Source of the DNA: Gemmatimonadota bacterium | GTDB lineage: Bacteria > Gemmatimonadota > Gemmatimonadetes > Longimicrobiales > Gaopeijiaceae | Length of the DNA: 36,772 nt | Direction of reading: 5' to 3' | Assembly (NCBI GenBank): GCA_028873845.1 | Contig: JAPPNO010000001.1 | Span: 10,211 to 46,982, forward strand | Shown: piece after piece, positions 1 to 36,772 of the stretch | How positions within the stretch are numbered: the stretch's first letter is position 1 | Layout of the letters: every line of letters begins with the position of its first letter | Program-made: the position numbers and the translations under genes | The notes under the pieces: model-generated | What the model was told of the DNA's origin: nothing | Databases searched by the model: none | What the model saw: the letters and a program-made list of their open reading frames with translations, nothing else

Positions 1-114
1 CCTGTCGGGGGTTTTCCTTTACCGCCGTACCCCCCCGGGATGTTAATCTATGTGATTTCCCTTTTTTTGGGGGGCCCCCCCCCCCCGGGCGCCGGCCCCC
101 CGCCCCCCGACCGG
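1..114. other. Low-complexity contig end, probably artefact
   Basis: This stretch is dominated by runs of C and G with a short T run (about 61-110). No coding signal continues through it. It mirrors the G/C homopolymer mess at the other end of the window, so I read it as an assembly or base-calling artefact rather than biology. The HNH gene ends right at its border with a proper stop codon at 115-117, but the sequence beyond should not be trusted. Confidence 0.75.
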
Positions 115-1185
115 TCACGCCGCTGGCCGGCCTTCCGCCGAGAGTATCCTCGCCCACTCGCCCGACAGCGGTCTCAGCATCTTGGCTTGAACCCATACCT
201 GTCCCCCCGCCTTGTGGACCTGACCATACGCCCAGTGTGCGACCTGGCGGGTCGCTGGCCAGTCGAACAGGATCTTGCGTTGCTCGAACCCCTGTTCCAG
301 TTCGTCCCGGCAGGCATGAGTGCGCTCGGTCCATCGGTCAAGATGCTCCTCCGCCGCAAGCAAGTCCGCCTTGCTCGAGTTACACCGCTTGTGCGCCAGG
401 ACGAGATTGTGGCCCAGATCCAGCGGGTATTGTCGCCAGGGAATGAAGTGGTCGACGGCTCCGCCCGTCGTGACACCACGGCCGCAGTAGAAGCAGCTGC
501 CCTCCTGCACGTCCCGTAGGAGCCGACCGAACTTCGAGAGCGAGCCGCGGCGCACCCCGAAGAGGAACGACCGCAGATCGATGACCTGACCCAGCATCCG
601 AGGGTTGCACCGCTGAACGAAGTGCAACCACGCTCCCTGCAGCATGTCGGTGATCATCGGATGGAAGGCCCGGAAACAGTAGGTGACCCCGGGCTTGAGT
701 CGAACGATACCGCCGGCATCGCTGTTCTCGTAGAGGAACTCGAGGCGCTCGGATCCAACGGTCTGCAACTTCCAGAGAGGCATGACCTTCACCGTGCGCT
801 CGACCTTGCGCCGCAGGTGGATCCAGTCGGAGGGACTCTTCTTGAGTTCTGCCAGAGACCCGCGGTACCGGCTGTGGTGCTCGGCCACGTCGCGGACAAC
901 GGCTGCCTGTCTGCCCGTGTTCTGTTTCAGGACCTTCCTGGAGTCGCCGGCCACGAATGGCGCGGCCTGGCGCCAGTACAGGCGGACGAACTGCTCCGCT
1001 ATCTCGGAGGTGAGGAGTTCCAGTTCGCTCCCGCTGTCGTCACCCTTGAGAACGCACAGGTCAGCGATGGCGTGAAGCAACGCAAACTTGTAACTCGCGA
1101 CGAAACTGCCCTCGTCCAGAAGGCGTTGGACCGAACGGAGGAAAGACAGCTGCTCCTCGGCGGCAGGCGGTCTCGGCTCGTTCAT
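115..1185 (-). CDS. HNH endonuclease domain protein
   Basis: A 356-residue protein with a C-terminal HNH nuclease domain. The zinc-knuckle cysteines are C231 and C234 (CFYC). The catalytic-type D245-H246 follows in VDHFIPW, then N260, H265 and C268-N269 in the AHKRCN segment. This order (CxxC, DH, N, HxxCN) is the classic HNH arrangement and predicts a metal-dependent DNA endonuclease. The first 220 residues are mostly helical and match no family I recognise; they may recognise the substrate. I chose the ATG at 1185 because it overlaps the stop of the upstream DUF429-HIT gene as ATGA, a sign of translational coupling; a longer in-frame extension has a shadow-like composition. Family and nuclease function are well supported. 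A role in defence is inferred from the pairing and is unproven. Confidence 0.85.
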   Translation of the reverse strand: MNEPRPPAAEEQLSFLRSVQRLLDEGSFVASYKFALLHAIADLCVLKGDDSGSELELLTSEIAEQFVRLYWRQAAPFVAGDSRKVLKQNTGRQAAVVRDVAEHHSRYRGSLAELKKSPSDWIHLRRKVERTVKVMPLWKLQTVGSERLEFLYENSDAGGIVRLKPGVTYCFRAFHPMITDMLQGAWLHFVQRCNPRMLGQVIDLRSFLFGVRRGSLSKFGRLLRDVQEGSCFYCGRGVTTGGAVDHFIPWRQYPLDLGHNLVLAHKRCNSSKADLLAAEEHLDRWTERTHACRDELEQGFEQRKILFDWPATRQVAHWAYGQVHKAGGQVWVQAKMLRPLSGEWARILSAEGRPAA

Positions 1186-2384
1186 CGGTCCCAGTAGACG
1201 GCTCGCTCCGGAAGAACCCAGCGGATGCCGCCTCTCGGATCTTCCAGATCCCCGTCGGTGCGGGGGATGACATGCACGTGGGCATGTTCCACGGTCTGGC
1301 CGGCCGCCCGACCATCGTTGATGCCCACGTTGAAGCCGACGGCATCGCAACGTGACCGCAGCTCGTCCCTGACCCTGGCCACGAGGCCCCATACGTCCGC
1401 CTGGACCTCGGCACTCTGCGCGAAGAGGGTCTCCGTGTGGGCCTTCGGGACCACGAGCGTGTGGCCGGGACTCACGGGGTACCGGTCCCGGACCGCCAGA
1501 GCGTGCCGTGACTCGGCAACCACGAACTCGTCGGGAATATCGCAGAACGGACAGCGGGGCCGTGAACCCCTACTGGGTGGCAACCCGGCGTCGGCCTTAC
1601 GGACTGCCCGAGGCCGCCAGATCCTTCCCTCGATGCTGTCGGTGCGGTCCCGGGAAGCTGGCAGAGCGGAGATCTCGTCCAGGTGACGGCTCATGACCAC
1701 GGCCGATACCGCTGCGTCGAAGGCGTCCTCCGAGGAAGCGGCCAATTGTTGGAACGCGTCGTCCATCTCGGGAAAGCCCTCGGCCAGGTACCTCGTTCGA
1801 GCGGCAGCGTCGGACTTCTTGACCGTGCCGGTGAGCAGCCGCGGATAGATCTCGATCACCAAGGGGGTCTTGACGCGGTGGAAGGGCCAGATCGCGAAGC
1901 CCGCATCGCGGAGTGTGGCCAGGTGGGGCATTCCGCGGATCGAACCCGGGCCAACCTGGCCGGCGCCGCCGATCTGAAAGACGCTCTTGGGAGTCACGCC
2001 CTTCACCCGGGACGCGACCTCTTCCGTGCGCCGAAAGTGGCAGGACGGGTACTTCAGTCCCGGCTTCCGTTTTCCGGGCTTTCCCCAGAACGGATGCGGG
2101 CAGCGCTCAAGCCACTCTTCGCCCTGCTCGGCGACGACTTCCCAGAGCTCATCGATCGACTTCGCGCCCCGCTCCTCCATGAACCAGCGCGGGAAGGAGA
2201 ACGCGAAATCCAGCCCGACTACAGCGTCGTTGCGGGCGTCGGTGATCAGATGCTTGATCACTTCGTGACGGGTGCGTCCCGGCTCCAGCCGCACAAGGCG
2301 GCCACCACGGACTTCAGCGAGCCAGATCTTGGACCGCACCCCGGACTTCGCTCCGGACCAGTCGATGGCGATGACGCGGGTCAT
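1182..2384 (-). CDS. DUF429 (RNase H-fold) - HIT domain fusion protein
   Basis: A 400-residue two-domain protein. Residues 1-240 look like DUF429, a predicted RNase H-fold nuclease family: MTRVIAIDWSG with D8, a second acidic strand VVGLDF (D59), an acidic IEIYPR segment near 178, and the family-like DAFDAAVSA near 220. Residues 276-400 are a HIT nucleotide-binding domain starting with CPFC (278-281) and ending with the histidine triad HAHVHV (H367, H369, H371). HIT proteins hydrolyse or transfer nucleotide phosphates. The start at 2384 is preferred because the DUF429 fold begins at once with the MTRVIAIDWSG strand; an upstream extension of 21 residues looks non-coding. It is the first gene of a two-gene operon with the HNH gene. 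The fusion suggests that the two domains act on one pathway; the substrate is unknown. Confidence 0.85.
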   Translation of the reverse strand: MTRVIAIDWSGAKSGVRSKIWLAEVRGGRLVRLEPGRTRHEVIKHLITDARNDAVVGLDFAFSFPRWFMEERGAKSIDELWEVVAEQGEEWLERCPHPFWGKPGKRKPGLKYPSCHFRRTEEVASRVKGVTPKSVFQIGGAGQVGPGSIRGMPHLATLRDAGFAIWPFHRVKTPLVIEIYPRLLTGTVKKSDAAARTRYLAEGFPEMDDAFQQLAASSEDAFDAAVSAVVMSRHLDEISALPASRDRTDSIEGRIWRPRAVRKADAGLPPSRGSRPRCPFCDIPDEFVVAESRHALAVRDRYPVSPGHTLVVPKAHTETLFAQSAEVQADVWGLVARVRDELRSRCDAVGFNVGINDGRAAGQTVEHAHVHVIPRTDGDLEDPRGGIRWVLPERAVYWDR

Positions 2385-3117
2385 TCGGGTCGGGCTTCGG
2401 TCCCTGCCAGAGAGGCCTATCTGCCGGCACGCCGGAGGTTCTGCCATCCACCGTCCCCGACAGGAACCGAGGAGTGTGCCGTCGCGACGAGAGTAACCGC
2501 AGGCACCGTCGTTCGCATCGGCCGGTCGCCCTGCTCAAGGTCTCTCGGGCGGTTCCTTCCCCTGCGCCAAGCAGCCGGCTTTCCCGGCCCCGCAGTCTCG
2601 GCGAAGCCCTGGGTCCGATAGGGGCGGTCCCGCGGCCGCACCCGGAGGTGCCGATCAGCACACCGCGCAGGTGGGAATGATTGGCGATGGACCCCGGTGA
2701 CGCTGTCCGACGAACGGTCAGGCCCATGGTCGGGCGCTCTGGTCCCTTCGGATCGCGTCCATGTCGGGACCCCAGTCCTGGCGGCCCTGGATCCATAGAA
2801 AGCCGAGTCACCCGCCGGGGAGGCGGATGCGAGACGTGCGAGCACACCCACCGAAACCCCGTGAACGCAGAAGCACCAGCGGTTATGGAGGCGGCGCGGG
2901 AGAACAAGCCCGGGATGGCGACGCTTCTCGCCTGTCCGCGCCGAAGAACCCTCCTCCATCCTTCACGCTTCCGTTGGCGGAGGGACGCCGGCAGGGCTGT
3001 TCACGACGCGCCGACCGGACGTAGGTTGTCGGAATCTGAATCCAGAAATCGAGTAAGTTCAATCCAGACAAACGGATTCGAACCGGATACCTCCCGCGCC
3101 AATAGAGGAGCCTCGAC
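2385..3117. other. Divergent intergenic region, 733 bp
   Basis: This lies between the minus-strand DUF429-HIT gene and the plus-strand amidase gene. The open frames here have arginine/proline-rich shadow composition and no recognisable domain. Near 3048-3070 the motif AATCCAGA occurs twice in slightly different form, and a purine-rich GAGGAG sits just before the amidase start. I see no convincing promoter hexamers, tRNA or repeat. It probably holds the promoters of both neighbours. Confidence 0.5.
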
Positions 3118-4773
3118 ATGAGGGGTGTCGCGCGGACATCGGCCTGCGGTCTCCTGGCCGTCACCCTGCATCTCCCCGGACCATTGACCTCGCCCGGGTC
3201 GGCGCAGGAGAGGGACGGCGTCACGACTTTCGAGCTCACCACAGCTACGATCGAGGACATTAATGCGGCCTTCGATGCTGGCGCGCTGACGGCCGTCCGG
3301 CTGACCGAGCTCTACCTGGCGAGAATCGAAGCGTACGATGCCCGGGGGCCGAGGCTGAACGCCGTCATCACCGTGAGCCCCGACGCCCTCCGGCTCGCGG
3401 CCGAGCTCGACGAGGAACGGGCGAGGTCGGGCCCTCGCAGTCCCGTCCACGGGATCCCGGTTCTCGTCAAGGACAACTACAACACCTTCGACATGCCGAC
3501 CACGGCGGCGTCGGTGGCCCTCGAAGGCTCGATTCCACCGGGCGACGCCTTCACGGTACGGCAGCTGCGGGACGCCGGAGCGATCATCCTGGGCAAGGTG
3601 AACATGAGCGAGTTCGCCTCACCCGCGGGCTGGGGCTCCTACAGCTCCCTCAACGGGATCACCCTGAACCCGTATGACCTCCGGCGCACCCCGGCGGGAT
3701 CGAGCGGCGGGACGGGCGCGGCGATCGCGGCCGCCTTTGCCGCCGTGGGACTCGGAACCGACACCGGCGGGTCGATCCGCGGTCCTGCCGCCGCAAACGG
3801 GCTCACCGGAATCCGGGCGACCTACGGTCTTCTCAGCCGGAGCGGTATCGTCCCGCAGGCCCTCTCGCTCGACGTACCCGGCCCCATGGCCCGAAGCGTC
3901 ACCGACATTGCGGTCGCGCTCGGCATTATGGCGGGTTCCGACACGGACGACCCCACGACGCTCGGGGACGGCCGGACATCGTACGACGACTACACGCAGT
4001 TCCTCGACGAGGAAGCCCTCCGCGGCGCGCGCATCGGCGTGGCACGTGACTTCTTCGGCGGAAACCCCGAGGTCGACGCACTCATGGAGGCGTCGATCCG
4101 GGCAATGCGGGAATCCGGCGCGACCATCGTCGATCCGGTTCGGTTCGAGGTGGATTTCCTCGACTTCATCGAGCGGAACGGGTCCGGCATCCGGTCACGC
4201 GTCAACGCGGAATTCCAGCCCGGCCTGGAGGACTATCTCGCCACGCTGGAAGAGGGCTATCCGCGCACGCTAGCCGAGGTGATCGCCATCTACGAGTCAC
4301 CCCAGGTGGTGCACTCCGCGCTCCCTGTGAACCCGGGCCTCATTGCGCTGCACAAGCGGAATCTCGCGATCGGAGGCCGCGACAACCCCGACTACATCAG
4401 GGCGATCCAGAATGATCTCCCCCGCGTCCGGCGGACCGTGCTCGAGATCATAGAGAGGCACCGGCTGGATGCGCTCATCTATCCGACCTCACGGTGTCCC
4501 GCGGGACCGATCCACACGGTCGACGAGGATCTCGGCCGCGTCTGCGAACCCGGCCCGTCGGCCACGAACCTCTCGAGCTACTCCGGCTTCCCCGACCTCC
4601 AGGTGCCCGCCGGGTTCACCTCCGGCAGCCTGCCGGCGACCGTCTCGTTCCTGGGCCGGGCGTTCTCGGAGCCGGCACTCCTCGGCTACGCCTTTGCGTT
4701 CGAGCAGGCGACCGGACACTGGCGCCTCCCGCCGCTCGTGCCCCCTCTCCCGGGCGAGGCGTTCGACTACTGA
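3118..4773 (+). CDS. Secreted amidase-signature family hydrolase
   Basis: A 551-residue enzyme of the amidase signature family, which hydrolyses amide bonds with a Ser-cisSer-Lys triad. The triad is visible: K118 in VLVKDN, S195 in PAGSSGG, and S219 in GTDTGGSIRGPA. The 24-residue spacing between the two serines is the one I recall from fatty acid amide hydrolase. An N-terminal hydrophobic stretch ending near SAQ (about 28-30) looks like a signal peptide, so the enzyme probably acts in the periplasm or outside the cell. GAGGAG lies just upstream of the ATG. It is monocistronic, with about 100 bp before the next gene, which has its own promoter signals. The natural substrate cannot be read from sequence; family assignment is firm. 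Confidence 0.93.
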   Translation: MRGVARTSACGLLAVTLHLPGPLTSPGSAQERDGVTTFELTTATIEDINAAFDAGALTAVRLTELYLARIEAYDARGPRLNAVITVSPDALRLAAELDEERARSGPRSPVHGIPVLVKDNYNTFDMPTTAASVALEGSIPPGDAFTVRQLRDAGAIILGKVNMSEFASPAGWGSYSSLNGITLNPYDLRRTPAGSSGGTGAAIAAAFAAVGLGTDTGGSIRGPAAANGLTGIRATYGLLSRSGIVPQALSLDVPGPMARSVTDIAVALGIMAGSDTDDPTTLGDGRTSYDDYTQFLDEEALRGARIGVARDFFGGNPEVDALMEASIRAMRESGATIVDPVRFEVDFLDFIERNGSGIRSRVNAEFQPGLEDYLATLEEGYPRTLAEVIAIYESPQVVHSALPVNPGLIALHKRNLAIGGRDNPDYIRAIQNDLPRVRRTVLEIIERHRLDALIYPTSRCPAGPIHTVDEDLGRVCEPGPSATNLSSYSGFPDLQVPAGFTSGSLPATVSFLGRAFSEPALLGYAFAFEQATGHWRLPPLVPPLPGEAFDY

Positions 4774-4834
4774 CAGACGCGCGGACGGGTTGCGCCCTCC
4801 CCCTCCGGTCCCCATAATATGTCGGTCTTTCAGA

Positions 4835-4849
4835 TGAGAATGATTCTCA
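4835..4849. promoter_or_regulatory. Fur-type iron box upstream of the HhH lipoprotein gene
   Basis: TGAGAATGATTCTCA is a perfect 7-1-7 inverted repeat that closely follows the Fur consensus (TGATAATNATTATCA). A further half-site-like ATATCATTC follows to about 4859. A -10-like CATAAT lies at 4813-4818, so a repressor here would sit at the start of transcription. The lipoprotein start codon is 33 bp downstream of the box. The sequence match is direct; iron control is inferred. Confidence 0.7.
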
Positions 4850-4881
4850 ATATCATTCGACTGAATCCAAGGAGGAATCAG

Positions 4882-5400
4882 ATGACAGCACCCCGAAGCC
4901 TGCTCCACGGGCTCGCTCTGATCTCTGCCGTGACTCTCGCGGCGTGTTCGTCGCCGGACTCGAGCCCCGAGGCGGCGACCGGAGGTGAGCCGGCCCAGAT
5001 GCCGGCGGCCACGGCCACGATGGAGGCCACCGGGCTGACGGACCCCAACCTGGCGGATGAGGCGAGTCTCGCGCAGGTGCCCTACATCACAACCGAGATC
5101 GCCACCGAGCTGGTTCAGGCCCGGCCCTTCGGGGACATGCTCGAAGTCGACATGGTCCTCGCCGGGAGCCTCGACGATGTCCAGAGGGAGGAGGTCTACT
5201 CGCACCTCTTCGCCCGGCTCGACCTGAATTCGGCGAGCGAGGCCGAGATCCTCCTCATCCCCGGTGTCGGCGACCGCATGGCCCACGAGTTCGAGGAGTA
5301 CCGCCCGTACGTCGGCATCGAGCAGTTCCGGCGCGAGATCGGCAAGTACGTGGACGAGGACGAGGTGGCACGGCTGGAGCAGTATGTGAGGATCGAGTAG
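4882..5400 (+). CDS. Helix-hairpin-helix lipoprotein, likely iron-regulated
   Basis: A 172-residue lipoprotein. The signal peptide ends in a lipobox (VTLAAC, lipidated C22), followed by a low-complexity linker rich in A, P, T and M up to about residue 50. Two helix-hairpin-helix-like units follow. One is at about 57-84 (ADEASLAQVPYIT then RPF). The other, at 113-145, is clearer (LDLNSASEAEILLIPGVGD) and resembles ComEA-type DNA-binding HhH repeats. The start is set by a strong AAGGAGGA at 4869-4876 in front of the ATG. A Fur-box palindrome sits immediately upstream. HhH repeats usually bind DNA, but in an anchored periplasmic lipoprotein they may mediate other contacts. Why such a protein would be iron-regulated is unclear; function remains unknown. 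Confidence 0.85.
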   Translation: MTAPRSLLHGLALISAVTLAACSSPDSSPEAATGGEPAQMPAATATMEATGLTDPNLADEASLAQVPYITTEIATELVQARPFGDMLEVDMVLAGSLDDVQREEVYSHLFARLDLNSASEAEILLIPGVGDRMAHEFEEYRPYVGIEQFRREIGKYVDEDEVARLEQYVRIE

Positions 5401-5443
5401 CGGACCGGACGGACGGCGCAGACGCAACCCCGTTCAGGCCGGC

Positions 5444-5863
5444 GTGGAAACAAGCGCGGCATTGCAGGCGTTCCGGAGGCTGATCCTCGCGGTCGTGGTC
5501 GTCGGGATCGCCGGGATCGGTGCCGAGCTGGTCCTCCTGGAGCACTGGGAGTCACCGCTCCAGTGGACGCCCTTCATCGGCATGGGCACGGCGACTCTCG
5601 TGATCGTCGCCGCCGGGATGCGCCCGACCCGCAGGCGGATCCTCGTGCTGCGGGCGATGATGCTCGCCCTGATCGTCATTGGCGCCGTGGGGATGTGGCT
5701 TCACTGGCGCAGCAATGCGCTCCTCGAGCTCGAGATGAACCCGGATGCCGCGGGCTGGCCGCATTTCCGCCGCGTTCTCTTCGGGGGCACGCCCCTTCTC
5801 GCCCCGGGCGCCGTCATGCACCTCGGGCTGATCGGGCTCGCGTCCACCTGGCGCCAGCTTTAG
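5444..5863 (+). CDS. Small four-helix membrane protein
   Basis: A 139-residue hydrophobic protein beginning with a GTG codon 43 bp after the HhH lipoprotein stop, in the same direction and possibly cotranscribed with it. Four likely membrane helices are visible at about residues 14-32, 44-58, 67-87 and 115-135, separated by short arginine-rich or acidic loops. I see no catalytic motif and do not recognise a family. No good ribosome-binding site precedes the GTG, so translation may be coupled to the upstream gene or the start may differ by a few codons. Membrane location is well supported; role is unknown. Confidence 0.7.
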   Translation: METSAALQAFRRLILAVVVVGIAGIGAELVLLEHWESPLQWTPFIGMGTATLVIVAAGMRPTRRRILVLRAMMLALIVIGAVGMWLHWRSNALLELEMNPDAAGWPHFRRVLFGGTPLLAPGAVMHLGLIGLASTWRQL

Positions 5864-5981
5864 GGGCCTGCCGCCTCCCCGAAGCCGCGACCCGCCTCGC
5901 GTCGCGCGCCGGCCCGCGCGGCCGTATTATTCGGCAGACCCGATGGTATCCCGTGCCCGAGCTCCCATACCTGCCCCTTCC

Positions 5982-7259
5982 ATGAACCGCCGCGACTTCG
6001 CCCGCCTCTTCGCCGCCGGTGGATCGGCGGCTCTCCTTGCCCATCCCGCCCTCGGGCGGCTCGCGCCCCGGCCAGGTTCCGCACCGCTCATCCGCCGCAC
6101 GCAGGCGGGCCAGGAGGTGGACTGGGAGGAGGTCCGGGCGCGTTTCCTCATGCCGCCCGATCTCTCCGTCATGAACGCGGCCAATCTCTGCCCGTCGCCC
6201 GCGAGCACGCTCCAGGCGGTCTACGACTATACCGAGCGCATGGACCGCGAGCCGGTCCCGACCTTCCGGGACGAGATGCGCGGCGTCAAGGAGTCCACCC
6301 GCGACCGCCTGGCCGGATTCCTCGGTGTCACACCCGAGGAGATCCTCATCACCCGCAATACCAGCGAGGGCAACAACTGGGTGTCCACGGGCCTCGAGCT
6401 CGGACCGGGCGACGAGGTCGTGATCGTGCGCGACAACCATCCGAGCAACAACCTCGCCTGGAAGGCCAAGGGGGAGCGCTTCGGCTTCACGGTGCGCGAG
6501 ATCGACCCGCCGTCTCCGCACCCCGGCGCCGATTACTACGTCCGGACGTTCCGCGAGGCGATCACGCCGGCCACCCGCGTAATCGCCTTCACCCACCTGA
6601 CCAACACCGCCGGCGACCTCTTCCCTGCCGCCGAGCTCTGCACGCTGGCCCGTGAGAACGGCGTGCTCTCGGCCGTCGACGGCGCCCAGTCGTTCGGGCT
6701 CTTCGACATCGACCTCTCCGAGATGCGGCCCGACTTCTATACCGGGAGCGCGCACAAGTGGCCGTGCGGCCCGAAGGAGACCGGGGTGCTCTACGTGAAC
6801 GCCCAGGTCCGCGAGCGCTTCTGGCCCACCATGTTCAGCGCGTACAGCGGGTCGCGGGGACTCGCGCGCACCCATGAGGGGATGGGCCAGCGCGACGAGC
6901 CCGCCATTCACGCCTTCGGTGCGCAGATCGAGTTCCTCGAGGAGATCACGATGGCCGAGGTGGAGGCGCGGAGCCGAGCGCTCGGGACCGCGCTCGTCGA
7001 GGAGCTCTCCGCGCTCGACGGGGTGCACATGTGGACCTCGCCCGACCCCGCGCGGCGCTCGGCCGTCGTCACCTTCCGGCCGGCCGACCTCCCGCCCGGC
7101 GACGTGGTCGCGGCGCTCGAGGAGGACGGGATCGTGGCCGCCGCCCGGGGGGGAAGCGACCGGCCCGGCGTGCGTCTCTCGCCCCACTTCTATAACTCGC
7201 ACACCGACGTTGAGCGCGCGGTCTCGGCTATCCGGGGATATCTGCGGACGGGACTCTAG
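5982..7259 (+). CDS. Class V aminotransferase family protein with Tat signal
   Basis: A 425-residue PLP enzyme of the class V aminotransferase/isopenicillin-N-epimerase-like group. The N-terminus MNRRDFARLF carries a twin-arginine motif followed by a hydrophobic segment, so export as a folded, cofactor-loaded protein is likely. PLP-site residues are visible: D233 in LSAVDGAQSFG, which would contact the pyridine nitrogen, and K259 in the YTGSAHKWPCGP motif, which would form the Schiff base. NTSEGNN near 126-132 fits the phosphate-binding loop. The start at 5982 puts the Tat motif right at the N-terminus; the longer frame from 5943 adds 13 unlikely residues. A catabolic lyase or epimerase acting on amino-acid derivatives is possible; the substrate is not deducible. 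Confidence 0.9.
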   Translation: MNRRDFARLFAAGGSAALLAHPALGRLAPRPGSAPLIRRTQAGQEVDWEEVRARFLMPPDLSVMNAANLCPSPASTLQAVYDYTERMDREPVPTFRDEMRGVKESTRDRLAGFLGVTPEEILITRNTSEGNNWVSTGLELGPGDEVVIVRDNHPSNNLAWKAKGERFGFTVREIDPPSPHPGADYYVRTFREAITPATRVIAFTHLTNTAGDLFPAAELCTLARENGVLSAVDGAQSFGLFDIDLSEMRPDFYTGSAHKWPCGPKETGVLYVNAQVRERFWPTMFSAYSGSRGLARTHEGMGQRDEPAIHAFGAQIEFLEEITMAEVEARSRALGTALVEELSALDGVHMWTSPDPARRSAVVTFRPADLPPGDVVAALEEDGIVAAARGGSDRPGVRLSPHFYNSHTDVERAVSAIRGYLRTGL

Positions 7260-7627
7260 GGCGGCCGGGACCGGCGGCCGGCGACCGGATCCCCCGCCGC
7301 ACGCGTGGTCCGCACGCCCGGGGAAGGAAGGCCGGGGGGGGATTGGCAACAGGTCCGTTGACAACAGAACCGTTGTAGTCCGCGTTCTGACGGGACCGCG
7401 CTCCCGCCGCAGTCTCTTGCCCCGAAGCCCGGCACGCCTTGGAGCGTCGTCTTCCCGGCGGGCACCACCGGCCTTTCCCGGTGTCTGTGCGGCACCCGTT
7501 GCCGTTCAGGGGGGCGCGTCGCCGACCGGAAACCGGTGCACCGTCCCGGGACTGTCGCCCCGCCGTATATTGCCGTCGGGCCGGGAAGCGCCCGGACCCT
7601 GAGACCTCAGCTGGAGGAGGAGCACCG
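7260..7627. other. Intergenic region with tandem operator-like repeats, 368 bp
   Basis: There is no gene here. The region contains the paired CAACAG-NN-CCGTTG motif described separately, and a TTGACA hexamer at 7358-7363 that overlaps it and could be a -35 element. I found no convincing -10 at the right distance. A strong GGAGGAGG at 7613-7620 marks the start of the next gene. Confidence 0.5.
7347..7375. promoter_or_regulatory. Tandem near-palindromic 14-mer, probable operator
   Basis: CAACAGGTCCGTTG (7347-7360) is followed one base later by CAACAGAACCGTTG (7362-7375). Each unit is itself almost an inverted repeat (CAACAG against CCGTTG), and the pair repeats with a 15-bp period. A TTGACA at 7358-7363 overlaps the junction. 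Such an arrangement fits a dimeric regulator binding two adjacent sites in front of the outer-membrane protein genes. The regulator is unknown. Confidence 0.45.
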
Positions 7628-8599
7628 ATGTGTCGGACCGAGAACCGCCCCCGGGCAACGCGGCGCGTGGGGATCCACCCTGCCCTGCTCGTGGCGGGCG
7701 CCGTCTGCGTCACCGTCCCGGACAGCGCTGCGGGACAGGGACGATGGTACCTCTCGATGGACCTGGGGCCATCGCTCGTACCCCGGGCTTCCCTCTTTGC
7801 GGAGGACAACGACTGGAGCACGAAGTGCGACCTCCTCAACAACCCGGCCCAGGTCGAGACGACCGCCGGGGAGTGCGCGACGCAACCTCCGCCCGCGATG
7901 TGGGAGAACAAGGTGAATGGAGGGACCGGGGCCCTGGCCTCCCTGGCTCTGGGATACCGGTGGCGGCCTTTCCGCCTAGAGGCCGAGTACTTCCACCGGA
8001 CCGCCACGTACGGAGACGCCACGCCGGTGCGGATCGGCGACGCCATCACCCTGGCCAAGGCCGACCAGGAGCTCGAGGCGGTCGACAGTCGGATCGACGG
8101 GCTGATCGTGCACAACCTGTTCGCCAATGCGTACCTCGAAATCGCCCCCGGCCCGGCCTACGTGCCCTATCTCGGCGTGGGGGCGGGTGTGGCCGCCGTC
8201 TCGGCAGACTACTTCAACCGATGGAAGCGAAACGACGATCCGGACCTGATCGCAACCTTCGACGATCCTGCCATGAAGGCCCGGATCGCGGGGACCACCA
8301 CGATCGGCGGACGCCGGAAGTCGGACACCGTCTTCGCCTACCAGGCACTTGCCGGCATCGACCGCCGGCTGAACGACAACGTGACGCTCGGGATCAAGCT
8401 CCGCTGGACCATGCTCTCCGAGTTCGTCGACGAGGACGAGTACATCCAGCTCCGGAGCCACGAGTCGAGCGTCGGGAGGGGCGAGCGGATCGTCTACCGG
8501 CTGACCGCCGAAGACCTCTCGGCATTCGGGGCCACGCTCAACCTGCGGTACGCGTTCTCCCGGTGGGACGCGGCCCGGTCGAGGCGCGGCCGCCGCTGA
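7628..8599 (+). CDS. Outer-membrane beta-barrel protein, copy 1
   Basis: A 323-residue exported protein. The ATG at 7628 follows a strong GGAGGAGG, and the N-terminal signal peptide ends near DSAAGQG (about 33-38). The remainder is a run of alternating polar and hydrophobic strands rich in Tyr, Gly and Arg (for example YVPYLGVGAGV, RLEAEYFHR and NLRYAF), typical of small outer-membrane porin-like or OmpA-like barrels. An extracellular-loop-like segment holds a cysteine pair (KCDLLNNP then GECATQ). The protein downstream shares the layout, including FANAY, a cysteine-pair loop and a barrel-type C-terminus, so the two are paralogues. Copy 1 ends with an arginine-rich tail after the last strand rather than with a terminal Phe. 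Ligand or transport function is unknown. Confidence 0.8.
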   Translation: MCRTENRPRATRRVGIHPALLVAGAVCVTVPDSAAGQGRWYLSMDLGPSLVPRASLFAEDNDWSTKCDLLNNPAQVETTAGECATQPPPAMWENKVNGGTGALASLALGYRWRPFRLEAEYFHRTATYGDATPVRIGDAITLAKADQELEAVDSRIDGLIVHNLFANAYLEIAPGPAYVPYLGVGAGVAAVSADYFNRWKRNDDPDLIATFDDPAMKARIAGTTTIGGRRKSDTVFAYQALAGIDRRLNDNVTLGIKLRWTMLSEFVDEDEYIQLRSHESSVGRGERIVYRLTAEDLSAFGATLNLRYAFSRWDAARSRRGRR

Positions 8600-8828
8600 C
8601 CGGACGACCCGGAGAAAAGAAAGGACCCTGGCAAACGGCAGCTCTCCGGGGAGTACCGGACCGCTCCGGCGGCCACCCGGGCACGATCCGAGCCGGCGTG
8701 CCGGGATCCGCCGTGCGGGGTGCGCCAGCCGCACGGCGGCGACGACAACGACGACCACCGGGGCGCGATCCGCAACCGAAGCGCACCATTTCCCGGCCCG
8801 CGGGCCCCAGCCACCCGGACCCAGCCAG

Positions 8829-9794
8829 ATGACAGACAGCACCTTGCCGGGCATGCCCGGCCTTTCCCTGCGTGGCACGTGCCTTGCCTTCCTCTGCGCT
8901 CTCCTGGCCGGGAGCCCGCCCGCGGCGGGCGCCCAGCAGGATCGCACGGGCTTCTACGCGGGCCTGCAGACAGGGGTCGCGAACGCCTCCACCGTGTCCT
9001 CCTCTCTCGGCGGCGTAAACCACCCGACACGCTGCGACACGCTCCTCTACCCGCCGTCGGTGAACCCGCCCGCCGGGGATGCGGCATGCCGCGACGGCAC
9101 GCTGGCGGTGATCTCGGCCAACGAGTTCGAACCGGCTGCCGGGACGGCCAGCGGGTTCATGGTCGGCTACATGCTGGGGAGCCTGCGGTTCGAGGCCGAA
9201 TACCTCCACCGGTACATGGGTGACGACTCCGCGCCGGTCGGGGGCACGACAAGCACGGCGCTCGAGGGCAAGGGCTCTGAGTGGAGCAGCGTGGTGCCGC
9301 CCGGCGAGTGGATCGGGGACTACGGCGCGCACCAGGTCTTCGCCAACGCGTACTTCGACTTCGTGAACGGATCCGACTGGACGCCGTACGCGGGGATCGG
9401 GGTCGGGCTCGCCCGCACGGCCCTGAGCTACCGGGGGCAGTCCTTCCGGAAGCCGGAAGGGGAGTACCTCCAGGTCGAGTTCAACCCGGACTGGCCGGAT
9501 GCCGCCAAGCGCGCCGCGGCGGGCACGGCGAGCATCATAGACACGAGACTGGCCGAGACCGGCGCGGGCGCTCAGCTCCTGGCCGGCGTGGACTACGCCC
9601 TGACCGAACGCGCGTCGGCAGGCGTGCGGGTGCGCTGGGCGCGATTCGGTGACCTGACGGAGAACACGGCCTGGAACCTGGTCCGCAGCCATGCGCCGGT
9701 GCAGTCCGACGGGATCACCCCGTTCGGCGCCTCGCTCGAATTCGGCGGGATCGGCTACCAGGCGGTGACGGTCGACCTCAAGTACCGCTTCTGA
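8829..9794 (+). CDS. Outer-membrane beta-barrel protein, copy 2
   Basis: A 321-residue paralogue of the preceding gene. A signal peptide runs to about AGAQQ (residues 34-38). Amphipathic strands follow (GFYAGLQTGV, RFEAEYLHRYMG, WTPYAGIGVGLA, VDYALTERASAGVRVRW). The final residues are KYRF, and a terminal Phe is the usual Bam-complex recognition signal. The cysteine-pair loop (TRCDTLLYP then AACRDG) corresponds to that in copy 1, and both share FANAY before a mid-barrel strand. A 229-bp gap separates the copies. The duplication followed by divergence of the loops suggests exposure to variable ligands, phage or immune pressure; that is inference. Confidence 0.82.
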   Translation: MTDSTLPGMPGLSLRGTCLAFLCALLAGSPPAAGAQQDRTGFYAGLQTGVANASTVSSSLGGVNHPTRCDTLLYPPSVNPPAGDAACRDGTLAVISANEFEPAAGTASGFMVGYMLGSLRFEAEYLHRYMGDDSAPVGGTTSTALEGKGSEWSSVVPPGEWIGDYGAHQVFANAYFDFVNGSDWTPYAGIGVGLARTALSYRGQSFRKPEGEYLQVEFNPDWPDAAKRAAAGTASIIDTRLAETGAGAQLLAGVDYALTERASAGVRVRWARFGDLTENTAWNLVRSHAPVQSDGITPFGASLEFGGIGYQAVTVDLKYRF

Positions 9795-9836
9795 CGCGTC
9801 GGCTCCCCGAGGAGACGCCGGCCGGAGCGTCGCCGG

Positions 9837-10244
9837 CTATACGATCTCGAAATCCAGGGCCAGCGTGTGCGCGCCGTCCGCGTCCACGTGGATCTCCATG
9901 GTTCCCGAGAGGCCGGACAGCCCGCCGGTCCCGGACCCCGGCACCACATGCCCCGCGGTACGCGGCGGTGCGCCGGGCCCGGCGACTCCCCAGTGTTGGA
10001 GCACGAACGTCCCGGCACGGCCGGCGAGCGTAGCCGAGACCTCTTCGGACGCGACGTATCCCGCGTTCTCCAAGGGCCCGTCCGGGTTGGCCCGGCACAT
10101 GAGGAGCCGGACGCGGCCCTCACCGTCCAGATCGCCCCGGTACCGCTTCACGGCGTGCGCTTCCGAAAGAAACGGACCCTCGCGCTGCTCGCCGTACGGC
10201 GTGGCATCCCAGGCGGTGACCTCAAACTCCGAGACGATCTTCAT
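9837..10244 (-). CDS. DUF3224 domain protein
   Basis: A 135-residue, single-domain protein matching the DUF3224 pattern as I know it: an N-terminal FEVTAWDATPY strand, a central TFVLQHWG segment, and a C-terminal GLSGLSGTMEIHV followed by HTLALDFEIV. These proteins form a small beta-barrel (allene-oxide-cyclase-like) and their biochemical role is not settled. No signal peptide is visible, so it is probably cytoplasmic. AAGGA lies about ten bases before the ATG. It converges with the outer-membrane protein gene, leaving only about 40 bp between stops. Confidence 0.8.
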   Translation of the reverse strand: MKIVSEFEVTAWDATPYGEQREGPFLSEAHAVKRYRGDLDGEGRVRLLMCRANPDGPLENAGYVASEEVSATLAGRAGTFVLQHWGVAGPGAPPRTAGHVVPGSGTGGLSGLSGTMEIHVDADGAHTLALDFEIV

Positions 10245-10487
10245 GGTCGGCAGTCCTTGAACCAGGGGATGATCGGCGTCGAGGAAATGCGCCCGCGGAT
10301 CGGGTCAGGCGGCGGGCGGCGCGGCGGCTATCCCATGCGTGCACCGCGGGGCACCGGCTCCCGGACCCACGGGTCCGGCCAGCGAGCGGCCTTCCCTGCC
10401 GCCCGGGGAGGGGGCGGGTGTCCACCGGCCTCCGCGACTGCGGCCGAGCCGGTCGAGCGGCAACCGATGTGTCCGGGAGCCGGCACC

Positions 10488-10889
10488 TCAGCCCGCCCTC
10501 CGGCGGGCACACCGCGGAAGCCAACGGCCAACCTCCGCGGCGTAGGTCCGGTACTCCGTCCCGAACTCCCTCAAAAGACGCGGCTCCTCATAGAGCCGAA
10601 CGAAGAGGGAGAACGCGACGAAGAGGACAGCCGCGTACGCGATCAGGACGACGGCTCCGAAGAGGGTGGCCCAGCCAATTACCATCGTGAGCGACGCAAC
10701 GTACATCGGGTTCCGCGTGTAGCGGTAGAACCCCCGCTTCACCAGGTGTTTGGGGGCATCGATCGGTGCGGGCGTTCCGGCGCCGGACACGGCGAAATCC
10801 CACGCGGAGCGCAGGTAGAGGTGCCAGCTGCCCAGGTGCCCGGTGGTACATGGGTATTTTCGAATCGAGACTATAGTCCGCTCGCGCAT
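10488..10889 (-). pseudogene. 5'-truncated isoprenylcysteine methyltransferase-like gene
   Basis: The C-terminal part of an integral-membrane methyltransferase of the isoprenylcysteine carboxylmethyltransferase/PEMT-like superfamily is intact. It includes WDFAVSGAGTPAPID, KHLVKRGFYRYTRNPMYV (the SAM-binding RNPMYV signature), two hydrophobic helices, and EEPRLLREFGTEYRTY. Members normally begin with two further membrane helices. Here the reading frame before WDF is only about 30 residues of unrelated composition, and homologous sequence seems to start abruptly near nucleotide 10855. The nearest ATG is at 10889. I read it as a gene that lost its 5' end, probably when the LRR-protease gene beside it arrived. 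A short functional product cannot be excluded. Confidence 0.65.
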
Positions 10890-10968
10890 CTCCCCCGCGG
10901 TCGGGCTTGCCGCATCTCGGGGACAATGCCCGAAAACTCCGGAAGAATTGTCTCGCCCGCCCTTGGCG

Positions 10969-13900
10969 TCACCGCCGCCAAGCCGCGCCGGACGGAATCC
11001 CACGGCTGAAAAGCACGTCGAGACCGTCGGCTTGAGGGGCAAGGGCTGCCCCGGCTTCGGCTTGTGGCAGGTCGCGCAAGATGGCGCGCACCTTTCCGCT
11101 TCGGGGGTCGCGCAGGATGGCCATGGGTCGGTCGCTATTCCCGTCGAGCGTCACGGACCCCTCGGGCCCCTCAAGCGTGATGCTGGAGAGGGCACCCTCC
11201 CACCCCGGCCGCACGGGGAGCACGAAGGCGAACGACGAGCCGCCGTCGGCGTCGGCAATCGCCGACACGGCGAAGCCGAGGGAGAAGAGTTCGCCGCCGC
11301 TGGCGGCGCGACCGGTGAGGCGGTGCTGGCCCGTGGAGTCCGGCAGCGTGGGCGGGGCGTCAACCACGAAGGCGGGTTCAAGATACGGTACGCCGCCCGC
11401 ATTCACCCCGCCCCAAACGAGGAGCGACCTGGCGGCGACGGCGGGCGGTGGCAGACCCTCTTTGGACAGCCGATAGCCGAGTGCATTGGTGAAATGGTAG
11501 TCGCTGATCCACCTCGGTCCGCAATACCCCATCAGGTCTGGTCTGCCCGGGGGCACTAGTCGGCCACTGTCGCGGAAGTCGTAGCCCCATGCTCCGATGG
11601 ATCCGCCAGGATAGGGGTACGACGGGTCCGGGCCGCCTGCGCCCCCGCAGGGCGCATGGCCCAAGCCCATGTTGTGCCCGAGTTCGTGAGCCATTAGTTC
11701 CGCGCCTGGTAACGCAAAGCTCCACCAGTCTCCCCCCGCCACTCCGCTCGGCCCCGTGATGGATCCCGACATCATGCCCATGTAGTGGCCGGTTCCGCCT
11801 TCAATCGCGCGGATCGCCCTAATTTGGTCGAGCAATACATATCCGTTGTTGCTTGAGCTCATCACGGGCTCGTGAGCTGTCACCTCAAGATCGCGGACCG
11901 GCAGTAAGATGCGGGTGGATTCAAGCAGCTCGTGGCCCTCCGGGTCTGCCGCCATCCCTGCCGTCAGCGCCAGGATGGCCGAGTCCGGGTTGGCGGTCCA
12001 GAGGAAGGGAATCGCGGTGAGATTGAAGATCGGCATCTCCCGCACATCCACTGCTTGGCGTCCTGCCTCCGGGATCCGTCGCGCCACGCCCAGCCCGGCG
12101 TCCAGCGTCCCCTCCGGGTCGATCTCGATCACCAACTCGAGGCCGGGGCGCACGATCCCGCCCGGGATCTCCGCGTTGGCGGACTTCGAAAGACTGCCCT
12201 CGTCCACCTCGGAGGGGATCGGCGTGGTCGTGCCCGGGATCTCCACCGCATACGTCTCCCGGCCGTCGACGTAGAAGCGGGCCCGGACCGGCGGAATGCC
12301 GTCACCGGTGGCACGCCCGGTCGTCGGGAACACGCGCAGCAACGCCTTCTCGCCCGCCACCAGTGGGACCGGAAACTCCCGCGACTGCACTGCTTGGGTA
12401 AGGTACGCCATGGACGCGCCGGCACAGGCGGCGATCCGCCGCCGGTTGCGCACGGTCTCCAGCCAGGCCAGAAAGCCCGGATCGGAGGGGACACACAGCC
12501 CCGTGCCTCCGGCCATCAGCTCTTCGAGCTGGCTAAGGGCAGTCAGTTCGGTCGGAAGGCTCCCCGCCATGCTGAAGTTGTTCGTCAGGTTGAGTTGCCG
12601 GAGACTCGACATTCTCCCCAGCTCGGGCGGGATAGCGCCGGTCAGGTCGTTGTTTTCGAGCCACAGGGTGCGAAGGCTGACGAGATTGCCCAGCTCGGGC
12701 GGGATAGCGCCGGTCAGGTCGTTGCCGTACAGGAGCAGGGTAGTCAGGCCGGCGAGGTTGCCCAGCTCGGGTGGAATCGAGCCGGTCAAGGCGTTGTCGG
12801 GCAGCCAAAGGGTCCGGAGGTTGGCGAGGTTGGCCAGCTCGGATGGGATCGCGCCGGTCAAGGCGTTGCCGCGGAGCCGCAGATCCCTCAGGCTGGCGAG
12901 GCTACCCAGTTCCGGCGGAATCGAGCCGGTCAGGTCGTTGAAGCGGAGGTCCAGCATCCCCAGGTTGGCGAGGTTGCCCAGCTCGGACGGGATAGCGCCG
13001 GTCAGGTCATTGAAGTCGAGGTGCAGGGTCCGCAGGCTGGCGAGGTTGCCCAGCTCGGACGGGATAGCGCCGGTCAACGTGTTGTAGTTGAGCCACAGGG
13101 ACCTCAAGCTGGCGAGGTTGCCCAGCTCAGGCGGGATCGGGCCGGTCAGCACGTTGTCGGGGAGCCACAGGGACCTCAAGCTGGCGAGGTTGCCCAGCTG
13201 CGCCGGGATCGCGCCGGTCAACGCGTTGTCGTCGAGGTACAGGTACGCCAGGCTGGCGAGGTTGCCGAGTTCCGCCGGGATCGGGCCGGCCAGACCCTGG
13301 GACATCCATCGTCTCGCCTCGTTGTCCCACGACTGTCTGAGAACAATACTTACGACCCGCCCAGATGCGTCCGTATCGACCCCGTGCCACTCGCCGAGCG
13401 GCACGTCCTCCAGCCAGTTCTCATTGTGGGTCCAGTTCGGACCGTCCGTCGCGTCGTACAGTGCAACCAGCGCCGCCCGGTCTGGGTTGTCCACGACCGT
13501 AATCTGCGCCGTTCCCTGTGCGCTCCCCACACTTGCGGCGATTGTCGCCATGCCCTTGGCAACTCCGCGCACCAATCCCCGAGCATTTACCGTGGCCACT
13601 GCTCTGTCGCTGGACGCCCACGAGAACTCCGCAGTCAACAACATGTGCCCGTTCACATCGAACGCCTCCGCCAACATCTGCTTGGTGTTACCCAGACTGA
13701 TGTTCTCTGCAGCCGGCGACACGAAAACCGAGTCGGCTAACTGCATCACCGTCACGACCCCCGTTCCAACGGCTTCAGATCTTTCGTTGACGCTGGCAGC
13801 GATCACCGCCGTTCCGTCCCCCGCCGCTGTGACCAGACCGGTCCGGTCCACTGTCGCCACTGACGCACTGCTACTCGCCCACGCCACGGCGGTCCCAGCC

Positions 13901-14106
13901 ATCACTCTCCCGTTCTGGTCACGTACCTCTGCGTTCAGCTGTATGCTCGCCCCCAACGCCGTCAACTCGGCTGTGGCCGGGTTCACCTCAACTGTAGTCG
14001 GACGAGGCGGGTTGGATGCCGGCGCGGTGGCGGTGGCACTGTCTCCGCACGCCGACACCAAGGAGACACCCGCGAGCACTGCCACCATGGCTCCGTACCC
14101 ACTCAT
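10969..14106 (-). CDS. Ig-like / plant-type LRR lipoprotein with metzincin protease domain
   Basis: A multidomain lipoprotein of about 1045 residues. The lipobox is VSAC (C20). Two bacterial Ig-like (Big_2) domains cover about 35-120 and 125-205, each with the [10 protein letters not shown]-type strand. An LRR cap motif ([12 protein letters not shown]) leads into about ten 24-residue plant-type leucine-rich repeats (LTGxIPxELGNLxxL) from about 272 to 535. The C-terminal half holds a zinc protease: [11 protein letters not shown] gives H807, E808, H811 and H817, and MGYC near M859 is the Met-turn, together defining a metzincin. The protein is probably surface-anchored, with LRRs for binding and the protease for cleaving a target. 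The ATG at 14106 has GAGAG in front; a GTG at 14118 is an alternative start. Confidence 0.88.
12550..13295 (-). repeat. 72-bp tandem repeats encoding LRRs (protease-bearing copy)
   Basis: About ten near-identical 72-bp units lie end to end within the LRR-protease gene. They are visible as recurrent GAGGTTGCCCAGCTC and GCGCCGGTCA cores. Each encodes one 24-residue leucine-rich repeat. Identity is high enough for recombination or slippage to change copy number, and also to confuse short-read assembly, so the exact repeat count should be treated with care. Confidence 0.8.
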
Positions 14107-14276
14107 GGCATCTCTCACGAATTCAACAATCCTATACGTGCGCTGACATGCTGCCGCTCTACCGCCTGTACTGACAATAAACGGCTACACTGCCGGCACC
14201 ATGGTCGGCCTGCAACAGTGTGTTGACCTTTGTCTGTACACGGTATGGTACACGTCACCATAACCGATGCTAGCGG

Positions 14277-16376
14277 TCATCTGCCACGATACGTTCGTCG
14301 TGGTCCCTGTAGCGGTACGGGTCGAATTGACGTTGAAGAAGATGTAGTACAGAACGGCCCGGATACATCTCGAATACGCTGAAGCCAAGTGCGAAAAGTC
14401 GCAGTATCTGGTGCACAGAGGCCAGCGTTATGCTGGAAATAAAATCCACTCAAGTTGTTCAGTTCTAGAAAACTAGGGGGGATCAAACCCGAAAGGCCAT
14501 TGTGGTTGAGACGCAGCCGTAGCAGGCCGGTGAGGTTGCCGAGTTCGGGAGGGACTGAGCCCGAAAGGTCGTTCTCGTCTAGATCAAGCCGTAACAGACC
14601 CGTGAGGTTACCGAATTCCGCCGGGATTGGACCTGTCAGTTCGTTGCCGCCGAGAAACAAATCTTCCAGGCTGGCTAGGTTGGCGAGTTCCCTCGGGATC
14701 GGACCCGTCAATTCGTTGCCGCTGAGACTCAACCACGTCAAGCTCGACAGGTTGCCAAGATCAGGCGGGATGGGGCCCGTCAATTCGTTGCCGTTCAACG
14801 TCAAGTGCGTGAGGCCGGTCAAACTACCGAGTACGGACGGAATCGAGCCGGAAAGGCTGTTGTTGCCGAGCCACAATCTCTCCAAGCCAATGAGGTCGGC
14901 GAGCTCCGGCGGAATCAAGCCCGTCAATTCGTTGCCGTTGAGACTCAGCCACGTTAAGCTCGACAGGTTACCGAGTTCGGGAGGGACGGGGCCGGAAAGG
15001 TTATTTCTACCGAGCCACAGATTCTCCAAGCCAATGAGGTCGGCGAGTTCCGGTGGAATCAAGCCCGTCAGTTCGTTGCCGTTGAGAGTCAGCCACGTCA
15101 ACTTCGACAGGCTGCCGAGCTCCGGCGGGATGGGGCCGGAAAGGCTGTTGTTTCCGAGAGACAAACTCTCCAAGCCAACGAGGTCGGCGAGCTCCGGCGG
15201 GATGTGACCCGTCAGTTCGTTGCTGTTCAAATCCAAGCTCTTGAGGTGGGTCAGACTGGAGAGCTCCGGCGGAATCGGGCCGACAAGGTTGTTGCCCCCG
15301 AGAATCAAGTATTCCAGGCTGGCTAGGTTGGCGAGTTCAGGCGGGATCGGGCCGGTCAGTTCGTTGCCGAAGAGATACAACCTCTCAAGGCTGGCTAGCT
15401 TGCGGAGTTCAAATGGGATCGGGCCCGAAAGGTTGTTTTGGGTAAAAACCAACTCAAGTAGTGTAGCTAGGTTGCCGAGCTCGGGGGGGATGACCCCCGT
15501 CAAGTTGTTGAACCCGAGTCTCAGCAATTCTAGGCGCGCTAGGGTGCCGAGCTCGGGGGGGATCGAACCCGAAAGGTTGTTGTTGTAGAGATCCAGGCGG
15601 ACGACTCGGCCGGAAGCACCCGTGTCCACCCCGTACCAGTCTCCTGTCGGGGCATCGGTCAGCCAGCCGTCTGCGTTGGCCCAGTTCCGTCCGTCCGTCG
15701 CGTCGTAGAGTGCCTCGAGTGCTGACCGGTCTCGAGCAGCGAGAACCACGGCGTCCACTACTGTGACCTCTGCCGTCGCCTGTCTGCTACCTGCTCTTGC
15801 CGTGATCGTGGCCACTCCACTATCTGCCCCCGTCACTAGACCCGACGCATCCACTGCCGCCACCGAGGTGTCGCTGGATTCCCAAGAGAACTCTGTACCC
15901 GCGAGCACATGGTCGTTCTCGTCTAACGCCTCTGCTGACAACTGCAATGTTTCACCGGATCCGATAGTCCCTTCGGTCGGCGATACCGTCACCGACTCAA
16001 CCGTTTGGGTCACGGTGATCCCTGCGCTCCCCGTTGCAGAACCCGCACTCGCAGTGATCGCCGCCGACCCTATGCTCACCGCCGTTACCAGACCCAACTG
16101 ATCCACCGCCGCCACCGAGGTGTTGCTACTACTCCACATTACGGTGGCCGTGGGCATTACGTCGGTATTCTGGTCACGCACCTCCGCCGTCAGCTGTACG
16201 GTCGCACCCAACGCCGTCAGCTCGGTGGCGAATGGGCTCACCGTGATCGTCGTTGGACGAAGTGGATCCGGCGCTGGCTCCGGTGCTGTGAAGCTGTCGC
16301 CGTCCCCGCACGCCGTGGCCAACGCCACGGCCGATAGCACCACCAATAGCCGAATGAAAGTTCGGTGGCGACTCAT
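14277..16376 (-). CDS. Ig-like / plant-type LRR lipoprotein without protease domain
   Basis: A 699-residue paralogue of the neighbouring LRR-protease gene. It has the same architecture through the LRR block: a lipobox (ATAC, C23), two Big_2-like Ig domains (about 40-210), the [11 protein letters not shown] cap, then about sixteen 24-residue plant-type LRRs from about 265 to 650. A short cysteine-bearing cap follows (GLCAPDTATF, then PFC), equivalent to [10 protein letters not shown] in the paralogue. Where the paralogue continues into its zinc protease, this protein stops after about 25 low-complexity residues. The ATG at 16376 follows GAGGAGG closely; one at 16388 is an alternative. It is probably a surface binding protein or a truncated relative. 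The 170 bp between the two genes show no protease remnant. Confidence 0.85.
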   Translation of the reverse strand: MSRHRTFIRLLVVLSAVALATACGDGDSFTAPEPAPDPLRPTTITVSPFATELTALGATVQLTAEVRDQNTDVMPTATVMWSSSNTSVAAVDQLGLVTAVSIGSAAITASAGSATGSAGITVTQTVESVTVSPTEGTIGSGETLQLSAEALDENDHVLAGTEFSWESSDTSVAAVDASGLVTGADSGVATITARAGSRQATAEVTVVDAVVLAARDRSALEALYDATDGRNWANADGWLTDAPTGDWYGVDTGASGRVVRLDLYNNNLSGSIPPELGTLARLELLRLGFNNLTGVIPPELGNLATLLELVFTQNNLSGPIPFELRKLASLERLYLFGNELTGPIPPELANLASLEYLILGGNNLVGPIPPELSSLTHLKSLDLNSNELTGHIPPELADLVGLESLSLGNNSLSGPIPPELGSLSKLTWLTLNGNELTGLIPPELADLIGLENLWLGRNNLSGPVPPELGNLSSLTWLSLNGNELTGLIPPELADLIGLERLWLGNNSLSGSIPSVLGSLTGLTHLTLNGNELTGPIPPDLGNLSSLTWLSLSGNELTGPIPRELANLASLEDLFLGGNELTGPIPAEFGNLTGLLRLDLDENDLSGSVPPELGNLTGLLRLRLNHNGLSGLIPPSFLELNNLSGFYFQHNAGLCAPDTATFRTWLQRIRDVSGPFCTTSSSTSIRPVPLQGPRRTYRGR
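14455..15590 (-). repeat. LRR-encoding repeats with a 144-bp higher-order unit
   Basis: About sixteen 72-bp units encode LRRs. Within roughly 14750-15240 they alternate between an LSG type and an LTG type, forming a 48-residue (144-bp) super-unit repeated about three times. For example, the GAGGTCGGCGAG core recurs at about 14893, 15037 and 15181, exactly 144 bp apart. This points to recent duplication of a two-repeat block by unequal recombination. Confidence 0.8.
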
Positions 16377-17406
16377 CTGCCTCCTCATTGAGCCGAACTT
16401 GGAGTGTGATCCGCGACTAATACCACACTAAGCATGGTAGTGGACCTAACCCGCTTTCACGGACGGTCAATTCTTGGGATTGATGGTGTCCGGTGTGGTT
16501 TGTTCTCTCCCCTTTCCCCCGCGTCTCGACGGGCTACAGACTCGGCAACTCGCTCGACTTCGGCCTCGTTTCTGGCGATGCCGGTAGCCGTCGGATCGAG
16601 CTTGCCCTCGAAGCGACTAATATCGTCTGCTCCTACGACTCCCTGATCCTCCTTCAACGCTTCGATGAGCGAGGCCGCTGGATTCTCGGGAGTTGCCCAT
16701 TTCCGTCAAGAGCGAGTCGGGTCGCTCCGTGGGGCCGCATATTATACCCGTAACCTGTCTAGAGCAAGAATCCCATTGCGAATTGTGAGCGATTTGGGTT
16801 TTCATATACCCTGTAGTGTGTCTCTGAAGCAGCAGTGTATGGTGTCACCATGCCCATGTGACCTGCTATTGTGTGTGTACCGTGACCATTTTTACCGAGG
16901 GAGGGTAGACGGTAGCTTGGGTGGTTGTAGATTGAAGCCTTGTCGAACGAGATGTGAGCTGCGAGTCCACCGAATCCTAGCCGGGGGGCTCCCAGGGACC
17001 CCCGGGACCGCTACACAACGTTCGCCGCGTAGGTCGACCCCGGTCTCTTCCCGATGCAAGAGCGTGCAGGGGCAGCAAGGACGCACAAGCACCTGTGTTC
17101 GTCGCCGTCATCGCTGCCAGAGTTCGGCTCGCCACCTCGATCTCCGACCGGCCCGAACATTCCTACGACGCTCGGGATCGGCCCCTAACCGGAGCCCGTC
17201 GCCACTCAGGGCCCGTGTCCAACCCGATCCCCCCACACCATGGCATCCGGCGCGCCGATCCCAGCACACAACCGAAAGACCCCGAAAAGGCGCTCTTGAC
17301 CGGTCCTACCATCGACCACGCACACCATCGGGGTACCGTGGCCACCACCCGACATCCGAGCCCCCAGCAGCACTTCCCTGCAAGCACCTGTGTCGCTACT
17401 CACTTC
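16377..17406. other. Region of about 1 kb without a recognisable gene
   Basis: The segment is visibly richer in A and T than its surroundings in parts (16740-16930). Only short open frames are present, none with a family I recognise. A 66-codon minus-strand frame at 16457-16657 reads somewhat protein-like but needs a TTG start. A G/C hairpin (GGGGGCTCCCAGGGACCCCC, about 16983-17002) is present. I interpret the stretch as decayed or transferred DNA between the LRR genes and the hicB-like fragment. Confidence 0.45.
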
Positions 17407-17664
17407 TCAGCGCTCGCATCCCCACTCAAGCGCCAGCCGCTCAACTACGAGCTCCTTCATCCATTCGTTCATAGACTTGCCTTCGGTGGCCGCGGCAGCC
17501 GCAACCCTCCGATGCAGCGAAGGTTCGAAGCGAATGTTGAAACGCCCGGAACACGGGCGTTCCGGGCTCTCCCCACGTTCCTCGCAGAAGTCGATGTAGT
17601 CGTCCACAGCGGTCTGCATCGAGCTCCTGCGTATTCCGATGATGTCGTCCAGTGATTCCGACAT
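17407..17664 (-). CDS. Short HicB-like antitoxin, no visible toxin partner
   Basis: An 85-residue protein whose C-terminal part matches HicB-family antitoxins: AVDDYIDFCEERGESPERP, then SGRFNIRFEPSLHRRVA and the ribbon-helix-helix-type GKSMNEWMKELVVERL. HicB normally neutralises the HicA mRNA interferase and represses its own operon through this DNA-binding tail. The usual N-terminal partial RNase H-fold domain is largely missing; the protein begins at MSESLDDIIGIRR. No HicA-like small basic protein is visible on either side. It is probably a remnant of a toxin-antitoxin locus or an orphan regulator. Upstream sequence repeats almost exactly (17655-17698), which may mark the site of rearrangement. 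Confidence 0.6.
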   Translation of the reverse strand: MSESLDDIIGIRRSSMQTAVDDYIDFCEERGESPERPCSGRFNIRFEPSLHRRVAAAAATEGKSMNEWMKELVVERLALEWGCER

Positions 17665-17698
17665 GCCGTCCACCCATTCCGAACCATGCCGTCCACCC
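17655..17698. repeat. Imperfect tandem repeat at the hicB-like start
   Basis: Two adjacent copies of about 21-23 bp sharing ATTCCGA and CATGCCGTCCACCC lie at 17655-17675 and 17676-17698, differing by a two-base insertion (AC). The first copy contains the hicB-like start codon on the minus strand. This is a probable slippage or junction duplication. Confidence 0.6.
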
Positions 17699-18005
17699 TG
17701 GAGGAACGGAGGTCGGTAGCTGCACCGGGGCTTGTAGCGGTCGCATGTAGGGCCGTGGCCCACGTGTCTCCAGCGGTATTCCGCCGCCCCAATGTTAGGC
17801 TTCTCTTCGGCCTACTACCGTAGGGCTACGACACTCATGGTCCACTACCCCCAGCTCCCGCGTCCCTCCTCGATCCGGTTGGCCTCGACCCCCCGGACCA
17901 AACGCGCATCCCCTAGACGAGATCGGTCGTGGCCTCGGGGCCGGGGGCGGCGATCTAGCAATCGTACGCCCGGAACATCTCCTAGACCGTTCCCTCGCCA
18001 CGTGA

Positions 18006-18209
18006 CGCAGAATCACGGGCGACGACCCGTTCTCGCCCCGCAGGCTTGACTACATCCTCTACCGGGACGCTGCCCTCGAGGCCCGGCCGGCGTGCTTCTT
18101 CAACGCGGCGGACATGGCCGCGGACGCCCTCGAGGAGCTGGTGATCCGGGACTCCGACACCGGGCACTCCGATCACCTTCCGCTCGTGGTCGACTTCCGA
18201 GCACGGTGA
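18006..18209 (+). pseudogene. C-terminal stump of an endonuclease/exonuclease/phosphatase gene
   Basis: Reading from 18006, the frame gives RLDYILYRDAALEARPACFF and later DTGHSDHLPLVVDF before a TGA at 18207-18209. This is the classic C-terminus of EEP-superfamily enzymes: RLDYIL is a conserved core strand, and SDHLP supplies the last catalytic Asp-His. Only about 67 residues are open. An in-frame stop lies at 18003-18005, no start codon fits, and the roughly 200 N-terminal residues of the family are absent upstream. It is therefore a 5'-deleted pseudogene, cut at the border of the accessory segment. Confidence 0.65.
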
Positions 18210-18264
18210 GACCCCGGGGCGCCATTCTGGCGTCACGCGGCCGCGGCGGTGGCGGCGGCGGGAG

Positions 18265-18323
18265 TTGACGAGTCTGTAGAATTGGTGATACTTTATAGTA
18301 TCATTCAATACCTTACAGTATCA
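18265..18323 (+). promoter_or_regulatory. tetR promoter with two operator-like palindromes
   Basis: TTGACG (18265-18270) and a -10-like GATACT about 16 bp later fit a promoter. The -10 lies inside TGATACTTTATAGTATCA (18286-18303), a perfect inverted repeat with 7-bp arms and a 4-bp centre. A second, imperfect copy ending in the same AGTATCA occupies 18306-18323, about 20 bp downstream and just before the start codon. This fits autorepression by the TetR protein encoded directly after it. Confidence 0.7.
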
Positions 18324-18326
18324 TAC

Positions 18327-18884
18327 ATGGCGATCGCGACACGGGAACGGATCCTCGAGGCGGCGGGCCGCGCGCTGTCGGTGAGCCCGAACGCCACCGT
18401 CGACGCGGTCGCGGCCGAAGCGCGGGTCGGGCGCGCCACCGTGTTCCGGCACTTCGGGAGCCGCGCCGGACTCCTCCGGGCGCTCGGTCGTCGGGCCGTC
18501 GCCGAGACAGACAGGGCGACACGGGAGGCCACGGTACGGGCCCGTACCGCCACGGAAGCCCTGCGGCTCGTCATGAAGGCCGCTGTCGGCGCAGGCGAGT
18601 CCTTCCGGTTTCTCACCGCGGCACCCGAGCTCTACGACGCCCCGGATACCGTCCAGGCGTACGAACGGCAGCTGGCCGAGCTAGCGGATCTGGTGGAAGC
18701 CTCGAAGCGGGAGGGCTTCATCCGCCCGGATGTCCCCACCGCATGGGCCGTGGCGTGCATCGACGGGCTGATCTGGGCCGCGTGCCGGGCCGTCGGGAGC
18801 GGAGCGGTCGGCCCGGTTCAGGCGGAGGATCTGGTCTGGGACACCCTCGCGGGCGGGCTTTCGGCCCACCCGGCGGGAGGATAG
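18327..18884 (+). CDS. TetR-family transcriptional regulator
   Basis: A 185-residue regulator. The N-terminal helix-turn-helix is clear: TRERILEAAGRAL, then TVDAVAAEARVGRATVFRHFGS at about 24-46, ending in the typical FRHF recognition helix and GLLRAL. The rest is a helical ligand-binding/dimerisation domain that cannot be matched to an effector. The ATG at 18327 is chosen because the two palindromic operator sites lie right before it; an upstream extension would translate the operators. It is followed closely by a small protein and a fatty-acid-hydroxylase-type gene, its likely targets. Confidence 0.9.
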   Translation: MAIATRERILEAAGRALSVSPNATVDAVAAEARVGRATVFRHFGSRAGLLRALGRRAVAETDRATREATVRARTATEALRLVMKAAVGAGESFRFLTAAPELYDAPDTVQAYERQLAELADLVEASKREGFIRPDVPTAWAVACIDGLIWAACRAVGSGAVGPVQAEDLVWDTLAGGLSAHPAGG

Positions 18885-18888
18885 GAGG

Positions 18889-19113
18889 ATGTCGGCGCGA
18901 GAACGGAGCAGGCTCAACTTTCCGATGCAGGTCCTGACGACGGGTGCCATCGTGCTCGCGCTGGCCGGTGCCGCCCGGCTCGCGAGCTCACAGGAGGATT
19001 CCAGGGCGTTCGACGAGGCCGCCGAGGAGACGCGACTCCTCGTGGAAGGCGCAGGCCGGGGAATCGACCGGGCCGGGGAGCCGGGTGACGGTGCCGCGGA
19101 GCACGGGCCATGA
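18889..19113 (+). CDS. Small membrane-anchored or exported protein
   Basis: A 74-residue protein starting 5 bp after the tetR stop, with GGAGG about ten bases before the ATG. A hydrophobic helix at about 14-31 (VLTTGAIVLALAGAARL) could be a signal anchor or signal peptide. The tail is acidic and helical, with no known motif. Its stop overlaps the next gene's start as ATGA, so it is translated together with the hydroxylase-like enzyme. It is unrecognised; an accessory subunit of that enzyme is possible but not shown. Confidence 0.6.
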   Translation: MSARERSRLNFPMQVLTTGAIVLALAGAARLASSQEDSRAFDEAAEETRLLVEGAGRGIDRAGEPGDGAAEHGP

Positions 19114-20000
19114 CGGACGCACTCACGGGAGCGCTCGACTGGGACGCCGTTCTCGGGTGGTTCTACGTACTGAACGACCTGAGTCTCGTCTACGTGATCG
19201 TCCCCTTCTTCTTCGTCGAGCTGATCCGCTATGCGTTCCTCAAGCGCCTCAGCTTCGACGTCATCGGCGACTCGGTGGCGAACGTCATCACCTTCGTCTC
19301 GTTCGTGGCCATCGAGTACGCACTCGGCATTCTCTTCGTCACGAAGCTCTACTTCTGGATTTACGCAAATTTCAGCCTGCCTCACCTCTCGCTGAACTGG
19401 GTCACGATCGTGACGTGCGTCCTGCTTGCTGATCTGGCGTACTACTGGGACCACCGCATGATGCACCGGATCGGCGTCGGATGGGCCACTCACACGGTCC
19501 ATCACAGCTCACCGCACTTCAACATGTCGGTGGCCTACCGGTTCGGGCCTCTCGACGCGGTGTTTCCCCTGCTCTTCTCCTTCCCGATCGTGATGCTCGG
19601 GTATCACCCGATCCTCGTCCTCCTCGCAGAGGTCCTCGTGCAGCAGTTCCAGGCAATCCTCCACACGGAGGTCATCCGCAGGCTGCCGCGGCCGGTCGAG
19701 TACCTCTTCAACACGCCCTCCCATCACAGGGTGCACCACGGCTCGAACCGGCAGTATTGGGACAGGAACTACGCGGGGATGCTGATAATCTGGGACCGGA
19801 TGTTCGGGACCTTCGAACCGGAGGTCGAGCCCGTGGTGTACGGCGTCGACCAGCCGATCAACTCGAACAATCCCGTCACCGTCTTCCTGCACGGGATCCA
19901 GCGCCTGGCCCGCAGTATGCTCCGGACCAGAGGAGTCACAAACAGGCTGCGGCTCCTCGTGAAGCCGCCCGGCTGGAGTCCCTCCGATCAGGGAACGTAG
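19110..20000 (+). CDS. Fatty acid hydroxylase / sterol desaturase superfamily enzyme
   Basis: A 296-residue integral-membrane di-iron enzyme. The histidine boxes are visible: HRMMH (H115-H119), HTVHH (H128-H132), an intermediate H185, and HHRVHH (H205-H210). Several hydrophobic helices occur at about 25-45, 55-80, 95-112 and 150-178. The family uses oxygen to hydroxylate or desaturate lipids such as fatty acids, sterols or carotenoids. It is coupled by a 4-bp overlap to the small protein upstream and lies in the apparent tetR operon, suggesting regulated lipid modification, perhaps in response to a lipid effector bound by TetR. The substrate is unknown. Confidence 0.9.
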   Translation: MTDALTGALDWDAVLGWFYVLNDLSLVYVIVPFFFVELIRYAFLKRLSFDVIGDSVANVITFVSFVAIEYALGILFVTKLYFWIYANFSLPHLSLNWVTIVTCVLLADLAYYWDHRMMHRIGVGWATHTVHHSSPHFNMSVAYRFGPLDAVFPLLFSFPIVMLGYHPILVLLAEVLVQQFQAILHTEVIRRLPRPVEYLFNTPSHHRVHHGSNRQYWDRNYAGMLIIWDRMFGTFEPEVEPVVYGVDQPINSNNPVTVFLHGIQRLARSMLRTRGVTNRLRLLVKPPGWSPSDQGT

Positions 20001-20176
20001 CGCCGGATCGGCGGATCGATCGAATCGTGCCGCGTGCAGCCTGACGAAGACGCCCGGTGATCGCGGGCGCGGCAGTGCCGCCTGCCCGGGTTCTCGCAGG
20101 AGCCGCTGAGGGGAACATATCTTTGAGGGCACGTATCCACAGGCCATCGCACTCCCATACAGACAGGATCCGGGAC

Positions 20177-21034
20177 ATGAGAACCAAGTCCGCTCCGCTC
20201 AACGGTCTACTCCTCACCTGGCTCCTCAGCCTGCCGATCGCGGCCCAGGATCTGGACATGCCCCGCCCGATCGACGGGATCGACACTGTCTGGCTTGAGG
20301 AGATGACGTGGCTGGACGTGAGGGAGGCGCTCGCGGAGGGCAAGACGACGGCGATCGTGCCCACGGGAGGAATCGAGCACAACGGGCCGTACGTCGCGGC
20401 AGGCAAGCACAACTTCGTCCTCTCCGTCACCGCGGAGGCGATCGCCCAGGAACTGGGCAACGCCCTAGTTGCGCCGGTCGTGAAGTTCGTCCCCGAGGGC
20501 GACATCGATGAACCCTCCGGGCACATGCGGTATCACGCGACCCTGAGTGTCAGGGAGGACACCTTCGTGGCCCTCCTGACCGACATCGTGGGGAGCCTTG
20601 CTGCGCACGGCTTCACCGACATCGTCCTGATCGGAGACAGCGGCGGCAACGTCAGCGGGATGCAGACGACAGCAGACACCCTGAACGAGCAATGGATGGG
20701 AAGCCCCGCCCGCGTATATCACATCGCCGAGTACTACCGGGAGGACATGTACAGCTGCGAATACCTGAAGGCCGAACTCGGCATCTTCCAGCAGCCGGAC
20801 AACTGCGTCGCGACCCGGAACGAGTTCCACGACGACTACCACTACTCGTCGATCGTCGCGACGACCGACCCGACCCGGATCCGGGCACAGCAGAGGATGG
20901 ACAGGGGACTGTTCAGCATCAACGGAGTGGACCTCTCTCCCCTCGAGCGGACCATCGCGAACGGCCGGCGCCTCGTCGCCTACCGCGCCGAGATCACCGC
21001 CCGTGCGATAAGGACGGCGATCGGGGAAAACTGA
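20177..21034 (+). CDS. Exported creatininase-family amidohydrolase
   Basis: A 285-residue protein of the creatininase superfamily with an N-terminal signal-like segment (to about IAAQD, residue 25). Family landmarks: VPTGGIEHNGPYVAAGKHN (62-79), which replaces the usual GSxEqHG and LPxGTD metal-site motif; EGDIDEPSGHMRYHATLS (H116, H120); LIGDSGGN (151-158), equivalent to the GNGGN loop; and FHDDYHYSS (217-225). Typical members hydrolyse cyclic amides or formamides with two metal ions. The shifted Glu-His order and Lys-His in place of Thr-Asp suggest altered metal ligation. The ATG at 20177 places the signal peptide at the N-terminus. The 176-bp gap from the hydroxylase gene argues for a separate promoter. 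Confidence 0.82.
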   Translation: MRTKSAPLNGLLLTWLLSLPIAAQDLDMPRPIDGIDTVWLEEMTWLDVREALAEGKTTAIVPTGGIEHNGPYVAAGKHNFVLSVTAEAIAQELGNALVAPVVKFVPEGDIDEPSGHMRYHATLSVREDTFVALLTDIVGSLAAHGFTDIVLIGDSGGNVSGMQTTADTLNEQWMGSPARVYHIAEYYREDMYSCEYLKAELGIFQQPDNCVATRNEFHDDYHYSSIVATTDPTRIRAQQRMDRGLFSINGVDLSPLERTIANGRRLVAYRAEITARAIRTAIGEN

Positions 21035-21624
21035 CCCCGCCGGCTCCGGCAGCAGCGGCCTCCACGCTGCTGTCTGCCAAGCCGATCCTTCCCGATCCCG
21101 ATTCCTACGGCGTGCCCGTTGCGGTAGGTCCTGGCTGCGGGAGGGTCACGGCGCGACGGTGTTGGCCTAGACTCTAGGATCCGGCGGCACGCGGCGGCTG
21201 ACCGGGGGGGGCGCCACCTCGACCACGTCCTCGCCGGGAGTGGACCTGGGCGGGTTCTCGGTGGGTCGCGAGTCGGGCGCGGGGTCCGGCGCAGCGGCTG
21301 GGCGAGCCGCCCGGGCCACCTTCACCTCGACTCCATCCCCTGTCTCGCGGCGGTTGGCGCGTGGCCGCGCCCGTAGGCTCCGCGTTGTACCCGCCGGCGA
21401 CGCTCGGAACACGAGCATCACGTCCCCCGCGCCAGGGCCGACGCTTGCGGGTCCGGCTGCACCCTCGCGGATTCTCCTGGGGAAGCCACCGATTGATTCT
21501 GGTGAACGCCCCGTCGTCTGTACCCGCCGACGGCGTCCGAGAGGTCAATCCTCAAGACCACCGGCTCCGGTCTGCGCGGACCTGACCCGGGTTCCGGTGA
21601 CCGCGAGCATCGGCGCCGAAGCCG
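21035..21624. other. Region of about 590 bp without a convincing gene
   Basis: Several overlapping open frames exist on both strands, all arginine/proline-rich as expected from GC-rich non-coding DNA. A minus-strand frame ending at 21167 has a Pro/Ala/Glu-rich tail that looks slightly protein-like, but it has no ribosome-binding site, no domain and no clean upstream continuation. I see no repeat or RNA gene. Confidence 0.45.
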
Positions 21625-22032
21625 CTATGCCGGCACTTCTGCGGTGACGGTTGCTTGCACGCATGGTGGCGGACAGTGGCGCCCGTTCGGCCAGGTCCTC
21701 TGGTATTCGACGTTCGGGACGTCCGTAACGACCGAACCCGCGACCGTCGTGACCGTGATCGACACGTGTTTCAGGTTCAGCCGGGGGGAATGGATATAAT
21801 GATGGCAGGACGGGCCCCCGTCGCACTCGTAGACGTGGAAGGGTTCCTCCGCGCCCGGCACGTGCAGCTCGACGCTGTAGGGTCCGGTGGGCGGCGAGGT
21901 CAGCCCGACCGTCAAGCCGTTGATACAGCCGATGAGGGTACAGTCGACCGGTGCAAATATCGAGCAGCCGGAGAGCGCACCTAGGCCGAGCGCGACGAGG
22001 AAGAGGGACCGCCTTGGGTCCGGAGTCCGCAT
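21625..22032 (-). CDS. Small cysteine-rich lipoprotein
   Basis: A 135-residue lipoprotein. The signal peptide ends in a lipobox (ALSGC, C23). The mature part is beta-rich (GLTVGLTSPP, YSVELHVPG, VSITVTTVAG) and contains six further cysteines in three close pairs (CTLIGC, CDGGPSC, CPPPC), suggesting disulfide bonds and thus a periplasmic or surface location. I do not recognise the family; an Ig-like fold is plausible. The ATG at 22032 is used; the frame extends 18 bp upstream only through a TTG. It stands alone, and its relation to the island that follows is unclear. Confidence 0.7.
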   Translation of the reverse strand: MRTPDPRRSLFLVALGLGALSGCSIFAPVDCTLIGCINGLTVGLTSPPTGPYSVELHVPGAEEPFHVYECDGGPSCHHYIHSPRLNLKHVSITVTTVAGSVVTDVPNVEYQRTWPNGRHCPPPCVQATVTAEVPA

Positions 22033-22310
22033 GGCACCATCCGATGGCAAGGGTAAGGGGAGGCCATGCAGCTACCCCTCGACTATGGATCCGTGCTGAA
22101 GTCCGGCGGGAACTCACGGATCGATACCGGAGCATGGACACAATCCGTCGACCGGTGAAGGCCGTTGTACTCGAGTTCACCGTCCGTCAAACCGGGGCAG
22201 GTTCAGGCCCGGCAGGATTCCAGATTCTGGAGCCCTACCATCCGGGCTGCATGAGCGCTTGATCTTGGACTCGGATCACACGAGGAGCTGGGACTGATTC
22301 TCTGGTCGCG

Positions 22311-23069
22311 TCACAAGTCGGACATAGTGATCGTCGAATAATGACGATCGGGATCGGCGGCCACTTCGGCCATTCGCTGGATGATGAAGCGGATCGCCTG
22401 CTCAAGGGAGCGGCTCTCTTCTGCGCTGAGTTCCTTCTCCGTGGCATCGGCCTTCCGGGCCTGTGAACCTCCCATTTGACTTGCGAGACGCTGCGCTGTC
22501 CTCAACACGTTCCTCGATATCCGGAATCGATCAGTGGGAGAAACGCCTTCACGCCGAGCTGCTCGTTTCATGACCGTGATGCAGAAATAGGCCATGCTGG
22601 GCAACGGTTCCTCACCTGCCAAATAGCCCAGATAACGAGAACAAGCGCTCTTCACATCGGCCGTGATTGCAAGAGTAACTGTCGGCGGAGCCGGATAGCG
22701 GGTGGCGTGAACCGTCCCGCTGGCCCTCCCAACGGCCACTTCCACGCTCAGGGGCGCCGCCGATGCGGCAACTACACCTGGGGTTGGGTTCCTGTCTTCG
22801 ACATGAGCTCTGTCGAATCTCAGATCAAAGGAACGAGAAACGGGCTGGAGGCGGGCGTAGAACTTCCACCGACGGATAAATGGCTCGACTGCTTCCCGTG
22901 CGGCTTCTTTGGTCGCGTACTGCCCTTTCATGTCAAACCGCGCTTCATTGCCTTCGACCGTCAGGTGGAACGCCTTCTCTTCGTGGTTGAGAGGTTCGGC
23001 GCGACTGTAATCGACGGTAGGCTCTGGCACGAATTTATAGAGCAGCGCCACCACGTACGGATCGTTCAT
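22311..23069 (-). CDS. Unrecognised 252-residue protein divergent from the PLD-helicase operon
   Basis: The protein begins MNDPYVVALLYKFVPEP and has good coding character throughout. No signal peptide or membrane helix is visible. Residues 1-90 contain alternating strands and a segment rich in aromatic and basic residues (RRWKFYARLQPV), and residues 145-252 are strongly helical and charged. A DNA- or RNA-binding role would fit the basic helices but is not demonstrated. It is transcribed away from the operon at 23440-30839. An inverted repeat AGGCAA-CGA-TTGCCT lies 18-32 bp before its start codon and may regulate it. I do not know the family; its location makes it a candidate component or regulator of the neighbouring system. 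Confidence 0.75.
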   Translation of the reverse strand: MNDPYVVALLYKFVPEPTVDYSRAEPLNHEEKAFHLTVEGNEARFDMKGQYATKEAAREAVEPFIRRWKFYARLQPVSRSFDLRFDRAHVEDRNPTPGVVAASAAPLSVEVAVGRASGTVHATRYPAPPTVTLAITADVKSACSRYLGYLAGEEPLPSMAYFCITVMKRAARREGVSPTDRFRISRNVLRTAQRLASQMGGSQARKADATEKELSAEESRSLEQAIRFIIQRMAEVAADPDRHYSTITMSDL

Positions 23070-23439
23070 GAGTAATCACCATGCTTAGGCAACGATTGCC
23101 TCCTCCGTTCATGTTTGTGCTGTCGAGATCTGGAGGCCACTCTTTGGTCGGAATCGTCAAACAGAGAGTTGATGCCGAACCGCGGACGAGGGTCTCCTTG
23201 CCCCGCGGCGAGTTGTCGAAACGGACCGACTCCCCGAGGGTGGATCCGCCGTGCACGGCATGCCCCTCCGGCTCAGGGTGTTACGTTCGGCGGACCCGGC
23301 ATCCTCGAACGGGAGAGCGCGAAGTGAAGATGCGGACACGCGGCTACCGGTATTGGCCCAATCCCCGGCTACGGGTGGGCTGTGAGACGGGCCGGACGGG
23401 GACGCTCCCCGCCACCCCGCAACCCCCTGGATCAACGCC
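23070..23439. promoter_or_regulatory. Divergent promoter region of the island, with inverted repeat
   Basis: A 370-bp gap between two oppositely oriented genes. AGGCAACGATTGCCT at 23087-23101 is a perfect 6-3-6 inverted repeat close to the minus-strand gene start, a likely operator. No clear sigma-70 hexamers were found for the plus-strand operon, and no ribosome-binding site precedes its GTG start at 23440. A short minus-strand frame (23035-23256) overlapping the gene below is not convincing. Confidence 0.5.
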
Positions 23440-24747
23440 GTGTTCCTGACCCTCGAAGACCCGCGGGCCCGCGTGAAGGGTTCCCGCGATCCGCTCGGCC
23501 TTCAGCCGGTCTGGTCGGGGTTCGGACGGCACATCATCGTGAACCTCACCACGGTCACCGACTCACTCCGCGGCTTCACGGTGCTCCTTCTCGGGAGGTA
23601 CTTCGGGGAGCGGCTCCTCAGGGAAGGAAGGATCGAGGAGGAAGAGATCGTCGACGTCTTCCTCCGGGTCGAGCAGGCATGCGCGTATGCACGCTGCCTC
23701 GCCCGGAGGAACAACGGACCGGGGCCGGGCCGCATTCTCGGGATCGAGCGGGTCAGACGGCGCATCTCCGGGCGATCCGGCTTGGTGCGGATCGGCGTCG
23801 ATCCGGGTGCCACGATTCTGGCCGACCAGAAGACCTACGGCCTCTGGGGTCTCTTCTCGGTGTCGGCGAGAGTCTCGAAGCTGCTCCCCAATGGACCGGT
23901 CGGCCTCGGTCCGGAGGCCGCCAAGTTCGTCGAGGGCCACTATCTGCCGCACCTGACCCCGGTGTTCGAGCGCCTTCAGCGCCTGGTCGCGCGGGGGGGC
24001 GAACTCAAGTTGAATCCCCGGTCCCCGGTCCTGACCGCGCTGGGACGCGTTCTCGGTGGACAGCTGTCGGCGGCCGAAAGACGGTTCTACCGCACCTACC
24101 TCTGCGACGGCGAATACTGCGACCACCGTGTGGGGGGGCGGCAGGCGACGTTCCGCCGGCAGCTGGAATCGCACTCCAAACTTGGTGACCCCATCAACCG
24201 CGACGAGCTCGTTTCAATCCGGAGGGCCGTCCTGACCTCCGACCCGGAACTCGCGAGGCACATCGACCGGATCCTCGCGCTGGAGGCCCTCCTCGCGCCG
24301 AGCGAGGTGACCTTCGGATTCCTCCAGACGCGCCACGGCCAAGACCCCGCCGATGTGGCAGCAACGCTCCGCGAGCGCTGGGGGGAAAGCATGCGTCATC
24401 TGGACCCGGACGGGTTTGCAGCCATCCGCGACGAGATCGCCAGGCTGGCGGGTGAGGACATCACGAAGTGTATGGCGGGGGTGCACGAGGCGCTCCTCGT
24501 CGGCGACTACGAGGCGGCGATCCGGCATCTGCTGGGTTGGAACCGGTTCGTCATGACGAACCGCTCCGCCGGCCCGTGGGTGCGGCTGGATGACGGCGAC
24601 GCGCTCGATGTGCGCTACCGCGGCATCGAACGGGAGCTGCCGACGGGGGCGGCGATGCCGTCGCTCTGGCGCAACTCGTACTTCGTCAACGCGCTCAAGG
24701 CGCTGGCGGCCCAGACCGCGGAGACATCAACCGGAGGGGATCCGTGA
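23440..24747 (+). CDS. Unknown 435-residue protein, first gene of the PLD-helicase operon
   Basis: The protein begins at a GTG and carries strongly conserved-looking N-terminal features: RVKGSRDPLGLQPVWSGFGR, then VNLTTVTDSLRGFTVLLLGRY (about 12-54). It continues as a largely helical, Arg/Glu-rich protein. A CDGEYCDH segment near 227-234 could bind metal, but only two cysteines and one histidine are close together. I do not recognise the family and see no nuclease, ATPase or methyltransferase motif. Its stop overlaps the start of the PLD gene as GTGA (24744-24747), so the two are translationally coupled. It may be the sensor or scaffold of the system; that is inferred only from its position. 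Confidence 0.85.
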   Translation: MFLTLEDPRARVKGSRDPLGLQPVWSGFGRHIIVNLTTVTDSLRGFTVLLLGRYFGERLLREGRIEEEEIVDVFLRVEQACAYARCLARRNNGPGPGRILGIERVRRRISGRSGLVRIGVDPGATILADQKTYGLWGLFSVSARVSKLLPNGPVGLGPEAAKFVEGHYLPHLTPVFERLQRLVARGGELKLNPRSPVLTALGRVLGGQLSAAERRFYRTYLCDGEYCDHRVGGRQATFRRQLESHSKLGDPINRDELVSIRRAVLTSDPELARHIDRILALEALLAPSEVTFGFLQTRHGQDPADVAATLRERWGESMRHLDPDGFAAIRDEIARLAGEDITKCMAGVHEALLVGDYEAAIRHLLGWNRFVMTNRSAGPWVRLDDGDALDVRYRGIERELPTGAAMPSLWRNSYFVNALKALAAQTAETSTGGDP

Positions 24748-26825
24748 GCGTTCCCGGACGGGTCCTTTCGGACGAGGTCTCCGGGTCGATCCGCGGTCGC
24801 CGGGTCCTCGCCGCCGTCTTCACCACCTACACATTCGACCCGGCGTTCTTCGAGCTGGAGATTCTCCCGCTCCTGTTCGAGAGCCGGATCAGGGGCGGCT
24901 TCAGCCACATTGAGAAGGTGCGCCGCGTCCAGCTTGAAGAGTGCCTGCGCGACACGGCCGAGATCGAAGTGTTCTACGACCGGAGCGGGCTCGTCGGAAA
25001 CGCGGGGCCCGCGTCTCTGGACTTCCGCCGAATCGATGTCGGCCGGAAGACCGGTGTCTTCCATCCCAAGCTGGTGCTCGTGCTGGTAGAGAATCCGCCG
25101 ACGGACGGCGGTGAGCCAACCCGGAGCCTGATCGTGGCGACGCTCTCAGCCAACCTCACGCGCTCGGGATGGTGGGAGAACGTAGAGGCAGGTCACATCG
25201 AGGTGGTCGACTCCGAGTCACCCAAGAACCGGCGGTGCACGTTCCGCCAAGATCTCCTCGAGACGCTCAGCCTTGTCTCGGACGCGGCTCGCCCCGGGGA
25301 AAGGCACGGCGCGCTCGAAACGATACGCAGATTCGTCCGGGAGAAAGCCCCCCGGGGCGACACGCGGAACGCAAGCTGGCGGGGACGCTACTACACGCGC
25401 CTATTCGCGGGCCAAGTGCCCCTCTCTGAATGGCTCCGAGCCCGGCGGCTCGCCGGCCGCAACTGGAACCTGGAGGTCGTGTCGCCGTTTTTCGACGCCC
25501 ACGGCCCACGGGCGCTGGAGCGCCTGATCCGGACGATGCGACCGAGGGAGGTGCGCGTCCTCCTCCCGACCGAAGCGGACGGGACCCCCTGCGTGACTGG
25601 GGAGCAGTACGAAGCGATCGCGGTGCTCGCCAGGTGGAGCCGCCTCCCGCCAGCCGTCACCGGTTCGTCCGGGGGAGCGTCGACCGAAAGGGCCGTCTCC
25701 CGCCGGGTGCACGCCAAGCTCTACCGCTTCTGGCGCCGTGGCGAGGGAGACGTGTCGCTGGTCGGCTCCCCCAACGCGACCGGGGCCGCCCACAGCCGGG
25801 ACAATGCCGGGAACCTCGAAGCGGCGTTCCTGGCCAACACCGGCGGCGGCGGGAGCGAGCGCGCCGGGTGGTTGCTCCAGCCGCTCGATGACCCTCCCAG
25901 GCGATTTCCGGAGGAGCCGTCGAGTGAAGAGGGAGACGCCGAACGGGTGGGGCTCGCTCTCTCACTCCGGTACGACTGGGAGCGGCAGGCTTTCGAGTAC
26001 AGGCTGGACGAAGAGCAGGGCTTCGAGGGGGAAGTGCGGATCCGGGAGCTCAGCGGGAGAGAGGTTCACGCGATCGATTACCCGGGGCGGGGCGAGTGGA
26101 GGGACTGCGGCACTGGGGCCGCCGGCCGGGTGAAGGAGCTGCTCGCTTCCACGAGCCTCGTGGAAGCCCGGATCCGGACCCCGGCGGGGACGTGCCGGTG
26201 GCGTGTACTCATCCGGGAAGAGGGAATGACCCACAAGCCCTCCCTTCTCACGCAGCTCACCCCCGACGAGATTCTCCGGTACTGGTCACTCCTCTCCGAG
26301 TCGCAGCGCCAGGCCTTCCTCGCTGATCGGCTGGAGACCGACGAAGCCATCCTGGCACTCGATCCGAACCGGGAACCGCGGCCCCCAGAACGCATCCCGA
26401 CCGTATTCGACCGCTTCGCCGGCGTTTTCCACGCATTCGAGCGGCTTGGCAGCTGGGTGGACGAAAAGCTCCGGCAGGATCGGAAGGCCGAGGTGACGGC
26501 CCGCCTGTTCGGCGAGAAGTACGACTCCCTCCCGGTGCTCCTCCGGAAGATCCCCGATCGAGAGGACCGGGACGAGATCATCGCGTACGTGACCTTCTTG
26601 AGCGCCAAGCAGGCCGTCCGACGGATCAGGGAGAGATGGTCGGCCTACTGGTCCGAGCGCGGCAAAGACACCCGCAGGCTGGAATGCGAACTGGAGAAGA
26701 TCGCGGGAATCCGAGAGAGGCTCCCGCTCCCGGACCCGGACCGCGAGGAGTTCCTGACCTGGTACGAGGGCGCGTTCATGACCGTCGCGCCCGAGCTGCA
26801 GGGAGGGGATGACCGCATCCGATGA
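24744..26825 (+). CDS. PLD-family nuclease, two HxK motifs
   Basis: A 693-residue protein with two phospholipase-D-type half-sites. The first is FHPKL (H107, K109) followed by SANLT (N137) and E148. The second is VHAKLYRFW (H323, K325) followed by GSPNATG (N344) and E359. The HxK...N...E pattern is that of PLD-superfamily nucleases; the Asp of the classical HxKxxxxD motif is missing in both halves, as I recall for nuclease-type members. The C-terminal 300 residues are charged and helical with no known domain and may contact the helicase. It is coupled on both sides, by GTGA with the preceding gene and ATGA (26822-26825) with the helicase gene. Predicted role: the DNA-cleaving subunit. Confidence 0.85.
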   Translation: MSVPGRVLSDEVSGSIRGRRVLAAVFTTYTFDPAFFELEILPLLFESRIRGGFSHIEKVRRVQLEECLRDTAEIEVFYDRSGLVGNAGPASLDFRRIDVGRKTGVFHPKLVLVLVENPPTDGGEPTRSLIVATLSANLTRSGWWENVEAGHIEVVDSESPKNRRCTFRQDLLETLSLVSDAARPGERHGALETIRRFVREKAPRGDTRNASWRGRYYTRLFAGQVPLSEWLRARRLAGRNWNLEVVSPFFDAHGPRALERLIRTMRPREVRVLLPTEADGTPCVTGEQYEAIAVLARWSRLPPAVTGSSGGASTERAVSRRVHAKLYRFWRRGEGDVSLVGSPNATGAAHSRDNAGNLEAAFLANTGGGGSERAGWLLQPLDDPPRRFPEEPSSEEGDAERVGLALSLRYDWERQAFEYRLDEEQGFEGEVRIRELSGREVHAIDYPGRGEWRDCGTGAAGRVKELLASTSLVEARIRTPAGTCRWRVLIREEGMTHKPSLLTQLTPDEILRYWSLLSESQRQAFLADRLETDEAILALDPNREPRPPERIPTVFDRFAGVFHAFERLGSWVDEKLRQDRKAEVTARLFGEKYDSLPVLLRKIPDREDRDEIIAYVTFLSAKQAVRRIRERWSAYWSERGKDTRRLECELEKIAGIRERLPLPDPDREEFLTWYEGAFMTVAPELQGGDDRIR

Positions 26826-29800
26826 AGCGGATCCACATGGACCTCGCACGCGAGTTCATCGACTTCAGCGGCGCCGGCGGGACGGGGACGGGAGCGCGCC
26901 GCCGCGGCATCACCTCATCGTTTGCGGAATCGCAGCTTCGCGGGACCGTCGCCGCATACAACATGCTCACCCGCAACCGGGTGGCCTACATCGCCGACGA
27001 GGTCGGGATGGGAAAGACCTACCTGGCGCTCGGCGTCATGGGGCTCATGCGGCATTTCCGTCCCGGAGCCCGAATGCTCGTCATCGCTCCCAGGGCCAAT
27101 ATCCAGATGAAGTGGGTGAAGGAACTTGGCAATTTCGTCCGCAACAACTGGCAGGTGACCGACAACCGCGTGAAGTCGGTCCAGGGCGACCCGGCAAGAA
27201 AGCCCACGGTATGCCACTCGCTCACTGAATTCGCGCGCGAGCTCAACGTCAATGCCGACCGCGACTTCTTCCTCCGGATGACGAGCTTCAGCCTCGCGCT
27301 CAAGCGACGGGAGGCGCGGGACAGGTACCGCAAGCAGCTCCGGCGCCACGTGGGCTGGCTGCCCCGGTCGGTCCTCTCCTCGGAAACCGTGCAGGGTTTC
27401 CGCGAGGGGTACGGATCCGCCCTGAACGCGCTCCTGCCCGACATCGACCTCCTAGTAGTCGACGAGGCTCACAATCTGCGGAAGGGCTTCGGTACTGAGG
27501 ACAGGAGACACACCTCGAACCGAAACCGCATCATGGGGCTCACGCTCGGGCACCCTTCGCTGGCGGGTCGTGGCACCCCGTGGTACCGGCCACGCGTCAG
27601 GCGTGTCCTCTGCCTCTCGGCCACTCCGTTCGAGGACGACTACGGCGATCTTTGGCGCCAGCTGGACGTGCTCGGCCACGGCGGCGCGCAGCTCGGCGAC
27701 GCATGCGGGGGGCGGGCCGTCCCGGTGCAAATCCTAGCTGACACCAGCACGGACGATGAAACCAAGCGGGAGGCGGCCTCCAACCTGCTTATTCGCCGGG
27801 TCACTCACCTGACGATCGGCGGAGAAGAGCACACCAAGAACATGTACCGCCGCGAATGGCGGTACGGCGGCTTCCGGAGCTTCGACGATCCCATCCGCTT
27901 CGAGGATCCACGCCAACGGCTCATCGTCGGCCTGGTTCAGAAGAAGGTGGCCGAAGTGCTGGGCGATGAGCGGTTCGGGAATCACTTCCAGATCGGCATG
28001 CTCTCCTCTTTCGAGAGCTTCCTCCAGACAGTCGGACACATCCGGGCCAAGGAGCGTGCGGCCGAGGTGGAGACGGACGGCGAAGGGGACGAGGTCACCT
28101 TCGACGGCCGACAGACCCGGAACCGGGCGGAACAACGCGGTGCTGACACGCGCGTGCTGAACGCCCTGATCGAATCGTACGAGGATCGCTTCCAGCAGGG
28201 GATGCCACACCCCAAGCTCGACACAGCGGTCCAGTCGCTGGCTTCCGCGTTTGAAACGGGGGAGAAGGCCCTTGTCTTCGTCCGGCGCGTTGCAACGGTG
28301 GCCGAGCTGGCCCGGCGCCTCGACCGCGAGTTCAACTCGTGGGTCCGGCGGAAAATGAAGGCTGCACTCCCCGGGCTCGGCGACGAGATCGAGGAGCTGT
28401 TCGAGCGCTTCACGAGCGAGACGGGAGCCGGCGAGGATCCGGGAGCGGGCGCTTCCGGCCCGAGCGCAGGGACTCGACCGAAGGGAGAGCTCCTGTCCGC
28501 CGTCGGGGATGACCCGGGCGGGCGCGAGAACTTCTTCTCCTGGTTCTTCCGTGGGGAGGGACCGAACAACGTCCAATCGGGGGCCGCATTCCAGAAAAAC
28601 CGCCTCAGCAACACTGCAGCGGTCTACAGCACACTCTTCGAGGACGACCTCGTCGCTTGGCTCCTCGGTCGGCCCAATCGGCCACTCGTACGCCTGGGGG
28701 AGAAGCTCGCACTTTCCCTGCAAGTGCTGGAAGCACAGCTCCGTGAGCTGGCCTGGGCCTACTTCCGCAAGCGCACCGGGCGAACTGCAGGATACCCCCG
28801 CTACTATGTGTTCGAGGCCTATCAGTCGGCCGCCCTCCATCTCCTAGCGGAGGCCGGCGGCGCGGTGGGGGACCAAGCGGGCCAGGTGCTCAGGGGCCGG
28901 TTCCCCGACCATCACGGGGAACGCTCCGAGCCCCCGGGCGGCTTTCCGGCGCCAGAGTCGGCAATCGGCATCACGACCTTCTTCACCGAGCTCGTCAAGC
29001 GTCCCGGGCTCCGGGAGGCGATCTGGCCGGACGAAGAGGAGACGTCGTTTCCCAGGCGCTTCAGGCGCCGGGAAGAGCGGCGCGAACTGCTGAGCGCGAT
29101 GTCACGGCTCGGTGCGGCATACATCGACCTCTATCTCCTTGCTATCCGGGAGGCCGGATCCTTCGAGATGGGGCCAGCGACGGGGAGCGACGCAACCGAC
29201 CGGGACTTGGCACGGAGGTTTGTCGAGCTTCTCGCCGAGCAGCAGCGCCAACCCGGCTTTCACGCCTTCGCGGAACTGAACGGCGCCTCGGATGCCTTCG
29301 ATACGCTGATCGCGGTCAACTTTCCCAACGTGTCGCGGAGTGGACTGACCGGCCTGGCCGAGATCTTCGGCCGCGGGCTGCAGCAACAGAATCCTGTCGG
29401 CCGCATGTCGGGAAGGGTAGCGGGTCGGATCGTCCGGCAGTTCCGCATGCCTGGCTTCCCCCTCTTCCTCATCAGCACCGACATCCTGCAAGAGGGTGAG
29501 GACCTGCACACGTTCTGTCGCAGCGTCATTCACTACGGCATCACGTGGACGCCCTCCGCGATGGAACAGCGGACCGGGAGGGTGGACCGGATTGACAGCC
29601 TTCTCCAGCGGAAACTCGACGGGAGGGAGAGATTACCGGACCCGGAGGAGAAGATCCAGGTCCACTACCCCCACCTAGAAGATACCGTTGAGCGGCTCCA
29701 GGTCAGGCGGGTTCTTCGACGGCTGGATCGGTTTCATCGGCTCGTCCATGAGCCGATGAAACGAAAGGCGCATGAGCGTCGCATCGACAAGAACCGGGAA

Positions 29801-30442
29801 ATCCTGGCTTCGACGGAGCTTCCGCCCCCCGTTGAAGGGCGTCTGAAGTCAGCGTTTCCGGTGCGGGACGAATGGCTGGAAGGAGCGGTCGCAACCACCG
29901 GTCCGCACGGGATCGATGTCCAGGCACTGGCAAGGCTACTCAAGGAATTCTGGGAGCGGCTGGCCAGGGAACTCGGGATCGAGCGCTCAGGGGTGCCGTC
30001 GTCGCTCCGTCGCGACGGCGTGGTGCGCGTGAGCGCGGGCGTCGGTGCGACAGGACCACCCGACGGCCGAGCGCACGGCGAGGGTCGGCGGCAACTTGTC
30101 CGTACGGAGTTGCGCTCGGCCGGAATTGACGGCGTGACCTTCCTACGCTGCAGCAGCGAAATCGGCCTCGTCGACCTGTCGGACGGGAGGACGGTCGACC
30201 GGTTGCGGTGCTTGGTGCTGCGGCTTGGTCAACCACGCTTGTGCGCGCACTACCAGACCCGGCACCGCAAGTACCAGCTCAGCGTGGATGCCAGTGTGCC
30301 CTTCGAACCCGCCACGACGCAGTACGAGGAGGTTCAGGAGCTGGTCACGCGCGTCGCACGACAGGCCGACCGGCTGGAGCATGAACTTCTCGGCGTGGAC
30401 GCGGAGCCCACCGAACAGATCGGGAGGCCTGACCGTGCGTGA
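26822..30442 (+). CDS. SNF2-like superfamily 2 helicase, 1206 residues
   Basis: A large ATPase of the SNF2-like helicase type. Motifs in order: Walker A in DEVGMGKTY (G-K65-T66), motif II DEAH (D214-H217), motif III LSATPFE (S266-P269), and in the C-terminal lobe STDILQEGEDL (about 885) and motif VI EQRTGRVDR (Q916, R920, R923). A long insertion of roughly 600 residues separates the two lobes; it is highly charged and of unknown fold. About 250 residues follow motif VI. The DEVGxGKT and QEGxDL signatures resemble helicases of phage-defence systems such as DISARM. It probably translocates on DNA and hands substrate to the PLD nuclease. ATG overlaps the previous stop; its own stop overlaps the next gene. 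Confidence 0.92.
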   Translation: MKRIHMDLAREFIDFSGAGGTGTGARRRGITSSFAESQLRGTVAAYNMLTRNRVAYIADEVGMGKTYLALGVMGLMRHFRPGARMLVIAPRANIQMKWVKELGNFVRNNWQVTDNRVKSVQGDPARKPTVCHSLTEFARELNVNADRDFFLRMTSFSLALKRREARDRYRKQLRRHVGWLPRSVLSSETVQGFREGYGSALNALLPDIDLLVVDEAHNLRKGFGTEDRRHTSNRNRIMGLTLGHPSLAGRGTPWYRPRVRRVLCLSATPFEDDYGDLWRQLDVLGHGGAQLGDACGGRAVPVQILADTSTDDETKREAASNLLIRRVTHLTIGGEEHTKNMYRREWRYGGFRSFDDPIRFEDPRQRLIVGLVQKKVAEVLGDERFGNHFQIGMLSSFESFLQTVGHIRAKERAAEVETDGEGDEVTFDGRQTRNRAEQRGADTRVLNALIESYEDRFQQGMPHPKLDTAVQSLASAFETGEKALVFVRRVATVAELARRLDREFNSWVRRKMKAALPGLGDEIEELFERFTSETGAGEDPGAGASGPSAGTRPKGELLSAVGDDPGGRENFFSWFFRGEGPNNVQSGAAFQKNRLSNTAAVYSTLFEDDLVAWLLGRPNRPLVRLGEKLALSLQVLEAQLRELAWAYFRKRTGRTAGYPRYYVFEAYQSAALHLLAEAGGAVGDQAGQVLRGRFPDHHGERSEPPGGFPAPESAIGITTFFTELVKRPGLREAIWPDEEETSFPRRFRRREERRELLSAMSRLGAAYIDLYLLAIREAGSFEMGPATGSDATDRDLARRFVELLAEQQRQPGFHAFAELNGASDAFDTLIAVNFPNVSRSGLTGLAEIFGRGLQQQNPVGRMSGRVAGRIVRQFRMPGFPLFLISTDILQEGEDLHTFCRSVIHYGITWTPSAMEQRTGRVDRIDSLLQRKLDGRERLPDPEEKIQVHYPHLEDTVERLQVRRVLRRLDRFHRLVHEPMKRKAHERRIDKNREILASTELPPPVEGRLKSAFPVRDEWLEGAVATTGPHGIDVQALARLLKEFWERLARELGIERSGVPSSLRRDGVVRVSAGVGATGPPDGRAHGEGRRQLVRTELRSAGIDGVTFLRCSSEIGLVDLSDGRTVDRLRCLVLRLGQPRLCAHYQTRHRKYQLSVDASVPFEPATTQYEEVQELVTRVARQADRLEHELLGVDAEPTEQIGRPDRA

Positions 30443-30839
30443 GCTTCATGCCATGCTGGAGCGGCTCCGATCCGAGAATGGGATTGAGTGGGAGGCCGAG
30501 GAAGCCGACATCGTAGTCCAGATGACGACACACGATCGGCAGCAGCAAGTCCGCGTGGGCCGCGTGGGCAGCCAGTATGTTTTCTCCACTGTCGTGCGCC
30601 GGAATGCCTACGCCAGCCGCGGGCCCCGCTCCGCGCGGCACCTGGCACTGAGGGCCTGGACTCGGAACGCGAAGACGGAGCTGGTCAACTTCACATTCGA
30701 CAGTGCAGGGCGGCTGGTGGGCGAGATCCGCCATCCCGCCGATCACCTAGACGTGGCGGAACTCGCTATCTACCTGCGGATCCTAGCCACCGAGGGCGAC
30801 CGGTTCGAGTATGTGCTGACGGGAAGAGACGAGAACTGA
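30435..30839 (+). CDS. Small unknown protein closing the PLD-helicase operon
   Basis: A 134-residue protein starting at GTG 30435, inside the end of the helicase gene (8-bp overlap), with a good GGGAGG at 30422-30427 seven bases upstream. An amphipathic N-terminal helix (RELHAMLERLRSENG) leads into beta strands (IVVQMTTH, VRVGRVGSQYVFSTVV) and a final helix (DVAELAIYLRILATEGDRFEYVL). The layout recalls the small YbjN/chaperone-like alpha-beta fold, but I am not confident of that. It could be a specificity or chaperone subunit of the operon. Tight coupling to the helicase suggests the proteins are made in fixed proportion. Confidence 0.75.
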   Translation: MRELHAMLERLRSENGIEWEAEEADIVVQMTTHDRQQQVRVGRVGSQYVFSTVVRRNAYASRGPRSARHLALRAWTRNAKTELVNFTFDSAGRLVGEIRHPADHLDVAELAIYLRILATEGDRFEYVLTGRDEN

Positions 30840-31130
30840 GCGGTAGGGCCTTCCCGCCCCCGGGCGATCCGTGTCCGAGGAGACGACAGCGTTTCCCGCC
30901 TGCTCTCGGGCGGCAGATGAGAGCTTGACACCAGACGGACGCACGATGACTGCAATCGCAGGCAACACAGAAACTTACGGTCGGGACTACGATGGCCAGA
31001 CGTCGACTGCTGGTCCCAGCACATCGTGCCAAATTGCGGGGGCACTTCGCCCGCCATCTCTGCCCGGAGGGCCTCGCAATGCCTGTGGCGGCCCGGGCAC
31101 CATTCCTTCCGAACCGAACGGTTGAGAAGG

Positions 31131-31901
31131 ATGAACGACAGGTACCTTCCCGGCGTGCCGGGACCGGAAATTGAGGCGATCTTCAACGCGGCTGCCGGCA
31201 ACGAAATCGCGACCGGGAAGTTCGACAGCCCTGAATCCTCCGCCGCACTGGCCGCCAACGCCTTCGGTTTCTTTTTAGGCCGGGCGCCGGAGCTGCCGCC
31301 GCTCCCGGGCTGCAGCAGCCAGAGCTGGCCGGCTCGTTCCGTGACGCTCGAGGCCGAGCTCCGCTTCCCCTGGAGCGGAGGACGGCACCCGGTGCTCGAC
31401 AGTCTCGTGAGGACGTTCTCGGCACTCATCGGCATCGAGTCGAAGCGGTTCGAGCCCTACCGGACCCAGCATGCCCCGCAGCTGAGCGACGCCTACTGGC
31501 GTTCGGTCTGGGGCGAGCGCATGACGGGATACGAAAGAGTCCGCGATAGTCTCCGGAACGACCCAGACCTCTACCGCCATCTGGACGCGGCACAGCTCTT
31601 CAAGCACGCCTTCGCACTCCGGACGGAGGTCCACCGGGACAGCGGACAACTCGGCCTCGCGCCCGTGCTCTACTACGTCTTCGCGGAGCCGGAACGCTGG
31701 CCGGTGAGTGGTAGACCTGTGGAGGCACGTGCCAGGGCCCGCCACAGGGAGGAAATCAAGCATTTCGCGGCAGCTGTTGCCGGGGACGAAGTCGCCCTCG
31801 TTTCCTGTTCCTACAGGCGCCTGCTCAAGGCGTGGTCGGATCGTGGGGACTGCCGCGTCCGCGCCCACGCCGCCGGGGTGGCATCCCGCTATTCGCCCTG
31901 A
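31131..31901 (+). CDS. PD-(D/E)xK restriction-endonuclease-like protein
   Basis: A 256-residue protein. A PD-(D/E)xK-type core is suggested by HPVLD (D90) on one strand and LIGIESKRFEPYR (E103-x-K105) on the next, with upstream E76 in EAELRFPW. The following segments (DAYWRSVWGERMTGYERVRDSL, in two parts; HLDAAQLFKHAFALRTE; PVLYYVFAEPE) match my recollection of PGN_0703-like putative restriction endonucleases. The ATG at 31131 follows GAGAAGG. It lies 291 bp downstream of the PLD-helicase operon in the same direction, with a possible separate promoter. Nuclease activity is predicted from the motif spacing alone. No methyltransferase partner is present nearby, unlike a standard restriction-modification pair. 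Confidence 0.7.
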   Translation: MNDRYLPGVPGPEIEAIFNAAAGNEIATGKFDSPESSAALAANAFGFFLGRAPELPPLPGCSSQSWPARSVTLEAELRFPWSGGRHPVLDSLVRTFSALIGIESKRFEPYRTQHAPQLSDAYWRSVWGERMTGYERVRDSLRNDPDLYRHLDAAQLFKHAFALRTEVHRDSGQLGLAPVLYYVFAEPERWPVSGRPVEARARARHREEIKHFAAAVAGDEVALVSCSYRRLLKAWSDRGDCRVRAHAAGVASRYSP

Positions 31902-32456
31902 TGGGTCTGCAGGCTACCCCGCCGTCGGCCTGCCGGGGCACTGTCGTAGGCAGACGCCAACGCATGTCTCCCAGCACCGGCGGGGCTGTCTCGGACCGGT
32001 CCCGACCCTATCCTCCGCTCCAACACCCTGATGTCATACTGAGAGAACGCGATGCCTTCTACGAATCGGAGGGAATCTCACCAACTGCATGCCGCTCCCG
32101 ATCGGGTTCCGCGTGCTCGGACGGTTCCGCCGACTTTCGGGAAGCCAAAGCGAGTTTTCTAGCCCCCTGCGCTCAGGAACGCCAAGGCCCGGGCTGATGG
32201 CGTGGTCCTACCCGTGTCGGACGACCGCCGAGGCGTGGCCAAGGGACGGCAGACGACGCCACGGCGAGGTGCGGGACCCGCCCTGTTGTGCGGGACGGAA
32301 TTCCCCCCACAGCCAATCCGGCTCAGAGGGGCGAGGATAGGGTCTTCGCCGTGACGACATCCCCGTGCTCGACATGGGTCCATGCGTCGCCTGCGTCGCG
32401 GGCACCCCGTGGCCTCTACCGGGAACGACGCCGTCGTTCGTTCGCCGAGAGCAGAG
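31902..32456. other. Intergenic region, 555 bp, nothing recognised
   Basis: Only arginine- and proline-rich shadow frames occur on both strands. No domain, tRNA, repeat or clear promoter was found. It separates the nuclease island from the small helical protein gene and may contain the transcription end of both, which converge here. Confidence 0.45.
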
Positions 32457-32684
32457 TCACCTCTGCTCTCGGGCGTCAAGCAACGCCTTTCCCAGCTTCG
32501 CGATGCGGGCACCAGACCGCTTCACGGCGCCCCCGACTCCAGCCGCCGCCTGATTTGCCAGCCTCTTCGAGTTCTCACGAATCCGCGCCTCCAGCTCTTC
32601 GTCGGTGAGACCACTGACGTCGACGCCGAGGGCTTCGGCGCGTCTTCTGAGACTTCGGAACACCCTCTCCTTCCCTGCACCCAT
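32457..32684 (-). CDS. Small helical protein, 75 residues
   Basis: The ATG at 32684 is preceded by a strong GGAGGAAGG. The product is basic and predicted helical: MGAGKERVFRSLRRRAEALG, then LTDEELEARIRENSKRLANQ and a C-terminal ARIAKLGKALLDAREQR. A central AAAGVGGAV stretch is too short for a certain membrane segment. The coding pattern and ribosome-binding site support a real gene, but I do not recognise the family. It lies between the defence island and the beta-propeller lipoprotein gene. Confidence 0.6.
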   Translation of the reverse strand: MGAGKERVFRSLRRRAEALGVDVSGLTDEELEARIRENSKRLANQAAAGVGGAVKRSGARIAKLGKALLDAREQR

Positions 32685-32927
32685 CCTTCCTCCGGACTCC
32701 CTGATATCGCTCCACGGACCGCTCGATCGACCATGCCCGCAGGGGCGCGGCCACCGGTAGTCTCCCCGACTCCGGCGGCTCACGCCGACCCAACCCGACC
32801 GGCCCCGCCCTGAGTACTCGACAGGCCGTGGCCGGCAACGAACCGGAGGCCGGACGCTCCCCGGACTACCCGGGAACCGGCAGGCCTCGGTGCACCGGTC
32901 CCGCTGCGACGGCTCCGGCGGACGGAC

Positions 32928-34124
32928 CTACATGCCGAGGACGTATTTCGTCAGTCCACCGGCCACCCAAGGCCGGGAGCCCGGTCCCTCCGCGGCGTAG
33001 ACGTTACCCTCCGCGTCCACTGCCAGGCCCTCCCCGGCGACCCCGCCGGGCCTGTCGTCGGAGTGGTGCGGCAGAATGAATGCGGTTACCCGGTCCTCGA
33101 ACGCGCTCCCGATCCGGATCCCGGTGATCCAGCCGGGGTGGTTGGCCTCCCCGGTCTCGGAGTCGATCGCGTAGAGCATGTCGTCGGGGGTGATGAAAAG
33201 GTCGCTGATCCGGCTGTACTCGTAGTACGTCCCGTCCAGGTTCCCGTCCTGATCAAAAATCTGGATCCGGTGGTTGCCGCGGTCTGCCACAAAGAGGCGC
33301 CCCTGCGAGTCGAACGCCACGGCGTGGGGAGTCCGGAACTCGCCGGGACCGTTGCCGATCCGCCCCCACTCCATGATGAACTCACCGTCCGGCGTGAATT
33401 TCATGATCCGGCCGGTGGAGCCCGGCGGGGCCACATCCGCGTTCTGGCCGCTGTGCCCGTCGGCAATGAAGATGTCTCCGTTGGGGGCCACGATGACGTC
33501 GCACGGCTGGTTGAAGTGCTCGGAGTCGTTACCCGGTAGCCCGGCCACGCCGAGCCGCATGAGGACCTCACCCTCGGGGCTGAACTTGATCACCTGATGG
33601 CCCTTGGTGCCGGCCTCGTTTGCGGCGAAGTCCGTCACCCAGACGTTGCCTTCGAAGTCCACATGCAACCCGTGCGGAACCACGAACTCCCCCGCGCCGA
33701 AGCTCGTGAGGAGCTCGCCCGTGTTCACGTCGAACTTGAGAATGGGGTCCACGAGGTTGGTATCGCAGTTTCCCCCCGGACCGAAACCGGTGCCACCGCA
33801 GCGGTCATAGGCCCAGATGTGTCCGTCCGGGCCGACGGCGGCGCCCGCGGAGGCTCCCCAGATCCGGCCCTCGGGCAGGCGGCCCCAGTCCTCGATCACG
33901 GTCGGGTTGGGGTTGGGCAGGTCCCGGAGCACGGGGTCGGAAACGTCGTCCGCGGCGGTCCCGGTTATGCCGGGCGGCGGGGGCATGAAGGGTCCGTCGT
34001 CGGCGCTGGCCGGCATCCCGTCACCGGCGGACATGTCATTTTCGGCGGACCCTCCGCATCCCGCGACCAGAGCCAGGATCGCGGCGAGGAGAGCCGTCGT
34101 CCCGAAGCGGTTGTACGGTGCCAT
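32928..34124 (-). CDS. NHL-type beta-propeller lipoprotein
   Basis: A 398-residue lipoprotein. The lipobox is LVAGC (C23), followed by a flexible Met/Pro/Asp-rich linker to about residue 60, then a six-bladed propeller built of NHL-like repeats. The clearest blade is residues 262-293 (GEFRTPHAVAFDSQG, then LFVADRGNHRIQIFD); others are near 145-182, 205-245 and 365-395. The fold and length resemble peptidyl-alpha-hydroxyglycine alpha-amidating lyase-like proteins, but catalytic assignment is not safe. The ATG at 34124 has AAGGAGG just upstream, while the longer frame is non-coding in character. It is divergent from the PQQ dehydrogenase gene across a 413-bp gap. Location: periplasm or outer surface. 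Confidence 0.85.
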   Translation of the reverse strand: MAPYNRFGTTALLAAILALVAGCGGSAENDMSAGDGMPASADDGPFMPPPPGITGTAADDVSDPVLRDLPNPNPTVIEDWGRLPEGRIWGASAGAAVGPDGHIWAYDRCGGTGFGPGGNCDTNLVDPILKFDVNTGELLTSFGAGEFVVPHGLHVDFEGNVWVTDFAANEAGTKGHQVIKFSPEGEVLMRLGVAGLPGNDSEHFNQPCDVIVAPNGDIFIADGHSGQNADVAPPGSTGRIMKFTPDGEFIMEWGRIGNGPGEFRTPHAVAFDSQGRLFVADRGNHRIQIFDQDGNLDGTYYEYSRISDLFITPDDMLYAIDSETGEANHPGWITGIRIGSAFEDRVTAFILPHHSDDRPGGVAGEGLAVDAEGNVYAAEGPGSRPWVAGGLTKYVLGM

Positions 34125-34537
34125 GATGACCTCCTTGGAGCGGAAGGAGAAATGCGATATCGCGACTCCCTCGAGGAAGGGCGACGAGTGGGCGGCCGCA
34201 TCAGCGGGCCTTCCAGAACCATACTGAAGTCCGGCCGCACTTCGGGGCAAGCCGCAACGCCGCGAGCGCGATCGGCTGGTCGGTGTCCCGGGCGAGCACC
34301 CGGCCGGCCCGCCGGCGCTGCACCCGGCCGGCCAGGGACACGCAACCGTCAGCCCGGGCGGTCCTGCTGCCTACTGGTCGAACCCGGGCAACTCGCAGGA
34401 GCCGGAGCACCGCGCTATTGTGCGGTAGTACGCGCTGAAGTACAGGCCCAGCCGTGTGCGCCGGTGCCTGCCCGGGTGTCTGAGCCCGGTTCGCCGCTCC
34501 CCTGTCCGTGGACGAGTCCGTCCACAGCGAGGAATCC
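34125..34537. other. Divergent intergenic region, 413 bp
   Basis: This holds the upstream regions of the propeller lipoprotein (minus) and the PQQ dehydrogenase (plus). I see ribosome-binding sites at both edges (AAGGAGG near 34130 on the minus strand; GCGAGGA near 34527) but no clear operator or hexamers. Open frames within it have shadow composition. Confidence 0.45.
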
Positions 34538-36595
34538 ATGGTAAAGTCATGCACCGGAGTCTCCGGCGCGCCGCGATGGCTGCTCTTGGTCGTGGCCGCG
34601 GCCCTCTCGATACCGGCTTCGGCCGAAGCGCAGAGCGCGCAGGAGCGCCGAAACCCCGACGGAGAGTGGCGCTACCAGAGTGCCGACTCATGGGGCACGC
34701 GCTACTCGCCGGCCAACCAGATCAACGCCTCCAATTTCAATGACCTCGAAGAGGCCTGGATCTGGAGGGCGGACAACTTCGGCCCCGAGCAGGAGCTCCA
34801 GTTCAAGGCCACGCCCCAGTACATCAACGGCACGCTCTACACCGTGGCCGGCCACCGGCGGACGGTCGCCGCGATCGATCCGGCCACCGGCGAGACGCTC
34901 TGGACCTACCGGGAGCCGAATACGACGCGGTGGGAGCGGTCCATGCGCCAGAACTACGGCAAGGGGGTGGCCTTTGCCGAAATCGATGGGCGCGACGTGA
35001 TCTACTACTCCTCTCCGGCCTTCTTCCTCCACGCCCTGGATGCCGAGACCGGCCGGCCGCTCGAGGGATTCGGGCAGCCTGTTCCCGTGGACGGATTCCC
35101 CGAGACCGGCGTCGTCGACATGGTCCCGACGCTCGTGGCCGACTGGGGCCGGTGGCAGGAGTGGGATGAGCCCTACGATGCGGACTATGGGATCCCGCGC
35201 GAGCTCGGATTCATCACGACGTCCTCACCCCCGATCGTCGTGGACGGGGTGATCGTCGTAGGCAACTCCGCGGAGCAGGGGTATCTGCAGACGAGGATCG
35301 AGAACGTGCCCGGGGACATTCAGGCGTTCGACGCCCGGACCGGTGAGCACCTCTGGAAATTCCACGTGATTCCGAGACCCGGCGAATTCGGGCATGACAC
35401 CTGGGAGAACGACGCCTGGCAGTGGACGGGAGACGTCTCCTCGTGGGCACCCATGTCAGCCGACTACGAGCGCGGCATCGTCTACATACCCACGAACCCG
35501 GCGACGATCGACTACTACGGCGGCTTCCACCCCGGCGACAACCTCTTTGGCACGAGCACGATCGCACTTGACGTCCAGACGGGTGAACGGGTGTGGCACT
35601 ACCAGACGGTCCACCACGACATCTGGAACTACGACACCACCCACGTGCCGATGCTCTCGAATCTGGTCGTGGACGGCGAGCCGGTACCGGCGCTCATCCA
35701 GAACACGAGGACGGGGCAGATCTTCGCGCTGAACCGGGAGACGGGCGAGCCGATCTGGCCGATCGAAGAGCTCCCCGTGCCCCAGTCGATTGTCCCCGGC
35801 GAGCAGATGTCCCCCACGCAGCCGCATCCGACCCGGCCGGAGCCGCTCGAGCCCCAAGGCCTCTCGGAGGACCGCGTGATCGACTGGACGCCCGAGCTGC
35901 GCGAGCGCGCCTTCGAGATCATGAGCGAATACGAGATCGGCGGCTCGTACATGCCGTGGGTCCACGCCGGCCATTCCGCCGACTACCGAACCACCATGCG
36001 CTGCCACGGCGGCGTCAACATCACGCATCCGGCCACGATGGATCCGACGACCGGGATCATGTACGCGCCGTCCGCACCGAGCTGCGGGGGCGGGCTGATC
36101 CTCCCCGGGATCGAGGTTGACGACCCGGACGATCCGCGCACGACGGGCGAGACGATCTCCCAGTTCGTCGCCGGCGGGCTCGGCGGAGGGATCCAGCTCC
36201 CGAGGGTCGAGGGGCTCCCGCTCTTCAAGCCCCCCTACCGCCGGATGTCCGCCTACGACATGAATACGGGCGAGCGGATCTGGTGGATTCCGATCGGCGA
36301 GGTCGACGAGTCCATCAGGAACCATCCGGCCCTCCAGGACGTGGACACCTCCACGTTCGGCGGAGGAGACAACTCGATCCAGATGGTCGCCGGAGATCTC
36401 CTAGTGGCGGAGTGGCAGACGGCCGACGGGCCGGCGCTCCATGCGTACGACAAGCGCACAGGGGAGAAGGTGGGAGAGGTTCCGCTCCCGGGACCCGGCC
36501 AGTACGGGATGATGACGTACATGCACGAGGGGCAGCAGTACATGGTGGTCCAGCTCCAGAATCCCGGGCGTCTCGTAGCGCTGCGTCTGCCCTGA
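34538..36595 (+). CDS. Secreted PQQ-dependent dehydrogenase
   Basis: A 685-residue quinoprotein. A signal peptide (hydrophobic to about ASAEAQ, residues 27-32) exports it to the periplasm. The rest is an eight-bladed propeller with tryptophan-docking repeats of the form AxDxxTGexxW: IDPATGETLW, LDAETGRPLE, FDARTGEHLW, LDVQTGERVW, LNRETGEPIW, YDMNTGERIW and YDKRTGEKVG. HHDIWNYD is the well-known PQQ dehydrogenase segment. No CxxCH is present, so there is no fused cytochrome c; a separate electron acceptor is needed. The length fits glucose/alcohol-type enzymes. The ATG at 34538, with GCGAGGA upstream, starts at the signal peptide. The substrate (alcohol, sugar or other polyol) is undetermined. 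Confidence 0.92.
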   Translation: MVKSCTGVSGAPRWLLLVVAAALSIPASAEAQSAQERRNPDGEWRYQSADSWGTRYSPANQINASNFNDLEEAWIWRADNFGPEQELQFKATPQYINGTLYTVAGHRRTVAAIDPATGETLWTYREPNTTRWERSMRQNYGKGVAFAEIDGRDVIYYSSPAFFLHALDAETGRPLEGFGQPVPVDGFPETGVVDMVPTLVADWGRWQEWDEPYDADYGIPRELGFITTSSPPIVVDGVIVVGNSAEQGYLQTRIENVPGDIQAFDARTGEHLWKFHVIPRPGEFGHDTWENDAWQWTGDVSSWAPMSADYERGIVYIPTNPATIDYYGGFHPGDNLFGTSTIALDVQTGERVWHYQTVHHDIWNYDTTHVPMLSNLVVDGEPVPALIQNTRTGQIFALNRETGEPIWPIEELPVPQSIVPGEQMSPTQPHPTRPEPLEPQGLSEDRVIDWTPELRERAFEIMSEYEIGGSYMPWVHAGHSADYRTTMRCHGGVNITHPATMDPTTGIMYAPSAPSCGGGLILPGIEVDDPDDPRTTGETISQFVAGGLGGGIQLPRVEGLPLFKPPYRRMSAYDMNTGERIWWIPIGEVDESIRNHPALQDVDTSTFGGGDNSIQMVAGDLLVAEWQTADGPALHAYDKRTGEKVGEVPLPGPGQYGMMTYMHEGQQYMVVQLQNPGRLVALRLP

Positions 36596-36609
36596 TCCAC
36601 CGGTCGCGG

Positions 36610-36628
36610 CCACGCCGGGTTGGCGTGG
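36610..36628 (+). terminator. Candidate hairpin after the PQQ dehydrogenase gene
   Basis: CCACGCC-GGGTT-GGCGTGG forms a 7-bp perfect stem with a 5-base loop, 15 bp beyond the stop codon. There is no T run after it, so it is not a classical intrinsic terminator; it may still end or stabilise the transcript. Confidence 0.4.
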
Positions 36629-36639
36629 GCCGGCCGAGC

Positions 36640-36772
36640 GAAGGGAAAGAGCCCCCCCCCCGGGGGGGGCGGCGGGGGGGGTCGGCGGCGGCGGGGGGGG
36701 GGGTGGCGCCCCCCCCCAAAGCCCCCCCCCCCCCCCGGAGGGGTTTGGGCCCCCAACCGCTAAACCGATAAA
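36640..36772. other. Low-complexity contig end, probably artefact
   Basis: Long runs of G and C alternate here with no coding structure, like the opposite end of the window. They resemble homopolymer base-calling or assembly-end errors and should be excluded from interpretation. Confidence 0.75.

What the first reader, a model, noticed from the sequence alone, without database searches (positions are those of the whole stretch)
10969..14106. Surface lipoprotein joining Ig-like domains, plant-type LRRs and a metzincin protease
The order Big_2-Big_2-LRR-metzincin on a lipid anchor is unusual. Plant-type LRRs resemble eukaryotic receptor repeats, and the protease has a full HExxHxxGxxH site plus Met-turn. 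It could be a host-interaction or predatory factor in which the LRRs choose the target to be cut.
Basis: partly seen in the sequence, partly recalled or inferred. Interest (0 to 1): 0.6.

Follow-up and report, generated by a model that had tools for sequence, protein, structure and literature searches.

The report
Repeat-guided surface protease family in sponge symbionts
This gene encodes a membrane-anchored protein that joins a recognition surface to a protein-cutting enzyme, and it is one of about two dozen copies in this genome of a family that so far turns up only in bacteria living in marine sponges, which suggests it acts on the sponge or its other inhabitants.

Summary
Window 10969-14118 (-) encodes a 1049-aa predicted lipoprotein: lipobox, two Big_2 domains, about 11 plant-type LRRs with caps, and a metzincin with [11 protein letters not shown] and a Met-turn. 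The protease is M66-like: it passes the Pfam cut-off, and the AlphaFold model (pLDDT 91) resembles archaemetzincin, ADAMs and StcE.

The gene is not a singleton. The 4.05 Mb genome holds 24 near-full-length copies of the protease domain (about 1.8% of the DNA), and every one of 22 same-genus species carries 8-39. LRR-free single or few copies are widespread in the class. The LRR fusion is confined to eight of 138 sampled Gemmatimonadota genera, and also occurs in a few Acidobacteriota, most of the phylum of one Latescibacterota genome and one gammaproteobacterial genome. Named carriers come, where checked, from sponge metagenomes. Non-Gemmatimonadota copies nest inside the Gemmatimonadota tree five times, indicating transfer between phyla.

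The protease domain is under purifying selection, as are two conserved clades that lost the active site. LRR surface residues vary most but show no proven positive selection.

Best reading: a surface-displayed repertoire of LRR-targeted proteases acting in the sponge environment; substrate unknown. The parts are known; the fusion, its expansion and its spread appear unreported.

The parts
10969..14118 (-). Whole coding sequence, 1049 aa, LRR-metzincin lipoprotein (ATG alternative at 14106)
14047..14118 (-). Signal peptide and lipobox, V-S-A-C at residues 21-24
   Evidence: sequence inspection; homologous start in the upstream paralogue
13744..13998 (-). Big_2 Ig-like domain 1 (about residues 41-125)
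   Evidence: Pfam Big_2, two stretches; boundary approximate
13495..13731 (-). Big_2 Ig-like domain 2 (residues 130-208)
   Evidence: Pfam Big_2
13333..13485 (-). LRR N-terminal cap ([17 protein letters not shown]...W.GV)
   Evidence: conserved in paralogues
12499..13332 (-). About 11 plant-type 24-residue leucine-rich repeats
   Evidence: Pfam LRR_1/LRR_14; AF2 pLDDT above about 92 over most of the array; repeat profile
12424..12498 (-). LRR C-terminal cap with two conserved Cys ([14 protein letters not shown]...C)
   Evidence: invariant columns C542, W552 and C565 in A2
12040..12408 (-). Beta-rich domain before the protease
   Evidence: AF2 model; StcE alignment begins here
11449..12039 (-). 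Metzincin catalytic domain, M66-like
   Evidence: Pfam M66; VIA Z up to 14.5 over model residues 122-319
11656..11688 (-). Zinc-binding motif [11 protein letters not shown] (residues 811-821)
11521..11538 (-). Met-turn DLMGYC (residues 861-866)
   Evidence: Met in 115 of 116 family members
11074..11436 (-). C-terminal beta-sandwich domain
   Evidence: AF2 model
14277..16388 (-). Paralogue directly upstream: lipobox, two Big_2 and LRRs with caps, no protease
   Evidence: Pfam; 49% identity over 594 columns

Best explanation
The protein is one member of a large, modular family of lipid-anchored surface proteins in sponge-symbiotic bacteria. Each has an Ig-like stalk that raises an LRR recognition array, followed in most copies by an M66-like zinc endopeptidase. 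The most likely mechanism is targeted proteolysis at the cell surface: the LRR array binds an extracellular protein or glycoprotein in the sponge mesohyl, holding it next to the protease, which cuts it. Having many copies with different LRR faces gives the cell a repertoire of specificities. Copies with a dead protease, or none, would act as binders or adhesins. Shown: architecture, conserved catalytic residues, fold, expansion, spread between phyla, purifying selection. Inferred: outer-surface display, LRR-guided targeting, a host (or co-resident) substrate.
For: Architecture and fold. 24 near-full-length protease domains in the own genome and 8-39 matches in each of 22 same-genus species, against 0-2 in other genera of the first relatives sample; also 11 and 18 copies in two single-contig genomes (G001, G021), so this is not a binning artefact. 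LRR-free single or few copies elsewhere. All 62 loci found among 84,980 species genomes carry MAG titles from sets that are sponge sets where the source could be checked. Non-Gemmatimonadota copies nest in five places in the tree and the acidobacterial ones are 61-62% identical to the window protease although RpoB is only about 50% identical. Protease dN/dS 0.15-0.40. LRR variability peaks at strand positions 6, 8 and 10, which face the concave surface. PMC8163846 reports LRR and other eukaryote-like repeats enriched and laterally transferred in sponge symbionts, with few secretion systems and an unknown mode of contact; a lipid-anchored form would solve that.
Against: No substrate, ligand or localisation data. 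Exposed convex LRR positions evolve as fast as concave ones, so receptor-like positive selection is not demonstrated. The relative placement of LRR and protease in the full-length model is not reliable (pTM 0.50). Eight of 116 members lack catalytic residues, so proteolysis is not required in all. The signal peptide has a weakly charged n-region. Genome handles carry no habitat labels, so 'free-living' for the LRR-free relatives is presumed.
Confidence: 0.5

Rival explanations
1. Nutritional: a battery of surface endopeptidases that digest dissolved and matrix protein of the mesohyl for food, with the LRRs serving only as general adhesive or spacer modules.
For: LRR-free versions of the same protease exist in the same genome and in relatives outside the expanded lineages, so the ancestral role was probably generic extracellular proteolysis; many copies could simply raise dosage.
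Against: Dosage does not explain diverse LRR arrays, conserved protease-dead clades, or an LRR-only paralogue.
Confidence: 0.25
2. Adhesin or surface-variation family: the LRRs provide attachment or host recognition, or shield the cell from sponge phagocytes or phages; proteolysis is secondary or used for shedding.
For: Conserved dead copies under purifying selection (dN/dS 0.30 and 0.36); LRR-only copies; exposed LRR positions evolve faster than the protease; eukaryote-like repeat proteins of sponge symbionts affect phagocytosis when expressed in E. coli (PMC8163846).
Against: 108 of 116 members keep all zinc ligands and the catalytic Glu, and the protease is the most conserved part of the protein.
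Confidence: 0.15
3. The targets are other microbes or predators in the sponge (competition or predation defence) rather than the host.
For: Mesohyl communities are dense, and inter-phylum sharing would also fit microbe-microbe interaction.
Against: No toxin-immunity layout, secretion genes or lytic domains were seen at the window locus. Nothing specific favours it.
Confidence: 0.07
4. Housekeeping protein of the phylum with a dispensable LRR insertion.
For: An LRR-free M66-like protease is found once to a few times per genome in many Gemmatimonadota.
Against: The fusion is restricted to eight genera and massively expanded in several of them, and the LRR scaffold positions are under strong constraint.
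Confidence: 0.03

Closest known systems
Peptidase family M66 (StcE type; Pfam PF10462)
   Same: Pfam M66 above cut-off; HExxHxxGxxH and Met-turn; the model aligns with StcE 3ujz over 327 residues spanning the domains on both sides of the metzincin. A Thermus plasmid relative (30% identity) is annotated M66.
   Different: Lipid anchor plus Ig-like and LRR domains; the Gly of the zinc motif is usually S or N; sequence identity to StcE is low and mucinase activity is untested.
Plant-type LRR receptor ectodomains (GSO1, FLS2, PEPR)
   Same: 24-residue LxxLxLxxNxLxGxIPxxLGxL repeats with N-cap W.GV and Cys-bearing C-cap.
   Different: Bacterial, no kinase or transmembrane helix; the output module is a protease.
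Listeria internalins and other bacterial LRR adhesins
   Same: Surface LRR plus Ig-like domains in a multigene family (internalin family size from the PMC5397405 abstract; domain layout from general knowledge).
   Different: Plant-type repeats, lipobox instead of the internalin cell-wall anchor, Ig domains before the LRRs, protease fused.
Eukaryote-like repeat proteins of sponge symbionts (PMC8163846)
   Same: LRR proteins enriched and laterally transferred in sponge symbionts of the same phyla.
   Different: That report counts repeats; its main text has no mention of proteases or peptidases.

Membership tests
Peptidase M66 | Match to Pfam PF10462 above gathering cut-off | tested here: met
   27.4 bits vs 20.6; 22 of 24 own-genome copies match at E <= 0.01
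Peptidase M66 | HExxHxxGxxH zinc motif and Met-turn | tested here: met
   [11 protein letters not shown] and DLMGYC in this copy; Gly not kept family-wide (24 of 116)
Peptidase M66 | StcE-like domains flanking the metzincin | tested here: inconclusive
   VIA Z 12.7, 327 residues aligned over 1-438, but rmsd 8.0; StcE not among Foldseek's best 50
Peptidase M66 | Cleavage of mucin-like O-glycoproteins | not testable with these tools
   needs an enzyme assay
Plant-type LRR proteins | 24-residue repeat with LxGxIP signature | tested here: met
   186 repeats from 24 own-genome proteins; L1, G16 and P19 required by the search pattern, N12 and L14 near-invariant; PDB matches to plant receptors
Bacterial lipoproteins | Signal peptide ending in a lipobox [LVI][ASTVI][GAS]C | tested here: met
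   V21-S22-A23-C24 by inspection; an equivalent ATAC in the upstream paralogue. No signal-peptide predictor was available
Bacterial lipoproteins | Lipidation and outer-surface display | not testable with these tools
   needs fractionation and surface labelling
Listeria-type internalins | Gram-positive cell-wall (LPXTG) or GW anchoring | tested here: not met
   Lipobox at the N-terminus; C-terminus ends in the protease's beta domain with no sorting signal

The most novel reading that the evidence does not exclude
Sponge symbionts of several phyla share, by lateral transfer, a receptor-like system in which tethered plant-type LRR arrays act as an exchangeable specificity module for a surface M66-like protease, with conserved pseudoprotease and LRR-only members. 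It would be a repertoire-based, injection-free way for bacteria to edit the host's extracellular proteins.
Probability: 0.3. Interest if true: 0.82.

Novelty: new variant of a known kind. Interest (0 to 1): 0.62.

Why it matters
How eukaryote-like repeat proteins of sponge symbionts reach and affect the host is described as largely unknown, because few of these bacteria have secretion systems (PMC8163846). A family that carries LRRs on a lipid anchor, fused to an enzyme, makes that question directly testable: ligand, substrate and surface display can each be assayed with recombinant ectodomains. Copy number of about two dozen per genome and spread across phyla within one habitat suggest strong selection. 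It also offers a natural set of LRR-protease pairs for studying how recognition modules direct proteolysis.

Tried and rejected
(1) Positive selection on the concave LRR face: pooled pN/pS at concave positions 6, 8, 10 and 11 is 0.57-0.86, no higher than at other exposed positions (0.53-0.94); one ortholog pair (L134/L135) has concave pN 0.20 against pS 0.03 over 28 codons, too few to carry a claim. (2) Phage or plasmid carriage: no viral-contig relative was confirmed and plasmids gave a single Thermus match at 30% identity. (3) Contamination or mis-binning as the cause of high copy number: rejected by single-contig genomes with 11 and 18 copies. (4) 'Gammaproteobacteria RHO2_bin_50' as an extra phylum: its RpoB groups with Gemmatimonadota, so the title is wrong; G304-G309 do fall outside Gemmatimonadota. 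(5) A first RpoB tree used wrong reading frames for three rows and was replaced. (6) NCBIfam offered only sub-threshold LRR effectors (XopAE, XopAC, XopL) and a Leptospira fibronectin-binding family, all far below cut-off. (7) Literature searches for LRR plus M66 or LRR plus metalloprotease in sponge symbionts found no report of the fusion among the titles and abstracts returned from the held library.

Full report
OBSERVATION. The minus-strand ORF at 10969-14118 encodes 1049 residues. It starts with a signal peptide and lipobox (VSAC, residues 21-24), then two Big_2 domains, an LRR N-cap, about 11 plant-type LRRs, a Cys-bearing C-cap, a beta-rich domain, a metzincin with [11 protein letters not shown] and the Met-turn DLMGYC, and a C-terminal beta-sandwich. 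Pfam confirms Big_2, LRR_1/LRR_14 and Peptidase_M66 above their cut-offs. The closest solved LRRs are plant receptor kinases. The AlphaFold2 model of the protease part, built from 24 own-genome paralogues, has pLDDT 91.1 and pTM 0.90. Foldseek's only matches at E <= 0.001 are to the ADAM-8 metalloproteinase. VIA-align gives archaemetzincin Z 14.5, ADAMs and snake-venom enzymes Z 13-14, and StcE Z 12.7 over 327 residues including the flanking domains, though at rmsd 8.0. In a full-length model most of the LRR array is confident (pLDDT above about 92 for residues 281-510) but the relative placement of domains is not (pTM 0.50).

A MULTIGENE FAMILY. The window lies in a 4.05 Mb, 137-contig genome (96.5% complete, 1.1% contamination) with 35 places matching the protease part. 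I recovered 24 near-full-length protease domains plus broken copies (L103, L109). Their open frames total 72.7 kb, about 1.8% of the genome. Architectures vary: Big-like plus protease with no LRR (L079, L105, L108), one LRR block, and several LRR blocks (L095, L106; in L106 separated by further Big-like domains). LRR proteins without this protease also occur, including the gene directly upstream in the window (14277-16388), which is 49% identical over the shared part and stops soon after the LRR cap. All 22 same-genus species have 8-39 matches, among them two single-contig genomes with 11 and 18.

DISTRIBUTION. Over 298 Gemmatimonadota genomes, 137 have the protease domain. A query spanning the LRR cap and the protease start separates two groups: fused copies at E <= 1e-48 in genera g1, g18, g64, g16 (one of two genomes), g17, g20, g30 and g40, and weaker, LRR-free type matches at E >= 1e-28 in the rest. 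Five fetched examples of the weaker group lack LRRs; two of them carry repeated beta-type domains instead (L164, L165). The fusion also occurs in 4 of 297 Acidobacteriota, 12 of 16 genomes of the phylum of the Latescibacterota MAG and 1 of 95 in the order of a sponge gammaproteobacterial MAG. RpoB confirms that these genomes are not Gemmatimonadota, while showing that the title 'Gammaproteobacteria RHO2_bin_50' is wrong. Of 62 loci found among 84,980 species genomes, none has an isolate title: 17 SB06xx, 15 RHO, 15 jk18x, 2 p16x, 2 COS4, 1 APA, 2 bin94/bin43 and 8 Sanger-type records. The jk18x MAGs are Caribbean Ircinia symbionts (PMC9531527). RHO, COS4 and SB06xx are, from my own knowledge of the coral-reef demosponge data sets, Rhopaloeides, Coscinoderma and reef-sponge bins, and bin94/bin43 come from Aplysina. 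The Sanger, APA and p16x sources were not verified.

EVOLUTION. In a FastTree of 132 protease domains, the fused copies form most of one strongly supported clade of 103, while the LRR-free copies from relatives fall outside it; a few fused copies (L095, L102, L106, L175) lie outside as well, so LRRs may have been joined more than once or exchanged. Parsimony counts 10 changes of LRR state, 5 of phylum and 3 of active-site loss. Acidobacterial copies are 61-62% identical to the window protease although RpoB is about 50% identical, and one acidobacterial copy (L171) is sister to a Palauibacter denitrificans copy (L026). This is what lateral transfer within a shared habitat would give. The tree is a quick one with local supports only.

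SELECTION. Between close homologues dN/dS of the protease is 0.15-0.40. LRR scaffold positions are mostly at 0.03-0.2 and exposed positions at 0.5-0.9. Across 186 repeats the most variable positions are 6, 8 and 10, on the exposed face of the strand. However, concave positions do not evolve faster than other exposed ones, so receptor-like positive selection is not shown.

PSEUDOPROTEASES. Of 116 distinct members, 8 lack catalytic residues. Two dead groups are conserved across species: HLLGHNFxLGD (own genome, L032, L039, L058) and [QR]QVGHLFNLxS (own genome, L048). Their dN/dS over the protease domain is 0.30 and 0.36, like the active ones. The HLLGHN form lies directly downstream of an active sister in the own genome, L032 and L039; in L058 the upstream sister is truncated. 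The third ligand replaced by Asp may still permit zinc binding, but the catalytic Glu is gone.

MECHANISM. The most economical account is LRR-targeted proteolysis at the cell surface in the sponge mesohyl, with a repertoire of recognition arrays; copies without activity would act as binders. The family, fold, expansion, spread and selection are shown. Surface display, LRR guidance and the nature of the substrate are inferred. Rivals are generic digestion of mesohyl protein, adhesion or surface variation, and action on other microbes.

PRIOR KNOWLEDGE. LRR proteins are known to be enriched and laterally transferred in sponge symbionts, with an unknown mode of contact and few secretion systems (PMC8163846). 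The Palauibacterales description does not mention peptidases or eukaryotic-like proteins (PMC10469786). Searches for the combination with a metalloprotease or M66 found nothing in the held library. That library is limited, so unreported means not found here. Parts are known; the fused, expanded, cross-phylum family is a new variant.

Noticed in passing
window 23440-30442 (+): Three genes overlapping by 4 nt match the candidate defence system PDC-M27A/B/C of PADLOC (helicase gene at 26822-30442: 2e-72; two of the genes also resemble ZacB/ZacC). The first two genes have no Pfam match.
   Followed up: partly
L091:13215-15428 (-), own genome C97: Lipobox, Big_2 and LRR protein whose C-terminal part contains a different HELGHAF motif and no Pfam family, suggesting the LRR platform is also joined to a second kind of metallopeptidase-like head.
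   Followed up: partly
L094:1610-7028, L032:1523-7461, L039:3288-9213: Conserved tandem pair: an active LRR-protease followed by a dead HLLGHNFxLGD paralogue, in three species.
   Followed up: partly
L103:3235-6389 and L109:3989-8918, own genome C32 and C71: Family copies broken by stops or frameshifts, either pseudogenes or assembly errors.
   Followed up: no
L082:5202-6737 (-), own genome C47: LRR protein with an N-terminal peptidoglycan-binding domain (PG_binding_1) in place of Big_2.
   Followed up: no
RpoB loci L152-L163: RpoB of the Gemmatimonadota genomes checked is split into two Pfam PF00562 matches, as if by an insertion, unlike the other phyla tested.
   Followed up: no
L134/L135 LRR region (G006, G010): One ortholog pair shows concave LRR codons with pN 0.20 and pS 0.03 while framework and protease are conserved; possible diversification or repeat conversion.
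   Followed up: no
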